Below the pieces are notes generated by a model, which saw only the letters and a program-made list of their open reading frames with translations, did not search any database and was not told the DNA's origin. 64,000 nucleotides of DNA. It comes from Anaerolineae bacterium (GTDB taxonomy: Bacteria > Chloroflexota > Anaerolineae > 4572-78 > J111). A program made the translations under genes and the position numbers. Shown piece after piece: positions 1 through 64,000 of this stretch (the first letter of the stretch is position 1; every line of letters starts with the position of its first letter). The stretch spans positions 62,001 to 126,000 of the forward strand of contig JAKLJP010000003.1 of assembly GCA_023151115.1 (NCBI GenBank). The letters are read 5' to 3'.

Positions 1-239
1 ACCCGCTCGATATGGGCCAGCGGCGGGGCCTGGTTGACCAAATCGCGCTGAAAAGCAGCCAACGCCGCCTCCGGTCCCTCGACTTCGATAAATACGCCGC
101 CGCTGTGGTTACCCACAAAGCCGGTCAGGCCGTACCGCGCCGCCAGCCCGTAGACAAAAGGCCGGAAGCCGACCCCCTGGACCACGCCGGTAACGGTCAA
201 GCGTTGACGTTCAAGACGTTGAACATCGGTAATAATCAT
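1..239 (-). CDS. hypF: Carbamoyltransferase HypF, N-terminal fragment (cut by window start)
   Basis: HypF makes the cyanide ligands of the [NiFe] hydrogenase active-site iron from carbamoyl phosphate and hands them to HypE. Only the first 79 codons lie in the window. They read as the N-terminal acylphosphatase domain: residues 16-27 include the signature VVQGVGFRPFVY, followed by a conserved GNHSGGV segment at about 41-47. The start is the ATG at 237-239; its ribosome site is weak. It is the last visible gene of the hydrogenase operon, 182 bases after the NHL gene. hypC, D and E are not in the window and may follow to the left. The family is secure; completeness of the gene cannot be judged. 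Confidence 0.93.
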   Translation of the reverse strand, partial: MIITDVQRLERQRLTVTGVVQGVGFRPFVYGLAARYGLTGFVGNHSGGVFIEVEGPEAALAAFQRDLVNQAPPLAHIER

Positions 240-421
240 TCAATCCATATCTTTCACTTTGCAGAGGCCGGAATAAAAGAGGTTGGGGATTTTCCCCTGG
301 TAGAATGAAGCCCCCCATTACGCAGTTAGAGTTTAATGCAAATGATTTGGCAAAAATAGTGACAACCTTCGCCATTTCACCGTGACATGTATCATCTGCT
401 TCAATTTAAAGATAGCCCTGT

Positions 422-1519
422 TTAGCTGACTTGCCAAATCATCACCCGGTTATTGCCGGAGTCGGCGATGGCCAGCAACTCATTGCGTAGATGCAGTCCG
501 TAAGGCCAGCATAAGGTATCTCGCTCGACCGCCTGCCAGCGATTTTCGCCGTTGGCGTCAAAATCAGGCTGGCCGATGACGGCATCGGCAGGATGAAAGC
601 AGCCTTCGCTCGGCGGGCTGCGCCAGAAGAGCACCCGATTGTTGGCCGTGTCGGCCACAGCCAGAGTTTTGCCGGCCAGGCTAAGGGCGTAGGGAAAACG
701 CAACGCCTGCGGCCCCTGCTTGCCGTAAGGCCATTCGGCGGCCTGGTTAAAGTCGGGCTGGCCCAGCACCATCTCGGCAGGACGGTCGGCCAGGAGCGGC
801 AGCGACCAGCCTAATACACGGTGGTTGCCGGCATCGGCAATGTATAACCTTTCTTCGTTTCCGGCCACTGCGTGCGGCCAGCGGAAGGTGTTGGCCGCGA
901 CGCCGGTCCCCCGGTTTTCCAGCCCCAAATCCGGCGAATCCTGGCCTAAAATCACATCGGGCGGCTGTTCCGGTTCGGGCAGACCGGCCCAGCCCAGCAC
1001 CCGGCGGTTGCCGGTGTCGGTCACGTAAAACCAACCGTTGGCATACCCCAGCCCGAAAGGCCAATACATCCCCAGGGCGCTCACCTCGCCGCCCCGATTT
1101 TTGTCTACTTCGCTCAGGTTGGCCTGGCCTAAAACATAATCGGGCGCGACATCCGAGGCCGAAGGCACTTGATTCCAGACCAAAACCCGGTGGTTCCAGG
1201 CATCGGCCACAAACAAACGGCCCTCAACAACAGCCACGCCGGTGGGCAAATGCAGCCCTTTTTCCGGGCCGCGCCCGGCGGCGTTAGCGCCTTCGGTGTA
1301 AAAATCGGGCTGGCCCAGGACAATATCGGCAGGTTGTTGGTCACGGGTGGGAAGCTGCTGCCAAATCAAAAGGCGGTGATTGCCGGTATCGGCCACAATC
1401 AGCCGTTGGTCATCCAGAAAGACGCCGCGCGGGGCATACATCTGTGCCGGAGTGGGCGCGGCGTCGGGCAGGGCCAACCCGCCCGGCGAATAGGCTCCCA
1501 GCCAGAGCAGCGGTTCCAT
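422..1519 (-). CDS. NHL-repeat beta-propeller protein of the hydrogenase operon
   Basis: 365-residue protein made almost wholly of NHL-type propeller blades; each blade carries a variant of VADTGNHRVLIW followed by a VLGQPDF-like strand, and about six such units are visible. No signal peptide is seen with this start. The ATG at 1517-1519 overlaps the stop of the upstream gene (TGATG), so the two are translationally coupled; an open frame continues further upstream but overlaps the NifU-Rieske gene. NHL proteins next to group 2a uptake hydrogenases are known in cyanobacteria and mycobacteria, where a role in small-subunit maturation or complex assembly has been proposed. The role here is inferred from that context. 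Confidence 0.85.
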   Translation of the reverse strand: MEPLLWLGAYSPGGLALPDAAPTPAQMYAPRGVFLDDQRLIVADTGNHRLLIWQQLPTRDQQPADIVLGQPDFYTEGANAAGRGPEKGLHLPTGVAVVEGRLFVADAWNHRVLVWNQVPSASDVAPDYVLGQANLSEVDKNRGGEVSALGMYWPFGLGYANGWFYVTDTGNRRVLGWAGLPEPEQPPDVILGQDSPDLGLENRGTGVAANTFRWPHAVAGNEERLYIADAGNHRVLGWSLPLLADRPAEMVLGQPDFNQAAEWPYGKQGPQALRFPYALSLAGKTLAVADTANNRVLFWRSPPSEGCFHPADAVIGQPDFDANGENRWQAVERDTLCWPYGLHLRNELLAIADSGNNRVMIWQVS

Positions 1520-2379
1520 CAGCCCGGACGTACCCAAACCACGCCCGCTTCTACCCGCAACGGAAAGGGTTCCAGTTGGGCCTGGGGCGCGGTGAAACAT
1601 TCGCCGGTGCGGGCATCATAGCAGAAACCGTGCCAGGGGCAGGTCAACGTGCCGGCCTCCGGGTCCAAAATACCGCCGTCGAGGGGCAAAGCCTGATGGG
1701 CGCACTGGTTGCGATAGGCCGACAACTGCTGGCCCAATTTGACGATAATGATGCTGGTATCCGGCGCATCCAAACGATAGGGGCGGCTTTCGGAGAGGTC
1801 GGCCAGGTGTGGCCCTTTAATCCAGCCGGCTTCTTTGGGCTGCACGCCGATGGCTTCCAAAGGAATGATGGTCGGGCCAGGCTCGTTGGGCAGCACTTCG
1901 ATGTGCTTGATTTCGGGCACGTGCTCGCGCAGCGCCTCTTCGACCCCATTGCGCAGGGTCACGGCCGACATCGAACAACCGTTGCAAGCTCCATGCAATT
2001 TCACAAAAACGGTCGCACCGTTGACATTGACCAACTCGACATCCCCGCCGTGAGACTGCATGTAGGGGCGAACCATATCAATCACCCGGCTGACCCGTGT
2101 CGGCAGGTCGGCCCGTACCAGGCCGTGCATAGCAAACAGGGCGTAGACACTCGGCTCATCTACCAGTTCAAACAATAGTTCTTTACCACGCGGGTCGGCT
2201 TTGAGTCGCTGGATAATTTTGGTCAGGCCGGCTTTGTGGAAGGCTTCGACGGCGCTTTTGAGGGCCATGGCTTTGGCCTGACCGGCCTCGTCCAGGGTGC
2301 GGACTTCGTTGACGGCCTTGTCCACCCGCTCGGCCAGAGACTCAAACTCGTCAACTGGGATAGATGTTGTTACAGCCAT
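1519..2379 (-). CDS. NifU-domain/Rieske fusion protein (HucE-like)
   Basis: 286 residues. The first half is a NifU C-terminal-like domain (about 75-165) with the cluster-binding CNGC motif. The last 100 residues are a Rieske [2Fe-2S] domain with the ligand pairs CAH and CPWH. NifU-like domains carry or transfer Fe-S clusters; Rieske domains transfer electrons. Group 2a hydrogenase operons of mycobacteria encode a related Fe-S protein (HucE) thought to relay electrons from hydrogenase to the respiratory chain. The fusion therefore fits either cluster delivery or electron relay, or both. ATG at 2377-2379. It lies 259 bases after the small helical gene and is coupled to the NHL gene downstream. 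Confidence 0.9.
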   Translation of the reverse strand: MAVTTSIPVDEFESLAERVDKAVNEVRTLDEAGQAKAMALKSAVEAFHKAGLTKIIQRLKADPRGKELLFELVDEPSVYALFAMHGLVRADLPTRVSRVIDMVRPYMQSHGGDVELVNVNGATVFVKLHGACNGCSMSAVTLRNGVEEALREHVPEIKHIEVLPNEPGPTIIPLEAIGVQPKEAGWIKGPHLADLSESRPYRLDAPDTSIIIVKLGQQLSAYRNQCAHQALPLDGGILDPEAGTLTCPWHGFCYDARTGECFTAPQAQLEPFPLRVEAGVVWVRPG

Positions 2380-2460
2380 TGTCGCTCCATTTCGATGTTC
2401 TGCCGGTCAAGCTTTTTTGAGCATTTATCACGAATAGTACAAATAGACGAATTTTTTGAA

Positions 2461-2578
2461 GTAACATGTCATTTCGAGCGACGTAAGGAGCGAGAAATCT
2501 TCTAATCCGTCGTTTGCAAATAACAACCTCACAGATTTCTCGGCTTTCAGCCTCGAAATGACATAGCTGAGGAGTTAC
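2461..2578. repeat. Palindromic element, family A, diverged copy
   Basis: About 118 bp. It opens with GTAACATGTCATTTCGAGCG and closes with GCCTCGAAATGACATAGCTG and GGAGTTAC, so the ends are inverted copies of each other. It belongs to the same family as 20812-20925 and 56142-56255 but has lost part of the left end (the TGCTCAG segment) and carries a longer stem. It lies between the small helical gene and the NifU-Rieske gene, inside the hydrogenase operon. Confidence 0.8.
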
Positions 2579-2638
2579 AAAATTTGCCTCATTCGCTCAT
2601 TCGAGTCATTCGTGATTTAAAATCAGCCAAACAGCAGG

Positions 2639-3001
2639 TCACTCATACAGACTGGCTTGCTGCTCCAGAAATTCCTCGGTTTTGCGTTGTAATAAGTCAG
2701 CGAAAGCTTCTCTGGCCATAGCGACCAGCATTTTTTCGACGCTGCCGGCGTTGGGCGCGGAAACGGGTTGCTGGGCCAAACTCTGCAAAATAAAACAAGC
2801 CCCGGCAGCGTTGTCGAGTAAAAAATCCTGAAAAATGGCCTCGACAAATTGGTTCAACCAGATACCCTCGCCCTGCGGGTCTTGCCGCAGCTTACGCAGC
2901 GCGTTCTCAGCGCCTTCGTTGCGCTGAACCAGGCGCTCGACGTAGCGATCCACCGCCGTCAGCAGCAAAAAATCAAATTGCTGGCGTTGATACAATTCCA
3001 T
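2639..3001 (-). CDS. Small helical protein of the hydrogenase operon, unknown function
   Basis: 120 residues from the ATG at 2999-3001 (MELYQRQQFDF...). The open frame extends another 32 codons upstream, but that part lies in the TPR gene and reads as arginine-rich shadow sequence, so the shorter start is preferred; the overlap with the TPR gene is then 29 bases. The protein is charged and predicted to be all helical, with no Cys motif, signal or membrane segment. I do not recognise the family. Its fixed place among hydrogenase accessory genes suggests a maturation or assembly role; this is inference only. Confidence 0.7.
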   Translation of the reverse strand: MELYQRQQFDFLLLTAVDRYVERLVQRNEGAENALRKLRQDPQGEGIWLNQFVEAIFQDFLLDNAAGACFILQSLAQQPVSAPNAGSVEKMLVAMAREAFADLLQRKTEEFLEQQASLYE

Positions 3002-4229
3002 TCTGTTTTCCTGCCTCAGCTTGCATCTGGGCAGTCTTAACCTGCTCCAGCAGTTCAGCCACCGATTGCGCCGCTTCGGTTTCGCCACAGCTCTCAAAGA
3101 GTGCCAATGCCTCCGTCAAATTAGGCACGGCATGGACAAAAATACCCAAATGAGCCAAAGCGTTACCCTGGTTGGCCAGCACACGAGCATATCCCACGGG
3201 GTCACTTTCCGGGCGGCGCACGGCCAAAATTTCCTCGTACAACTCGACGGCCTGGGCCAGATTCTCTTCCGGGTGGGCCGAGGGCAAATATTGGTAGGCG
3301 TTGGCCAGGTTGAGTTGGGCGCTGGCCCACTGCTCCAGGTGAGTTTCGGGGGTGTAAACCTTGAGAGCCTCGCGCAGCGATTGGACGGCAATGCCCATAC
3401 GCAACTGGTCGCTGGCTTCTTGCAATGGCATAGCCAGGTAGGCCAGGGCCAAATTGGTCTGGGCCAGGGCGTAAGCTTCGGGCTGGGCCTCGCGGGTCAG
3501 CACGCTCAGCGCCTTTTGATAACATTTGGCCGCTTCGAGCAGGGGGCCGCGCCGCCCCTGGGCCATATCCTGGTAGACAATGCCCAGATTAAGCCACAAT
3601 TCGGCCCGCGTTTCCGCCAAATCCGTTGGTTCCAGGAGGCGGATGGCTTCCTGGTACTGCTGGATGAGCGCTGCGTCTGGCCCCAAAAAGTTGTACCTTA
3701 TTTCGGCCAGCGTACCGAGCAACTGGGCAGCGAACACCGGCGAATTCGGTCGAGCGGCCTGGACAGCTTCGGCCAGCAACCCAACTGCCCTGCCACTGTC
3801 GCCCTGTTCCAAAGCGTGGGTGGCCTGGGCCATTAAAACAAAGGCCAAACACTCGGCTTGAGTCTCACCGCGCTCCAGTGGGGCAGCCAGGTATCCCAGG
3901 GTGTAGGCTACTACATCGAGCAGGTGACGCAAATCGCCTGTAAACTCACTGCTCAAGGCGAGATATTGGACCGGGTCGGGCCGGAGGACAAAACGGTTGA
4001 AAGCCGCTTCGGGGCTGGCATCACCGGCGAGGGCTTCGTAAGCGGCGTCGGTTTCGCCGGCCAGGGCAAGCTCAAAGAAGCGCAAGGCCGGGGGTAAATT
4101 GCGCGGGGTTCGACCTTGCAACAAAGCGCCCTGAACGGCTTCGACGCCCGGCACGGCCGGCAGCAATAAGTAGCCCGCCGGCAAAGAGAAGATACCAATC
4201 GGTTGGGGGGTAACAGTTAATTGCGCCAT
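2973..4229 (-). CDS. TPR-repeat protein of the hydrogenase operon
   Basis: 418-residue protein with tetratricopeptide-like helical pairs from about residue 130 to the end (for example WLNLGIVYQDMAQG, AQTNLALAYLAM, AQLNLANAYQYL, LANQGNALAHLG). TPR arrays are protein-binding scaffolds. A TPR gene next to NHL and NifU-type genes is a recurring feature of group 2a hydrogenase clusters in cyanobacteria and actinobacteria, where they are suspected small-subunit maturation factors. The start is taken as the ATG at 4227-4229; a TTG directly before it is also possible. It begins 3 bases after the stop of the upstream small gene. The first 120 residues have no recognised domain. Confidence 0.85.
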   Translation of the reverse strand: MAQLTVTPQPIGIFSLPAGYLLLPAVPGVEAVQGALLQGRTPRNLPPALRFFELALAGETDAAYEALAGDASPEAAFNRFVLRPDPVQYLALSSEFTGDLRHLLDVVAYTLGYLAAPLERGETQAECLAFVLMAQATHALEQGDSGRAVGLLAEAVQAARPNSPVFAAQLLGTLAEIRYNFLGPDAALIQQYQEAIRLLEPTDLAETRAELWLNLGIVYQDMAQGRRGPLLEAAKCYQKALSVLTREAQPEAYALAQTNLALAYLAMPLQEASDQLRMGIAVQSLREALKVYTPETHLEQWASAQLNLANAYQYLPSAHPEENLAQAVELYEEILAVRRPESDPVGYARVLANQGNALAHLGIFVHAVPNLTEALALFESCGETEAAQSVAELLEQVKTAQMQAEAGKQNGIVSTPAI

Positions 4230-4232
4230 CAA

Positions 4233-4484
4233 TTAAAAACCCAGGGGAGGTTGTGACAAATCTTTGCTTGCGCCCCGTTCAATCCAGTGCGCGGCAATTT
4301 CGGCCAGCCGTTTTTTGGGGTAAGCCTGAATCCGGTGGCGCACGGTTTGGACATTATCCGGCTCATTTGGCTCCCAAAAACCGACTTCCAGGTAAACCAC
4401 CCAGCGACCATTTTCTTCTTCAACCGTAGCCACTACCCAAACGGCATTTTCGGTTGGAAAGCCACTCCCAGATTCATCGTCCAT
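4233..4484 (-). CDS. Small conserved protein of the hydrogenase operon
   Basis: 83 residues from the ATG at 4482-4484, which overlaps the stop of the gene before it (TAATG). It is rich in aromatic and acidic residues, with a segment VWVVATVEEENGRWVVYLEV that reads as a small beta-sheet, then a helical tail. No metal-binding motif is visible. Small proteins of this size occur between hupL and the TPR gene in cyanobacterial uptake hydrogenase clusters, but I cannot tie this one to a named family. Function unknown; tight coupling to both neighbours argues that it is real. Confidence 0.75.
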   Translation of the reverse strand: MDDESGSGFPTENAVWVVATVEEENGRWVVYLEVGFWEPNEPDNVQTVRHRIQAYPKKRLAEIAAHWIERGASKDLSQPPLGF

Positions 4485-4768
4485 TAAATCGCCAGCGTTA
4501 CTCGCAGCGCGCCGTGGGCTTCGTCCCAAAAGGCTGGATAGGAACCCGGCGCTGTCTGCGGCGGCAGTTGCTCCCAGATCAAGACGCTGCGGTCTCCCTG
4601 GAGATTATACTGCTTCAACAGCAATCCGCCAGCGGACGCCCCCCGCAAAGGCAGCAGCCACATTTCGGGCGGCTTGAGCAGCACCACCAGCACATCTTCC
4701 GGGAAATAACGCCGAGCGAGGGCGGCGGGCAGCCTCAGATAGCCCTGTTCGGTCAGTTCAATTTCCAC
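4484..4768 (-). CDS. Small hydrogenase-associated protein
   Basis: 94 residues, GTG start at 4766-4768, overlapping the end of the maturation protease gene by 11 bases. The sequence starts with a beta-rich segment similar in feel to AbrB-like or small barrel folds (ELTEQGYLRLPAALARRYF), followed by a hydrophobic strand VLVVLLKPPEMWLLPL. I do not assign a DNA-binding function. Its position directly after the protease suggests a role in processing or assembly of the hydrogenase, as for the small genes found here in other group 2a clusters. Confidence 0.75.
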   Translation of the reverse strand: MEIELTEQGYLRLPAALARRYFPEDVLVVLLKPPEMWLLPLRGASAGGLLLKQYNLQGDRSVLIWEQLPPQTAPGSYPAFWDEAHGALRVTLAI

Positions 4769-5234
4769 CCGCAGCCATCAACTCCAACTCAGTCGTCAGC
4801 TTTTGGACCAGATTTTCCATGGTAGCCCGCACCGGCCGGCTCAACTCATCGCCAAATTCCAGGTTTTCCGCCTCAATCAAGTAGACCGTAATCCGGGGCG
4901 GATACTCCTCTTTCAACAGCCAGCGGCCAAAAGCCAGGGCGTGGTCCCAGCGGAAGGCATGCAGATTGAGGCCGGTGATGGGCGGCAATTGAGCCAATTC
5001 CTCGCCGGGAACCTGATAGAGCGTTCCCGGCGGCTGGCCGGTCTGGCAGGCGTCCACGATAATCACGTGGTCGGCCCCGCGCATTTTGAAGGCGACATCC
5101 ATGCCGGCGGTACCGCCATCGGCCAGGCGCACGCCGGGCGGGACGCCTCTTTCGGCCAGCACCCGCACCAAAATCGGCCCAACAGCGTCGTCGCCGCGCA
5201 GGAGATTGCCACAGCCGATAATCAAAGTATCCAT
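4758..5234 (-). CDS. hupW: Hydrogenase maturation endopeptidase (HupW/HyaD family)
   Basis: 158 residues. The N-terminus carries GCGNLLRGDDAVGP, typical of M52 hydrogenase-specific proteases, where the Asp binds nickel; further conserved parts are DGGTAGMD at about 39-46 and VDA at about 60-62. The enzyme clips the C-terminal extension of the large subunit after nickel insertion. The substrate is almost surely HupL, encoded just upstream, which ends in a 20-residue extension after its last metal-binding Cys/His. ATG at 5232-5234. Length is normal for the family. Confidence 0.92.
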   Translation of the reverse strand: MDTLIIGCGNLLRGDDAVGPILVRVLAERGVPPGVRLADGGTAGMDVAFKMRGADHVIIVDACQTGQPPGTLYQVPGEELAQLPPITGLNLHAFRWDHALAFGRWLLKEEYPPRITVYLIEAENLEFGDELSRPVRATMENLVQKLTTELELMAAGGN

Positions 5235-5261
5235 AAACTATCTTTTCTCAGCAGATTTTTT

Positions 5262-5326
5262 GCCGGGATTAGGAGATTGGGGGATTTTTTCATAATTTCT
5301 TCTTCCCCTAATCCCCTAATCCCGGC
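5262..5326. repeat. Tandem-word hairpin (GGGATTAG type) between hupL and protease
   Basis: Inverted arms GCCGGGATTAGGAGATTGG... and ...CCCCTAATCCCGGC, built from repeats of a word like GGGGATTA, around a T/C-rich loop. It lies 35 bases after the hupL stop. The stem could slow transcription or protect the upstream mRNA, but it belongs to a dispersed repeat class seen at many gene ends here. Confidence 0.8.
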
Positions 5327-5361
5327 TCAATCTCGACAGAAAAGGTCTGCTTGAGTATTTA

Positions 5362-6972
5362 TTAGCAAGACATCCCGTTGACCTGGAACTTGGACAGTTC
5401 TTTACCGGTTTTGGCGTCGTAGGCGTGGACAGTACAGACCAGGCAGGAGTCGAAGCTGCGGGCGACGTGACCCAGTTCGACCGGGTCTTCCATATCGGTA
5501 ATGGTCGAGCCAATAAAGGCCTGTTCCATGGGGCCATGAACCTTGTTGCCGTCCTGCGGGCCGATGTTCCAGGCCGTCGGGGTGACAACCTGGTAATTCT
5601 CGATTTTGCCGTCTTTAATAACGATCCAGTCCGACAGTGAGCCACGGGCAGCCTCGGTGGAGCCAAAACCTTTGCCTTCAGCATGCTCGATGGGTTTGAT
5701 GTAGAATTTTTCGTGCAAGTTGACCTGGTTGAGCCAGCCTTTGACCAACTTAAAGTATTTGGCCGCTTCATGCATCCGCGCCATAACCCGGACCAACACG
5801 CTGGGGCCAACCGTCTGAATGGCGTCGAGGAAGAGCGGGTCGTAATCCTGATAATCTCTGGCTCCGGGGCGGCCGGCAATCACCTGGCGCGACAGCGGGC
5901 CGGCTTCCAGCGGAATATAGCCCTTGCCGGGCACTTCGTAGCGGGGCGATTTGGCCCAGCTATATTTGCCTTGCTTGCGGCCTTCTGCCGGGTCAATGGG
6001 TTCAGTCACGCCGTCAAAGGGATGGAGCGAACCCGCGCCGCGGAAGAAGGAGTTGGTGTGGTCTTCGCGCACCCTGGCCTGGTCGAAATCGTGAAACGCC
6101 TCGCCGTCATAGACGCCGGAGCGAGTAATCAGGGCGTTATTGCGGCCTTCAATGGTTGGAAATTGATACTCCTCCGGGTTGAAAAAGGTCCCGGTGGCCA
6201 GGAACGCACCCGCGCCCTGCCCAAATTTGTCCAGCCCTACTTCGCGGGCAAAGCGAATAAAGAAACCACAGTCAGAATTGTAATGGTTCTCGTTTTCTTC
6301 CACCCAGGCCAGCACGTCGTTCCAGGTTTTGTTTTCCAGCCAACGATCAATCGAGCCGCCCAGCCACTGTTTCTCCAGCCAGGCGTCGGCCCACCAATCC
6401 AGAATGGCCGTGGCGCGAGTAATCTCCGAGAGGGTTGGGGCGCACATCACCCCGCCGGGGATCATAAAGCTGGAGTGGGGCCACTGCCCGCCGAACATCG
6501 CGTAAACTTCCACCGGCTTGCCCGACCAGGTGACGCCGGTTTCGTAGCTGGTCCCTACAAAAGGGGCGAAACGGCGCACGGCTTCATCGTAACCGGGGGC
6601 TTTGGCATAATTTTTGTTAATCAGATCAATGGCAAACAGGGCGTAAAACCAGCGCGGAATACTTTGCAGAGTTTCACAAGCCTGGGCGATGTTGCGGATC
6701 AGCGTGGCATTGGCCGGCATTTCGGTACGCCAGGCGGTATCCAGCGCGTAAGCCGCTTTGTAGAGGTGACTGCCGCCGCAAATGCCGCAAATGCGCGGGG
6801 TGACAATCAAGCCGGCCTGCGGGTCTTTGCCCTTCAAAATAATTTCAAACCCGCGAAACATGCTGGCCTCGGTCCAGGCATCGGTGACGACGCCATCTTC
6901 TACGGCCACGCGCAAATCCAAATCGCCTTCAACACGCCCCAGGGGGCTAATGGTCATATTTTTAACAGCCAT
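5362..6972 (-). CDS. hupL: [NiFe] uptake hydrogenase large subunit, group 2a
   Basis: 536-residue catalytic subunit that oxidises H2 at the NiFe(CN)2CO centre. The proximal nickel-binding motif is RICGICGGSH (Cys62, Cys65), the distal one is DSCLVCTVH (Cys510, Cys513, His516). A 20-residue tail follows His516 and should be removed by the maturation protease encoded downstream. The DSC form of the distal motif, in place of DPC, is the one found in cyanobacterial HupL and mycobacterial HucL, as is the overall sequence, so group 2a is a firm call. A GAGGAG ribosome site precedes the ATG. Enzymes of this group, including one from Chloroflexus aggregans, are known to oxidise H2 down to atmospheric level. 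Confidence 0.97.
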   Translation of the reverse strand: MAVKNMTISPLGRVEGDLDLRVAVEDGVVTDAWTEASMFRGFEIILKGKDPQAGLIVTPRICGICGGSHLYKAAYALDTAWRTEMPANATLIRNIAQACETLQSIPRWFYALFAIDLINKNYAKAPGYDEAVRRFAPFVGTSYETGVTWSGKPVEVYAMFGGQWPHSSFMIPGGVMCAPTLSEITRATAILDWWADAWLEKQWLGGSIDRWLENKTWNDVLAWVEENENHYNSDCGFFIRFAREVGLDKFGQGAGAFLATGTFFNPEEYQFPTIEGRNNALITRSGVYDGEAFHDFDQARVREDHTNSFFRGAGSLHPFDGVTEPIDPAEGRKQGKYSWAKSPRYEVPGKGYIPLEAGPLSRQVIAGRPGARDYQDYDPLFLDAIQTVGPSVLVRVMARMHEAAKYFKLVKGWLNQVNLHEKFYIKPIEHAEGKGFGSTEAARGSLSDWIVIKDGKIENYQVVTPTAWNIGPQDGNKVHGPMEQAFIGSTITDMEDPVELGHVARSFDSCLVCTVHAYDAKTGKELSKFQVNGMSC

Positions 6973-7137
6973 TGTTATGCTCCTCGTAGATAGTAATCAG
7001 TCAATGTCATTAAGTTAGCGTAGTTTAGCCCCTTGTGGGCGGCTATAAACGGGCACGAGGCCCTATGTTACAGCCTTAACTTAACGACATTGAGTAGTCA
7101 GAAAGATTCTGTGACTTGCTACCCTGCTACTCTCGAT

Positions 7138-8109
7138 TTAAACCACAAACATATCTTCCTTAGCCCACTGCGGGGAGGCGACGCGGGCGGCGGCGGCGTG
7201 AGCCATGTAGGTGATGTGGTCGGTGCCATTGGGCACTTCTTTGGGCACGGAACCGCTGACTTTCTGAGTTTTAAAGACGGTGCCGGGCTTGAGGTCGAAG
7301 AAGGGAAATTCCGGTTCGGTGCAGCCGGTGCAGGGCATACCGGCCCGGGTTTTGGAGGATTGGCGGTTCCACAGGATGCGATTGCAGGGTGAGTGGGTCA
7401 GCGGGCCGCGGCAGCCCATCTCATAAAAGAGGCAGCCGGTGCGGGTCCCCTGGCCGAACTCTTTGGTGGCCTGTTTGTACTCAAAGAATTGAACGCGGGT
7501 ACAGCCGGTTTGGGTGAAGGTTTTGAAGAAGGTCTGGGGTCGTTGGAGATGGTCAAGGGCAATGTCGCCGGCGCGGCCGCTGGCAACGGCCACCAGAATT
7601 TGGGTGACCCAATCGGGGTGGGCCGGGCAGCCGGGAATGTTGATGACCGGCAGGCCCATTTTGGAGCGGAAATTTGCGCCCAGGTAGCCGCCGTGGTCAC
7701 GCTTGAGATACTGCAAGCCGATGGAGTCGGTGGGGTTGGGCGCGGTGGCCGGAATGCCGCCCCAGCAGGCGCAGTCACCCAGGGCGACCACAATTTGGGC
7801 CTGGCTGGCTAATTCAGTGACCCAGTCTTTCATGGGCCGCTCGGCAAACATGTTGTAGCGGCCGGTGTTGTTTGGCCCTTGAATAACGGTCCCCTCAAAA
7901 ACAAAGATGTCCAACGGCCTGGCCCCGGTAGCGCAATCCACAAATATCTTTTTGGCCTGCTCACCCAATTCCATGCCCAGCGAGGGATGCCACAAGACAT
8001 CAATCCCAAAGTCCGTTACCAAGTCTACCGCGCTTGGCTCTTCGGCGTTGAGAAACGACATGGTATTGCCGCTGCACGCCCCACCCTGTAACCACAATAG
8101 AGTTGCCAT
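7138..8109 (-). CDS. hupS: [NiFe] uptake hydrogenase small subunit, group 2a
   Basis: 323-residue Fe-S subunit that passes electrons from the active site. There is no Tat signal: the protein starts at MATLLWLQGGACSGNTMSFL, as in cyanobacterial HupS and HucS, so the enzyme is cytoplasmic or on the inner membrane face. The proximal-cluster motif reads C12-x2-N15 instead of CxxC, consistent with the [3Fe-4S] clusters reported for Huc. Further cluster ligands are visible around GCTR, RTGCLFYEMGCRGP, SPCNRILW and MPCTGC. A strong GGAGG ribosome site precedes the ATG. hupL follows after a 165-base gap that contains no gene. Confidence 0.97.
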   Translation of the reverse strand: MATLLWLQGGACSGNTMSFLNAEEPSAVDLVTDFGIDVLWHPSLGMELGEQAKKIFVDCATGARPLDIFVFEGTVIQGPNNTGRYNMFAERPMKDWVTELASQAQIVVALGDCACWGGIPATAPNPTDSIGLQYLKRDHGGYLGANFRSKMGLPVINIPGCPAHPDWVTQILVAVASGRAGDIALDHLQRPQTFFKTFTQTGCTRVQFFEYKQATKEFGQGTRTGCLFYEMGCRGPLTHSPCNRILWNRQSSKTRAGMPCTGCTEPEFPFFDLKPGTVFKTQKVSGSVPKEVPNGTDHITYMAHAAAARVASPQWAKEDMFVV

Positions 8110-8139
8110 TAATGTTTTCCTCCTTAAAAAATAAATTGA

Positions 8140-9015
8140 TTATGATGGTCTATCTATGGCCTGGCCAAAGCGTTTGCCAAACTCAACTAAAAAGCCCAGG
8201 GCGCGTTGGACATCGGGGTCTTGCAACGCCCGGAATGCGCCCATCAGGCCAATTGGCTTGGGTTCAACCTGGTTGGCCTCGTAGCTGTCCACCAACGCAT
8301 TACCGGCTTGACCGACAATACCGACTGTTTTGGGCGCAAAGACGCCGGAATTCATGAGCGCCTCAAATTCCCTGGAGGTCAGAATAGTTTCCAGCCGGAT
8401 GGCCACATCGTTCAAGGCCGGCAACATGGAGGTGATTTGCGGCAGCATGTTGACCAGTTGCGGCAGCATCGCCGCCAGTTGGGGCAAGGCCAGGGCGACA
8501 TTTTCCAGCAATTTAGGCTCGTTGGCCGGGGCCAGCCCGCGAATCTCATGCACGCCGTCGGCAACGCTGTCAATCACTGTATCGCTACGTTTGAGGAAAC
8601 CGTCAATTGAATCCAGCATAAATGAGGCCAAACCCAGGTTGTCTAAAATTTTATCAAGGGCTTCAGCGGTATCAGGGTTGTCGAGGCGGTGGGTTAATTC
8701 CAGCAGGCGAGGTAATGTTTGGGTAAGTTGGGGCAAGGCGTCTAGCAGCGGAGGTAAGGATTCGGCCATGACGCTGGCAGTCTTTTGCATATCCAGGCTG
8801 CCGGTGGGAACTGCCGCCCGCAAATCGTGAACCCCCGCCGAAACGTTATCCATAATTTCGTCGCCCCGCCGCAAAAAGCCATCCAGCGAATCAACGGTAA
8901 GGGCGATAACATCCAACTTATCCAGAATTTGCAGCAGAATTTCGGCGGTGTGGGGGTCGCTTAAACGCTGGTGCAGGCGCTCTTGAGGGGTAGCTAAGGC
9001 AACACCATTGGTCAT
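8140..9015 (-). CDS. DUF1641-family protein with internal duplication; candidate hydrogenase scaffold
   Basis: 291 residues, helical, no Cys motif. The C-terminus (about 250-288) has the DUF1641 signature IGLMGAFRALQDPDVQRALG followed by FLVEFGKRFG. The rest is two clear copies of one about 95-residue unit, 19-111 and 112-209: each has TAExxxxILDxL, a DSLDGFLRR/DSIDGFLKR segment, a GVHxxR turn and an amphipathic LPxLxxxLPxL helix. It lies directly upstream of hupS, 30 bases away, the place where mycobacterial huc operons carry hucM, whose product scaffolds the Huc oligomer and its quinone-access stalk. A similar anchoring role is inferred, not shown. ATG at 9013-9015 with a GGAGG site. Confidence 0.85.
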   Translation of the reverse strand: MTNGVALATPQERLHQRLSDPHTAEILLQILDKLDVIALTVDSLDGFLRRGDEIMDNVSAGVHDLRAAVPTGSLDMQKTASVMAESLPPLLDALPQLTQTLPRLLELTHRLDNPDTAEALDKILDNLGLASFMLDSIDGFLKRSDTVIDSVADGVHEIRGLAPANEPKLLENVALALPQLAAMLPQLVNMLPQITSMLPALNDVAIRLETILTSREFEALMNSGVFAPKTVGIVGQAGNALVDSYEANQVEPKPIGLMGAFRALQDPDVQRALGFLVEFGKRFGQAIDRPS

Positions 9016-9079
9016 TTTTCCTCCTTGAATATTTCGCCAACTTTGGCGGCAAGCAAGTGTTAAAGGGTTTAGTTGCGTT

Positions 9080-9748
9080 CTATAAGCTCTGATTCTTACG
9101 CTGATTGACCAAAAAATCGAGCCACTCTTTCATCCCCTGCCCGGTTTTGGCCGATGTTTCCAGGATAGGCGCCCCCGGACAGACTGCCTGAATATTGGCG
9201 TGGGCTTCGGTCCGATTAAATTCGGCGGCGGCGGCCAAGTCCATTTTGGTAATGATGACCACATTGGCCGAATTGAACATGGGCGGGTACTTCAGGGGCT
9301 TATCCTCCCCCTCCGTCACCGATAGCAGTACCACGCGCATGGCCTCGCCCAAATCATAGTTGGAAGGGCAAACCAGGTTGCCCACATTCTCGATAAACAG
9401 AAAATCCAGCGCAGTTAAATCCCAGCCTTCCAGGTGGCTGGCAATCATATTGGCTTCCAGGTGACACATCCCGGCGGTGACAATTTGGCGCACCGGCGCG
9501 CCGCTGCGAGCCAGCCGGCGGGCGTCGTTCTCGGTGGCTAAATCACCCACCAAGGCAGCCACCTCGTAGCCAGATTCAATCAGCATGCTGAGAGTCCGTT
9601 CCAGAAAGGTGGTTTTACCGGTACCGGGGCTGGATAATAAATTGACCCCATACACCCCGGCAGTCTCGAACCGCGCCCGCAAGTTTTGGGCCAGACGGTC
9701 GTTTTTATTCAGAATACCCTGATGAAGGTCCAATGTGCGAGAAGTCAC
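9080..9748 (-). CDS. hypB: Hydrogenase nickel incorporation GTPase HypB
   Basis: 222-residue GTPase that drives nickel transfer to the hydrogenase large subunit together with HypA. The P-loop is SSPGTGKTT, followed by GDLATENDA, CHLEANM, ENVGNLVCPSNYDLGE and TKMDL, the usual HypB/UreG-type set; the Cys/His pair in CHL binds metal. There is no N-terminal histidine-rich stretch, so no nickel storage is expected. The GTG at 9746-9748 overlaps the hypA stop (GTGA); a longer frame exists but would lie inside hypA and is not family-like. Confidence 0.95.
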   Translation of the reverse strand: MTSRTLDLHQGILNKNDRLAQNLRARFETAGVYGVNLLSSPGTGKTTFLERTLSMLIESGYEVAALVGDLATENDARRLARSGAPVRQIVTAGMCHLEANMIASHLEGWDLTALDFLFIENVGNLVCPSNYDLGEAMRVVLLSVTEGEDKPLKYPPMFNSANVVIITKMDLAAAAEFNRTEAHANIQAVCPGAPILETSAKTGQGMKEWLDFLVNQRKNQSL

Positions 9749-10092
9749 TCGGAATACTCCAAAGAGACGATTTCCAACTCTTTGCCCTGCACAATCCGGC
9801 TGCTCGGCTGGTTGCATTTGGGGCAGCGAAACTGCTGGATGCCGGGCAACTGGCTTTCAACTTCACACTGCGGGCAATACACGATGACCGGCAGTTCTTC
9901 GATTTCCAGGCGCGACCCGGCCAGGATGGTGTTTTCAATCACCACATCGTAACTGAACAAGAGAGCCTCTTTAACCACGCCGGATAGCGCGCCCAGGCGT
10001 AAGCGGACAGCCTCAACTTTTTTGGCATTGACTTCCAGGGCGGCCTGGCTGGCAATTTCAACCAGGCTATGGGCGATGGATAATTCATGCAT
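9745..10092 (-). CDS. hypA: Hydrogenase nickel chaperone HypA
   Basis: 115 residues from the ATG at 10090-10092. The start is fixed by the conserved MHE, since the amino group and His2 bind nickel; a GTG 33 bases upstream would add residues not found in the family. Two CxxC pairs (CPQC and CPKC, C-terminal half) form the zinc site. First gene of the hydrogenase operon, overlapping hypB by four bases. No clear Shine-Dalgarno sequence precedes it. The promoter at 10169-10197 would give a leader of about 70 bases. Confidence 0.95.
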   Translation of the reverse strand: MHELSIAHSLVEIASQAALEVNAKKVEAVRLRLGALSGVVKEALLFSYDVVIENTILAGSRLEIEELPVIVYCPQCEVESQLPGIQQFRCPKCNQPSSRIVQGKELEIVSLEYSE

Positions 10093-10168
10093 CGGCAGAG
10101 TTTGCGCTACCACTAACCGAATCACTGATTTATGGAGCTGTAGTTTGGTAGGGGAGCTTGATTTTCAG

Positions 10169-10197
10169 ATTATAGGGGCAGAACAGAGGATTTTCAA
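10169..10197 (-). promoter_or_regulatory. Sigma-70-type promoter of the hydrogenase operon
   Basis: On the minus strand: TTGAAA, 17 bases, TATAAT. Both hexamers match or nearly match consensus with ideal spacing, and transcription would start about 70 bases before hypA. No operator palindrome was seen close by. Confidence 0.75.
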
Positions 10198-10306
10198 TAG
10201 CAGAAAATATGTATTTTTTAACCCCGGTTATATCCAAATAGCAACTTGGGTTATTAGCCTCTTGTCCCAAACTGATGCGAAGCGCGTGGGGGCAAGAGGA
10301 ATCGTG

Positions 10307-10354
10307 GGAACTCGTAGGAACTCATGGAACTCAGCAGTAGTTCCTACGAGTTCC
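10307..10354. terminator. Perfect hairpin after the response regulator; tandem-word type
   Basis: Arms GGAACTCGTAGGAACT and AGTTCCTACGAGTTCC are perfectly complementary (16 bp) and made of the repeated word GGAACTC; more copies of the word follow on the right (to about 10373). It lies 26 bases beyond the stop of the response regulator gene and before the hydrogenase promoter. It may end transcription of the two-component pair, although no U-run follows on the minus strand; it also fits the dispersed hairpin class. Confidence 0.6.
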
Positions 10355-10379
10355 GATGAGTTCCCTCAGTTCCTATTTT

Positions 10380-11048
10380 CTAAGGAGGGGTTAGCGAATC
10401 GGGCGGGTGTTTGAGGATAATCAGACCGCGTTTCACGGCCAGGCGAACCAGTTCCATCTGGTTGCGGACGCCCATTTTTTGCAGGATATTGGCCCGGTGG
10501 CGGTTGGCCGTGTGCGGGCTGATGGACATAATCTCGGCAATTTCGGTTGTCGTGTGGCCTTCGGCGATGAGTTGCAGAACTTCATGTTCACGGGAGGTCA
10601 AAGGTGAAGCGATTGGCTCCATCTGTGGGTCTATTTGGGTCAAATCAATACCGGCGCTGACAAAGCGCTGGCCGTTGCCAATAGCCGCCAAGGCTTCGAA
10701 CAGCTCATCGTCCATAGAATGTTTGAGAATGTAACCGTTGACGCCATCCTGCAAAGCCTGGGTCACAAACTCTTGATCGTCGTACATGGACAGGACCAGG
10801 ATTTTTAGTTTGGGATGTTTGTGGCGCAGGCGGCGAACGGTTTCCAGACCGTTGAGGCGAGGCATAGACAGGTCGAGGATCATAATTTGAGCCGAGGTTT
10901 GATCGGCGCACTGTAGGGCTTCTTCGCCGTTTTGGGCCTCGCAGACCACCTGATAGTTGCCCTCCATTTGCAGTAGGGCGGCCAGGCCGCGCCGCACAAT
11001 ATTGTGGTCATCGGCCAAAATAACGGTGATTGGATTGCCCCTGCCCAT
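10380..11048 (-). CDS. NarL/FixJ-family response regulator
   Basis: 222 residues. Receiver domain about 8-125 with acidic pair DD (about 14-15), phospho-acceptor Asp in ILDLSMPRLNG and conserved Lys in YILKHS. LuxR-type helix-turn-helix at about 148-210 (LTSREHEVLQLIAEGHTTTE...). It starts 3 bases after the sensor kinase gene 11052-12827, so the two form a cognate pair. They lie between the hydrogenase operon and the electron-transfer operon, both read in the same direction, and may regulate either; nothing in the sequence proves this. Confidence 0.92.
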   Translation of the reverse strand: MGRGNPITVILADDHNIVRRGLAALLQMEGNYQVVCEAQNGEEALQCADQTSAQIMILDLSMPRLNGLETVRRLRHKHPKLKILVLSMYDDQEFVTQALQDGVNGYILKHSMDDELFEALAAIGNGQRFVSAGIDLTQIDPQMEPIASPLTSREHEVLQLIAEGHTTTEIAEIMSISPHTANRHRANILQKMGVRNQMELVRLAVKRGLIILKHPPDSLTPP

Positions 11049-11051
11049 CGG

Positions 11052-12827
11052 CTACTCCTCCCGACTCCCGACCGAAGACCGCTCTTTCACATCAGCCCCA
11101 CTGGTATCTGGCGGCAGCGGAATCGTCGCTATAATCGTTGTCCCCCCGCCGGGCGTCGCTTCAACGGTGAATGTGCCGGCCACCATGATAACTCTTTCCC
11201 TCATTCCCAGCAAACCCAAACCGGTCTGAGATATTTCTTTAGGGTCAAATCCCCGGCCATCATCCCGCACCGACAAATGCACCTGCCGGTCGGCGGTGGT
11301 CAGATTAATCCACACCTGGCGCGCCTGGGCGTGACGTAGAACGTTGGTCAAGGCCTCTTGCACCAGCCGATAACAAACAGTCTCGACTTCCTGGGGCAAG
11401 CGCCGGGTCAGATTGCCCGTTTCAAAGTGGAACAGCAAATCCGCCCGTTCCTGAAAGTCGCTGATACAACGGTTCAAGGCGACTTCCAGGCCCAACTCAT
11501 CCAAAATGGGCGGGCGGAGGGTTTGCGCAATCTCTTTCAGGCGAGTCGTGGCTTCGTTCACCTGGCGGCGGAGGCGGTCTACTTCTTCGCGCAGGCTGGG
11601 AATTTCGGGCGGGATTTTGCGGGCCAGTACTTGCAAGCCAAATTTAATCCCAATGAGGGCCTGCCCGGCTTCGTCGTGCAGTTCGCGGGCGATGCGCCGG
11701 CGTTCCTCTTCCAGCAGGGTCAGGTGTTGGGCGGCCAGCGCCTGCATCTGGCCGCGCTGGATTTTCAGTTCTTCCAGTAGGCGGGCGTTATAAATGGCAA
11801 TGGCGCTGGAATTGGTCAAAGACTCCAGAAAGTTAGCGTCGGACCAGGTGAACGGCTCGCGTCCGCCCCCCTTGTTATGCAGTTCGACAAAGCCCAGCAC
11901 CTCTTCACGGGCATCCATAATGGGGACACACAGGGCATTTTTTACCCCAAAGGCGGCCAGCATGTCCCTATGAGCCAGTTTGTCACTACCGTAATCATTG
12001 GTCAGATAGGGACACTGGTTGATAAAAACCCAGCCGGGTGTGCCGGCCTCTTCAAGAGGCGACCAATGCGCCTCAAATTCGTGCCAGCCGCCGGCCCGCC
12101 AGTAACCCTGAGTTACAATGCCCGTTTCCGTCACCAGGCCGGTGATTCCGGCATCCGCGCCCAGAAATCCGGCGGCGTGTTCGACCAACTGGCGGGTCAA
12201 CGCTGCCGGCTCCAGCCGCTTATTCAAACTGGCGCTGAAGGTCAGCAGGCTTTCAAACGAGGTAATCCAGCGCTCCATCTGGTCGAACAGTTGGGCCCGT
12301 TCCAGGCCCGGCGCAGACTGGAGGGCGATAGTTTGGACCAGGGTGACATCTTTTTCGGTAAAAGGCAAGCTGTGGTGGGGCCGGTGGGCTTCAATCACGC
12401 CGAGGGCAAATCCCTGGTGATTAAGGATAGGGACCGCCAATACTGACCGGTCCAGGGGCGCAGCGCTGCCGGGGGTATTTGAGCCTAAATAGGGCCGTTT
12501 GTAAATCAAAACCCAGCCGGCCACGCCCTCGCCGGGCTGAAAGCGCAGATTGACCGGCTGGATGCGGCCATTTTGGGCCACTTGGTCAAACACAACCGCG
12601 TCATTAGCCACCGTCCCGACCATGACCTGTTCGGCTTTCAGCAGTTCGGCCAGGTGTTCGGCCAATTGGCGGGTCAGTTCAACCCGGTTCGGCTCATCCA
12701 CAATGGTCCGGGCCACCGTCCGCAGCAGGGCCATCTGGCGGACCAAATCCTGGTTCTCGCGCCGCAGCCGCTCATTTTCACGGTGAAGGTGATTGAATTG
12801 TTCCTGGGCAGAGGGTGGTTCGCTCAT
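11052..12827 (-). CDS. Soluble GAF-domain sensor histidine kinase (NarX/DegS type)
   Basis: 591 residues, no membrane segment. A short coiled coil (about 8-30) is followed by two GAF domains (about 47-185 and 200-355), then a HisKA_3 dimerisation domain with the phospho-acceptor motif RRIARELHDEAGQ (about 380-393), then an HATPase domain with DDGRGFDP and GLGLLGMRER. GAF domains bind small ligands or haem, so this is a cytoplasmic sensor of an internal signal. Its partner is the NarL-type regulator directly downstream. A promoter is seen at 12858-12886. Confidence 0.93.
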   Translation of the reverse strand: MSEPPSAQEQFNHLHRENERLRRENQDLVRQMALLRTVARTIVDEPNRVELTRQLAEHLAELLKAEQVMVGTVANDAVVFDQVAQNGRIQPVNLRFQPGEGVAGWVLIYKRPYLGSNTPGSAAPLDRSVLAVPILNHQGFALGVIEAHRPHHSLPFTEKDVTLVQTIALQSAPGLERAQLFDQMERWITSFESLLTFSASLNKRLEPAALTRQLVEHAAGFLGADAGITGLVTETGIVTQGYWRAGGWHEFEAHWSPLEEAGTPGWVFINQCPYLTNDYGSDKLAHRDMLAAFGVKNALCVPIMDAREEVLGFVELHNKGGGREPFTWSDANFLESLTNSSAIAIYNARLLEELKIQRGQMQALAAQHLTLLEEERRRIARELHDEAGQALIGIKFGLQVLARKIPPEIPSLREEVDRLRRQVNEATTRLKEIAQTLRPPILDELGLEVALNRCISDFQERADLLFHFETGNLTRRLPQEVETVCYRLVQEALTNVLRHAQARQVWINLTTADRQVHLSVRDDGRGFDPKEISQTGLGLLGMRERVIMVAGTFTVEATPGGGTTIIATIPLPPDTSGADVKERSSVGSREE

Positions 12828-12857
12828 GCAGTTTCGGCCGGATCAAGAGATGCGCTC

Positions 12858-12886
12858 ATTTTAGTCCATCCGGCTGAAAGTGCCAA
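12858..12886 (-). promoter_or_regulatory. Candidate promoter of the two-component pair
   Basis: On the minus strand: TTGGCA, 17 bases, TAAAAT, ending about 30 bases before the sensor kinase start. Confidence 0.55.
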
Positions 12887-13035
12887 GCATAGAGAATAAA
12901 AGGGGAGTATTTCACTTTGGAGCGACTTTTTCTTTGTCGGGTCCGGGTACATTTTTGCGCCGGACATGATCAGGATTTCGGGTTTTTCGTTTGGCCATCC
13001 CTTTAACGTAACGTTATTTTCTTGAACGGTCTCAA

Positions 13036-13083
13036 AGATTTCTCGGCTTTCAGCCTCGAAATGACATGAGGGCTGAGCAGTTA
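13036..13083. repeat. Right half of palindromic element, family A
   Basis: The segment AGATTTCTCGGCTTTCAGCC, then TCGAAATGACATGAGGGCTG and AGCAGTTA, matches the right half of the 114-bp element at 20812-20925. The left half is absent, so this is a truncated copy. It lies in the 266-base gap between the sensor kinase and the next gene; nothing else was recognised there. Confidence 0.75.
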
Positions 13084-13093
13084 GATTTCTCTA

Positions 13094-13402
13094 TTAGACC
13101 TCTTCACCCGGCCGGCCTTCGCAGGGGATACCATCCCAGTCAACAGCGGCAAACCGCATCAGCCGGTAAACCTCGTCTTGCAGCGCCACCTCCGGGTCGG
13201 TTACCCCTAATTCGGCGTAGCGTTTGAGGTGATCGCTTAGCCGGGCGGCCACAGCTTCGGCAAAGGGCCGAAATGCGCCCATTGTATCGGCCTCAATCAG
13301 CCGGGCCAGGTGAACGCTGGCGCACGGATCGCCCTGTTCCAGGTAAGCAGCCATTATTTTGGCCTCTTGTTCTAAATTGATTTTTATGCCTTCCATAAAC
13401 AT
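13094..13402 (-). CDS. Hypothetical protein downstream of nfnB
   Basis: 102 residues, helical and acidic, with two Cys (DPCASV and IPCEG) not arranged as a cluster site. The first ATG (13400-13402) is preceded by AAGGA at suitable distance; a second ATG two codons on is also possible. It follows nfnB by 49 bases in the same direction and may be the last gene of the Nuo/Nfn operon. I do not recognise the family. Confidence 0.65.
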   Translation of the reverse strand: MFMEGIKINLEQEAKIMAAYLEQGDPCASVHLARLIEADTMGAFRPFAEAVAARLSDHLKRYAELGVTDPEVALQDEVYRLMRFAAVDWDGIPCEGRPGEEV

Positions 13403-13451
13403 GGTTTATCAATCCTTTCTAACCCATCCACAAGTAAATAACCTTATCCTC

Positions 13452-14852
13452 TCACCATTCCCCCGTTTCCAAATATGCATTAATCGCGCGGGCTGCGATT
13501 TTGCCCTGGCCCATCGCCAAGATAACCGTTGCTCCACCCGTAGCCACATCGCCGCCGGCAAAGACGCCTCGTTTTGAAGTTTTCATCGTGGCCGAGTCGA
13601 CCTTAATAACATCGCCTCGACCTGTTTCCAACCCCACCGTGGTTTTAGGAATCAAGGGATTGGGGCTTTGCCCAATGGCAATAACCACAATATCCGCCGG
13701 AATACGGAAATTGGAGTCCGGCACGGGCACAGGCCGCCGCCGGCCCGAAGCATCAGGGTCGCCCAACTCGTTGCGTAAGCATTCGATCTCCTTGACCCAG
13801 CCGTTGCTGTCGCTGCGCAGAGCCACCGGAGTGACCAGCAAGTTAAGTTGAACCCCCTCTTGAATGGCATGGTGAATCTCTTCCTCGCGGCAGGGCATCT
13901 CTTCCCGTGAGCGCCGATACACAATCAGCGACTCCTCAGCGCCCAGACGCAGGGCCGTGCGGGCAGCGTCCATGGCCACATTGCCGCCGCCGATGGTCGC
14001 CACCCGCCGGCCCTGGGCAATCGGGGTATCATATTCAGGAAAGCGGTAGGCTTTCATCAAATTGGCGCGGGTCAGATATTCGTTAGCCGAGTAGACCCCG
14101 TTCAAATTTTCGCCGGGGATATTCAAAAACCAGGGCAGTCCGGCCCCGGTGCCCAAAAACACGGCGTCGAACTCCTCCAGCAGCTCATCCACGGTGGCCG
14201 CTGTGCCAACCACAAAATCCTTGACCAGTTTGACCCCCATGTGGCAAATATACTCCACCTCGCGCCGGACAATGGCTTTGGGTAATCGAAATTCGGGGAT
14301 ACCGTACACCAGCACCCCCCCGGCTTCGTGCAGGGCTTCAAAAATGGTCACATGGTGGCCCTGTTTGGCCAGGTCGGCGGCGACGGTCAGACCTGCCGGC
14401 CCGGAACCGACAACCGCCACTTTTTTGCCGGTGGGTGGGGGCAGTTCGGGAATCTCCGGCGGTCCCTGGGCGGCTTCCCAATCGGCCACAAAGCGTTCGA
14501 GCCGGCCAATTGAAACCGCTTCATATTTTTTGCACAGGGCGCAACTGCCCTCGCACTGTGACTCTTGCGGGCAGACCCGGCCGGTCACCGCCGGCAGGGC
14601 GTTGGTCTCTTTGATTAAATTGATCGCCCCCCGAAAATCACCTTCGGCCACCAGGGCCAGGAAACCGGGAATATTAATCCCCACCGGACAGCCGCTCATA
14701 CAGCCGGGCCGCTTGCACATCAAGCAGCGTTGGGCTTCGGCGATGGCCTGTTCAGCGGTGTAACCAAACGCAACCTCGTCGTAATTTTTGATGCGCTCCG
14801 CCGGCGCTTGTTCCGGCATTGGTGTTTTATGTGGAATAATTTGTTTGGGCAT
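13452..14852 (-). CDS. nfnB: NfnB/GltD-like NADPH-binding large subunit
   Basis: 466 residues of the glutamate synthase small-subunit family. An N-terminal domain (about 35-115) carries Cys motifs for two [4Fe-4S] clusters (CLMCKRPGCMSGCP and CPQESQCEGSCALC). Two Rossmann units follow: FAD site GSGPAGLTVAADL and NADPH site GGGNVAMDAARTA; the C-terminus has GVFAGGDVATGG. With NfnA it forms NADH-dependent ferredoxin:NADP+ oxidoreductase, which couples electron flow between NADPH, NAD+ and ferredoxin by flavin bifurcation. The paired nfnA just upstream makes this the better call than a glutamate synthase or dihydropyrimidine dehydrogenase subunit. Confidence 0.9.
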   Translation of the reverse strand: MPKQIIPHKTPMPEQAPAERIKNYDEVAFGYTAEQAIAEAQRCLMCKRPGCMSGCPVGINIPGFLALVAEGDFRGAINLIKETNALPAVTGRVCPQESQCEGSCALCKKYEAVSIGRLERFVADWEAAQGPPEIPELPPPTGKKVAVVGSGPAGLTVAADLAKQGHHVTIFEALHEAGGVLVYGIPEFRLPKAIVRREVEYICHMGVKLVKDFVVGTAATVDELLEEFDAVFLGTGAGLPWFLNIPGENLNGVYSANEYLTRANLMKAYRFPEYDTPIAQGRRVATIGGGNVAMDAARTALRLGAEESLIVYRRSREEMPCREEEIHHAIQEGVQLNLLVTPVALRSDSNGWVKEIECLRNELGDPDASGRRRPVPVPDSNFRIPADIVVIAIGQSPNPLIPKTTVGLETGRGDVIKVDSATMKTSKRGVFAGGDVATGGATVILAMGQGKIAARAINAYLETGEW

Positions 14853-14873
14853 ACGCGCTTACACCTTCAATCC

Positions 14874-14964
14874 GATTTACGATTTACGATTTACAATTTA
14901 CAATTTACGATTGGAAGGGCTAAACCTCAGCCTAATCGTAAATCGTAAATCTAAAATCGTAAAT
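14874..14964. repeat. Tandem-word hairpin (GATTTACG type) between nfnA and nfnB
   Basis: Left arm repeats GATTTAC or AATTTAC five times; right arm repeats AATCGTA/GTAAATC three to four times in inverse orientation; the loop is about 25 bases. It fills the whole gap between the nfnA stop and the nfnB start region. Confidence 0.85.
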
Positions 14965-14968
14965 AGTT

Positions 14969-15841
14969 TTACTTTTCCGCTGACTCGGTTTCCGGCCCCA
15001 GGTAGGCCTTGCGCCGGGCCAGCAGCAGTTCCCAATCCACCTCGTGGGCATCAAAATCGGGGCCGTCCACACAGGCAAAGCGCGTTTTCCCGCCGACCGC
15101 TACCCGGCACGCCCCGCACATGCCCGTGCCGTCAATCATAATCGGATTCAGGCTAACAATCGTTTTGACTTCAAAGGGCCGGGTTGTCTCTGACATTTGA
15201 TACATCATAAAGGTGCAGCCCAGGGCAATCACCCGGTCCAGCGATTCCCCGGCGGCCAGCATGCGCTCCACCCTATTGGGATAACCCTCTTTTTCACCCA
15301 GCGAACCATCCCGCGTGGCAATTAACACTTCATCGCTCACCGCCGTCAGCCGGTCGAGCCAATAGAGCAAAAATTTACTGCGCCCTTCGATAAAGGAAAT
15401 AACGCGGTTGCCTTTTTCCTTCAAGGCGCGGGCCACCGGGTAGATACTGCCGATGCCGTAACAGCCACCGGCGCACAACACCGTGCCCCACTGCTCTATT
15501 TCCAACGCCCGGCCCAGCGGCCCGACAAAGGTCGGCAGCACCTGGCCCGGCTTGAGCTTGCCCAATTTGTAGGTAGATGTGCCCACCTGCATAAACACAC
15601 AACTGACCAGCCCCGCTTCCCGGTCCCAATCGGCCACGGTCAAGGGAATCCGCTCGCCATGCTCGTCGGCCCTGACAATCACAAATTGGCCGGGCTGAAT
15701 TTTAGCCGCTACCGCCGGGGCGTGGACCGTCAGCAGTTGCAAATTGGGTACCAGCGGCTCGCGCTTGACCACTGTTGCCGGCTGGGGTTCAAACAAATCG
15801 TGACCGGCTGATTTTGCTGGGGTTCTATTTATCGTTGTCAT
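14969..15841 (-). CDS. nfnA: NfnA/sulfide dehydrogenase-like FAD-NAD-[2Fe-2S] subunit
   Basis: 290 residues of the ferredoxin-NADP reductase superfamily: flavin-binding barrel (about 15-110; RIPLTVADWD), nucleotide-binding domain (about 115-235; CAGGCYGIGSIYPVARAL), and a C-terminal [2Fe-2S] motif MCGACRV ... FACVDGPDFDAH. This is the layout of NfnA, the NAD(H)-binding subunit of electron-bifurcating Nfn. It overlaps the preceding NuoG-like gene by 17 bases, so both are made together. A stand-alone dihydroorotate dehydrogenase electron-transfer role is unlikely given nfnB next to it. Confidence 0.9.
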   Translation of the reverse strand: MTTINRTPAKSAGHDLFEPQPATVVKREPLVPNLQLLTVHAPAVAAKIQPGQFVIVRADEHGERIPLTVADWDREAGLVSCVFMQVGTSTYKLGKLKPGQVLPTFVGPLGRALEIEQWGTVLCAGGCYGIGSIYPVARALKEKGNRVISFIEGRSKFLLYWLDRLTAVSDEVLIATRDGSLGEKEGYPNRVERMLAAGESLDRVIALGCTFMMYQMSETTRPFEVKTIVSLNPIMIDGTGMCGACRVAVGGKTRFACVDGPDFDAHEVDWELLLARRKAYLGPETESAEK

Positions 15842-18434
15842 TATCTATTTCCCCCATTTCTAAGGTTTCCACCCGAACCGGGTAAGCCTTGGCGCTTGGG
15901 TTCAGGGCAGGAAAGAGCGTGGAACTGCTCACTCGGTTGAAGCTGATAAAGGCTGTCCCCTCCGGCAGCGAACCATCCCTGGCCTGGACAAGATACTCGG
16001 CGCTGCCGTAAGGCGAGATGACTTTGGCCAGCCGGCCATCGCTGATGCCCAGGCGACTGGCGTCAGCCGGGTTGAGGTGCAGAATTTCTTCCTGTTTGAC
16101 CAGATTCATACCATCTACCTGTTCGGTCAGGCAAACGCCGCGATAGTAGAGTAGATTACGCTCGGTGAGCAGGGTCAGGGGGAAGGCGTCGCTGGTGCAG
16201 GGCGGGTTTCCTTCCAGGTTGAAAAGACTGGGCTGGACCGGCGAAACTGGCTCAAAACGCCGGATATGGCCGGTCAGATGTAATTTGTCATAGTTGGCCC
16301 CGGCATAGGCCGACACAACCGCCGCAATTTCGGCCATGACCGCTGCCGCTGCCGGGTAAAACCACCCAGCTCCCATGCGCTGGGCCACATTGCTCACACT
16401 AACCCAACCCGGCTGAGCTAATTTGAACGGCGGAATAGCCTGATGCAGCCGTTGCACCCGGCCTTCCAGGTTGGTCAGTGTGCCATCCTGCTCGGCGAAG
16501 GTGGCGGCGGGCAGTACCACGTGGGCATACTGCATCGCTTCGGTCTCGACAATATCCTGTACCAGCAAAAATTCCAGATTGGCCAGCTCCGGCAGCGGCG
16601 GGACCTCGCCGGCCAGCCAGAGAGCCTTGATCTGGCCTTGTTTGATCCCTTGCACAATCCCTTCATAGCTTAAACCTGGCCGGTCGCTCAGCTTGACATG
16701 CCAATGGGTCTCAAAGACGCCCCGCGCTTCCGGGTCGGCTACCGAAGCATAGCCCGGCAGCAGGGCCGGATGGACGCCCATATCGTGGCTGCCAACAAAG
16801 TTGCCCTCACCGGCTACGCCGATCACACCCGCGCCGAGAGCCAGGGCCAGGCTGCGAATGGCCTTGATGGTCTCTACGGCGGTCGGGTAATGAGTCACAC
16901 CGGAGCCATAAATGATGATGGTGCACCCCACCCGCTGCTCGGTCAATAATTGAACCGCTTTTAATACCTCTATGGGAACTACCCCGGTGCGAACAGTCAC
17001 CTGCTGCAAATCCAACGAATTGAACGTTGAACGTTGAACATTCAACGCTTTCATCATCCAGGCCAACAGCAGATGATCCGTCCCGGCTTTGGGTTGCAGC
17101 CAGACTTCGGCTTTTTTAGCCAGTTCGGTCTGGCGGGTGTCAAAAGTTAACAGCGCAGCGCCCCGGCTCAAGGCGTGGCGAATTTCCAGGTCTAAAATGG
17201 GATGAGACTCTTTAAGGTTCGCCCCAATCACCACAATGCAATCGGCCTCGCGTACCTCGTGGATGGCCGGGCCATCAATATCCCGCAGCGTATGGGCCAA
17301 TTCCAGAGCATTGGCCCCATCGGGGAAACCGGCGGCCAGAGCAATGTTGTGGCTGCCCATCACCGCCCGGGTAAATTTTTGCAGCAGATAATTCTCCTCA
17401 TTGGTTGCCGCTGCTGAAGCTACCGCCGCAAATGAATCACCCCGATAAGAACCGAGGCGTTCGGCCACCACGGCCAGGGCCTCTTCCCAGGAGGTCTCAA
17501 CCAGCCGGCCGTTGCGCCGGACCAGAGGCGCTTTCAAGCGGGTGGGATGATGAACCACATCTACCACTCCAAAACGGCCACGGGCACAAAGCTGGCCCTC
17601 ATTCGTCGGGCCATCGGCCAGGCCCACCGTACGAATCAGTTTGTTATTTTTGACCTGGGCCTGCACCGCGCAGCCCACCGAGCAGTAGGGGCAAATGCTG
17701 GAGACGGTCGCGCTGGGAACGCCTTCCCACTTGGCCCGCTTATCGGCCAGCGCCCCGGTGGGGCAAACATCTACGCACGAGCCGCAAAATTCGCAGTTGG
17801 TATCCAGGTGAGGGCGGCCAAAAGCCGTCCCCACAATCGTATGCTGCCCACGATTGACAAAAGCCAACGCACCCACATGGCGCACTTCCTGGCAGACACG
17901 GACGCAGCGCCCACACAAAATACACAGGTTGTAATCTCGATCAAAAAAAGGGTCATCCTGCTCTACCGGCAGGCCGCGATAGCTGATGGGGTAAGGCAGG
18001 TCGCGCACTTCAAGGTAATCCACCAGTTTTTGCAGGTCGCACGTGCCGTTAGAGGGGCAGTACTGACAGCCGGTCGTCACCACCGCCTTGCGAATGGTGC
18101 CGCAGTGGAACAAACCGCAGTCAACCTTGCAGACCAGGCAGGTGTAGGGATGCTCTGACAGAATCAAAGCCAAAATTTCGCGCCGTAAATTTTGCACCGC
18201 TTCGGTTTCGGTGCGGACGACCATACCTTCGGCCACCGGCACCGTGCAGGCCGAGGGATAACCGCGCATCTGCTCAACCTCGACCACGCACATGCGGCAC
18301 GCGCCCGCCGGTCGAAGTTGGGGTAAATAACACAAGGTGGGGATATAGATACCGCGAGCCTGGGCTGCTTGTAGCACCGTCATCCCCGGTTCAGCCTTGA
18401 CCTCAAGCCCGTTGATGGTGAGTGAGATAGACAT
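15825..18434 (-). CDS. NuoG-like Fe-S/molybdopterin-fold subunit without catalytic Cys/Sec
   Basis: 869 residues. [2Fe-2S] ligands Cys35, 46, 49, 63; His95-Cys99-Cys102-Cys106 cluster with an unusual insert carrying Cys111, 123, 126 and 132; two [4Fe-4S] ferredoxin motifs (Cys171-181 and Cys214-224); then the [4Fe-4S] of a molybdopterin-type domain (Cys248, 251, 255, 283). The rest resembles formate dehydrogenase alpha, but where such enzymes have the metal-ligating Cys or Sec the sequence reads SHNIALAAGFPDG (361-373), with neither. It is therefore probably a structural or electron-wire subunit like NuoG, not a formate dehydrogenase. A short tandem-word repeat is read through in frame at about 463-474. 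Partners: the NuoF- and NuoE-like genes upstream and Nfn downstream. Confidence 0.85.
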   Translation of the reverse strand: MSISLTINGLEVKAEPGMTVLQAAQARGIYIPTLCYLPQLRPAGACRMCVVEVEQMRGYPSACTVPVAEGMVVRTETEAVQNLRREILALILSEHPYTCLVCKVDCGLFHCGTIRKAVVTTGCQYCPSNGTCDLQKLVDYLEVRDLPYPISYRGLPVEQDDPFFDRDYNLCILCGRCVRVCQEVRHVGALAFVNRGQHTIVGTAFGRPHLDTNCEFCGSCVDVCPTGALADKRAKWEGVPSATVSSICPYCSVGCAVQAQVKNNKLIRTVGLADGPTNEGQLCARGRFGVVDVVHHPTRLKAPLVRRNGRLVETSWEEALAVVAERLGSYRGDSFAAVASAAATNEENYLLQKFTRAVMGSHNIALAAGFPDGANALELAHTLRDIDGPAIHEVREADCIVVIGANLKESHPILDLEIRHALSRGAALLTFDTRQTELAKKAEVWLQPKAGTDHLLLAWMMKALNVQRSTFNSLDLQQVTVRTGVVPIEVLKAVQLLTEQRVGCTIIIYGSGVTHYPTAVETIKAIRSLALALGAGVIGVAGEGNFVGSHDMGVHPALLPGYASVADPEARGVFETHWHVKLSDRPGLSYEGIVQGIKQGQIKALWLAGEVPPLPELANLEFLLVQDIVETEAMQYAHVVLPAATFAEQDGTLTNLEGRVQRLHQAIPPFKLAQPGWVSVSNVAQRMGAGWFYPAAAAVMAEIAAVVSAYAGANYDKLHLTGHIRRFEPVSPVQPSLFNLEGNPPCTSDAFPLTLLTERNLLYYRGVCLTEQVDGMNLVKQEEILHLNPADASRLGISDGRLAKVISPYGSAEYLVQARDGSLPEGTAFISFNRVSSSTLFPALNPSAKAYPVRVETLEMGEIDNDNDK
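17012..17047. repeat. Tandem-word repeat (GAACGTT type) inside the NuoG-like gene
   Basis: The word TTGAACG occurs in tandem and then inverted (TTCAACG). It is translated in frame as part of NVQRSTFNSLD and lies on the protein surface-like linker between conserved blocks. Confidence 0.7.
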
Positions 18435-18450
18435 GTTTCCTCCCCTGGTC

Positions 18451-20289
18451 TCAATTCACCACGATGGCGTGGTAATTGCAGCTATCGTAACATGCGCCGC
18501 AGCGGATACAGAGGTTGGGGTCAATGGTGTGCGGTTCCTTTTTGTTGCCGCTGATGGCGTTGACCGGACATATGCGGGCGCACAAAGTGCAGCCGTTGCA
18601 CTCATCGGTAATCCGGTAGGTAATCAAAGCCGGGCAGACCGCCGCCGGACAGCGATGCTCGACAATATGGGCCAGATATTCGTCGCGGAAATAACGCAGC
18701 GTGGTCAGCACCGGGTTGGGCGCGGTCTGGCCCAGGCCACACAACGAGCCGTCTTTGACCACATGGGCCAGGGTTTCCAGCCGGTCCAAATCATCCAGCG
18801 TGCCTTGCCCGGCTTTGATTCGCTCCAAAATTTCCAGCATGCGGCTGATTCCCACCCGGCAGGGTGGACATTTGCCGCACGATTCGGCCTGGGTGAAAGA
18901 TAGAAAATAGGAAGCGATGTCAACCGCGCAGTTGCGCTCGTCCATCACCACCATGCCGCCTGAACCCATGATTGAACCGGCGGCTTGCAGCGACTCGTAA
19001 TCTACGGGTATATCCAGCATGCTGGCCGGGATACAACCGCCCGACGGCCCGCCGGTCTGCACCATTTTGAATTGGTGGCCCTCGTGAATCCCGCCGCCGA
19101 TGTCAAAAATAAGCTCGCGCAGGGTGGTCCCCAACGGCGCCTCGACCAGGCCGGTGTTATTGACCTTGCCGGTCAGGGCAAACGTTTTGGTGCCTTTGCT
19201 TCTTTCCGTGCCAATCGAGGCATACCATGCCCAGCCGCAGCGGATAATCAGCGGGACTGTAGCCAACGTTTCCACATTGTTGAGCGTGGTGGGCTGGTCC
19301 CACAAACCCTTCTGGGCCGGGAAGGGGGGGCGGGGCCGGGGCATACCGCGCTGGCCTTCGATGGATTGCATCAGGGCCGTTTCCTCGCCGCAGACAAACG
19401 CGCCCGCGCCCAAGCGAATGTCAATATCAAAACTGAAGCCGCTCTCAAAAATATTCTTGCCCAACAAGCCGCGCTCGCGGGCGGCCTCGATGCCCCGGCG
19501 AATACGCTCCACCGCCAGCGGATACTCCGCCCGGACATAAATGAACCCTTGCTCCGCGCCGACAGCGTACCCGGCAATAGCCAGCCCTTCCAGAACCGCG
19601 TGGGGGTCGCCTTCCAGCAGCGAGCGATTCATGAACGCGCCAGGGTCGCCCTCATCGGCATTGCAGATAACATATTTGGGCCGGTTAGGCGACTGGCGGG
19701 CCAAAGCCCATTTGCGGCCGGCGGGAAAGCCGGCGCCGCCGCGTCCACGCAGCCCGGCCTTGATAACCGTGTCAATCACTTCCTCCGGGGTCAGTTCGGT
19801 CAGGGCCAGACGCAGCGCCCGGTAGCCCTCCCGGTCCAGATAATGGTCAATGTTTTCGGGGTCAATCAGGCCGCAGTTGTGGAGCACCACCCGCTGCTGC
19901 TTGCCGTAAAAACTCATCTCGTGCCAGCTTGCGGCGATAGTGTCGGTGGCCGGGTCGCGGTACAGCAGCCGCTCGACTCGCCGCCCGCCCAACACATGCT
20001 CTTCGACAATCGTCTGGACATCGCGCGGCTTGACCCGGATGTAAAAAATTTCGCCCGGATGGACAACCATAATCGGGCCTTGCTCGCAAAAGCCAAAACA
20101 GCCGGTGCGCCGCACCTCAACCTGGCCGGCCAGACCATGCCTGTCTAGCGCCTCGGTGAGGGCCTGGCGCAGTTCGGCGCTGGCCGATGACATACAGCCT
20201 GTCCCCATACACACTGCAATCCAGGGGCGTTCTTTAGGCTGAACTTGTGACTCAAGGCGTGGCAGGACCAAATCTATTTGCTGGCTCAT
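18451..20289 (-). CDS. NuoF/HydB/HndC-like NADH- and FMN-binding subunit
   Basis: 612 residues. An N-terminal thioredoxin-like [2Fe-2S] domain (Cys27, 32, 64, 68) precedes the NuoF core with the glycine-rich nucleotide site GRGGAGFPAGRKW (about 188-200), the acidic NADEGDPGAF and the N3 cluster motif ESCGKCPPCRVG. The last 55 residues hold two [4Fe-4S] ferredoxin motifs (CNGCTLCARICP and CIRCGACYDSCN). This N- plus C-terminal extended layout is that of the B subunit of electron-bifurcating hydrogenases and formate dehydrogenases, not of plain complex I NuoF. It overlaps the NuoE-like gene by four bases. Confidence 0.92.
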   Translation of the reverse strand: MSQQIDLVLPRLESQVQPKERPWIAVCMGTGCMSSASAELRQALTEALDRHGLAGQVEVRRTGCFGFCEQGPIMVVHPGEIFYIRVKPRDVQTIVEEHVLGGRRVERLLYRDPATDTIAASWHEMSFYGKQQRVVLHNCGLIDPENIDHYLDREGYRALRLALTELTPEEVIDTVIKAGLRGRGGAGFPAGRKWALARQSPNRPKYVICNADEGDPGAFMNRSLLEGDPHAVLEGLAIAGYAVGAEQGFIYVRAEYPLAVERIRRGIEAARERGLLGKNIFESGFSFDIDIRLGAGAFVCGEETALMQSIEGQRGMPRPRPPFPAQKGLWDQPTTLNNVETLATVPLIIRCGWAWYASIGTERSKGTKTFALTGKVNNTGLVEAPLGTTLRELIFDIGGGIHEGHQFKMVQTGGPSGGCIPASMLDIPVDYESLQAAGSIMGSGGMVVMDERNCAVDIASYFLSFTQAESCGKCPPCRVGISRMLEILERIKAGQGTLDDLDRLETLAHVVKDGSLCGLGQTAPNPVLTTLRYFRDEYLAHIVEHRCPAAVCPALITYRITDECNGCTLCARICPVNAISGNKKEPHTIDPNLCIRCGACYDSCNYHAIVVN

Positions 20290-20762
20290 CGCTGCGCCTC
20301 CCCCTTTTTGCCATTGTATTGACTTAATAATTTTTGGGCTTTGGTTGAGGTTGACCGGCCATGCACATCTTTATCTACCACCACCACCGGAGCCAAGGCG
20401 CAGCAGCCAAAGCAGGCCACCCGTTCCAGGCTGAAATGACCATCGGGGGTAGTTTCCCCGGCTTTAATTTTGAGCTGGCGCTCGATCAGCTCCAGGATCC
20501 GGCCGCTGCCGCGCACATGGCAGGCGGTGCCTAAACAAACCTTGACGGTATGCCGGCCTGGCTTGGTAAACCGGAATTGAGAATAAAAAGAAGCGACGCC
20601 AAAGATTTCCCCTGGCGCCACCTGAGTAAAGCTGCTAATTTGGTCTACCACCGCCGGCGAGATATAGCCATACTGTTCCTGTACCTCTTGCAGGATAGGA
20701 ATGAGAAAACCACGATCTTCCCGAGGGTAGCGAATTAAAATATGTTCAATCTGCTCGGCCAT
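20286..20762 (-). CDS. NuoE/HydC-like [2Fe-2S] subunit
   Basis: 158 residues with a helical N-terminus and a thioredoxin-fold [2Fe-2S] domain; ligands are Cys76, Cys81, Cys117 and Cys121 (VCLGTACHVRG and ACFGCCALAP). First gene of the five-gene electron-transfer operon (E, F, G-like, nfnA, nfnB). The ATG follows a GAGG ribosome site. Normal length for the family. Confidence 0.93.
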   Translation of the reverse strand: MAEQIEHILIRYPREDRGFLIPILQEVQEQYGYISPAVVDQISSFTQVAPGEIFGVASFYSQFRFTKPGRHTVKVCLGTACHVRGSGRILELIERQLKIKAGETTPDGHFSLERVACFGCCALAPVVVVDKDVHGRSTSTKAQKLLSQYNGKKGEAQR

Positions 20763-20811
20763 GACAACCTCGTATTCGGCTTCGAAGAGAGTGTGATTTA
20801 TTTGGTTAGCT

Positions 20812-20925
20812 GTAACTACTCAGTCATGTCATTTCGACCGAAGGGAGAAATCTCCGAGGCCGATGTATCGCTGTAGAGATTTCTCGGCCTATGGCCTCGA
20901 AATGACATGAGGGCTGAGCAGTTAC
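20812..20925. repeat. Palindromic element, family A, full 114-bp copy
   Basis: Ends GTAACTACTCAG and CTGAGCAGTTAC; inside these, CATGTCATTTCGACCGAAGG on the left pairs with CCTCGAAATGACATG on the right. The same size and ends occur at 56142-56255. It carries no gene and lies in the leader of the NuoE-like gene. A MITE-like, non-autonomous mobile element is the simplest reading. Confidence 0.85.
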
Positions 20926-21004
20926 GATTAGCTAAAATTTCTGCTGAGATTAACTGTAAGGGGGGCTTTTAAATAAAAGGCTTATTTTCCCCCTATTTGA
21001 GTAG

Positions 21005-21062
21005 ATTATAAATGGAAAACAGCCAGGGGTAATAGTGATATGTGTCACTAATTCTTGTGACA
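21005..21062 (-). promoter_or_regulatory. Candidate CRP/FNR-family-controlled promoter for the NuoE-NfnB operon
   Basis: On the minus strand a TATAAT box (21005-21010) has no good -35. Upstream of it is the perfect palindrome TAGTGA-N6-TCACTA (21033-21050), centred about 43 bases before the likely start, the place where class II activators of the CRP/FNR family bind. A second, overlapping inverted repeat TGTCAC-N8-GTGACA spans 21043-21062. The leader would run about 235 bases through the element at 20812-20925. Confidence 0.5.
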
Positions 21063-21281
21063 AGTTTCACTTATTTTCAAAACCTCTCGGAGTTTGCAGT
21101 AACGACTTTAGTCGTTTCCGCCGGGTAAATTGGCGACTAATGAAGATTAGGTAAACAGGAACACAGAGTTTCACAGAGGCGGCACAGAGAAGCACAGAGA
21201 AATCTCGGTGAATCTCTGCGTCTTCTCAGTGTAAATTTTTACCCAACTATTTCTTGAGTTCCGTAAGTCACCATTACAGCC

Positions 21282-21374
21282 TCAGTAGATCCAAATTTGA
21301 GGAGCTAGCACGCCCACGTGCGGCTCCGCTCGGCACGTGGGCGTGCCTCACTCCTCGAAAATTGGATCCACTGA
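21282..21374. mobile_element. MITE-like element, family B, with 3-bp target duplication
   Basis: Terminal inverted repeats TCAGTAGATCCAAATTT and AAAATTGGATCCACTGA; the flanks are GCC on both sides. Inside is a strong hairpin around GCACGCCCACGTGC. A second copy with the same ends but a different interior lies at 54700-54793, flanked by GTT on both sides. No gene inside. Confidence 0.8.
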
Positions 21375-21694
21375 GCCTATCACTTAACCTTGACGAAGTG
21401 CCGGCTCTTGAGGGGACATTCGCCGGGTGAATACCGCTTTCCGACCTTAATTTCGGAAGAGGTGTGGCTGTAACACCAGTTCAAGCCCCGTTAGCGACTC
21501 CGCCCAAGATTTGGGTTGCCTCACCAATTGCCCGGACACAGTTTCCTCCTCTTCCGGGAGCATGGCCTGGGTTAAATCGTAGTTGCTGGCCACTATCAGA
21601 CCTATTATACTTTGCACGGATACAAACTGCGATTTTCTACACTGGCAAAAAGCTCAGTTTGTGCCTGCGGGCAGTATATATACTCAATCGCCTC

Positions 21695-24600
21695 TTAGCG
21701 GGAAGGTAAATTACTTGTATTGGCTTGTAATACTTCCACTCCAGCCGTCACTGGATCAACCTCTACTTCTGCCACCGTCTGATAGATATTATTATACGGT
21801 TCATGGTTGATTTCATGACTTTCTCGCACCCCGCCATAGTTGGTTAATAGATTGACCGAATCAACTTGGGCATAGATGCGGCTACCTATTATCAATGGTG
21901 TGGTAAAGTGGCTCCTCCGAGCAGAATAGTAGGTATCATTGATGGTCAGGGTCAGGGTTTCATCGGGATCGAGAGGCAGTGCTGCTCCAATTACACCCCA
22001 GACCAAACCCTGTGTACCCACATCATTCCAGCGTTGGTTAACATGAGTGGGCGGTGTAGCCGGATTGAGATAAACATCCACCCAAAAGGCGTCTACTACC
22101 GGGGTGTTACCAATATTTTTGATGGTCACGCTTACCCCATCACCTCCCACGTTGAGGTTGTCTACCACCAAATCGAACCCCGCGACAGACCTGCTGAAGA
22201 TAATTGGCAAGTAGAGGGACTGAGTCGTGGGTGCGAGAGCTTCGTTATCATGGTTTACCACTGCTACATTGACCGGCGTCTGATGGTGATATAACGGATC
22301 GGTGCTGCTGGTGGTCGGGTTAGTCTGGATGGTATAGGCAATATTGCCGTCTGAATCTAGATCATCCACACCCGTCACAGTTATAGTCTGTAGTGTATGC
22401 CAGTTGAGTGGAGTAAAGATCAGGTTGGCTGGACTGGCTGTGCCTTCCGTACTATCGGAACTGACAACGGGTATAGTTACGTCAGCGAGTGGCTGGCTGG
22501 TCAGGCGGATATTGAATGTTGCTGTTGCACCACTTTCATGGGTATCACCACTGATAGTTGAAACCATAAAACCAGCAGTATCGTCGTCGAGATTGGTGAG
22601 GTTAACATCGTCAGGATTGAGGTTGTTGTAGGTACTATCATTGCTAATGGCCGGATTGATAATAACTGTGTAGGGTGTATCTCCGTCGTCTACATCATCA
22701 TTCACTCCGGTTATCGTCACAGTCTGCGGGCTGTTCCAATTCAATGGGGTAAAGGTTAATGAAGTAGGATTGGCTATACCTTCGGTCAGATCAGCACTGG
22801 CTAGCGTAACGGTTACTGGGGCGGTTGGTTCAGTGTTAAGAACCATGCCGAAGGCGGCTGTTCCACCTGCTTCTGTGGTGGTTAGGCCAGTACTCGAAGC
22901 AACGGTGATGCCCGGTATATCATTGTCGTTGACGCTCACACTAACCTCAACTACGGTCTGCCCATTGTAATTCGCATCTGAACTGCTAACAGTGGAATGT
23001 ATTATACAATTTTGTGGTCCATCAAATATGAGATCATCCACTGCGGTAACAGTAATCGTAACCCCGGTTTGCCAGTTGAGGCTGGTTAGGCTGGCTGATG
23101 CCGGCACAACACATTCGGTCAGATCATCGCTGCTGAGATTGATGGTTACGGTGGCTGTCGGCTCACTGGTTAGCCGGATGTTGAAGATGGCGCTGTTATT
23201 TGGCTCACTCACAGTCAGGCTGGTTGGACTAACCGTGATCCCGGCGCTATCGTTATCTACAATTTCGAGGGTAGCAGTATACTGTGTGCCGATAACCGCG
23301 TTACTAAGGCTGGAAACCTGGAACGTGATATCTTCAATGTTCTCGTCCATGGCATCATCTATGATGGGCACGGATATGGTCTGGATGACTACACCTGGGT
23401 CAAAGTTAATGATTAAGGGGAAACCAGAATTGTCGTAATCTGAACCGTCACCGGCCGAGCCGCCGGTGATAGTTACTTGCACAGTAGAAGTAAAACTCGT
23501 ATCATCGCTACGCCTCAGGGTGACAACATTGCTGACGCCTGCGTCCTCGTTATCGTTATAAGGCACAGCTTGGTCAAATTGGATGAGTGGGACTATACCA
23601 ACCCCCTGTACAACAAAATCGTAGGGATTCTCGTCGGTATCGTCGTTCGCAATGGTAATAGTCGCTGTCCGCGTACCCACTGCTGTGGGGTCGAAACGGA
23701 GTTGAAAAGTGGTCGTCCCGTTAGGGTCAACAGGCGTAGTTGGACCAACGATCAGGCTAAAGTCACTTGCTGCCGGGCCGGTGATAGTTATCGGGGGCAA
23801 ACCAGTTAGATTCAAATCCGACAGACCTGTATTACTGATGGTAAAAGTATGGATAACTGCCCCATTAGCCACCAATACATCTCCAAAGTCGGTGTGGTCG
23901 GCAGTCGAGGGGCTGGCGTCGCCATCAGCAATGACCTGGCCATTACCTAATACAGCTATTTCAACTATAGGAGGCATCTCATCGTAACCCAGGTCAAAGC
24001 TATTACCCAGGGGTCGGGCCTGACCCTCAAAATCTGTCGCTATACCTGTATTAACGCCTCTATCAATAGCGACGCTGGCTGCAGTCAGGTGGTAATCATC
24101 CGTTGTCGGGTCGGTAAAGGCCGGGTTGCCGGTAATCGAGCCGGTTCCACCCCCAACCGTTCCGGTAGTGTTATTGGCATTGCCCCAAAAGAGATTGTAG
24201 TTCTGATTCACCGTGCCGCCCGCCCGCTGGATACCTGTGGTGTGGCTGACGATAATGGTATTGGTGATATTCACCGTCCCATTGGCAACATAGATGGCCG
24301 CGCCGTTTACCTGAGTTGGGCTAGCAATGGTAGCGTGCAAAATTTGCGTTTCACTGAGAGACCTGAGGTTGAGCGCCTCGCCATTACTAGTGGCCGCATT
24401 TCGAGCAAAAAGCGCATTGATTACTCGGGCTGCACCGCTAGTATGAAATACCCCACCCCCCTGCGCTGCTGTATTGCTAATAAGTTGTGTGCCAGTTAGC
24501 ACCAATGCTCCACCAACATACAACCCACCTCCATTTGAGGTGGCCGCCTGATTATTCTCAAAGCGGCCACCATTTAGTGTCGCTGCATTATTCACTCGCG

Positions 24601-25792
24601 CCCCGCCACCACTATTCGCCGTGTTATTCATAAACAACGTATCTGTCAGCGTTAATACGTTGTTGGCAAAAAGTCCACCGCCATTATTAGCCCTGTTGTT
24701 CTCAAAACGGCCGCCGTTCAGTGTCACCCCACCATTTACAGATACTCCGCCGCCATTCTGCTGGGCTGTATTGCCGATAAACTGTGTACCAGTTAGTATT
24801 AGAGTGCTACCACTATTTAACCCACCCCCATTTAATGTGGACGCTCGATTGTTCTCGAAATAACCCTCATTCAGTATTGCTGTACTATTTGCATACACCC
24901 CACCGCCCGTGTTTGCTGTGTTACTAATGAACTGCGTACCACTCAATGTTAAGGTGGTGTTGGCAAAAAGCCCCCCACCATTGTTACTAGCCGTGTTATT
25001 CTCAAAGCGACCACCGCTCAGCGTTACTGCATTATTTGCACGCACCCCACCGCCATTGGTTGCCGTGTTGCTAATAAACTGTGTACCACTGAGCGATAGT
25101 GTATTATTGGCAAAAAGTCCACCCCCATCATTAGCGGCTCTGTTGTTTTCAAAGCGTCCCCCACTCAGCGTCGCTATACCATTCACTTGCACTCCACCCC
25201 CACCGACACCCGCCGTGCTGCTCAGGACGTTTACATTAGTTAAAGTTAGATCACCTCTGGCAAAAATGCCACCGCCGGAATCGGTGACATTTCCATTTTT
25301 CACCGTCAAATTGATCAAGGTCAAACTGACGCCGTTGGTGGTGTGGAAAACACGATCAAGGGTGTTGCCATTGATAATTGTCGTTGCCGCGTCTGCGCCG
25401 CTGATGATTAGATCGGCGGAGATGTCAAGGTCGCCCCTCCTGTTATCATCTTCATTCGCGTTAGTACGAGTGATGGTATACGTTCCAGTGGGAAGGATGA
25501 TGGTATCCAACCCGCTGCCGGCTGGGCAACCATAAACGGGCGTGTCGGTATTGGCTGCTTGGATAGCCTCACGCAACGAGCATTCATTCGGGCCGCCGCC
25601 AAACTGGTCTTGGGTAGTGGTGACGGTAATATTGACAGCTCGAGCTAAACTGAGGAATAACAGGTGGATTGCCAGAGCCAAAGTCAGGGCAAGAAGGATG
25701 GAAGGCAGAAGAGAGAGCAGATGTTTGTAGAGATACTCCCGCTTTATGAGCCGGGCGGGTGAGTGAGTAAGTTTTGGCTTGAGTGATAACAT
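21695..25792 (-). CDS. Large secreted surface protein: CSLREA, beta-helix, ASH-like and Calx-beta-like domains
   Basis: 1365 residues. Hydrophobic export segment at about 24-50. CSLREAIQAAN at 71-81 marks the CSLREA domain, followed by a right-handed beta-helix; about 206-455 holds five two-coil repeats alternating GGRFENNxA and GTQFISNTA with GGGLFANN turns. Then come an ASH/HYDIN-like Ig domain (about 665-770), a Calx-beta-like domain and several further Ig-like repeats (TVTLASADLTEG, LTFTPLNWxxxQTVTVTGVDD), an SLYLPIIF motif, and a CARDB-like C-terminus. Such proteins act in adhesion or as cell-surface filaments; the ligand is unknown. The ATG follows GAGGA. The neighbouring secreted gene is divergent. 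Confidence 0.85.
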   Translation of the reverse strand: MLSLKPKLTHSPARLIKREYLYKHLLSLLPSILLALTLALAIHLLFLSLARAVNITVTTTQDQFGGGPNECSLREAIQAANTDTPVYGCPAGSGLDTIILPTGTYTITRTNANEDDNRRGDLDISADLIISGADAATTIINGNTLDRVFHTTNGVSLTLINLTVKNGNVTDSGGGIFARGDLTLTNVNVLSSTAGVGGGGVQVNGIATLSGGRFENNRAANDGGGLFANNTLSLSGTQFISNTATNGGGVRANNAVTLSGGRFENNTASNNGGGLFANTTLTLSGTQFISNTANTGGGVYANSTAILNEGYFENNRASTLNGGGLNSGSTLILTGTQFIGNTAQQNGGGVSVNGGVTLNGGRFENNRANNGGGLFANNVLTLTDTLFMNNTANSGGGARVNNAATLNGGRFENNQAATSNGGGLYVGGALVLTGTQLISNTAAQGGGVFHTSGAARVINALFARNAATSNGEALNLRSLSETQILHATIASPTQVNGAAIYVANGTVNITNTIIVSHTTGIQRAGGTVNQNYNLFWGNANNTTGTVGGGTGSITGNPAFTDPTTDDYHLTAASVAIDRGVNTGIATDFEGQARPLGNSFDLGYDEMPPIVEIAVLGNGQVIADGDASPSTADHTDFGDVLVANGAVIHTFTISNTGLSDLNLTGLPPITITGPAASDFSLIVGPTTPVDPNGTTTFQLRFDPTAVGTRTATITIANDDTDENPYDFVVQGVGIVPLIQFDQAVPYNDNEDAGVSNVVTLRRSDDTSFTSTVQVTITGGSAGDGSDYDNSGFPLIINFDPGVVIQTISVPIIDDAMDENIEDITFQVSSLSNAVIGTQYTATLEIVDNDSAGITVSPTSLTVSEPNNSAIFNIRLTSEPTATVTINLSSDDLTECVVPASASLTSLNWQTGVTITVTAVDDLIFDGPQNCIIHSTVSSSDANYNGQTVVEVSVSVNDNDIPGITVASSTGLTTTEAGGTAAFGMVLNTEPTAPVTVTLASADLTEGIANPTSLTFTPLNWNSPQTVTITGVNDDVDDGDTPYTVIINPAISNDSTYNNLNPDDVNLTNLDDDTAGFMVSTISGDTHESGATATFNIRLTSQPLADVTIPVVSSDSTEGTASPANLIFTPLNWHTLQTITVTGVDDLDSDGNIAYTIQTNPTTSSTDPLYHHQTPVNVAVVNHDNEALAPTTQSLYLPIIFSRSVAGFDLVVDNLNVGGDGVSVTIKNIGNTPVVDAFWVDVYLNPATPPTHVNQRWNDVGTQGLVWGVIGAALPLDPDETLTLTINDTYYSARRSHFTTPLIIGSRIYAQVDSVNLLTNYGGVRESHEINHEPYNNIYQTVAEVEVDPVTAGVEVLQANTSNLPSR
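24430..25180 (-). repeat. Coding tandem repeats of about 145 bp in the surface protein gene
   Basis: Five repeats, each coding two beta-helix coils (GGRFENN... then GTQFISN...). They are similar enough at the DNA level for unequal recombination to change their number. Some units have mutated, for example GYFENN and LFMNN. Confidence 0.75.
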
Positions 25793-26309
25793 AGTGATCC
25801 TCGAAAGACTTTACAATTTGTTGAGTAATGAAGACACTCACATTGAATATTCTTGTGGCGCATCGCAAACCTATCCCATGTTAGTTTGGATAGGTAAGTA
25901 TCCTGATTCGATGATAACATAGTTCGGTTTGAACTCGGTTTGAGGATTGGCTGAAATTTTTTCTGGGGAGAACTTCAAAGCCGTCCATCAATATTCTACC
26001 TCTCATTTACTCCGCCCGGTTGTGATGAGTAAATTGAAACCGTTTTAGCCAGTACCGAGTTACTATTTATTAAAACCCGCTTCTCTGATAAAATAGTTAC
26101 CAGTTTCGGTCATAAAGAATACGAAACTTAAGTTAATAATAAATCACGGGTCAAACCAAGCTTTCTCCTAATTATTAGTAGTCAAGTAAGAGTAAAGGCC
26201 CAATCCGCCATCTCATTGGGTGGCAGATTGGGCCTTTTTTAATGTCTTCATGTTGATGTCTGTCCTTGAAAATCAGCTCAAGTATTCTTTACAAACGGAG
26301 GCTTCGAGT
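25793..26309. other. Divergent intergenic region with a leader hairpin
   Basis: 517 bases between two divergently read secreted-protein genes. AT-rich; it must hold both promoters, but no pair of hexamers stands out. The rightmost part has the terminator-like hairpin at 26195-26240. No known riboswitch class was recognised. Confidence 0.55.
26195..26240 (+). terminator. Intrinsic terminator in the leader of the PQQ-propeller gene
   Basis: Arms AAGGCCCAATCCGCCA and TGGCAGATTGGGCCTT with a short loop, followed by a T-run. There is no gene upstream on this strand, so it ends either a small RNA or an attenuated leader of the gene starting at 26310. Confidence 0.8.
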
Positions 26310-29300
26310 ATGCGTATTCAACGAAGGCTAGTTTTGATCGTACCTTTACTGGGATTGCTCATTACCCTTTTTTCAGCCAGTGCAGCGGCTGGTGAAACAT
26401 TACGGCCCCCTTTACAAAACAACCCTACCATTGCGGGGTCAGTAGCCAATGACGGCGCCCTTTTAAAGAACCCTGATAAAATCAGCCCAGTAAATCTGCC
26501 AGCTAACCAGCTTGCCGATCCTGCCCCGTGGCCAATGGTGGCGGCTAATCCTCAGCGGACCTCCTGGACTCCGGAGGAGGTTTCAGGCAGTTTGCAGATT
26601 CAATGGTATCGCCCAATTGAGGCTTATATTCCCCAAAATTCACAGATTATTGCCAGTTACGGTCTCCTCTACCTTGCGACAGCCCGCGGCTTATATGCCT
26701 TGAATGCTGCCAGCGGCGCGCTAGTTTGGCGGTATGACACAGAACTACCCCTGGGTAATTCGCCTACAGTAGCTGAGGGCGTCGTTTATGTAGGTGGTTA
26801 TGATCGTAAGTTGCATGTCCTGGATGCGTTGACCGGAACTCATCTGTGGGCATTTTCGGGTGCTAAAGCCGGTTTCGATGCCAATCCCTTGGTGGTCGAG
26901 GGAAAAGTTATTGTCGGTAACCGAGACGGGGCTATGTATGCTATTGGTGCGCATGGTACACCAAACCAGGGTCAGCAATTGTGGAAATTTCAAACTGATG
27001 GCCCCATCCATCTCTCGGCCGCTTATAAAGATGGGATTGTTTATTTTGCAGCCAATGATAACTACGCTTATGCCCTTCAAGCCAGTACCGGAAATCAGGT
27101 TTGGAAGTCTAACAAATTACCAGGAGAACAATTTCAATCCTATTGGCCTGTTATTTATCAAGATAAAGTCATATTTTCTACAGCGTTTAGCTATCGAACC
27201 GGCCTGAGACCTGGAACCCGAAGCGTTGCAGATACCGATGGGGTAGGTTATGGAAATTACCGAGAAATGCAGCTAGACGATATTTTTCCCGGCGCATCAG
27301 AAGGGACTTTGTTAGGACCACAGGTTGCTCCTCAGGCCTGGGCGCATGGTTATCCAGTCATTAATGCCTCTCGCGTTACTCAATATCTGGAAAATAATCC
27401 CACGTCCCACCCTCACCAACACAAACCCTGGCGTCGAGCCTTGGTTGTACTTAATAGAAATGATGGCAGCGAGTACACATTTGATTCTGACCGAGATGGC
27501 CATCGTGAATATATCCCTATTGTTTGGTGGGGCACCAATTCAGGCAATCGCTACCCGCCATTGGTTGGACCAGATGATATCCTGTACCAGAGTAACTTGT
27601 ATCAGTGTTGTTCAGATGCCAAAGGCAGAGTGATGGGCTGGAACAGCACCAGCCCCGCCTACTTAAGCGTGCTGGGAGGTTTTGGAGCCGTAGCTGAACC
27701 TCAAGCTATTTCGGCCGGCGGCAATATCATTTACCGCAACCTCTGCTGCGATCGGGTTGGCGACTGGTTTAACCTCACAAACCCAAATAGCGGCGGGACG
27801 GTGTGGTCTTATGACCTTTCTTCTCTTGCTCCTGGTTACGATCAAGCATGGACTATTGTGCCCAGCTGGCCTCGTTTACAAGGTTGGTATAAGGGCAATA
27901 GCAACAGTATCAACGCCGCCTATCATAATCACGGTGATCAAAACCCAATTATTCCCTATCAGGATCGGCTTTATGTTCACCGGAGCAACGCCATTATTGC
28001 TTTTGGGGCAGGTTCAGGTCCGGGCCGACTGCCGTTACTTCAGATTCAAGCTGTTCAGGATGATATTGTCCCCCTCTCACGAGATGATTTGAAGGCGCGC
28101 CTGGAACAAGAAATTCAAAAAATACTTAATGCCGGTCATTTGCGGCCCGGCTACTACAACCCGGGCCAAGCAATGGTCAATTATAATTGGTTTGGTACTT
28201 ATTTCGACAACCCCGGCGACACCCTCTACACCCTTAGCTTAGCCTATCCTCATCTATCCTCTCAGCTTCAAGCTCAACTCAACAGCTATTTAAGGCAAGA
28301 ATTTCAGGACTACTTTGACTCCAATATGTATGCGACTATTGGTTGGGCTAATGGGGCTGCTCGAGAAGCTATGGACCTCCCGCCAGAAGTTCAAGCCGAC
28401 CTGGTTAATCACCCACCCCGGTTTACGCCCTCAGGCTTTTCATGGAGTTATCCACCCCACAATTTCTATGCTATGTGGAAATATGCTGAAATTTTTCCCC
28501 AGGATGCGCCAAGAGCCTATGACTTGGCCAAAACCAAACTCCAAGTGCCTGTTCCATCCCTGGCTACCACCGATTACTTTCGGCAGGAGCCTTATGAATT
28601 AAACGCCTATATCGCCGGTTATATAGGCTTTCTCCAACTCCAGGACCTAGCCGATAAGGCTAGTTCAGACAGTCAACTCCGTACACGGGTTACTACCGAA
28701 CTCAATCGCCTGCTCCAATTGCGTGTTAGTATCTTCACTAAAGACTCGTACTGGCCTGGCGAAGATCGTTTCCACAAGAAACATTTTGATATCGCCCGCA
28801 ACTTCCTCTTTTTAACGCCTGAACTGGGGAACTATTTGGCCCAAACCATTCCTGGCCCGATTCAAACGGCCATCAATGAGTATAATTATGTCGCACCGTA
28901 CTGGTTTGTCTCCCGATATGAGGCTGTCATTGGTGAGGGAGTAATGGCGCATTTATACAATTATAGTGCTCTCTTTCAAGCCAAGGGGCTAATTTTGCAA
29001 GAATCTCCCAACGAGTTGGCGAAATATCTGGACGTGCCAGCTTTTGCCGTAGGGGATCTTTTCTATATCCAGAACCTGGCAACTATTCTGGGAACCCCTG
29101 GTTTTTCCTTTAATGTTACTCCTATATCTTACACAGTTGACCCGGGCGGCAGCGGTACTTATACTATCAACATCCAACACAGGGGCGATTTTACCTCAAC
29201 CGTTACCCTCGCGGCTATCAATCCTTCCCCTGCTGATGGATTATTGAATATCCAGTTATCTCGCTCCTCAGTAGATTTCCCTGGCGGTCAAGCCACTTTA

Positions 29301-29450
29301 ACCCTGACTGACCTACACGACGCCTCGTTTACCGATTCGGTCTGGTACACTATGTCGCTGGTGGCTAACGGCGGAAATATTAGCCAGACCATCAGGATAA
29401 ATCTGTTGGTTAACGGCTGGCAGACGTCTCTACCAATAATTTTAAAGTAG
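26310..29450 (+). CDS. Secreted PQQ-type beta-propeller protein
   Basis: 1046 residues from the ATG at 26310, preceded by GGAGG. Signal peptide at 1-28 (IVPLLGLLITLFSASAAAG). A propeller of WD/PQQ-type blades follows (about 75-320: GLYALNAASGALVWRYDTE, VLDALTGTHLWAF, YALQASTGNQVWK). The middle (about 590-920) is alpha-rich with no family recognised; the last 120 residues are an Ig-like domain ending in LPIILK. PQQ cofactor binding is not certain: many such propellers are structural. It is exported and probably cell-wall associated. Sub-optimal codons and lower GC than the neighbours are not obvious. The neighbouring gene on the left is another secreted protein, read divergently. Confidence 0.85.
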   Translation: MRIQRRLVLIVPLLGLLITLFSASAAAGETLRPPLQNNPTIAGSVANDGALLKNPDKISPVNLPANQLADPAPWPMVAANPQRTSWTPEEVSGSLQIQWYRPIEAYIPQNSQIIASYGLLYLATARGLYALNAASGALVWRYDTELPLGNSPTVAEGVVYVGGYDRKLHVLDALTGTHLWAFSGAKAGFDANPLVVEGKVIVGNRDGAMYAIGAHGTPNQGQQLWKFQTDGPIHLSAAYKDGIVYFAANDNYAYALQASTGNQVWKSNKLPGEQFQSYWPVIYQDKVIFSTAFSYRTGLRPGTRSVADTDGVGYGNYREMQLDDIFPGASEGTLLGPQVAPQAWAHGYPVINASRVTQYLENNPTSHPHQHKPWRRALVVLNRNDGSEYTFDSDRDGHREYIPIVWWGTNSGNRYPPLVGPDDILYQSNLYQCCSDAKGRVMGWNSTSPAYLSVLGGFGAVAEPQAISAGGNIIYRNLCCDRVGDWFNLTNPNSGGTVWSYDLSSLAPGYDQAWTIVPSWPRLQGWYKGNSNSINAAYHNHGDQNPIIPYQDRLYVHRSNAIIAFGAGSGPGRLPLLQIQAVQDDIVPLSRDDLKARLEQEIQKILNAGHLRPGYYNPGQAMVNYNWFGTYFDNPGDTLYTLSLAYPHLSSQLQAQLNSYLRQEFQDYFDSNMYATIGWANGAAREAMDLPPEVQADLVNHPPRFTPSGFSWSYPPHNFYAMWKYAEIFPQDAPRAYDLAKTKLQVPVPSLATTDYFRQEPYELNAYIAGYIGFLQLQDLADKASSDSQLRTRVTTELNRLLQLRVSIFTKDSYWPGEDRFHKKHFDIARNFLFLTPELGNYLAQTIPGPIQTAINEYNYVAPYWFVSRYEAVIGEGVMAHLYNYSALFQAKGLILQESPNELAKYLDVPAFAVGDLFYIQNLATILGTPGFSFNVTPISYTVDPGGSGTYTINIQHRGDFTSTVTLAAINPSPADGLLNIQLSRSSVDFPGGQATLTLTDLHDASFTDSVWYTMSLVANGGNISQTIRINLLVNGWQTSLPIILK

Positions 29451-29524
29451 CCCTTATGTTAAGGTCAGCCATGAAAAATTTAAGAATTACTACTATACTT
29501 GACTTTAGATAAATAAAGGCAAAA

Positions 29525-29551
29525 GGCGGCTTGTGAGTTCCACAAACCGCC
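29525..29551. terminator. Hairpin downstream of the PQQ-propeller gene
   Basis: GGCGGCTTGTG and CACAAACCGCC form an 11-bp stem with one mismatch and a 5-base loop, 75 bases after the stop. No T-run follows, so termination is only likely. Confidence 0.45.
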
Positions 29552-29571
29552 CTGGTGTAGAAGATTAGGGT

Positions 29572-29875
29572 ATGACAGCCTTAAATGCTTCTACGACCGG
29601 ACAGCTTAACAATTTAATTGAGTTTCGGCAAACCGTGTATAACCAGATTGTGGTGAAGGGCCGGGACGCCCAAGTTGAGTTGGTGGATGCGTTGTTGCTA
29701 AGTGACCATCCCCGCTGTTTCGCCGAGATCAGCCAGCCAGAGGAGGGGCAACAAGACCGGCAGCGCCTCAGTCGGTGATGGTTGCACCAGATACCTCGGC
29801 AGGGGGTACAGGTTTTTGTCCTGAATACGATGGTGTGGTCTCATCCGAGTGCGCGGACCTTGAGCGGCTTAGTAA
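29572..29875 (+). pseudogene. Transposase remnant (DDE type)
   Basis: The frame from 29572 gives a 68-residue transposase-like N-terminus (TGQLNNLIEFRQTVYNQIV) that stops at 29776-29778; further on, in another frame, the segment VFVLNTMVWSHPSARTLSGL resembles the conserved region before the first catalytic Asp of IS701/DDE_5-like transposases. Large parts are missing, so this is a dead fragment. The remnant ends where the inverted repeat of the next element begins, which suggests that element landed in it. Confidence 0.55.
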
Positions 29876-29879
29876 TTGA

Positions 29880-30838
29880 CCAGAAATAAGTTAGGGATTT
29901 GAAACTAAAGCAAGAGGTTGAGGACGAATGATGTAATTCCAAATCGGACAAACGGAGCGACGCTCAAGACAAATCGCCTGACGAGCCGCCTCTGAGACTT
30001 TGCGACTTTTTTCAAAAAGGCGATCAACCAGAAAGGCTTTAACGCTCAAGCCGGTTGAGGTGGTGGTGTCTTGAATGAAGTTGAGTATGGTCTGCAAAGA
30101 GCGTAAAGGTTGACCAGCCCAGTTGAGCGAGATCTGACTAAAAAGCCGATATTCAATCGGATTGTATTTAGAGGTGCCGGTGGGATAACGACAAATCATG
30201 ACCTTCAACCCAAACTGATTAGCCAGTTGTTGTTGAACTTCTTGTTTCCAGAGCCAGAAACGACAGTGGTGAGGCTTTTGCGATTTGCAAGCAACCCATA
30301 CTCTAGTTTTCTCAGTAACCGTCTGACGGTGGTTCGACCTATCTGATAGGACTGCTCTTTGAGTTCGCGGGCGATCGGGCGCAGACTTTTTCTGACCCAT
30401 TTTTCAGAGCCAGTCGGTAAGCCAGCGACCTCATCTGATACAACCTGTTGCAAAAACCTGTTCTAGCTGTGGCCTTTTTTCAATCGCTTTTCGTCCGCCG
30501 CCTTCCAGCCAAACCCGCTGACTTGGCCGCTTTTGGAACTCATTACTCAATTCTTTCCGGCCCCGGCTGATGGTATTGACATTTAGCCCGGTGATCTTGG
30601 CCCTTGTTTCTAACCCGCCGTGACCCAGTTTCTCCGCTTCCAAGGCCGCATACCACCGCCGTTGTTGTTCGTCCAACCGGCTCAGAAACAAGTTCATCCG
30701 CCGATGCTCTTCTTTCAGCGGATGCGCTTCTGAACGCTGACATATTTCACATTCACACTGATGGATTGCTGCTGTGGTCATTTGGCCTCCTGTTCTACCT
30801 TATTTTTCCACACCTCCAAATCTACAACTTATTTCTGG
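29880..30838. mobile_element. Degenerate insertion sequence, ISAzo13-like
   Basis: Ends are CCAGAAATAAGTT on the left and AACTTATTTCTGG on the right, a perfect 13-bp inverted repeat that continues with ATTT a few bases in. The 959-bp body carries a broken transposase on the minus strand. It is shorter than intact members, in line with an internal deletion. No target duplication could be recognised. Confidence 0.75.
29891..30781 (-). pseudogene. ISAzo13-family transposase, frameshifted and deleted
   Basis: Read from 30781: an N-terminal part (116 codons) contains NTISRGRKELSNEF and GGGRKAIEK, typical of the family; the frame then shifts, and 30205-30453 codes EKWVRKSLRPIARELK and TTVRRLLRKLEYGLLANRKS. 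A block of about 150 codons holding the first catalytic acids is missing; the frame then shifts again to the C-terminal part with YPTGTSKYNPIEYRLF and the TTTSTGL segment, ending in WNYIIRP. Two shifts and the deletion rule out activity. Confidence 0.8.
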
Positions 30839-30910
30839 ACGGTTACTCAGAGTGTAGACTCCTCTCAGTGAGCCAGGCCGGGACTGTAACCATTGCAGAC
30901 GCTTCTCACC

Positions 30911-30951
30911 GAGAGCGTTTGGTAATTGCCAAACGCCCTCATTTTGTTTTT
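30911..30951 (+). terminator. Terminator-like hairpin downstream of the kinase gene
   Basis: GCGTTTGG and CCAAACGC with GAG/CTC extensions, followed by ATTTTGTTTTT on the plus strand. It lies just beyond the kinase stop on the opposite strand; it may work in both directions or stop transcription coming from the insertion sequence. Confidence 0.6.
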
Positions 30952-30967
30952 AAAAATCTCCTCTAAC

Positions 30968-33070
30968 TTAGCGAGTCCAACTCATACGCTCTTCGGACCA
31001 ACTGTTTACGTCAATGGTCCCATGTTGAGGGTCTAAATCAAACCACTTCTGTTTCTGCTTGTCGCTCAGTGTAATGGTCCAGACAGCCCAGCTGCCGGAT
31101 TCATCAGAAACATAAGCCACGCTCTGCCCATCGGGGGCGATGGCGGCCAGGCCGTCCTGGCGGGTGTTGTCGGTAAGCTTGAGCTGTTCCCCGCTACTGA
31201 GAGAAACCAAATAAATTTCCCAATCGCCATCTTCGGCCAGCATGTAGGCGAGAAGGCCATTTCTGGCATCGGTGGGCAAGCCGCCGTTGGAGGTCAACCG
31301 AACCGGCTCAAGGGCGGCGGCATCAGCGGCCCAAATACCACATTCACCCGACTGGCCCAGCCAATCGGCGCAACCCTGAAAAATAAGCCGGTTATCGTCG
31401 GACCAAATCAGGTTATTGGCTGTCAAGGGGATTTGGTTGATCTGCACTTGAGTGTAATCAGCCTCTGATTTGGCAAGCTGGCTGTTTTGGCGAAAGACGG
31501 TTCGCCCTTTGTCCAGGTCAACAAAAATTAGTTCAGTTCCATCAGGCGACCAGACCGGCCAAAAAGCCTCACCCCGATCATTCAGCGGTTGGGGTCCACC
31601 GCCCCGGCTGTCGGTGACAAAAATTCCCCGCAGCGCGCCAGTCTCCGTACCGTTGACAACAATGGCCTGCCCGTCACGGCGAAACATCGGCTGGCGGGCG
31701 TTGCCCAGGCTCACGGGAGCCGGGCCATTAATCCCGGCTCCGTCAAAGCCGGTGAGAAAAACCTTAAATTCCGGGCCAACTTTAACCGGGATAGCCAGCG
31801 TGCCGTTGGTTGATAGTGCAGGCAGAGAGGTCGGCGCGGCGGCGAGTAGGGTGGCAGTCGGGAGAGCGGTAGCGGCTGGCAGGGTGGCAGTCGGTGTAGG
31901 GTTGGCGGTTGGCGGAACGGGCGTGGCGGTAGCTAAACGCGTCGGGGTAGAGGTAGGACTCACCGCCACCGGAGTGGGCAAGCCAGAAGTAGCCGCCGCC
32001 AGAGCGGACTCGTCGGCGCCCTCGCCAGGGGTAAAAAAGAAAAGCGCGCCGCCGATTAACGATAGCAGCAGGATGACGACCAGCAGGCTCAGCCCAAAAT
32101 AAGAGAAAGGCCGGCCCTGCTTGGGTGGTAATTCCACAGCCACTGCTTTTGCCTCCAGAGGCAGAGTTGGTCTGGCAACGGGCGGTTGAACCGGAATTTC
32201 TTCAGGATGCAATGCCGGCATGGTTGGTTTGTCTACACGGTGTTTGGGGCGGGAGGCGCTTTGCACAGCTTCGCGCAGAGCGGTAGCCAAATCAAGCGCG
32301 CGGGCGTAACGATCTTCCGGTTGTTTAGCCAAAGCTCTAAGTAGGACTTGTTCCACCACTGCCGGCAGGTCGGGTCTGAGGGTGCTGGGAGGCGGAGGCA
32401 GCTCGTGGATATGTTTATTAATGATGCGCATGGCGGTGCTGCCTTCAAAGGGTACCCGTCCCACCACCATCTCGTACATCACAATGCCCAGCGAGTAAAT
32501 ATCGGTGCGATGATCCAGGGGCAAGCCTTCGGCCTGCTCCGGCGACACATAGGCCGGTGTGCCAAAAATGTGCCCGGTACTGGTGATGATGGTGCTGGCT
32601 TCGGTGATTTTGGCCAGGCCAAAATCGGTCAGCAGCAGCCAGTCGCCTTCCAGGAGCATATTGGACGGCTTGACATCACGATGAACAATCCCTTTGGCGT
32701 GGGCGTGATCCAGCGCCCCGGCCAGTTGGCCCACAATGTGGCTCACCCGGATCAGGTCCAGCGGTTGCCCCATCAAGTCGGCCAGGGTATGGTCGGGGAC
32801 ATATTTCATGACAAAATAACTGAGATCGCCTTCCAGGCCAAAATCATAGATGGGCAGGATGTTGGGATGGCTCAACTGGGCTACGGCCTTGGCTTCCTGA
32901 ATAAAACGATCTTTGTAACCGGGGGTCAGGGCGTGCTGCGCCGGCAGCACTTTGACGGCAACATAGCGGTCGAGACTGGACTGGTAAGCTTTGTAAACGC
33001 TGGCCATGCCGCCAGCGCCGATAAATTCAACAATTTGATATTGACCAAGTGTTTGGCCGATCAGACTCAC
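30968..33070 (-). CDS. Membrane Ser/Thr protein kinase with extracellular TolB-like propeller
   Basis: 700 residues. Kinase domain about 8-275 with GAGGMASV, the VAIK-like VAVK lysine, HRDVKPSN catalytic loop, DFGLAK and APE-like SPEQ. A membrane helix follows at about 330-352, then a Pro/Thr-rich linker (TPTPT-like words), then a C-terminal sensor of WD40/TolB-like strands (VWSPDGTELIFVD, IAPDGQSVAYVSDESG). It is a transmembrane receptor kinase of the PknB group; the ligand is unknown. The GTG at 33068-33070 is chosen for its AGAGGA ribosome site and family-typical start; an upstream GTG at 33086-33088 is possible. Confidence 0.9.
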   Translation of the reverse strand: MSLIGQTLGQYQIVEFIGAGGMASVYKAYQSSLDRYVAVKVLPAQHALTPGYKDRFIQEAKAVAQLSHPNILPIYDFGLEGDLSYFVMKYVPDHTLADLMGQPLDLIRVSHIVGQLAGALDHAHAKGIVHRDVKPSNMLLEGDWLLLTDFGLAKITEASTIITSTGHIFGTPAYVSPEQAEGLPLDHRTDIYSLGIVMYEMVVGRVPFEGSTAMRIINKHIHELPPPPSTLRPDLPAVVEQVLLRALAKQPEDRYARALDLATALREAVQSASRPKHRVDKPTMPALHPEEIPVQPPVARPTLPLEAKAVAVELPPKQGRPFSYFGLSLLVVILLLSLIGGALFFFTPGEGADESALAAATSGLPTPVAVSPTSTPTRLATATPVPPTANPTPTATLPAATALPTATLLAAAPTSLPALSTNGTLAIPVKVGPEFKVFLTGFDGAGINGPAPVSLGNARQPMFRRDGQAIVVNGTETGALRGIFVTDSRGGGPQPLNDRGEAFWPVWSPDGTELIFVDLDKGRTVFRQNSQLAKSEADYTQVQINQIPLTANNLIWSDDNRLIFQGCADWLGQSGECGIWAADAAALEPVRLTSNGGLPTDARNGLLAYMLAEDGDWEIYLVSLSSGEQLKLTDNTRQDGLAAIAPDGQSVAYVSDESGSWAVWTITLSDKQKQKWFDLDPQHGTIDVNSWSEERMSWTR

Positions 33071-33227
33071 AAATTCCTCTTTCCACACGGGCGTGTGGCG
33101 GCACCCTTTTTACATTATAGTTTAATACAAATAGATTTGAAATGTGTTTGAAAGGTACTTTTGTCTCTCTCATGATCTTAGCTCAGGCTTGGCGGAGGGC
33201 CAAGTTGAGGGTCTAAAAATCTTGAAT

Positions 33228-33256
33228 TTGGCTTTATTTGGGCATAGCGGTATGAT
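33228..33256 (+). promoter_or_regulatory. Candidate promoter of the HAD hydrolase gene
   Basis: TTGGCT, 17 bases, TATGAT; start expected about 34 bases before the gene. Confidence 0.5.
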
Positions 33257-33296
33257 CGAACCTGGACGGTATCACTGTAAACAGGAGTAATATTTA

Positions 33297-33908
33297 ATGA
33301 CGCTTAAGGCAGTTATCTTCGATGTCGGCGGGGTGCTCATTCGCACCCAGAGTCGGGCCGGACGCGAAAAATGGGCCGCCCGCCTGGGGCTGGACCCGTT
33401 GGAATTTGAAACCTTTGTTTTTAGCGGTGAGTCGGGCCGGCAAGCCCAATTGGGAGAAAAAACCAGCGCTGCTCATTGGCGCTGGTTAGGGGATTACTTT
33501 CAATTGGCTGAACCGGAATTGACCGAACTGCGTCGCGATTTTTTTGCCGGCGATGTGCTGGATGAGGCCCTTGTTGCCCACATCCAACGCTTGCGTCAGG
33601 CCGGTTATCGCACCGGCTTATTGAGCAACTTTTGGGATGTCGCCCGCCGCTTGTGGGTTGAGGTTTATCCTTTTATCCACCTCTTTGATGGCGTCGTCAT
33701 TTCCTCCGAAGTCGGCCTGATGAAACCCGACCCTCGCATTTACCACCTGGCAGCAGAGCGTGTGGATGTTGTTCCCGCCGAGGCCCTCTTTATTGACGAT
33801 TTTATCCAAAATATCGAAGGGGCCAGAGCGGTAGGCATGCAGACTATCCATTTTACCAACCCAGAAGTCGCCCAACAGACTTTGACAGAAATGACCGGGG
33901 TAGAGTAA
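33297..33908 (+). CDS. HAD-superfamily hydrolase
   Basis: 203 residues with the four HAD motifs: FDVGGVL at the N-terminus (nucleophile Asp), LLSN at about 106-109, the Lys in GLMKPDPRIY and the acidic pair in FIDDFIQN. The second Asp of motif I is replaced by Gly, as in the YihX-like subgroup of sugar phosphatases; the substrate cannot be told. A short helical cap is present. AGGAG site before the ATG. It is transcribed towards glyA, with a hairpin in between. Confidence 0.88.
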   Translation: MTLKAVIFDVGGVLIRTQSRAGREKWAARLGLDPLEFETFVFSGESGRQAQLGEKTSAAHWRWLGDYFQLAEPELTELRRDFFAGDVLDEALVAHIQRLRQAGYRTGLLSNFWDVARRLWVEVYPFIHLFDGVVISSEVGLMKPDPRIYHLAAERVDVVPAEALFIDDFIQNIEGARAVGMQTIHFTNPEVAQQTLTEMTGVE

Positions 33909-33910
33909 GA

Positions 33911-33975
33911 AATTGGTGAATTGTGAATGAAAGATTACCGTTCACAATTCACAATTGGCTATTTATAATTCACCA
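33911..33975. repeat. Tandem-word hairpin (ATTGTGA type) between convergent genes
   Basis: Arms GTGAATTGTGAA and TTCACAATTCAC are perfect inverses; more copies of the word (AATTGG, AATTCACC) lie outside. It fills the gap between the HAD and glyA stop codons and could end transcription from both sides. Confidence 0.8.
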
Positions 33976-35247
33976 TTAATCCAGTCCGGGCACCGGGAAA
34001 CGGGCGCACAGTTCAGCAGTAACCTGACGCACTTCACTCAACATGGCTTCATCGTGGGCGTGGAAAACGGTATTAAGGATGGCCTGGCCCACAATCTTCA
34101 TTTCGGCCTGGCGGAAGCCGCGTGTGGTAACGGCAGGCGTCCCCAGACGCACCCCGCTGGTCACACGCGGCGGCTGCGGGTCATAGGGGATCAGGTTTTT
34201 GTTGGTGGTGATGCCGGCTTTGTGCAGCACGGTTTCGCCTTCCTGGCCGGTAATGTTAGCCTGGCGCAGGTCTACCATCATCAGGTGATTATCGGTGCCG
34301 CCGGACACCAATCGCAGTCCGCCCTCGACCAGGGTTTGGGCTAAGGTTTGGGCGTTGTCAATAATCGCCTGCTGATACTCCTTGAAGTCCGGCTGTAGCG
34401 CCTCTTGAAAAGCCACGGCCTTGGCCGCGATGATGTGCATCAACGGGCCGCCTTGCATACCCGGAAAGACAGCTTTATCAATGGCTTTGGCGTGTTTTTC
34501 TTTACACAGAATCAATCCGGCGCGGGGGCCACGCAGCGTTTTGTGGGTAGTGGTTGTTACCGCGTCACAATAGGGAACCGGGTCGGGGTGAAGGCCGGCG
34601 GCAATCAGCCCGGCGATGTGGGCCATGTCCATCACCAGGTAAGCGCCGACGCTGTCGGCAATTTCGCGCAGGCGGGCAAAATCGAGCTGGCGGGGATAGG
34701 CGCTGGCGCCGGCCAGGAGCAGTTTAGGCCGGTGCTGTTGGGCCAGTTCGGCAATGGTATCGTAATTGAGGCGTTCAGTTTCGGGGTCAACGCCGTAGTG
34801 AACAAAATTATAGTAATGGCCGGAGAAGTTGATCTTCATGCCATGGGTCAGGTGGCCGCCATGATCCAGCTTAAAGGCCAGAACCGTATCGCCGGGTTTG
34901 AGCAAAGCCAGGTAAACCGCGGCATTGGCCTGGGAGCCGGAGTGAGGCTGCACATTGGCATACTCGGCCCCAAATATCTTCCTGGCCCGCTGTCGGGCCA
35001 ACTCTTCAATAATATCCACACATTCACAGCCGCCATAATAACGCGCGCCAGGGTAGCCTTCGGCGTATTTATTGGTCAACACCGACCCCTGGGCGGCCAG
35101 CACCGCCGCGCTAACATAGTTTTCTGAGGCGATCAGCTCAATCTGATCCCGCTGGCGTTTCCGCTCACAGCGGATGGCCTCCAGTACTTCCGGGTCTACA
35201 TGGGCCAGGATGGCATCGGCGGTGGCAACACTCGAAAGATGGGTCAT
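33976..35247 (-). CDS. glyA: Serine hydroxymethyltransferase
   Basis: 423 residues. PLP enzyme that makes glycine and methylene-tetrahydrofolate from serine. Signatures: [39 protein letters not shown], and the PLP-lysine motif [12 protein letters not shown]. Start at the ATG 35245-35247, with GGAG upstream; a longer frame runs through the tRNA gene and is not real. Full length. Cytoplasmic, one-carbon metabolism. Likely its own transcript, since the tRNA upstream has a terminator. Confidence 0.97.
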
Positions 35248-35357
35248 AACTGAAAGCTCCTTCGTTTGGGTAAAATAAAATAGAGGGTCAGGCGTCGAGG
35301 GCAAGATTGACCGGGCCCTGGCTCCTAACCCTCTGATTACGGCTTGATGAATTGGGA

Positions 35358-35384
35358 TAAAAAAAGCCTGGACAGGGCCAGACT
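35358..35384 (-). terminator. Intrinsic terminator after tRNA-Val
   Basis: On the minus strand AGTCTGG, 6-base loop, CCAGGCT, then TTTTTT. It sits 8 bases after the tRNA. Confidence 0.8.
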
Positions 35385-35391
35385 CTCTAAG

Positions 35392-35465
35392 TGGGCGATA
35401 CAAGACTTGAACTTGTGACCTCATGCATGTCAAGCATGCGCTCTAACCAACTGAGCTAATCGCCC
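35392..35465 (-). tRNA. tRNA-Val (anticodon GAC)
   Basis: 74 bases. Acceptor stem GGGCGAT/ATCGCCC, D arm GCTC...GAGC, anticodon stem CATGC/GCATG around TTGACAT giving GAC, T arm ACAAG TTCAAGT CTTGT, discriminator A. The CCA end is not encoded. A promoter and a terminator frame it, so it is a single-gene unit. Confidence 0.95.
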
Positions 35466-35478
35466 GTGACAGATAACG

Positions 35479-35506
35479 ATTATACCATTGGTTTTTAAAA
35501 GTGCAA
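35479..35506 (-). promoter_or_regulatory. Promoter of tRNA-Val
   Basis: On the minus strand: TTGCAC, 16 bases, TATAAT, ending about 14 bases before the mature 5' end. Confidence 0.7.
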
Positions 35507-35611
35507 ATTTTGGCTGTTCCTGGTTTTATTAGTGCTTAAGGGGGATTGGTGGGAACGCCGGCCTCAGTTATAATGAGCGGAAGACATATCGCATGGGAGG
35601 CGAGTGAGACT

Positions 35612-36028
35612 ATGTCAAAAGCAATTCCCTTTGCCACCGATGCTTGGGTGAAGCGTCTGGGCGAGGAATGTAATAAGAGCCGGGCCTATCGCGAGGCGGC
35701 CAAAAACTGGGAGGGTGATTTATACGTCATTGTCGAACCCGAAGGCCGGCTGCAAGAAACGGTGCATATGTACCTGGACTTGTATCACGGCCAATGCCGC
35801 CAGGCGTTTGTGCCGGCCGACCCTACCACCCTCAACCCTGAGTTTTGCATCAGCGGGCCGGTGAGCGCCTGGAAAGCTATTGCTGAAAAAAAGCTGGACC
35901 CCATGAAGGCCCTCTTCACCCGCCGGATTACCTTAAAAGGCAATATGGCTAAAGTGCTCAAGAATGTAAAAGCAGCCAACGAACTGGTCAACTGCACCAC
36001 CGGGTTCGAAACCGAATTTCCCCTTTAA
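35612..36028 (+). CDS. SCP2 sterol-carrier-like lipid-binding protein
   Basis: 138 residues. The middle shows the SCP2 fold pattern: GDLYVIVEPEG, a WKAIAEKKLDPMKALF helix and ITLKGNMAKVLKN near the end. Such proteins bind acyl chains or hydrophobic ligands and often sit beside acyl-CoA metabolism genes, but no such neighbour is here. The ATG at 35612 follows GGGAGG; the open frame upstream is longer but lacks a site. It runs convergent to the hybrid kinase. Confidence 0.85.
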   Translation: MSKAIPFATDAWVKRLGEECNKSRAYREAAKNWEGDLYVIVEPEGRLQETVHMYLDLYHGQCRQAFVPADPTTLNPEFCISGPVSAWKAIAEKKLDPMKALFTRRITLKGNMAKVLKNVKAANELVNCTTGFETEFPL

Positions 36029-36054
36029 ATAACCAGCCGCGCCACAACCTGGTT

Positions 36055-38868
36055 TCATTTATTTGCATCCAATATCTGGCGCACTCGCTGGGCCAAAATT
36101 ATAGGGCTAAACGGTTTTTGCAAAAAGTTCACTTTATCTTGATTAAGCCCGGTCCGATCAAGGGTGTTATCGGTATAACCGGACATAAATAGAATTTTTA
36201 GATCAGGATAAACCTGGCTAAGCTCCTCTGCCAGGAGCCGGCCGTTGAGATAAGGCATGATCAGATCGGTCAAGAGCAGTTGAATAGGACCAGGATAAGC
36301 GGCTGCCACCTGCAAGGCTTCCTCGCCGTCGGCGGCAACCAAAACGGTATAGCCCTGGGTCTCCAATGTTTCTTGAGCCAACGCGCGCACGGCTTCGCCA
36401 TCTTCGACCACCAGGATCGTTTCATGGCCTGTAGGCGCCTCTCTATCAGCCTCGGAACGATCTTTTTGCGCCGCAGCTTCCCCGGCGCGCGGTAAATAAA
36501 TTTTGAAGGTCGTGCCCTGCCTCTCTTCGCTGTAGACCCAAATGGCGCCGCCGCTCTGCTCGACAATGCCGTAAACCGTAGCTAACCCCAACCCGGTGCC
36601 TTGACCTGCGCCTTTGGTGGTGAAAAAAGGCTCAAAGATATGGGCCTTGACTGCCTCACTCATGCCGGTCCCGGTGTCGCTGACGGCCAACAGCACATAT
36701 TCGCCCGGTTGGGCGTTGAGATGGGTCGCCGTATAGTCACCATCCAAAATAACATTAGCCGTCTCGATCGTCAATTGGCCGCCATGGGGCATGGCGTCGC
36801 GGGCGTTGACGGCCAGGTTGACAATGACCTGCTCAATTTGGGTCGGATCGGCCTTGATGGACCACAAATCAGAGGCCAGATGCAGCTCCATCCGAATGTC
36901 CTCCCCAATGATGCGGCCCAGCATCTTGTTCAGTTCGGTGATGATCCCGTTAAGGTTCAACACTTCGGGATTGATAACTTGCTGGTGGCTAAAGACAAGT
37001 AACTGGCGGATCAGGGCGGCGGCGCGCTGACCAGAGCGCAGAATCATGTCTACCATTTCCTTGCGCGAGTCGTCAAGCGAATAACGCACCTGCAAGAGTT
37101 CGGCAAAGCCGTTAATCGCCGTCAGCAGGTTGTTGAAGTCGTGAGCAATACCCCCGGTCAGCCGGCCAATGGCTTCCATCTTTTGGGCCTGGTGATACTG
37201 CTGCTCCAGTTGCAGTTCGCGGGTGATATCTCGTTTGACCGCCACAAAATTGATGAGTTGTCCAGCTTCATCCTTAATTGGGCTGATGGTTGCCTCTTCG
37301 GTGTAGAGAGCGCCATCCTTCTTTTTGTTGACGAAACGACCTTGCCAAATCCGGCCGGCCCGAAGAGTAGCCCACAATTCCTGATAAAAAGCCGCGTTCT
37401 GTTTACCGCTTTTGAGCAAGCGGGGATACTGGCCGATGACTTCAGCGCGGCTGTAACCGCTGACTTTCTCAAAAGCTGGATTGACATAAATAATCTTGCC
37501 GTCAACTTCGGTGATAACGACCACCTCGGCCGCCTGCTCGATGGCCGCATTGAGGCGGTGGTGAAGTTGGGTCAGGCGACTGCGAGCCAACGCACCGGCC
37601 ACCTGGTCGGCCACGCTCCAGGCCAGGTTAATCTCCGCCGGCGAGAAATGGCGCGGCTGATAATCGCTTAAGTTTAAACCCCCCATCACTTTCCCATCCA
37701 CCATGAGCGGCAGGGCCAGCAGCGAGCCGACCCGGTGTTGCTGTAACAGGGCCTGATGCCGGACCAGGCGGGGGTCGCGCTGCGCGTCATCTGCCGCCAG
37801 CGGCCCCGCATGGCTGAGGAGATAAGTTAAGGCCGGATCATCCTTCACCGCAAAGCGCCGGCTCAAGTCGCTGGGCCACCCCTGGGGCAGCCACTCGGCC
37901 ACGGCCACCGCTTCCGTTTTTTCCTCATCAAGCAACAGCGCTATCGCCTGAGGCGCCTCAAAGAACAGAGCCAGTTCACGGCAGGCGGTTTCGAGCATAG
38001 ACTCTGGCTCCATTCCGCCGGCTGAAGCGGCAATGATCTGGTTGAGCAAGGTCAGTTCGCGATTGCGGCGGCGCGTTTCCTGCTCAGCCTGGACTCGCCC
38101 GGTAATTTCTTCATGAGCCACCACAACGCTGCCCCGGCCATCCCGCAGGGGCGTAACCCGCATCATAAACCAGCGCTGCTCGCTGGGTGAATGACAGGGA
38201 TATTCCAGGCTGAATTGCTCCTGCAAATTGGCTGACACGGCCTGAATACCGGCCACGACCGCCTGGGTCATGGCCGCCTCCTCGCCCACCACTCGCCGGC
38301 AAACCTCCAGATAATTTGTCCCCACGCCGGTCTGGTGGTGAGTCGGATCGCCATTTTCAGCGGCAAACTGTTCCCAGGCCTGGTTGACAGCCATAATCGT
38401 ACCGGCCTGATTGAGGACAGCGATGTGGGCCTTGAGCGAACCAAGAATAGCCCGCGTGAAGGCTTCGCTTCGCTGGCGCTCGATGGCGTAGACAATGGCG
38501 CACGGCAAGGTATATTTATTGACGTAACCCTTGACCAGGTAATCCTGTGCGCCGGCCTTGACCACTTCCAAAGCCATAGACGCATCGTTCAGGCCGCTCA
38601 TGACCAGTACGGGCAGCGCCGGGGTGGCCTCCAGGGTACGATAGATCGTGTCAAGCCCCTGACTATCGGGCAAGGACAAATCCAAGAGGATAACCTCAAA
38701 GTTCTGGGTGGTTAAGACCGTCAAAGCCTGGCTCAGTTGTTCGACATGGGTCAAGCTAAAAGTGTGGTCCGCTCCATTCATACTGGCTTCGGCCAGTAAG
38801 GTTTTTACCAGCCAAACGTCGCCGGGGTTGTCTTCAACCAATAACACATTAATTATTTTTTGGTCCAT
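36055..38868 (-). CDS. Hybrid histidine kinase: REC-PAS-GAF-PAS-HisKA-HATPase-REC
   Basis: 937 residues, no membrane segment. N-terminal receiver (about 7-125; LLVEDNPGD, ILLDLSLPDSQG), PAS (about 135-265), GAF (about 275-440), a second PAS (about 445-565), HisKA with GIAHDFNNLLTAI, HATPase with DTGTGMSEAVK and GTGLGLATVYG, and a C-terminal receiver (LLTDLIMPYLNG). It can receive a phosphate at the N-terminus, sense at least two signals, and act on its own receiver; no output domain follows, so it feeds another protein. ATG at 38866-38868 with a GAGG site. It follows the 1564-residue kinase by 73 bases. Confidence 0.92.
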   Translation of the reverse strand: MDQKIINVLLVEDNPGDVWLVKTLLAEASMNGADHTFSLTHVEQLSQALTVLTTQNFEVILLDLSLPDSQGLDTIYRTLEATPALPVLVMSGLNDASMALEVVKAGAQDYLVKGYVNKYTLPCAIVYAIERQRSEAFTRAILGSLKAHIAVLNQAGTIMAVNQAWEQFAAENGDPTHHQTGVGTNYLEVCRRVVGEEAAMTQAVVAGIQAVSANLQEQFSLEYPCHSPSEQRWFMMRVTPLRDGRGSVVVAHEEITGRVQAEQETRRRNRELTLLNQIIAASAGGMEPESMLETACRELALFFEAPQAIALLLDEEKTEAVAVAEWLPQGWPSDLSRRFAVKDDPALTYLLSHAGPLAADDAQRDPRLVRHQALLQQHRVGSLLALPLMVDGKVMGGLNLSDYQPRHFSPAEINLAWSVADQVAGALARSRLTQLHHRLNAAIEQAAEVVVITEVDGKIIYVNPAFEKVSGYSRAEVIGQYPRLLKSGKQNAAFYQELWATLRAGRIWQGRFVNKKKDGALYTEEATISPIKDEAGQLINFVAVKRDITRELQLEQQYHQAQKMEAIGRLTGGIAHDFNNLLTAINGFAELLQVRYSLDDSRKEMVDMILRSGQRAAALIRQLLVFSHQQVINPEVLNLNGIITELNKMLGRIIGEDIRMELHLASDLWSIKADPTQIEQVIVNLAVNARDAMPHGGQLTIETANVILDGDYTATHLNAQPGEYVLLAVSDTGTGMSEAVKAHIFEPFFTTKGAGQGTGLGLATVYGIVEQSGGAIWVYSEERQGTTFKIYLPRAGEAAAQKDRSEADREAPTGHETILVVEDGEAVRALAQETLETQGYTVLVAADGEEALQVAAAYPGPIQLLLTDLIMPYLNGRLLAEELSQVYPDLKILFMSGYTDNTLDRTGLNQDKVNFLQKPFSPIILAQRVRQILDANK

Positions 38869-38941
38869 TTTTTCCTCGTTCGGGTTGAACTCCGCCAAGA
38901 CGGCAAAGGCCAAGTTTGGGTGTATCGGTCATATTTCCAGG

Positions 38942-41900
38942 TCAGGGTAGGGGTTTCAGACTGTAACAATTAGTTCTTTCTATTTCCAGGGCTAACTTTA
39001 CCCGCTCAAATTCGGCTTCAAGCTCGATCAACTTGGCGGTTGTTCCCTCTAATTGGCCGCTCCTACCCATACTTTCTAACTCCTCGCATAACCTTACAAA
39101 ATGCATCGCGCCCAGGTAAGCGCTGCCCGGCTTGAGGGTATGGGCGGTGCGGTACAGAGTGGGCGCATCGCCCTGTTGGACGGCAGTCTGAATTTGGGCC
39201 AATAGAGGAACCGCCGACTCAAAATAGATGCCAATCAGTTCCACCATCATCTGCGGAGCCTGCTCGCCCAGCAGTTGCTGCAAATCGGCCAACACCTGAG
39301 GGTCAAGCGCCGGAGCAGCCTCATTGGGTTCAGGTTTTGCGCCATTCCCGTTTAGCTGGCTTAAATTTTGTACTTCATTGGGAAGCGCGGTTAGCTCACC
39401 TGGCTTCCCTGCCGGTTGGCAGCGCCGCAGCGCCTCGGCTAAGGCCTCTGGGCGGACCGGCTTACTGATATAATCATGCATGCCGGTATCGAGGCAGCGT
39501 TCTCGGTCTCCTTGCAAGGCATTGGCCGTCATGGCGATGATCCAAGGGCGCTGGCCGGCCGGCCATTGCGCCTGAATGTGGGCGGTGGCTTCCAGGCCAT
39601 CCATTTCAGGCATTTGCAGATCCATCAGCACCACATCATAGGGCTGGCGCTGCAACGCCTGCAACACTTCCAAACCGTTGGCAGCCACATCGGCCCGGTA
39701 GCCCAGCCGTTCTAACATGCGCAAGGCGACTTTTTGATTGACGACATTATCTTCGGCCAATAGAATACGGAGCGGATGATCTTGGCCTAACCCAGTTTCC
39801 AGGGCTGCCGGCTGGGTCCCGTTGGTCGCCTTTTTGACCGGCTGATCCTGAAAAACGCCCAGCAGGGTATTGTATAACTGCCAGGGTTTGACCGGCTTGG
39901 TCAGAAAAGCCGCAAATTCCACCGGGGCCGCCGGCTCATTTCGCTCGCGGTAGCCCAGCGAGGTCAGCATCACCAAAGGCATTTTCGATTTTTGATTTTC
40001 GATTTTCGATTGAATCTCCCCCCTTCTCCCCCGCTCCCCCGCTCCTCTGCCTTCTTCGAGGCGGCGGATTTCAGCGGCCAGAGTCAAGCCGTCCATTTCC
40101 GGCATTTGCATATCCAAAATAGCCAGGTCAAAGGAGTCGCCTCGGCCCAGCCAGGCCAGGGCTTCCGCCCCAGAGGAGGCGGCGTAAGGGAGCATACTCC
40201 AGGCCTGGGTTTGGCGGGTCAAGATCAGGCGGTTGGTGGCGTTGTCGTCCACAATCAGCACCTTTTTGCCGCTTAATTCGGGCTGCTGGCCGGCCAGATA
40301 CACCCGCGGTGGGTTGGGGGCGGCTGCGGCGGTAATCGTAAAGTGGAAGGTCGAGCCTTCGCCCGGAATACCCGCGCTTTCAACCCACATCCGGCCGCCC
40401 ATTATTTCGCTCAGGCGTTGGCTGATGGTCAGCCCCAGGCCGGTGCCGCCGTATTTGCGCGTGGTCGAAGCATCCACCTGGCTAAAGGAGCGAAAGAGCC
40501 GGTCCATGCGCTCGGCGGGAATGCCCAGGCCGGTATCGCGCACGGAAAAATGAAGGATGAAGGATGAAGGATGAAGGATGAGAGATGAGCTACTTTCATC
40601 CTTCATCCTTCTGCCTTCCGCCTTTACTTCCACCACCACCTCGCCCCGCTCGGTGAATTTGACGGCGTTGTTGAGCAGATTGACCAGGATTTGGCGCAGG
40701 CGGGTCACATCGCTGATTATGCCGGAGGGGGTTGAGTCTTCAATCATATAAGCCAGTTCCAGTTTCTTTTCAGCCGCTTTAACGGCCACCAAGTCGAGCG
40801 CCTCCTCGATACATTGGCGCAACTCAAAGGGCTGCTGTTCCAGTTCCAGCTTGCCGGCTTCGATCTTGGAGAAGTCAAGAATATCGTTGATAATCGTCAG
40901 CAGGGTATCGCCGCCGGTGCGAATGGTTTCGGCAAAATCGGCTTGCTCCGCCGACAGCGGTGTATCCAACAGCAAGCTGGTCATGCCGATAATGGCGTTG
41001 AGCGGGGTACGGACCTCGTGGCTCATGTTGGCCAAAAATTCGGATTTGACCCGTGTGGCCGCCTCAGCCGCGTCTCTGGCTTGTTGTAGTTCCTCTTGTG
41101 TCCGCTTGAGGCTGGTAATATCGTGAATATAACCGAGGATGCCTTGCACCTTGCCCGCCTGATCCCGATACGGAATTTTGACAATAGTTTGCACCCGTCG
41201 CTTTCCGGCCACAACCAATGTTTCCTCGGCGATAACTTTAACCTCATTGGTCTCGATCACCTCATCGTCGCTGGGCCAGAAACCCACGATCCCTTTGTCC
41301 GGGTTGCCCTTGACAATCTCTTCAGGAAAGCCCAGTTCCAAATCAGTCTTGCCTATAAAATCTTCAACCCTTAAGTTCATGGCCCTGGCATGACTCTCAT
41401 TAACTAAGCGATAACGGTGGTTCAGGTCTTGCAGATAGATCCAGTCGGGGGTGGCATTAATAATGGTGTGTAACAAATTGCGTTCTTCTGCCACAAGCAT
41501 TTCCATTCGTTTGCGTTCGGTAATATTTTCATGGGCAATCACCACCCGGATAGGGTCTGATCCCTTGAAACGAGTCACTTTACCCATAAACCAGCGTTGT
41601 TCGTGGGGCGAATGGCAGGGGTACTCAAGGGAAAATTCATCTTGTTCGATCCGCATAACTGCCCGAAGACCGGCAGCGAATAGCGACGCTTCAGCCGTAT
41701 CTTCGCCTTGAGCCAGATCGCATACAGCCAGATAGTTGGCCCCTTCGGCCACATTTTGGGTTACAGGGGGGTTATTGCCGGCAAAGGTTCGCCAGGCTTG
41801 ATTCACGGTGATGATGGTTCCTGTCTCATCCAACACACAAATATGAGCCGAAAGCGCATCCAGGGTAGATTGAACAAAGCTTTGCAACTCCTGTAGGGCC

Positions 41901-43636
41901 GCTTCGGACTGTTTACGCTCGGTAATATCACGGAGGATGCACAGCACTTCTTCCAACCCGCTGCTGACCAGGCGGGCTTCGTAATATCTGGTTTCGGTAG
42001 GCGAGTCTATAGCATACTCAAAGCTCTGTAGCTCGCCGGTTTGGTAAAGCTGATCCAGGTGGGCCACAATTTGTTCAGCCACATGCGGCGGGAGAGATGC
42101 GGTTAACTTGGGCGCCGGCAGCACAGCTTGCTCACCCAGGGTGTGAAAAGAAATGTAGTCGCCGGCCGGGTTCGTCCAAAACATAAAGTCCGGAATAGCG
42201 TCGAGGACCGCGCGGAGCGTGGTCTCGCTCTGCCGCAGCGATTCCTCGGCCCGCTTACGTTCGGTGATATCTTCTTTGACGGCCAGGAAATGGGTAATGA
42301 CGCCCTGAGCATCTTTGATGGGCGAAATGGCGGCGGCTTCCCAATAAAGCTGGCCGTTCTTTTTCTTGTTGTGAAACTCGCCGCGCCATTCTTTGCCGGC
42401 GGTAACGGTTTCCCAGAGACATTTATACGCTTCAAGAGATGTATGGCCGGATTTCAAGATGCGGGTGTGCTGGCCCAACGCCTCAGCTAAGGTATAGCCG
42501 GTCGTCTCGGTGAAGCGGGGGTTGGCATACTCGATGCGGCCCTGGGTATCAGTGATAACAATGGTGCTGGCGCTTTGCTCCACCGCCTGCGACAGCTTAC
42601 GCAATTGCGCCTCAATCCGCTTCTGCTCGGTAATGTCCTCGGTCATACCCACCACAAATAGAGGCCGGCCTTGATCATCTCGCACCAGTGAAGCCTGGGT
42701 CCGTCCCCAGATGATCTGTCCATCCTTACGGGCGTAAGGTTTCTCGATTTGGTAAGTGGAACGCTCATCATTAACCAGTTCCCGAAACAGGCTGGCTGTT
42801 TCTTCAAGATTACCCCCTTGAACCAATTGAGTCACCGTCATCTGCTGCAATTCTGGGCCGCTGTAGCCTAATATGCGCTGGAGGGCCGGATTGCTGTCGA
42901 AAATAGCCCCTTGCAAATCTGTCAGGCCGATGCCGATAGGCGCTTCTTCAAACATAGCCCGAAAAAGGGCTTCGCTCTGTTGCAGGGCGTGCTCGGTTCG
43001 TTTCCGCCGGGCGATATCCCAATAAATCATCACCACCGCCCCCATCACCACAAGAGAGGCCAGCACCCCGCTGCCGAGAATCACTCCCAGGGCAAATTGT
43101 CCCCTGACCTCCTCCTCGCGCACCGACTGCTGCAAGGCGGTTTGCTGTTCTGCTTGCATTTGCCCAATCTGCCGGCGAATCTGAACCATAACCCGCCGGC
43201 CTTGATCGGTCAAGACCTCCTGGCGGGCCGCTGCAAAGCCCTGGTTGGCCCGGATGTAAACCATGGCGCCGGTCAGGTCAAGCCGCCGCAGGATCAAAGC
43301 CTTCAATCCGTTCAACTGCTGCCGCCGGTCAGGGTCATCACCAACCCACTGTTCCAACTCGTTAACCTCCTGGTCAATTTGGCGCGCGGCCAGATTGTAG
43401 GGTTCCAGGTAACGCTCGTCGCCGGAAATCACATAGCCCCGCGCTCCGGTCTCGACATCCTTCAAGTGCGACAGCAGCGTTTCAAGTTTGAGTAAGGCCG
43501 AATAGGTGTCTTCGGTGTATTTATCTGCGGCAATGAGGTGGGTAATGCTGCGGTAGGAAGTTGCGCCGACGATACTCAAAATGAACAGGGCCACCCCAAA
43601 GCCTAATAGAATTTTTCTTTCCAGCGATAATTTCAT
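38942..43636 (-). CDS. Giant membrane hybrid histidine kinase: CHASE3-PAS x5-HisKA-HATPase-REC-REC-HPt
   Basis: 1564 residues. Two membrane helices (about 8-28 and 180-205) bracket a CHASE3-like sensor; five PAS domains follow (about 216-860); HisKA with [13 protein letters not shown], HATPase with DTGLGIP and [12 protein letters not shown], two receivers ([13 protein letters not shown] and [13 protein letters not shown]), and a C-terminal HPt domain with [13 protein letters not shown], which deviates from the usual HTLKGSS. Two in-frame repeat insertions are visible: residues about 1004-1030 in HATPase and about 1194-1218 in the first receiver (see 40546-40626 and 39981-40056). It is a full phosphorelay in one chain, like BarA/ArcB types. 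Confidence 0.92.
39981..40056. repeat. In-frame tandem-word insertion in a receiver domain
   Basis: Plus strand: TCGATTTTTGATTTTCGATT repeats followed by a C-rich run of CCCCCGCTC words. On the coding strand it gives the low-complexity stretch [20 protein letters not shown], between EIRR and MPLVMLTS, in a loop of the receiver. Confidence 0.75.
40546..40626. repeat. In-frame tandem-word hairpin insertion in the ATPase domain
   Basis: Plus strand: four copies of the word GAAGGAT, then CATCCTTC copies in inverse orientation. It is translated in frame ([20 protein letters not shown] and following) and sits between the strand VVVEVK and [10 protein letters not shown] of the ATPase. Confidence 0.85.
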
Positions 43637-43696
43637 GATACTCCTCGTTGTTGTTGTAAGTAGGAACGCATTTTGAACACATCCATCAACAGGCGT

Positions 43697-44524
43697 TTAC
43701 CCGCCTTGGGCAGTAAAAATCTGAGCCAAAGCGGGTTGGACGGCTTTTTGGCGGCGCATTTCGGCGGGGTAAATGGGGCTGCTGCCCAGGGAACGAGCCG
43801 TGCGCAGATTGTAGGCGCTGACTTCGGCGGCGGGATAATCGGTGGTGAAAAATTGATGAACCGCCTTTTCGATATCGTAAGCCACGCGCCGAAACTCGAT
43901 GTGTGGGGTCCCGTTATTTTCTGCATCCAGATTTGAAATAAGCGCGTAACAGGCCCGCGGATCACCATCAAAGGGTAAACCGACGCTGCCGGCGTTCAAT
44001 ACCCGTAAACCACCGATGAAGCGATCCATGGGCACGTGGGTGTGGCCGCCGATCATGAGGGCAACCTCCGGCGCAACGGCCATCGCTTCCAGGTCGGCGG
44101 GGGTGGTTTTTAGGGAAAGCCCTTCTTCGTCGTGGCGGGGCGAGCCATGCACCGCCAAAAGCTGCTGTGAACCGATAGGAAGAAGCTGGCAGAAGGGCAG
44201 GGTCTTGAGAAAATCCAGCCCTTCAGTTCCCAGGCGTTCCGCCGTCCAGTGAAATGAATACAGCAATCTACTTTGCCAACCGTCATCGGTCATGGTTGAA
44301 GGATAGCTGTGCTGGATCAGATAACGATCGGTGTTGCCTGACAATATGCGTATATTCTTGAGCTGGCGCACAAGCGTCAGGGTTTCATAGGGGGCCGGTC
44401 CAAAAGCAACCAGATCGCCGGGAATAACAATTTGATCGGCTCCGCCCTGGCGTTCCAAATCCTGTAGCACCGCTTCCAGGGCCACCACATTCCCGTGAAT
44501 ATCAGAGATAATTGCGATTTGCAT
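43697..44524 (-). CDS. Calcineurin-like metallophosphoesterase
   Basis: 275 residues. Metal-site motifs in order: SDIHGN (8-13), GDLVAFG (about 36-42), GNTD (63-66), HGSP (about 126), GGHTHVP (about 159) and NAGSVG (about 177). This is the YfcE/DevT-like group of phosphoesterases, often acting on phosphodiesters or phosphoproteins. Its place among sensor kinases and regulators might hint at a signalling role, but this is only context. The ATG at 44522-44524 follows AGAGG. Confidence 0.9.
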   Translation of the reverse strand: MQIAIISDIHGNVVALEAVLQDLERQGGADQIVIPGDLVAFGPAPYETLTLVRQLKNIRILSGNTDRYLIQHSYPSTMTDDGWQSRLLYSFHWTAERLGTEGLDFLKTLPFCQLLPIGSQQLLAVHGSPRHDEEGLSLKTTPADLEAMAVAPEVALMIGGHTHVPMDRFIGGLRVLNAGSVGLPFDGDPRACYALISNLDAENNGTPHIEFRRVAYDIEKAVHQFFTTDYPAAEVSAYNLRTARSLGSSPIYPAEMRRQKAVQPALAQIFTAQGG

Positions 44525-44580
44525 GAGAGGTATCCTTTCCTTATTATAGGTGTCCAGAAAAATTGTTTCTCAACAATCAA

Positions 44581-44637
44581 GGTAGCAGGGTAGCAAGTAG
44601 CAGGCGGCAGGTTTGCTACCTTGCTACCTGCTACCTG
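44581..44637. repeat. Tandem-word hairpin (GGTAGCA type)
   Basis: Left arm GGTAGCAGGGTAGCAAGTAG; right arm GCTACCTTGCTACCTGCTAC; about 10-base loop. It shares its word with the arms around the four-helix-bundle gene at 52745-53243. It lies between the response regulator stop and the phosphoesterase start. Confidence 0.85.
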
Positions 44638-44700
44638 TTTTAGCGGCGAAAACTTTTCTGGAGCACTATATTAACCGCCCCTTCAGGCGGATGTTGGGCT

Positions 44701-45126
44701 TCACCTGCCCGGCGTTGAGGGGGTGAACAGGCTGCGGATCAAGGGTAGAAGCTGCACACCCAGCTCGGCTTTGACGACGTACCCATCCGCGCCGGCCGCC
44801 TGGGCTGCCCGTTGATATTCCAGATCATCGTGCATGGTCAGGATTATCACCCGCGGCGGCGCCGGCTGTTTTTTGATCCGCCGGGTTACCTCCAGCCCAT
44901 CGAGACCGGGCATGGCTATATCTAGCAGCACCAGGTCGGGCTGCAACTGCTCGATTTGCGCCAGGGCTTCGCGGCCTGAGTCAGCCGCGCCCACCACCTG
45001 GAAGCCGGCGAATATGGCCAGAAAACCGGCCGTCATTTGCAGAAATTTGGGGTTATCGTCCACCAGCAGCACTCGAATAGCCGGTCTGAAGGCGGTTGAA
45101 TGGATGGTTGAAGCCGCCAAAACCAT
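44701..45126 (-). CDS. Single-domain response regulator
   Basis: 141 residues; receiver domain with VDDN, the Asp in LVLLDIAMPGLDG, T in ILTMHDD and Lys in YVVKAE. No output domain. It could shuttle phosphate between the large kinases around it. ATG at 45124-45126 with AGGAGG ahead. Confidence 0.9.
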   Translation of the reverse strand: MVLAASTIHSTAFRPAIRVLLVDDNPKFLQMTAGFLAIFAGFQVVGAADSGREALAQIEQLQPDLVLLDIAMPGLDGLEVTRRIKKQPAPPRVIILTMHDDLEYQRAAQAAGADGYVVKAELGVQLLPLIRSLFTPSTPGR

Positions 45127-45250
45127 AGAACCTCCTGAATACCTGATAGGGCTTAAAGACTATCTACAGCATACGCCATGAAATAAGTTATGGCTATTGG
45201 GTAAAAACCTGGGTTTTAAGAGGAAAAGACCTGGGGTGTTGAGCAGAGGG

Positions 45251-45943
45251 TTATTTATCGGGGGAAACCAACCCAACCCGGATGGCGTAGCGGACCAACC
45301 CGGCGATGTCGTGAATGTTCAGCCGGTCCATCAACTGGGTGCGGTGCATTTCGGCGGTTTTGACGCTGACTTGCAAAATTTGGGCAATCTCTTTGGTGGT
45401 GTGGCCTTCGGCAATTAACTGCAAAATCTCGCGCTGGCGGGGGGTCAACGCCTCAAAAGGACGCGTCTCGCCGGTTGAGGCGGCTGGTTCGGCGCTGCCG
45501 GTCTGGCCGCCAACGCGCCGTAAATAATCATCCACCACCGTTTTTGATACCGCCGGGCTGAGATAAGTTTCACCGCGCAGCACAGCGGTGATGGCTATGT
45601 CCAATTCATTCGGTCCGGCGTCTTTGAGCAGATAACCGGCCGCGCCGGCCCGCAGGGCCTGCATGACATACTCTTCGTTCAGGTGCATCGAGAGGATAAT
45701 CACCCGCACCTGGGGGAAGGCTTTGGCGATGCGAGCGGCGGCTTCCAGGCCGTTCAAACCCGGCATGCCGATGTCCATCAAAACCAGGTGCGGCTGGTGG
45801 GTTTCTATCAAACGCAAGGCCTCATGACCGTCACTGGCCTCGGCCACCACCTGGAGATCGGCCCGCTTTTCCAGCAAAACCCGTACCCCGGCTCGAAACA
45901 TGGCATGGTCGTCGGCTAATAAAATCCGGGTTGGACTCATCAT
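45251..45943 (-). CDS. NarL/FixJ-family response regulator
   Basis: 230 residues: receiver (about 5-122; ADDH, LVLMDIGMPGLNG, YLLKDA) and a LuxR-type helix-turn-helix at about 163-225 (LTPRQREILQLIAEGHTTKE). It lies downstream of the eight-PAS sensor kinase, whose HisKA_3 type usually pairs with NarL-like regulators, so they are very likely partners. Related to, but distinct from, the regulator at 10380-11048. Confidence 0.92.
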   Translation of the reverse strand: MMSPTRILLADDHAMFRAGVRVLLEKRADLQVVAEASDGHEALRLIETHQPHLVLMDIGMPGLNGLEAAARIAKAFPQVRVIILSMHLNEEYVMQALRAGAAGYLLKDAGPNELDIAITAVLRGETYLSPAVSKTVVDDYLRRVGGQTGSAEPAASTGETRPFEALTPRQREILQLIAEGHTTKEIAQILQVSVKTAEMHRTQLMDRLNIHDIAGLVRYAIRVGLVSPDK

Positions 45944-45959
45944 CCTTGCTCCTAAAATT

Positions 45960-46048
45960 AGTAGACGGTAGACAGTAGACGGTAGGCAGGGAAATCATAC
46001 AACTTTGCGACCCTGCACCCCTGCACCCCTGCTACCCTGCTACCCTTG
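45960..46048. repeat. Tandem-word repeats (GTAGACG and CCCTGCTA types)
   Basis: Plus strand: GTAGACGGTAGACAGTAGAC, a short spacer, then CCCTGCACCCCTGC and CTGCTACCCTGCTACC words. The two arms are only partly complementary (GTAGGCAGGG against CCCTGCTAC). It directly follows the stop of the eight-PAS kinase. Confidence 0.65.
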
Positions 46049-46051
46049 TCC

Positions 46052-49000
46052 TCACTCCTCAGCTTCCGCCGGAGCGGCATATTTGAGCGGTAAGATTGCC
46101 CGAATTTCTGCGCCGTGTCCGGGAGCCGATTGGATTTCGAGCCGGCCGCCAATCAGGGCCGCCCGTTCTTGCATACCGAGCAAACCCAGGCTGCCGCCCC
46201 GAGCCGCCTGCTCCAACGCTGCCGGCGCATCAAAACCGACTCCATCATCCCGCACCACCAGGCGCAGTTCGGCCTCGCCCAGCTTGAGTTCAACTTCCAC
46301 CTGGCCGGCCTGGGCGTAACGCAGCGTGTTGGTCAAGGCTTCCTGCACCAGACGAAAACAAACGGTTTCTAGTTCGGGGGCCAGACGCTCTGGTAGGGGG
46401 TCGGCGGCAAAACGGGCGGTGAACTTGCCCCGCTGGGCCTGGCGATCCACATACCAGCGCAGGGCCGGAATCAGGCCCAAATCGTCGAGTAGCGAGGGGC
46501 GCAGTTCAACCGAGAGGGCGCGCACCTGCTGGAGCGCCTGTTCAACCAGGTCCACACTTTCGTTCAAGGGCGCGGCCAGCTCGGTCGGTTGGAGCAACTG
46601 CTGGGTCGTGTGCAGATCAATTTTGACCAGGCTCAGGCTTTGCCCAATTTCGTCGTGCAGCTCGCGGGCCAGGCGGCGGCGTTCCATTTCCTGAGTCTCT
46701 AACAGTTGGCGCGTGAGGATTTCGAGCCGTTCGCGGGCCTGGGAGACGCTTTCATGCAGGCGAGCTTGCTGCAAGGCAATGGCCAGTTGGTCGGCGATTT
46801 CACGGATCATTTCGATTTCTTCGGCGGCAAATAAGCCCGCTTCGGCCCGGCCCAGCCCAACCAATCCAATCAGTTCACCCCCGGCCAGCAACGGGGCAGC
46901 TACCGAGGCGCGTAGCCCCTGCTGGAGGGTTAAGTCTCGTAGGGAGGGGGCGATAGGCTCAAACGTTTGATAATCTGCAACCTGATGAAGCTGGCCCTGG
47001 CGCAATACCTTAAAATCAAGGGTTGTTTGGGTCACCGGAATGTGGAAGCCCTGCCCAAAGGATATTCTGCCTTGCCGGTGAGTGACAAGGGTCTCGAGCA
47101 TTTGATCAGTTGCGTCAAACAGGCTAACATCCGCCCGCAAGCAGGGCACAATCTGCACCAGCCGCTCTAAGGCGGCGGCGGCGGTATCTTCGACCGATTC
47201 CGCCGCCAGGATCGCCTGGTCTATCTGGTGTAAGGTTTCCAACCGCTGCGTATACCGTTGTAAGGCAACCTCGGTCTGCTTGCGCTCGGTAATGTCTTGC
47301 GCTGTCTGGAGGATATGTTTCTGCCCGCCGATATCCACTAAATCAATATTCACCAGGAAGACACGGGTAACGCCGGATTTTGTTTTTAACATTAGTTCCA
47401 GGTCACGGACCGAATCTTGTCCTTGAAGCACAGAGAGGATACGCGCTCGACCCTCAGCATCGGGATTGATGCCCAGTTCCTGGGAAGTCTTACCCGCTAC
47501 TTCTTGCTTTGTATAACCAAATGCTCGCTCAAAGGCCTCGTTGATATCTACCATGACGCCATCGGGCAGCCTCGAAAGCGCAGCGGCAAAAGCAGCCTTT
47601 TGGAACAAGATAGAAAACTTCTGTTCGCTTTGGCGCAGCGATTCTTCCGCCTGCTTACGTTCGGTGATGTCAATCATGGTCGTAATGTGAAAGGCTTCGC
47701 CTGCCAACTTCATGGGCTTTGAGGAAAACAGGATACTTATGATCCTGCCTGATTTTGACCGGGCCTGAAGCTCGAAATCACGCAGCCCGCCCGACTCAAG
47801 TTGAGCCTGGATCAGTTTGCTGCGCTCCTGGGGAGTGAGCATGTTCAACTCTATGGATGTGCGTCCAATCACCTCTTGGCGGCTAAATTCAAACATTCTA
47901 AGAAAGGACTCGTTGACGTCAACAAATTTCCCGTCCGCGATCCGGGTGATGGTCATTCCGGCGGGGCCCGCATGGAAGGCATTGGCGAAGCGCTCTTCAG
48001 ATATTCGCAGTTCCTCCTCCGCTTGTTTACGCTCCGTAATATCAACGATTGTGGTGATGAAATGAAGTGGCTTGCCATCGTTACTGCGACGGATCGCCGC
48101 GCTGACATCAGCCCATTTATAAGAACCATTTTTGTGAACATACCTCTTGTCAAACCTGACCGAATCTTTTTCACCATTCAAGAGGGGAGCCAGGATCGCC
48201 TGAAGCGATTCAATATCCTCGGGAGGCGTGAGCTCCTGCCAGGTTTTCTTGGCCAGTTCTTCCCGGCTGTAACCCAACAGATCGGCAAACGCCTTGTTGA
48301 CGGAAATTTCTCCGGTAGGGAGCGTGATGGATTTTCCGACATTAGCGGCCTCGAACACATGCTTGAATTTATCCTCGCTTTCCCGCAACGCCTCCTCCGC
48401 CAGCTTGCGCTCGGTGATGTCTTGCGCTGTAGTGAGGACATATTTCTGACCGCCGATGTCCACCCAATCCGAATTCACGGACAAAATGCGCACCTCACCG
48501 GATTTCATTCGTAAGGTTATTTCCTGATCCCGTACCCACCCTTGTTGGTTAAACGCAGCGATGCTGCGCGCTCGATCTTCGGGGTTGGGGTAAAGATTTA
48601 GTTCGAGAGTGGTCTTGCCGACCATTTCTGGCTTGGTGTATCCCGACATTTTCAGCCATGCTTCGTTAACATCCACCATGACCCCATCGGGCAACCCCAC
48701 CAGTGTAGCGGCAAAAGCGGCCTTTTGGAATAAGGTAGAAAACTTCTGTTCGCTTTGGCGCAACGACTCCTCGGCCTGCTTGCACTCGCTGATGTCAATA
48801 TGTGAGCCAAGCATCCGTTGCGGCCGGCCGTGCTCGTCCACCTGCAAGGAAGCCTGGGCCAGAATCCAGCGATAGGAGCCATCTTTGTGGCGGAAACGGA
48901 ATTCATTGGTGTAATTCGGCCAGGGCTGTTCAAGGTAGGCGTTGACCGTAGCCTTGGCCCGTTCTAAATCGTCTGGATGCACCCGGTTTTCCCATTCGGC

Positions 49001-50308
49001 GAAATCGTTGGAAATTTCGCGGTCCTCATAGCCAATCTGCCGCTTCCATTCGGGCGAATAGTAGACCTGGTTAGTGCGTAAATCCCAATCCCACAGGCCG
49101 ACATTTCCGGCGCTAACGGTCTGCTGTAGCCGTTCCTGGGTCTGGCGCAGCGCTTCCTGCGCCTGCTTGTGCTCGGTAATGTCGCTGACCACGCCATAGA
49201 TTATTTTGGCGAGACCTTCGCTTTCAACCCTGGCGCTGTCGCGCACCCAGATGATTTGGCCGTCGGCGCGGGTCAGCCGGTACTCCACCTCGCTGCTCTG
49301 GCCGCGGCTCAACCGTTCAACCTGACTGGCAGCCGTAGCTTGATCATCGGGGTGGATTAAGGAGACCCAGTAACACCAGTTAGCCATGAATTCAGCCTGG
49401 GGATAGCCGGTTAACTTTTCCACGGTGGGTGAAATATAGCGGTTAAGGAAACGCCCCTCGCTGTTGACTTCGCTAACGTAGATAGAGTCGCTAATCGAAA
49501 CCACCACCTGCCGAAAGCGATCCTCATTGGCTCGGAGGGTGGCCTCCATCTGTTTGTAGTCGCTAATATCCACATACATCGCCCGTATGCCCTGCACCTG
49601 GCCATCCGGCGTGGTTTCAGGCAAAGCGCGTAAAAGCGCCGGCACAACCCGGCCGGTGCGGGTCAGGAGTTCTCGTTCTTCCGCCGTAAAATATCCCGCC
49701 AGGGCGCGTTGATAGCCGCCCCCCAACAATTTGGCGCAAGAGTCGGGCGTGTAGAATTTGGTTAGCGGTTGGCCGATAACCTCCGCCCGGCTGTAACCCA
49801 GCTTGCTCAAAAAGAGGCTGTTACAATCTTCAATAATCGGCAGACCGGCCTGGTCGCGGGTGATAACATACATCACCGGGGCTTCTTCAAAGAGGGTATG
49901 GTAGCGTTCCTCGCTCCGGCGCAATGCTTCTTCGGCGCGTTTGCGCAGCGTAATATCTTCAATCACCTGGATAAAATAATCAGGAGCACCGTCTGGGCGG
50001 CGTACCAACGAGACAGTCAGGTTGACCCAGACCAGGGAGCCATCCTGGCGAATATACCGTTTCTCGATGCTATAAAATGGAATCTCATGAACCAGCACTT
50101 GTTGAAGTTGGGCCAGATCGGTTTCCAAGTCGTCAGGATAAGTAATATCCTGAATGGTGTGGTTGAGCATTTCAGCTTGAGCATAGCCCAGAATATCGCC
50201 AAAGCGCCGGTTGAGCCGGAGAAAACGGCCTGTGGGGGTGATGTGGGCAATCCCCACCCCCGCCTGTTCAAAGGTATGGCGAAATTGGGTCGAGCGTCGC
50301 TGCCTCAT
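46052..50308 (-). CDS. Eight-PAS sensor histidine kinase with GAF and HisKA_3 core
   Basis: 1418 residues, no clear membrane helix. Eight PAS domains in a row, each ending in a DITERK-like PAC motif (about 8-1010); a GAF domain (about 1030-1180); HisKA_3 with RRRLARELHDEIGQS; HATPase with DDGVGFDAP and GLLGMQERA. PAS 5 and PAS 8 are close copies (QSEQKFSxLFQKAAFAA, LPDGVMVD, VDIGGQK), evidence for recent internal duplication. NarX/UhpB-type catalytic core, so a LuxR-type regulator is the expected partner, as found at 45251-45943. Signals unknown; PAS arrays of this kind may bind haem, flavin or small ligands. Confidence 0.93.
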   Translation of the reverse strand: MRQRRSTQFRHTFEQAGVGIAHITPTGRFLRLNRRFGDILGYAQAEMLNHTIQDITYPDDLETDLAQLQQVLVHEIPFYSIEKRYIRQDGSLVWVNLTVSLVRRPDGAPDYFIQVIEDITLRKRAEEALRRSEERYHTLFEEAPVMYVITRDQAGLPIIEDCNSLFLSKLGYSRAEVIGQPLTKFYTPDSCAKLLGGGYQRALAGYFTAEERELLTRTGRVVPALLRALPETTPDGQVQGIRAMYVDISDYKQMEATLRANEDRFRQVVVSISDSIYVSEVNSEGRFLNRYISPTVEKLTGYPQAEFMANWCYWVSLIHPDDQATAASQVERLSRGQSSEVEYRLTRADGQIIWVRDSARVESEGLAKIIYGVVSDITEHKQAQEALRQTQERLQQTVSAGNVGLWDWDLRTNQVYYSPEWKRQIGYEDREISNDFAEWENRVHPDDLERAKATVNAYLEQPWPNYTNEFRFRHKDGSYRWILAQASLQVDEHGRPQRMLGSHIDISECKQAEESLRQSEQKFSTLFQKAAFAATLVGLPDGVMVDVNEAWLKMSGYTKPEMVGKTTLELNLYPNPEDRARSIAAFNQQGWVRDQEITLRMKSGEVRILSVNSDWVDIGGQKYVLTTAQDITERKLAEEALRESEDKFKHVFEAANVGKSITLPTGEISVNKAFADLLGYSREELAKKTWQELTPPEDIESLQAILAPLLNGEKDSVRFDKRYVHKNGSYKWADVSAAIRRSNDGKPLHFITTIVDITERKQAEEELRISEERFANAFHAGPAGMTITRIADGKFVDVNESFLRMFEFSRQEVIGRTSIELNMLTPQERSKLIQAQLESGGLRDFELQARSKSGRIISILFSSKPMKLAGEAFHITTMIDITERKQAEESLRQSEQKFSILFQKAAFAAALSRLPDGVMVDINEAFERAFGYTKQEVAGKTSQELGINPDAEGRARILSVLQGQDSVRDLELMLKTKSGVTRVFLVNIDLVDIGGQKHILQTAQDITERKQTEVALQRYTQRLETLHQIDQAILAAESVEDTAAAALERLVQIVPCLRADVSLFDATDQMLETLVTHRQGRISFGQGFHIPVTQTTLDFKVLRQGQLHQVADYQTFEPIAPSLRDLTLQQGLRASVAAPLLAGGELIGLVGLGRAEAGLFAAEEIEMIREIADQLAIALQQARLHESVSQARERLEILTRQLLETQEMERRRLARELHDEIGQSLSLVKIDLHTTQQLLQPTELAAPLNESVDLVEQALQQVRALSVELRPSLLDDLGLIPALRWYVDRQAQRGKFTARFAADPLPERLAPELETVCFRLVQEALTNTLRYAQAGQVEVELKLGEAELRLVVRDDGVGFDAPAALEQAARGGSLGLLGMQERAALIGGRLEIQSAPGHGAEIRAILPLKYAAPAEAEE

Positions 50309-50565
50309 GGATACAGAACCTCATGTACTTTGGCCGCCAAAGTGGTTGGGGTGAAGGGTTTTTACAAAAGGGAAAACTTGGAACGACAGGTTAAAATTGA
50401 CAAGCGTAACAATGCGGTGCTTCATGATTATCGCACCCATAGATAGCTTTTGGATAAGGAAGGGTTGAACTACTACAACTACAATTATAACTGACTCGTT
50501 TATAAGTTCAAGCGAAATAACCTAACCGGGTACGGCTTGATTCTCTATTACCCGGAAAAATAACT

Positions 50566-50594
50566 TTGCCAATTCCCTATCGTTAAGGTATACT
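50566..50594 (+). promoter_or_regulatory. Promoter of uvrB
   Basis: TTGCCA, 17 bases, TATACT, with start expected near 50601. The remainder of the 392-base gap to the eight-PAS kinase (50309-50565) shows no gene. Confidence 0.7.
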
Positions 50595-50604
50595 TTCCCG
50601 TCTG

Positions 50605-50616
50605 AAACTTTTGTTC
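50605..50616 (+). promoter_or_regulatory. Candidate LexA-type operator at the uvrB start site
   Basis: AAACTTTTGTTC resembles the GAAC-N4-GTTC SOS box with one mismatch and lies directly at the predicted transcription start. uvrB is under LexA in many bacteria. No lexA gene is in the window to compare with. Confidence 0.35.
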
Positions 50617-50617
50617 T

Positions 50618-50694
50618 AAACAAGGGGTTAGGGGTCGGGGATTAGGGGTCAGATAAACCCCAACCCCTGGCCCCCGACCCCCAACCCCTGGAGG
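50618..50694. repeat. Tandem-word hairpin (GGGGTTAG type) in the uvrB leader
   Basis: Left: GGGGTTAGGGGTCGGGGATT; right: CCCCAACCCCTGG, CCCCCGACCCCCAACCCC. The stem would lie in the leader of uvrB, just before its ribosome site GGAGG. Confidence 0.8.
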
Positions 50695-50700
50695 AAAACT

Positions 50701-52749
50701 ATGCCCGCATTGCAAGTGGTTTCCGATTATCAGCCCACCGGCGACCAGCCCCAGGCGATCAAAGAGTTGGTTGAAGGGCTTGAAGGCGGTTTGAAGCACC
50801 AAACGCTGCTGGGCGCGACCGGAACCGGCAAAACCTATACCATCGCCAAGGTCATCGAGCAGGTACAGAAACCAACGCTGGTGATGGCTCACAACAAAAC
50901 CCTGGCCGCTCAACTGTACAGCGAGTTCAAAGAGTTTTTTCCGAACAACGCCGTGGCTTATTTTGTCAGCTATTATGACTACTACCAGCCCGAAGCCTAC
51001 ATCCCTCGCACAGACACTTTCATCGAGAAGGACGCCCAGATCAACGACGAGATTGACCGGCTGCGCCTGGCCGCCACCACCGCCCTCTTCTCCCGGCGCG
51101 ATGTGGTCATCGTTGCCAGCGTCAGCGCCATCTATGGCCTGGGCAGCCCGGAGGATTACGGTCAGGTGGTCATCAATTTTAAGGTGGGCGACCTGCGCAA
51201 GCGCGACAAGATACTGCGCCATCTGATTGACATCCGCTACGAACGCAACGATTACGACCTCAAGCGGGGCACGTTCCGCGTGCGCGGCGACACGCTGGAG
51301 GTTATGCCCGCTTACGGCGAGCAGGTCTACCGGATCGAGTTCTTTGGCGACGAGATTGAGCGTATCACCGAAGTCAACGCCCTGACCGGCGAAATGGTCG
51401 CCCGGCACACCAACCTGGACATCTACCCGGCCAAACACTTTATTACGCCTCAGGAAAAGCTAGAAGAAGCGCTGGTGGACATTGAAAATGAGCTAGAAGA
51501 GCGCCTGGCCGAACTGCGAGCACAGGAAAAACTACTGGAAGCGCAGCGGCTGGAGCAGCGGACCCGCTTCGATTTGGAGATGCTGCGCGAGGTTGGCTAC
51601 TGCTCCGGCATCGAGAACTACAGCCGACCGTTGAGTCGCCGCGCTCCGGGCAGCACCCCCTGGACTCTGCTCGACTACTTCCCCGACGATTATCTGATGG
51701 TCATTGACGAGAGCCACATGTCTATCCCCCAGATTCGGGGCATGTACTTTGGCGACCGCAGCCGCAAAGAGGTGCTGGTTGATTACGGTTTCCGTCTGCC
51801 CAGCGCCCTGGACAACCGCCCACTCAACTTCGAGGAGTGGGAGGATCATATCAATCAAATTATCTACACCAGCGCTACCCCCGGCCCCTACGAACTGGAT
51901 CACAGCCAGCAGGTGGTCGAGCAAATCATCCGGCCCACCGGCCTGATTGACCCCGAAGTGGAAGTCCGCCCCATTAAGGGTCAAATTGACGATTTAATTG
52001 GCGAAGTCAACCGGCGGGTCAGGGCCAGCGAGCGAGCGTTGATTACCACCCTGACCAAGCGCATGGCCGAAGACCTGGCCGATTATATGATGGAATTGGG
52101 CATCAAGGTTCATTACCTCCACAGCGACATCCAAACTCTGGAACGAGTCGAGATTTTGCGCGATTTGCGGTTGGGCATTTATGATGTGGTGGTTGGCATC
52201 AACCTGTTACGCGAGGGCCTGGATTTGCCGGAGGTATCGCTAGTGGCGATTTTGGACGCCGACAAAGAGGGCTTCCTGCGTTCCAGACAGGCCCTCATCC
52301 AGACGATTGGCCGGGCCGCCCGGCATGTCAACGGCAAGGTACTGATGTATGCCGATAAAATTACCGACTCGATGAAGTTTGCGATTGATGAGACCAACCG
52401 CCGCCGGGCCAAGCAGCAGAACTACAACGAGGAACACGGCATCGAACCGCGTTCTATCATCAAACAAATTCGAGACCTGACCGAAGAAGTCGCTTCCACC
52501 CGCGAGGAGGCCGGGCGGGAGAAGATGCTGGCCGAGCGAAGAGCGGCCTACAACATCACCGGGGCGATGCCGGCTCACGAAATCGAGCATTTGATTGAGC
52601 AGTTGGAGAAGCAAATGAAGGCCGCCGCCGCCGAGCTTGAGTTTGAAAAAGCGGCTCTCCTGCGCGACCAAATCGCCGAACTGCGCGGCCAGTTGCAAGC
52701 CATTCAAGATGCCGCCGATACCCGGCCTGCGTGGGAGAAAATCAGGTAG
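50701..52749 (+). CDS. uvrB: Excinuclease ABC subunit B
   Basis: 682 residues, complete. DNA-damage recognition helicase of nucleotide excision repair. Walker A GATGTGKT at 38-45; the damage-verifying beta-hairpin region [11 protein letters not shown] at about 92-102; DESH at about 340; helicase motif QTIGRAARH at about 538; and a C-terminal UVR domain (about 620-660) that contacts UvrC. ATG with GGAGG 8 bases before. Its stop codon TAG (52747-52749) lies within the left arm of the repeat described next. Confidence 0.98.
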
Positions 52750-52795
52750 CAGAGTCACAAGGTAGCAGGGTCGCAGGGTCGCAGGATTGCAAGGG
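52745..52795. repeat. Left tandem-word arm (GGTCGCAG type) before the four-helix-bundle gene
   Basis: Units such as GGTAGCAGG, GTCGCAGG, GTCGCAGG and ATTGCAAGG follow each other directly. The right arm at 53190-53243 has the same word in inverse orientation. Confidence 0.85.
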
Positions 52796-52806
52796 GCCAG
52801 AGGGAT

Positions 52807-53177
52807 ATGGCTGGATATGAGGATATGGAGCTTTATAAGTTGGCTAAGCAAATGGCTGTTGAGATTCACAAAGTGACATTGAATGAACTGCCAAGTTCGA
52901 GATGTATGAACAAGGCTCACAAATTCGTCGCTCCAGCAAATCTGTGGTAGCTAACTTTGTCGAGGGATATGGGCGGCGGCAGTATAAGGCCGAGTATACC
53001 AAGTTTTTAACCTATGCCCTGGCTTCTTGTGATGAAACAAAAGCTCATCTTGAGTTATTGCACGAAACAGAATCATTACAAGCTGAAAGGTTCCAATACT
53101 TTTATGGTAACTATCGCAAAATTGGAGCAATGCTCTATAATTTACGCCAATCCATTATCAAGGGTTCCGCCTATTAA
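52807..53177 (+). pseudogene. Four-helix-bundle protein (23S rRNA intervening-sequence family), frameshifted
   Basis: From the ATG at 52807 the frame codes MAGYEDMELYKLAKQMAVEI and ends soon after; from about 52890 the next frame carries the rest: [20 protein letters not shown] then EGYGRR and a four-helix pattern to 53177. A loss of one base near CCAAGTTCG (family members read LPKFEMYEQ) explains the break. Members of this family are encoded in rRNA intervening sequences and resemble the Avd accessory protein of diversity-generating retroelements. The gene is enclosed by inverted tandem-repeat arms. Confidence 0.8.
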
Positions 53178-53189
53178 TTTTACCTGTAG

Positions 53190-53243
53190 CCCTGCATCCC
53201 TGCGACCCTGCGACCTTGCGACCTTGCGACCTTGCGACCTTGT
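53190..53243. repeat. Right tandem-word arm (CCTGCGAC type) after the four-helix-bundle gene
   Basis: CCCTGCATCCCTGCGACCCT then four copies of GCGACCTT. Inverse of the left arm 52745-52795. Confidence 0.85.
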
Positions 53244-53258
53244 TTTTGAGAAGAGTTC

Positions 53259-53483
53259 ATGAAGATCTTCAACATCGTTTTAGCTGCTTTTGTGCTGCTG
53301 TTTGGCTTGCGGATGGTGCTTACAGCGGTGCAAACAGCTATCAGCGGCAAAATCCTGGTGCGGCAGGGGATTCGCTCCAAATGGCAGCCGGCGGCAGTTC
53401 GCAGCGATGTCTGGAAATCCGCCATTCGGGACGGGTTGATGGGGTTGTTGTTGATTGTGTTGGGGGTGGTACTGATTTTTTAA
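53259..53483 (+). CDS. Small two-helix membrane protein
   Basis: 74 residues with a hydrophobic N-terminal helix (about 4-24) and a C-terminal helix (about 57-74); a short basic loop lies between. Family not recognised. It begins soon after the repeat arm and precedes the DUF2330 gene by 61 bases. Confidence 0.65.
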   Translation: MKIFNIVLAAFVLLFGLRMVLTAVQTAISGKILVRQGIRSKWQPAAVRSDVWKSAIRDGLMGLLLIVLGVVLIF

Positions 53484-53544
53484 GCTATTGGGGTGTAGCT
53501 TCAGCTTTTAAGTCAAACTTGACCTATCATCTATCAGGTGGAAC

Positions 53545-54615
53545 ATGAAACAACGACTTCGGTACTTGATCCCGATTTATACTTGGCTAGTACAACTCTT
53601 GTTCGCAGCCGCCCCGGCGGAAGCCTGTGGCTGCGGAGTTTACATTCCCCGCGAGGGCGAGGGCACGGTGGTGCAGGAACGCGCCCTGGTCCGCTGGGAT
53701 GGACAGACCGAGGATATTGTCATGGCTTTGGGGGTGCAGGGCAACACCACCGAAGCCGCCTGGATTATGCCCGTCCCCGCCGAGGCAACGGTGCAACTGG
53801 GCCAAGCAGAACTATTCGACACGCTGCAAGAGCTGACCAAACCCAGGGTGGAATACCGCTATGGATTGATCCCGCCGTCTACTTTTGGGCCGGGCGCGGC
53901 CATGGATGGCGCGGTCGGGGGGGCAGCGCCGGTAATGCTGCTCCAACAGCAAACCTTAGGCCCGTTTGAGGTCAGCACCCTGGCCGCCACCGACGCCTCC
54001 GCCTTGAGCGACTGGCTGGCCGACAACGGCTATACGTTTCCTGACGGGTTGGCCGACGTGCTGCAAGCCTATGTCGAACAGGAGTGGTTTTACATTGCCG
54101 CCCGCTTAACCTCCGGCGCCAACGGCCAGGAATTGAGCGGTGAACTCGACCCCCTCTGGATTACCTTTCCCTCTGACGAACTGATTTATCCTATGCGGGC
54201 CACCGCCCTGGCTACAGGGGTGATGCCGGTCTACCTGTACGTGCTGGCCGACCACCGGGTGGAGAAGGCTCAGACGTTTGGCGACAGCCGGGTTGCCTTT
54301 GCCGGCTGGATTGAGCCGGCTTTACTGCCCACCGAGTCACCCCTGACCCCCTTTGTAGAGCGCAAACTGTTTCTGACCAAATTCGAGGAGCGCATCTGGG
54401 ACCCGCCAAGCGTCAACGATGATTATCATTTCAGTCCTGCCGCCACCAACGAGGTTTATCACGATGTTGAGATTGTGTACCAGTATGATATCGGCGGTGT
54501 ACCAATTATTCTGCTGCTGCTGGCCGGAGCATGCCTGGTGGGGTTGATTATAATAGTCGGCGGGACGGTCCTGCTGTTATCTCGGCAGCGCCGGCGAATA
54601 GCAACCGCGCAGTGA
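53545..54615 (+). CDS. DUF2330 family exported membrane-anchored protein
   Basis: 356 residues: signal peptide (about 5-27), then CGCGVYIP and ALVRWDGQTEDIVMAL, then VPAEA-type strands, the pattern of DUF2330, and a C-terminal membrane helix (about 322-345) with a short basic tail RQRRR. The domain faces outward. Function unknown in the family. No ribosome site stands out; AGGTGG lies before the ATG. Confidence 0.85.
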   Translation: MKQRLRYLIPIYTWLVQLLFAAAPAEACGCGVYIPREGEGTVVQERALVRWDGQTEDIVMALGVQGNTTEAAWIMPVPAEATVQLGQAELFDTLQELTKPRVEYRYGLIPPSTFGPGAAMDGAVGGAAPVMLLQQQTLGPFEVSTLAATDASALSDWLADNGYTFPDGLADVLQAYVEQEWFYIAARLTSGANGQELSGELDPLWITFPSDELIYPMRATALATGVMPVYLYVLADHRVEKAQTFGDSRVAFAGWIEPALLPTESPLTPFVERKLFLTKFEERIWDPPSVNDDYHFSPAATNEVYHDVEIVYQYDIGGVPIILLLLAGACLVGLIIIVGGTVLLLSRQRRRIATAQ

Positions 54616-54699
54616 AACCCTCCCCTTCGGGTTTAAGAGCAGGGCCAAAATACCCATTGTCTCAGGTCATCACTGTGTGCTATGCTAGGATAGCGAGTT

Positions 54700-54793
54700 T
54701 CAGTGGATCCAAATTTCCCGTAGGGTGGCATCCCTATGCCGCCCGCTGATGTATATGGATGGGCCAGCTACGGTGAAAAATTGGATCGACTGA
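54700..54793. mobile_element. MITE-like element, family B, second copy
   Basis: Ends TCAGTGGATCCAAATTT and AAAATTGGATCGACTGA; flanked by GTT on both sides. Its interior differs from the copy at 21282-21374. Confidence 0.8.
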
Positions 54794-54904
54794 GTTTAAA
54801 AGATTTAGTTCATTAACAAAGAGGAGTGTCTCACCTGTGGGGGCGGTGCTGATTGCATCGTTACCTGATGGAAGATGCTTCTTTTTTGTTTCTGGGGGGC
54901 AGCG

Positions 54905-55594
54905 ATGCCAGAGGACACGACCGGGATGAAAAGTCGGGCTATACCAGCATTTGAATATATCTTATTTGATCTGGACGAAACGCTCTATCCACGCGAATGT
55001 GGCCTGATGACCGCAATTGTAGAGCGAATTTTGCAGTTTATGGTTCACAAAGTCGGCATTCCCGCCGATGACGCCCTGGAAAAAAAGCTCAGCTACAACC
55101 AGCAGCATGGAACGGCCCTGCGCGGCTTAATGCACGAGTTCCAGATTGACCCGCTGGAGTACCTGGCCTTTGTCCATGATATAAAATTGGCCGATTTTTT
55201 GGGAGCCAGCCCACCGCTTAACCAGATGCTCTACGACATCCCCTTGCGCAAGATTATCTTCACCAACGCCGATCACCTTCATGCCGAGCGGGTATTGAAC
55301 GTCTTGCAGGTGCGGCCTCATTTTGAGCAGATTATTGATATTACCAATCTTAATTACAAAAACAAGCCTGATCCCCTGGCTTACAAATATGTCCTCGACA
55401 CCCTGGGCGTACCCGGCGAGCGATGTATTATGGTCGAAGACAGCCCGCGCAATTTGCTTCCGGCCAAAGACGTGGGCATGACCACCGTCCTGGTCGGCGG
55501 AAGCGGTCCCTCGATTGCCATAGATTACGCCGTCCCAACTATTTTCCACGTTGGCCCAGTCCTGAAAAATTTGCTCATGCGCCAGGGGCATTAG
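54905..55594 (+). CDS. HAD pyrimidine 5'-nucleotidase-like hydrolase
   Basis: 229 residues. Motif I FDLDETLYP, motif II IIFTNAD, motif III KNKPDPLAY and motif IV VEDSPRN identify the SDT1/pyrimidine 5'-nucleotidase group, which dephosphorylates UMP/CMP-like nucleotides. The ATG at 54905 has a GGGGGG site; the ATG at 54926 would also fit. The thioesterase gene follows after 92 bases. Confidence 0.87.
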   Translation: MPEDTTGMKSRAIPAFEYILFDLDETLYPRECGLMTAIVERILQFMVHKVGIPADDALEKKLSYNQQHGTALRGLMHEFQIDPLEYLAFVHDIKLADFLGASPPLNQMLYDIPLRKIIFTNADHLHAERVLNVLQVRPHFEQIIDITNLNYKNKPDPLAYKYVLDTLGVPGERCIMVEDSPRNLLPAKDVGMTTVLVGGSGPSIAIDYAVPTIFHVGPVLKNLLMRQGH

Positions 55595-55686
55595 CCACAG
55601 CCAGCTCGAACTGGCCTCGTTCCCAAACTGACACATAGCCGAGTTGGTAATGAGGTTGGTTCAAGGCGGGGATCCATCATCAAAAC

Positions 55687-56097
55687 ATGAACACATATCA
55701 ATTCAAGCTGACCTTTGAAGTCCGTGATTACGAATGTGATTTTCAGGGGATTGTCAACAACGCCGTCTATCAAAACTACCTGGAACATACTCGGCACGTT
55801 TTTCTTAAAGAGCGCGGCCTCGATTTTGTGGAACTGTCCAGGCAAGGGATAGATTTGGTGGTGATTCGGGTTGAGATTGACTATCTCTATCCACTGCGTC
55901 CGGCTGACCGCTTTTATGTAGGCTTGAATTTTGAGCGTGTATCGCGGCTGCGCTTTGGGTTTCGGCAAGATATTTTTCGCCTACCCGATGAAAAACCCAT
56001 TTTGCAGGCCAATGTTATTGGCGTCTCGTTGAACAGAGCCGGTAGACCTTTTCTGCCGAAAGAGTTAGAAGGGTTATTTCAAAACCTGCTTTCGTAA
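55687..56097 (+). CDS. Acyl-CoA thioesterase (4HBT/YbgC-like)
   Basis: 136 residues of the hot-dog fold. The N-terminus reads VRDYECDFQGIVNNAVYQNY, the YbgC-like active-site segment where an Asp acts, followed by the long helix LEHTRHVFLKERGL. It hydrolyses acyl-CoA thioesters; the chain length is not predictable. A terminator lies 12 bases after the stop. Confidence 0.9.
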   Translation: MNTYQFKLTFEVRDYECDFQGIVNNAVYQNYLEHTRHVFLKERGLDFVELSRQGIDLVVIRVEIDYLYPLRPADRFYVGLNFERVSRLRFGFRQDIFRLPDEKPILQANVIGVSLNRAGRPFLPKELEGLFQNLLS

Positions 56098-56108
56098 CCA
56101 GAATTAAA

Positions 56109-56141
56109 AGCGGCCCTGCTCAACAGCAGGGCCGCTCTTTT
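56109..56141 (+). terminator. Intrinsic terminator after the thioesterase gene
   Basis: AGCGGCCCTGCT and AGCAGGGCCGCT form a perfect 12-bp stem with loop CAAC, followed by CTTTT. The family A element begins right at its end. Confidence 0.92.
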
Positions 56142-56255
56142 GTAACTGCTCAGACATGTCATTTCGACCGAAGGGAGAAATCCCTCAAGTCTATGTAGCG
56201 CCCTGGGGATTTCTCGGCCTATGGCCTCGAAATGACATGGGGGCTGAGCAGTTAC
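56142..56255. repeat. Palindromic element, family A, full 114-bp copy
   Basis: Ends GTAACTGCTCAG and CTGAGCAGTTAC (with TT/AA beyond); inner arms CATGTCATTTCGACCGAAGG and GGCCTCGAAATGACATG. Same length as 20812-20925. It lies between the thioesterase terminator and the ftsH stop. Confidence 0.88.
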
Positions 56256-56263
56256 AATTTACT

Positions 56264-58186
56264 TTAGATTGGCAGCGGCGCGGGTGAAGGTGGAGGGGCC
56301 AATCGGGGTGACGCATCCGGCGAGTCTTTGGAGGGCGTCCCCTGCTGCGGCGGAGATTGGGGCGAGGTATTGTTTACAAAGAGCGCTGCAAACTCGGCTG
56401 CGTCAATAGTTTCCTCATCAATCAGGCGTTTGGCAATGAGATGCAGCATATCAATGTTATCACGTAGAATCTGCAAAGAACGTTCGTGGGCTTCATCTAC
56501 TAGTTGCCGCACTTCAAAGTCAATCTGTTCGGCTATCTCTTCGCTGTAATTGCGCTGCTCGCTAATCTGCCGTCCCAAAAAGATCAGCTCGTCTTTGTCG
56601 CCAAAGGTGAGCGGGCCTAATTTTTTACTCATGCCAAATTGAGTGACCATCGCCCGAGCCATACGGGTGATATTTTCCAGGTCACCGCTGGCGCCGGTGG
56701 TGACGGTGGGGAAGACAATTTCCTCCGCCGCGCGTCCCCCCAGGCCAACTGCCAGCCGGGCCTTAAAAGCTGACCGGCTGATCAGCGTTTGATCATCTTC
56801 GGGCAGGAACATGGTAAAACCACCCGCGCCGCCACGAGCAATGATGCTAACCTTGTGAACCGGGTCGGCTTCCTCAATCAGATGAGCCACCAAGGCGTGA
56901 CCGGCTTCATGATAAGCAACCACCTCTTTTTCCTCTTGGGTAATCACCCGGCTGCGGCGCTCTGGTCCCAGGCGTACCTTTTCGATAGATTCCTGCAAGT
57001 CGGTCATGGTAATCTGTTTTTGGTTGCGACGGGCCGCCAGAATGGCCCCCTCGTTGATCACATTTTCCAGATCGGCCCCAGAAAAACCAACGGTGGCTTT
57101 GGCCAACGCTTCCAGGTTAACATCGCTGGCCATCGGCTTGCCACGCGCATGCACGTGCAGAATTTGCTTGCGCCCCTGCCAGTCGGGCCGGTCCAGCACT
57201 ACCCGCCGGTCAAACCGGCCGGGCCGCAGCAGGGCGGGGTCCAAAATGTCGGGCCGGTTGGTTGCGGCGACAACAATCACATTGGTGTCGGTATCGAAGC
57301 CGTCCATCTCAACCAGAATTTGGTTAAGCGTTTGTTCACGTTCGTCGTGGCTGCCGCCCAGGCCCGCCCCGCGATGCCGACCAACGGCGTCAATTTCATC
57401 CACAAAGATGATGCATGGGCTGTTGCGCTTGGCCTGGTCGAACAGGTCGCGCACCCGGCTGGCCCCCACGCCGACAAACATTTCGACAAATTCAGAGCCG
57501 GAGATGCTAAAGAAAGGCACACCCGCTTCTCCGGCGACAGCTTTGGCCAGCAGGGTTTTACCACAGCCGGGCGGTCCTACCATCAGCACACCTTTGGGGA
57601 TACGCGCGCCCAGCGAGATAAACTTCTCCGGTTCGCGCAGAAATTCGACCACTTCGGCCAATTCTTGTTTGGCTTCGTCCGCGCCGGCCACATCGTCAAA
57701 AGTCACCGTCGGCTTATCGCCGGTGAGCATGCGGGCGCGGCTTTTGCCAAAGCTCATCGCTTGGTTGTTAGAGCCTTGCGCCTGCCGGACCATAAAAAAG
57801 AGCAGGCCGCCAAAAATAATCAGCGGCAGAACGGTGATGGCCAGCGTCCCCCAATCGCTCCAGGCACTGGGCGGGATGACCTCGATATCCACCTTGCTCA
57901 ATTCCTCTTCGGTCACACCCAGTTTCTCGAAGCTGGTAAAGATGCTGACCCGCGACTCTTTGCGCGATTTGGCCGGGGCTTTGTTGGATTGCAGATACTC
58001 GACGGTTATATCATCATCTTTAACACTGATCTTGGCTACTTTGCCGGCCTTGATGTCGCTGGCAACAGTAGTAATATCCAGTTCATTGCTATCTCGGGGG
58101 TTGGAAAAGATGCTAAAAATCAGCGCCGCTACCGCCAGCAGGATCAACAAATAGACAATACTATTTTTAAACAGACCTGAATTCAC
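56264..58186 (-). CDS. ftsH: ATP-dependent zinc metalloprotease FtsH
   Basis: 640 residues. Two membrane helices (about 11-27 and 117-134) enclose an extracytoplasmic loop; AAA domain with Walker A GPPGCGKT (204-211), Walker [33 protein letters not shown]; zinc site HEAGH; a Pro-rich tail ends the protein. It degrades membrane and short-lived proteins. Chosen start is the GTG at 58184-58186 ([14 protein letters not shown]), which has GGAGGA in front; a GTG 27 bases upstream is possible. The promoter at 58281-58309 fits. Confidence 0.97.
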
Positions 58187-58280
58187 ACTTTCCTCCAGGG
58201 AGTATTTAGACACCCCTTTTCTGACAGAAAAAAGGTCACTCTACCCGGCCGCCGGGTAAAGAAGTTAAAAGTTGACCGTA

Positions 58281-58309
58281 ATTATACCAAAACAAATGGG
58301 ATTCGCCAA
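58281..58309 (-). promoter_or_regulatory. Promoter of ftsH
   Basis: On the minus strand TTGGCG, 17 bases, TATAAT. Confidence 0.72.
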
Positions 58310-58323
58310 CCACGTAAAACATT

Positions 58324-58353
58324 AAACGTTGAACGTTAGAACGTTCAACCGTT
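58324..58353. repeat. Tandem-word hairpin (AACGTTG type) at the PASTA kinase stop
   Basis: AACGTTGAACGTT and AACGTTCAACCGTT face each other across AG. It starts right at the stop codon of the PASTA kinase and shares its word with 17012-17047. Confidence 0.8.
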
Positions 58354-60292
58354 ACGGCACAACCTGAATGGTCCGCAAAATAAGCGCGCCCAAGTTGTCC
58401 GGTTGGCCTCGACCCGGCTCAAAAATAGGTAGGCGAGCTTTGGTATCAGCCGTGTAAAAACCGATGCGGATTTGATAATCGCCGGGCGCCGTCGTGGGCG
58501 GAATGGGAAGCTGATAGGGATCAACAATTAAATCGCCTACGCCCCAATTGCTGGTTGGCCTGACCCCGCCCTGCGGCTGGGTGTCAATTTGAGAAACGAT
58601 CCCGCCCTGGGGTGTGGTTAGGTGAATAAAGAGATTATAGTTAGCCGTAGGCAGCGTGACCGCCTGCCAGAAAAAAGTTAGGTTAATCGCTTCCCCGGCC
58701 TTGTACTGAATGCGCGGAATCTCATAGGCGTTGAGCACAATTTGCCCGCCCAAGTTGGCCCCCACCGGCACCCGCGAGCCGCTGCTGACCACCAGCGTCA
58801 CCAGGGTTCGATTAGCCACCAGCGAAGTGGCCGGCGGGTCTTGATTAATCACGTTGCCGGGCGTTTCGGCGCTCCAATCCTCATACTTTTGCACCACCAA
58901 ATCCAGGCTTTCCAGGCGTGGCTGGGCCTCCTCGTAGGGCAGACCAATCACATCAGGCACCTCGATCAGCGGCGGCCCCTGGCTCAACACCACGCCGACG
59001 GTTGTACCGGGTGTTACCGGCTGACCGGCTTCGATGGATTGGCGCACAATGGTAAAGGCCGGCAGATCAGGATGTGGCTCCTCCCCTTCGACCACCATGG
59101 TCAGGCCCAGGTTTTGCAGGGCCGAACGCGCTCCATTTTCCTCCAGGCCGATGATATAGGGCATCGCAATCTGGCCCGGCGCGGGCGTGGGCGGTCCTGA
59201 TGAATTGCCGGCCGGTTCGCGGAAATAGGCGGCATAAACGGCTACAAACAAAGGGATCAGCCCCATAATCGCCAGGATCGCCAGAATACCCAGTACAAAC
59301 ATCAGCGTATCAAAGCTGCCTTTTTTCTGGCGGGCCGCCTGAGCCGCCGGAACGTAGCGGCGAGCCGGGGGCGGCGGAGGCGGCGCCGCCGAGGGGGATA
59401 TAATTTTTTGCACCGGCGAACCCACCACCGATGAAATCGGGGCGCTCAGCCCGGCCTGGCTCAAGCCACCTTGCTGGAACAGGGTCAAGGCTTCGCGCAG
59501 ATGATCGGCGGTGAGGAAACGCTCGTTGATATTTTTGGCCATGGCCGCGTCCACAATCCGGGCCAATGGTTCGGGGATGCGGGGATTGAGCTGGTCAACC
59601 GGGATATGGGCTTCGTAGATTTGCTTGCGGGCTACCTCCTGATCATCAACACCAACAAAAGGAACTCGCCCCGTGAGCATTTCATAGAGAATAATACCAA
59701 TCGCATAAACGTCGGTAGCCGGCAGCACCCGGTCACCGGCGGCCTGTTCTGGGGCAAAGTAGGCCGGAGTGCCCCAAACGACTTCACCCGCGTCCATGGC
59801 GCTGTCGCCCAGGGCTTTGGCCAGGCCGAAATCGGTCACTTTTATTTGATTGTTAGGGGTAATCAAAATATTGCCGGGCTTCAAATCTCCATGCACCAGG
59901 CCGGCCCGGTGGGCCGTACCGACGGCGAAGCAAATCTGGGTTCCATACTCGACGGCTTGATCAACTGGTAGCTTACCCTGCCCATCCAGCAGCGTCCGCA
60001 GATCGGACCCGGCGATCCACTCCATGACAATATAGGGCCGGTTTTTATCCTGCCCAAAATCGTAGACGGCGACGATGTGGGGGTCGCTCAGTCGAGCGGC
60101 GCTTTGGGCCTCGCGGTGGAAATTGACCAAAAAGTTGGGATCGCGGGTATACTGCGGGCGCAGCGCCTTGACCGCCACCAACCGGCCCAGGGCCATATCC
60201 TGGGCCTGATACACTTCGGCCAGACCACCTTCGCCGATTTTCTTGATGAGCTGGTAGCGGTCGTTGAATACTACCGGGAGTTGCAGTTCCAT
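58352..60292 (-). CDS. PASTA-domain membrane Ser/Thr kinase (PknB/StkP-like)
   Basis: 646 residues. Kinase domain about 12-270 with GEGGLAEV, HGDLKPGN (His-Gly-Asp in place of the usual HRD), DFGLAK and APEQ; membrane helix at about 330-355; at least two PASTA repeats (about 385-520), which bind muropeptides in homologues; then a beta-rich domain (about 525-646) not recognised. The HGD variant lacks the Arg that couples activation-loop phosphorylation, so it may be regulated differently. Start ATG 60290-60292; alternatives lie just upstream. Promoter at 60397-60425. It lies directly upstream of ftsH, in the same direction. Confidence 0.92.
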   Translation of the reverse strand: MELQLPVVFNDRYQLIKKIGEGGLAEVYQAQDMALGRLVAVKALRPQYTRDPNFLVNFHREAQSAARLSDPHIVAVYDFGQDKNRPYIVMEWIAGSDLRTLLDGQGKLPVDQAVEYGTQICFAVGTAHRAGLVHGDLKPGNILITPNNQIKVTDFGLAKALGDSAMDAGEVVWGTPAYFAPEQAAGDRVLPATDVYAIGIILYEMLTGRVPFVGVDDQEVARKQIYEAHIPVDQLNPRIPEPLARIVDAAMAKNINERFLTADHLREALTLFQQGGLSQAGLSAPISSVVGSPVQKIISPSAAPPPPPPARRYVPAAQAARQKKGSFDTLMFVLGILAILAIMGLIPLFVAVYAAYFREPAGNSSGPPTPAPGQIAMPYIIGLEENGARSALQNLGLTMVVEGEEPHPDLPAFTIVRQSIEAGQPVTPGTTVGVVLSQGPPLIEVPDVIGLPYEEAQPRLESLDLVVQKYEDWSAETPGNVINQDPPATSLVANRTLVTLVVSSGSRVPVGANLGGQIVLNAYEIPRIQYKAGEAINLTFFWQAVTLPTANYNLFIHLTTPQGGIVSQIDTQPQGGVRPTSNWGVGDLIVDPYQLPIPPTTAPGDYQIRIGFYTADTKARLPIFEPGRGQPDNLGALILRTIQVVP

Positions 60293-60329
60293 GCCTGCCG
60301 CCTTAGGGATCATTTGGGAGATCAAAAAG

Positions 60330-60383
60330 TTAGGGATTGGAGATTAGAGATTGGAGATTCTAGAATCTCCAATCTCTAATCTC
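60330..60383. repeat. Tandem-word hairpin (GATTGGA type) in the PASTA kinase leader
   Basis: Arms GATTAGAGATTGGAGATTC and GAATCTCCAATCTCTAATC are a perfect 19-bp inverse pair with a two-base spacer; further copies of the word lie to the left. Confidence 0.85.
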
Positions 60384-60396
60384 ACCAACCGGCCCT

Positions 60397-60425
60397 ATTT
60401 TACCTCATGTAGCCAACTCAATCAA
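60397..60425 (-). promoter_or_regulatory. Candidate promoter of the PASTA kinase
   Basis: On the minus strand TTGATT, 17 bases, TAAAAT. The start would place the hairpin 60330-60383 in the 5' leader. Confidence 0.55.
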
Positions 60426-60538
60426 ACGGAGGGATTCCTGATTTCTCTTTCTCATATTTGTCGAACCTTCGTAATCCTCCTAAAATTGGGATAGAATCTC
60501 GATCCGTTGAAACTCATTAATTAATGAGAGATTGAGCA

Positions 60539-61046
60539 GTGGCAGATATTTCATTCGACGTGGGCGGGTGTAAGTTTAATTATCGAGTTGCCGCCATCAT
60601 CGAGTGCCATCAGCGCTATCTTTTCACCACTGCCCCAGGCACAGATTTTTGGTTCTTACCCGGAGGACGAGTCAAAGCCGGGGAGTCATCGCTGGAAGCC
60701 ATCAAGCGAGAACTACAAGAGGAATTGAGGCTAGAAAACCAGGTAATGCCTCTGGACAGTTGAAAACTTTTTCACCCTCCACAACGAAAATTTTCACGAG
60801 ATGAGTTTTTACTTTGCCCTGTCGCTTTCCCCAAATAGCGATCTAATTAGAGAAGAGGCATTTCTAAAAGAGCCAAATTGGGAGTTTCGATGGTTTAACC
60901 TTGAACTGATCCAAAGGTTTGATTTACGGCCTCAATTTTTGAAATTTAAGCTACCCTTGACCCAACAAGGCTTCCAACCCATTATTTTCAAACAGGAAAA
61001 ACAGGAATATCTTGAGTTTAATCTGGCTTTCAATAGAACCCTATGA
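60539..61046 (+). pseudogene. NUDIX hydrolase, frameshifted
   Basis: The first frame (GTG start at 60539) gives a NUDIX box GRVKAGESSLEAIKRELQEE, then stops at 60761-60763. A +1 frame from about 60755 continues the same protein without a break in sense: VENFFTLHNENFHEMSFYFA and on to 61046. One extra base (or two lost) explains the pair; sequencing error is possible. The box has Arg in place of the last Gly. Its product, if the frame were intact, would hydrolyse a nucleoside diphosphate derivative. The last four bases overlap the DUF983 gene, as in an intact operon. Confidence 0.8.
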
Positions 61047-61465
61047 CTAACCACCCTAAACCTATCCAGTCTGCTCAATCGGCGCCGCTGCGCCGGGCCT
61101 GGCTTTATTTTTATCGCAGCTTGCAACTGAAATGCCCGGTTTGCGGGCAGTCGCCCCTGTTTGACCCCCTCAGCCGGGTGCGCAGCCTGCACGACTGGTA
61201 TGTGACCTTACCCGGCTGTCCCCGCTGCAATTATGTCTATGACCCCGAACCCGGTTACTTTTTGCTAGCTTTCTGGATGTTTGATTATGGCTTTGCCGGC
61301 CTCTTCGGAATCGCCCTGTTTTTGACCCTGTACAATTACTTTGACCTTTCCATGCTCCAGGTATTGTGGATTACCCTTGCTGCCATTACCATCTTCGCCC
61401 TGTTAATTGTACGCCACTGCAAAGCCCTTTTTCTAGCAATGGATCATTATTTCTTCAAACATTAA
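61043..61465 (+). CDS. DUF983 family membrane protein
   Basis: 140 residues. N-terminal zinc-ribbon-like part with [10 protein letters not shown] (about 32-41) and [15 protein letters not shown] (about 60-74), then two membrane helices (about 77-97 and 103-123). This is the layout of DUF983; the role is unknown. It overlaps the NUDIX gene and is followed by the nucleotidyltransferase after 11 bases. Confidence 0.87.
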
Positions 61466-61476
61466 AGAGGTTGTCC

Positions 61477-62328
61477 ATGAAAATTACCAAAGCCGTTATC
61501 ACGGCAGCCGGACGCAAGCAGCGCACCTTACCGCTGCAAACCTTGATTGACCGCGACGGAGCCGAAAAATCGGTCCTGGGCATTATTATCGAAGAAGCGT
61601 TGCGGGCCGGGGTAGAGGAAATCGGGGTGGTGGTTCATCCCGGCGATGAAACGGCCTATGCCGCCGTAGCTGGCGACCATGCCGGCCGGCTTCATTTTGT
61701 TTACCAGGAAACATCTCTGGGTTACGGCCACGCCGTTTATTGTGCTCGCAGCTTTGTGGGGACCGACCCCTTTCTGCACCTCGTGGGCGACCATCTCTAC
61801 GTCAGCCGGGGCGAAACCGGCTGCGCCCGCCAGCTTGTTGAGCTTGCCGAAGCCGAAGCCTCGGCTATTTCGGCGGTCCACGCCACCCGCGAAAGTCTGC
61901 TGCCCTACTACGGGGCCATCGGCGGGCGGCGGGTAACGGGCCGTTCCAATCTGTACCGGGTTGAGACGGTCATCGAAAAACCCACCCCCACCGAAGCCGA
62001 GCAGCGCCTCATTGTGCCGGGGCTGCGCGCCGGCCATTATCTCTGTTTCTTTGGCATGCACGTCCTGACTCCTGCCATTTTTGACATCCTCGGCCAGCAT
62101 CTCGCAGCCAGAGGAAATCAGGGCGGGGTCACGCTTTCCGCCGCCCTGGCCGAACTGGCCAAACATGAACAATACCTGGCCCTGGAAATTCAGGACTGGC
62201 GCTACGATGTCGGCGTTAAATACGGCCTGCTGACCGCTCAGCTCGCCCTGGCCTTGAGCGGCCAGGATCGGGATGAGGTGCTGGCGAAGCTGTTGGAACT
62301 GCTGGCAGTGCGGGGGTTGGGGGCATAG
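61477..62328 (+). CDS. Sugar-phosphate nucleotidyltransferase (GalU/RmlA-like, divergent)
   Basis: 283 residues of the NTP-transferase fold. The N-terminal loop reads [14 protein letters not shown], a departure from the usual GxGTR-x-[15 protein letters not shown] matches the GalU-type GLGHAV; the metal Asp lies in VGDHLY, where GalU has GDD; VIEKP is conserved. It most likely joins a sugar 1-phosphate to UTP or a related nucleotide; the sugar cannot be told. ATG at 61477 with AGAGG. The GHMP-kinase gene begins one base after its stop, so the two form a sugar-activation pair. Confidence 0.85.
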
Positions 62329-62329
62329 T

Positions 62330-64000
62330 ATGAGCCAACTAACCCAAATCATCACCGCCGCTGACCCCGCTACCCGCAATCGCTCGCTCGAGGGCTTCGC
62401 CCGGACGGCCTCTCTCGACGAACTGCTGGCCGAGTGCGAAGCCCTCGACCGGCTGCGGCGTAGCAGCGATAACCTCTACGAGCGGGTGCGGGCGCTCTTT
62501 TTTCTCTACGCCATCCACCGCTTCCACCTGCCCTTAAAAAGCGGCATGCAGGTCAAGGGCCTGATCCCCTTTGAGGGCTACACCAACCTGCTCAAGCGCC
62601 GCTTTGAAGAAGCGATTGAGATTTTTCTGGCCTTGCAAGCGGCCCACGGCCCCAACGAAGGCATCTCCAGCGCCCTGGCGGCGGCCTACCATAACCTGGG
62701 TTTCCAAACCCTGGCCGACCAGGTCCGGCGCAGTGTCCGCTCGGTGCGGGGCAACCAGTGGATGTTTCGCACCGGCCATCCCGCCGACCATCCCTTGCGC
62801 GTCCGCCCCGAATTGTTCGAGCTTTTCGAAACCACCCCACTCTTTCCGATTCTCAAAGAAGCCACCCCGGTGCGCATGGATTTGACCCACAGCGGCTGGA
62901 GCGACATTTTCTTTCTGGGTATGGACTTTCCCGAAGGGGCGCGGGTGCTCAACATCTCGATTGACCTGGCCGTGCGCGACGGCAGCGGCAGCAGCCCGCA
63001 GCCGCCGGTGGAGGCTTATCTGCGGGTGATTGACCGTCCGGTGCTACGGCTGGTCAGCGTAGACCTGGGGGCCAGCGCCGAAATCACCAGCCTGGCCGAG
63101 GTGTTCGATTTTGCCCGCGATTACCTGGGACTGCTTAAGGCAGCCGTCATCGCCTCCGGTATCATCCCACCGGGTATGGAGGGGGCCGACCAGCCGTTGG
63201 CCGATCTGCTGGCTCACCTGGTCAAACCTGGTTATGGGCTAGAAATTGTCAGCCGGGTCAACGGCATTCCCAAAGGCTCCCGCCTGGCCGTCTCGACTAA
63301 CTTGCTGGCCTGCCTCATTGCCGTTTGCATGCGGGCCACCGGCCAGACCCACAGCCTGACCGGCCAACTGGCCGAAGATGAACGCCGTTTGGTAGCGGCG
63401 CGGGCCATTTTGGGCGAGTGGTTGGGCGGCTCTGGCGGCGGCTGGCAGGATTCCGGCGGAGTTTGGCCGGGTATGAAGCTGATCCAGGGGGTCAAAGCGA
63501 CTGAAGATGACCCCGAATTTGGCATCAGCCGGGGGCGATTGCTGCCCAGTCACCAGATTTTTATCCTTGACGATGTGGCTGAGGAAACCCGCCAAAAGTT
63601 ACAGGACAGCCTGGTGCTGGTTCACGGCGGCATGGCCCAGGATGTCGGGCCAATTTTGGAAATGGTGACTGAAAAATATCTGCTGCGTTCCGAAGCCGAG
63701 TGGCAGGGCCGCCAGGAAGCCATCCGGATTCTTGATGAAATTGTGAGTCATTTAAAGCAGGGTGACGTGCAGGCCATCGGCGCAGCCACGCAACGCAACT
63801 TCAGTGGGCCAATCCAGGCCATCATTCCCTGGGCCAGTAATCTGTACACCGAGACCCTCATCGAGCGAGCCAGCGCCGAGTTTGGTTCCGATTTCTGGGG
63901 TTTTTGGATGCTCGGCGGCATGTCGGGCGGGGGGATGGGCTTTATCTTTGATCCGGCCAAAAAAGCGTTGGCCCAGGAGCGGCTGCAACAGTTGATGAGC
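62330..64000 (+). CDS. GHMP-kinase family protein, fucokinase-like (cut by window end)
   Basis: 557 codons are in the window and no stop is reached. An N-terminal helical region (about 1-200) is followed by the GHMP core: [20 protein letters not shown], the substrate-site motif [20 protein letters not shown] (about 364-383), typical of fucokinase-like enzymes, and [14 protein letters not shown] near the end of the window, the GHMP C-terminal glycine motif. GHMP sugar kinases of this type make sugar 1-phosphates. It pairs with the nucleotidyltransferase upstream, so kinase plus transferase would form a salvage route to an NDP-sugar, like bifunctional Fkp but split. Substrate unknown. Confidence 0.85.

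Follow-up and report, generated by a model that had tools for sequence, protein, structure and literature searches.

Inverted tandem-word arms around an S23-family four-helix-bundle gene: a candidate mobile element with lineage-specific words

Introduction

Genes of the S23/IVP family are widespread and have, to our knowledge, no known function. Short tandem heptamers in bacterial genomes are used for strain typing, and we know of no accepted origin for them; the STRR of cyanobacteria (Mazel 1990) are repeats of this kind. A PF05635 protein encoded between terminal inverted repeats, as in the element described here, is found in the intervening sequences (IVS) of 23S rRNA genes in Leptospira, Coxiella and others. 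The Coxiella IVS is classed as selfish in PMC4990558, where it is described as having an S23p ORF, a stem of terminal repeats and tandem heptamers, varying in number, just before the ORF, with an RNase III site at the first of them; the authors consider the S23 protein itself probably not expressed and expendable.

In REPIN-RAYT systems, gene-less hairpin units are dispersed between genes and tied to a specific protein family, as described in PMC3116915. Heptamers of Xanthomonas and Nostoc lie near stop codons and in inverted pairs, and according to passages of PMC4692102, their positions are mostly conserved between two Xanthomonas species, which speaks against frequent movement, and they are generally not found with mobile elements, with none on Anabaena plasmids. 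The same passages draw no link from these heptamers or STRR to an S23 gene. The TAACTGA heptamers of Beggiatoaceae are intergenic tandem repeats present in several phyla, for which transfer is suspected by a mechanism that is not evident; they are described as directly repeated and located before start codons, a single inverted case aside, and the passages of PMC4679880 that treat them make no connection to S23 genes. Within the open-licence PMC literature, preprints aside, no title or abstract links S23 genes to word arms outside rRNA.

Results

An S23-family gene between inverted arms at the uvrB stop codon

The window, a stretch of 64,000 nucleotides from an Anaerolineae bacterium, contains a frameshifted S23/IVP four-helix-bundle (fhb) gene with inverted arrays of the word GGTCGCAG/GGTAGCAG on either side, located where uvrB ends in its stop codon (Table 1). 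Pairing of 52738-52794 with 53190-53246 extends over 57 nt at 81%, with a spacing of 395 nt, and the gaps between arms and gene agree to within a few bases with the 11 and 12 bases of the original prediction. The left arm had been predicted to start at the uvrB stop; the location is correct, but the TAG sits inside the first word, so that the arm overlaps the stop codon rather than merely following it.

As had been proposed, this copy is broken, the gene being split over two frames. The second piece belongs to the PF05635 family, scoring well above the cut-off of 33.8 bits. The nearest relatives, in genomes G006 and G017, are also split over frames, and relatives at 78-84% identity are open frames in G001, G002 and G004. 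The flanking uvrB and 74-aa ORF are both protein-coding, and the element therefore does not share the rRNA-gene location of an IVS. Among the five ORFs scanned at 50-56 kb (uvrB, DUF2330 and others) no reverse transcriptase is encoded.

Table 1. Features of the window (positions in nucleotides from its first letter)
Feature	Coordinates	Strand	Remarks
uvrB, upstream neighbour	50701..52749	+	stop codon 52747-52749 in first word of left arm
Left arm, tandem 8-nt words GGTAGCAG / GGTCGCAG	52744..52794	+	
fhb gene, 5' part	52807..52950	+	47 aa frame; alone without Pfam match
fhb gene, 3' part	52902..53177	+	91 aa frame; PF05635, 72.3 bits
Right arm, left-arm words inverted	53183..53243	-	
74-aa ORF, downstream neighbour	53259..53483	+	in G006 begins 13 nt past uvrB stop, no element between
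Gene-less hairpin, window's own word	44581..44637	.	20 8-mers shared with G006 fhb C2:836870 arms
MITE-like repeat around 44581 hairpin	44545..44670	.	ends TATAGGTGTCCAGAAAA / TTTTCTGGAGCACTATA
Gene-less composite, one arm of GTAGACGG words, the other GGTAGCAG-type	45960..46046	.	like composites in G006, G013
Gene-less GGAACT-word hairpin	10297..10375	.	best match G006 fhb C2:1457336 arms
Gene-less GATTTAC-word hairpin	14873..14964	.	best match G006 fhb C5:1147529 arms
Gene-less GGATGAA-word hairpin	40550..40611	.	best match G006 fhb C1:2037969 arms
Gene-less GGGATTAG-word hairpin	5262..5326	.	best match G016 and G002 fhb element arms
Gene-less AGGGGTT-word hairpin	50623..50688	.	best match G063 and G031 fhb element arms
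Gene-less GGAGATT-word hairpin	60330..60383	.	best match G009 fhb C28:21026 arms

Matching arms accompany the gene family

Arms were scored by local alignment of the 200 nt upstream of a gene with the reverse complement of the 200 nt downstream, at a threshold of 30. The survey comprised 99 fhb loci from 38 genomes, the window's own locus being left out; these were the strongest matches together with loci chosen by place, rather than a random sample, with 73 loci from 12 genomes identified through the window protein and 26 from relatives of G006. The source sets were the PF05635 matches in the 12 genomes (114 among those listed) and 61 G006 relatives, 47 of which had a match. Matching inverted word arms were present at 61 of the 99 fhb loci compared with 5 of 267 control ORFs, and one of these five (L081:7615-7983) is an unmasked fhb gene. 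At least one armed locus occurred in 29 of the 38 genomes. By group, the threshold was reached in Chloroflexota (29/38), G006 relatives (19/26), Bacteroidales (6/12), Flavobacteriaceae (3/8) and Gracilimonas (4/10), and by none of the loci in Desulfobulbaceae (0/3) or the Bacteroidetes MAG G012 (0/2). The remaining 38 loci score below 30, and 26 of them also below 26, which counts against reading the unit as a mobile element. The best lag in the 122 arms is 7 in 101 cases and 8 in 16, and G exceeds C in the left arm, read on the gene strand, at 54 of 61 loci.

Arms are also found on cyanobacterial plasmids, where 44 records matched and 14 were examined, two being copies of one locus; 9 of the 13 distinct loci score at least 30. 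With the single query L090, tblastn gave no match to fhb genes on phages.

These genomes abound in word arrays and hairpins, and intergenic slippage might generate arrays everywhere, with fhb genes merely residing in such regions. The arms at one locus, however, match each other and not the arms of other loci, as indicated by the rarity with which flanks from different loci reach the threshold (6/688 pairs within a genome and 102/9014 between genomes). Dinucleotide-shuffled flank pairs did so once in 495. In addition, the words follow the protein, as set out below. We consider coincidence of this kind extremely improbable, and the controls with ORFs, shuffles and same-genome pairs refute it as a sufficient explanation.

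Relatives have or lack arms and gene together

The comparison with relatives covered twelve loci, namely the window, L043, L045 and L101 (G006/G013), and eight plasmid loci. At 11 sites, the window's included, arms and gene are there together or missing together; these sites correspond to ten of the twelve compared loci plus site G, found en route. The uvrB site of the window is empty in G006, an Anaerolineales MAG (JABTUK010000002.1, locus L006) that is ~90% identical to the window where aligned, with only 13 nt from the stop to the next start. Likewise, uvrB and the 74-aa ORF lie close together without an element in G013, G015, G016, G002 and G021.

At site A (G006 C2:1143k), a full element is followed by a complete hairpin. 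In G013 this site carries a gene-less hairpin of the word of the G006 element, directly past a TAG stop, while in G017 it is empty and in G015 occupied by a hairpin of a different word. Site B is filled in G013 (C3:1416k), and G006 has no fhb element there. Eight sites with presence/absence are in named cyanobacterial plasmids (C, D, E, G, H, I, J and K). At site C, Trichormus variabilis (ATCC 29413, with an element that looks intact) is 428 nt longer than Nostoc linckia NIES-25 and N. carneum, the blast pieces being 98% identical, and Nostoc sp. C052 retains the left arm together with an apparent remnant of the 5' part of the gene. Sites G and H belong to one operon, in which the junction that holds an fhb gene varies from plasmid to plasmid; in pC052_B none does. 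The cleanest sites are the window, A, C, E, G, H and I; less clean are B (part of another repeat in G006), D (the spacer differs) and K (the tail of the upstream gene is displaced), and the comparison at site J rests on a plasmid that is 85% identical. The L045 site is filled in G013 as well, and the L239 (cas6/cas4) site has no clean empty counterpart in the compared plasmids.

In the clean insertions, the unit contains one ORF, the fhb gene, and thus not the recombinase of its own that an insertion sequence or transposon would carry. Inspection by eye revealed no target-site duplication of constant length; some sites show a short overlap (GTAA, ATTCTAR).

The left arm lies at stop codons

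At 46 of 67 loci the left arm begins no more than 20 nt from a stop codon on the same strand, compared with a mean of 4.3 and a maximum of 10 in a shifted null (1000 shifts), and within 10 nt at 35 of 67 (null 2.0, maximum 7). In this position the unit would be readable through from the upstream gene. The neighbours are co-directional upstream at 52 of 62 loci (p 0.04) and downstream at 54 of 63 (p 0.015), relative to 102 of 147 control pairs. The empty uvrB site contains GGTAG, which is part of the word, and the empty sequence of site G contains ATTCTAG, which is near the complement of the word, suggesting microhomology between target and word at these two sites. The original prediction had pointed to arms being more frequent around this gene family than around other genes, to gene and arms varying together between relatives, and to insertion at stop codons; all three are borne out here.

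On cyanobacterial plasmids, the fhb elements L234, L239 and L240 lie between cas6/cas4 and cas10/cmr3. A mobile unit would explain the presence of the family inside cas operons, and this location is perhaps why it appears in a CRISPR-linked survey, in the part of PMC10910872 that lists it. Separately, the fhb gene at L260 (Nostoc N6 plasmid pNPM1) is interrupted by a stretch with word arrays of the type of its own arms.

The word follows the protein lineage

Across 67 loci, word and protein are correlated with a Mantel r of 0.36, a value reached by 0 of 5000 permutations. Of 46 pairs of proteins at least 65% identical, five were dropped for a shared flanking gene within 1.5-3 kb; a word is common to 22 of the 41 others, as against 65 of all 2211 pairs. 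The plasmid set behaves similarly, with words in common in 5 of 5 pairs at least 65% identical versus 5 of 82 pairs below 50%. Related lineages can have related yet distinct words, as exemplified by the GTAGACGG and GGGAGTA types, whose proteins are ~67-75% identical. Among 60 pairs at least 65% identical, 15 had usable dS and yielded dN/dS of 0.05-0.20, and 45 were saturated at synonymous sites. The words have thus been kept while silent sites were randomised, which speaks for constraint on the word.

Word and protein covary, and the protein is under selection. The covariation could also arise if gene and arms were simply inherited together, with no recognition involved. Among the compared fhb loci, no two sites proved to hold near-identical copies; the copies are old, and movement would be rare or mostly between genomes.

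Gene-less hairpins share the words of the arms

Ten arrays of the window were hand-picked from the TRF list, one of which (39981-40045) is no true hairpin. Nine of them have more 8-mers in common with known fhb arms than random stretches of the window (p 0.0005-0.0093), and for five of the ten the arms of G006 are the best or equal-best match; array 58325-58354 has no match to known fhb arms in this comparison. Gene-less hairpins therefore share sequence with the flanks of the partner gene, as in REPIN-RAYT. Besides the fhb loci, GTAGACGG hairpins occupy at least 19 sites in G013 and at least 31 in G006, both of which carry a GTAGACGG fhb element; among the matches listed there are none in G015, G016, G017 or G019. 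GTAGGGA-type matches, again among those listed, come from G013, G015 and G016, with none for G017 and G019. By eye, 21 GTAGACGG hairpins comprise 7 that are symmetric, 9 paired with another word and 5 with one arm, and the five GTAGGGA hairpins read were all symmetric. The gene-less hairpins with the word of a lineage are probably non-autonomous relatives of the full element.

Composite hairpins, pairing an arm of GTAGACGG words with one of GGTAGCAG words, are also seen at L208, L210-L212, L226, L227 and L230, as if halves of two families had been joined.

For the window's own word, the co-occurrence of gene and hairpins is mixed. Rows of GGTAGCAG hairpins number 114 in G006, 30 in G017 and 16 in G013. 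None of the other 58 genomes has more than 3, and there a reversed control pattern gave up to 12 rows in one genome. Of the seven genomes with a window-type fhb gene (at least 60% identity), only G006 and G017 have many such hairpins and the other five had 0-2, while the 16 rows of G013 occur without a window-type gene. The fhb gene does not guarantee hairpins.

Fourteen of 19 GGTAGCAG hairpins fetched in G006 and G017 have both ends of a MITE-like repeat, and one more has one end. As most of the fetched hairpins lie inside this repeat, it explains much of the copy number of the word. The copy at 44545-44670 runs from TATAG..CCAGAAAA to TTTTCTGGA..CTATA with the GGTAGCAG hairpin in mid-repeat, and many copies are present in G006 and G017; the ends may be of the IS630/mariner type. 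The original prediction presented the window as holding a full element and its empty derivatives, with the hairpin at 44581-44637 as the example. This hairpin does have the word of the window arms, but it sits within the longer repeat with other ends and is ruled out as a simple empty derivative. In kind, the idea is upheld at site A, where G006 has the full element and G013 the hairpin only.

The MITE-like repeat raises the question of whether the unit moves by itself. Hairpins and gene might instead be carried by MITEs, plasmids and homologous recombination, with the fhb protein serving the host, for example by binding hairpins as transcript ends. The transport of GGTAGCAG hairpins largely by this repeat would fit, as would the location of hairpins at gene ends, several of them lying between the ends of two genes and having G-rich/C-rich inner stems, and the excess of co-directional neighbours over control. 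The window fhb element itself shows none of the ends of the MITE-like repeat, however, and its arms border on the stop codon and on the sequence found at the empty site. Moreover, one plasmid operon holds different fhb genes at different junctions, with sister plasmids lacking either. We regard passive carriage as rather unlikely, and favour a unit that is itself mobile.

Other repeats were noted in the window. A palindromic repeat of ~112 bp with TGTCATTTCGA lies at 56144-56255 and 2465-2580; the first copy is missing at that site in G006, which has dozens elsewhere. A 147-bp tandem repeat (24886-25171, 1.9 copies) is unrelated to the word arrays, and 544 bases (60498-61041) are missing at the corresponding G006 site.

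The protein resembles S23 structures and Avd

Modelled with AlphaFold2, the G006 C2:1143k protein has four helices at a mean pLDDT of 96.2, and the PDB matches of the model are led by the S23 structures 2gsc (XCC0516) and 2rld, followed by Avd/DGR complexes (4dwl, 8ub7, 8ube and 8ub8). Within 44 fhb sequences, S48 and E78 are invariant and P31, Q41, R44, N52 and E55 nearly so. Pfam and NCBIfam recognised no catalytic family in the fhb proteins; the partner protein is a four-helix bundle and not the Y1 tyrosine transposase of REPIN-RAYT. The TIGR02436 cut-off is exceeded by all eight armed relatives examined, whereas the NCBI Avd model gives 24.7-39.2 bits in five of the eight, against a cut-off of 80, and is not among the matches listed for the other three.

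The kinship with Avd had led to the suggestion of a role in nucleic-acid-templated spread of the repeats. An fhb protein could assist, in the manner of Avd, a reverse transcriptase whose gene lies elsewhere, with the words copied from an RNA template. This would agree with the rank of the Avd structures directly behind 2gsc and 2rld, and with the higher frequency of RVT_1 matches among genomes that have fhb (25 of 47) than among those without (1 of 14), although this comparison does not control for genome size. It is difficult to reconcile with the 22 of 47 fhb genomes that have no RVT_1 match, some of them with 5-9 fhb copies, even if single absences are weak evidence in incomplete assemblies. 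Furthermore, G006 has a single RVT_1 match, and the fhb gene next to it lacks arms (score 14); the armed proteins fall under the Avd cut-off. Templated spread of this type appears improbable, and the suggestion is not upheld.

That gene, L060 (G006 C5:632896-633198), is a weak-scoring fhb directly after the RVT_1 match, and is probably the Avd of a diversity-generating retroelement.

Discussion

The arms, their link to the fhb gene family, the presence or absence of arms and gene as a unit, and the position at stop codons are established in this analysis, as are the covariation of word and protein and the selection on the protein, and there is good support for a mobile unit whose word arms are specific to the lineage. 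The window locus is probably a dead copy of such a small mobile element, composed of words, an fhb gene and the inverted words, with one word per lineage. Recognition of the word by the fhb protein is likely.

We propose that the unit consists of tandem 7-8-nt words, an fhb (S23/IVP, TIGR02436) gene and then those words inverted, and that it would land between genes, with the left arm mostly at a same-strand stop codon. The fhb protein, with its Avd/XCC0516 fold, may bind the hairpin into which the word of its own lineage folds, either in single-stranded DNA or in RNA, and carry it to a target with a stretch that resembles the word, such as GGTAG at the uvrB stop. Insertion could then be completed by a host polymerase and strand annealing. 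Slippage would lengthen the word arrays, and the two arms would stay alike through templating of one by the other while words drift between lineages.

A broader claim, for which we see even chances, is that these units represent a class of mobile DNA that lacks a recombinase of its own, in which a word-reading four-helix-bundle protein co-evolves with heptamer arms and also spreads gene-less hairpins in Chloroflexota, Bacteroidota and cyanobacteria, and of which rRNA IVS, STRR and the heptamers of Xanthomonas and Nostoc would be forms. If S23 genes and heptamers are halves of one element, both puzzles become testable at once, and this could account for short repeats whose nature has been a riddle to microbiologists for decades. 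To specialists, a mobile unit without a recognisable recombinase and with arms differing by lineage would, if true, be new.

The nearest known systems are the 23S rRNA IVS, in protein and arms, and REPIN-RAYT, in the way of working. The IVS reside in rRNA genes and are removed from the RNA after transcription, whereas the fhb elements lie between protein genes at stop codons and, unlike the IVS, have lineage-specific words and gene-less relatives. RAYT is a tyrosine transposase, in contrast to the four-helix bundle of fhb, which has no recognisable catalytic domain, and we know of no REP words that are tandem heptamers changing with the protein lineage. Avd of diversity-generating retroelements has a fold like that of the fhb protein but requires its own reverse transcriptase and a template/variable repeat, and the armed fhb proteins stay below the NCBI cut-off for Avd. 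On this comparison, the element is best filed under the S23 protein family, rather than as an IVS, a REPIN, a diversity-generating retroelement or an insertion sequence.
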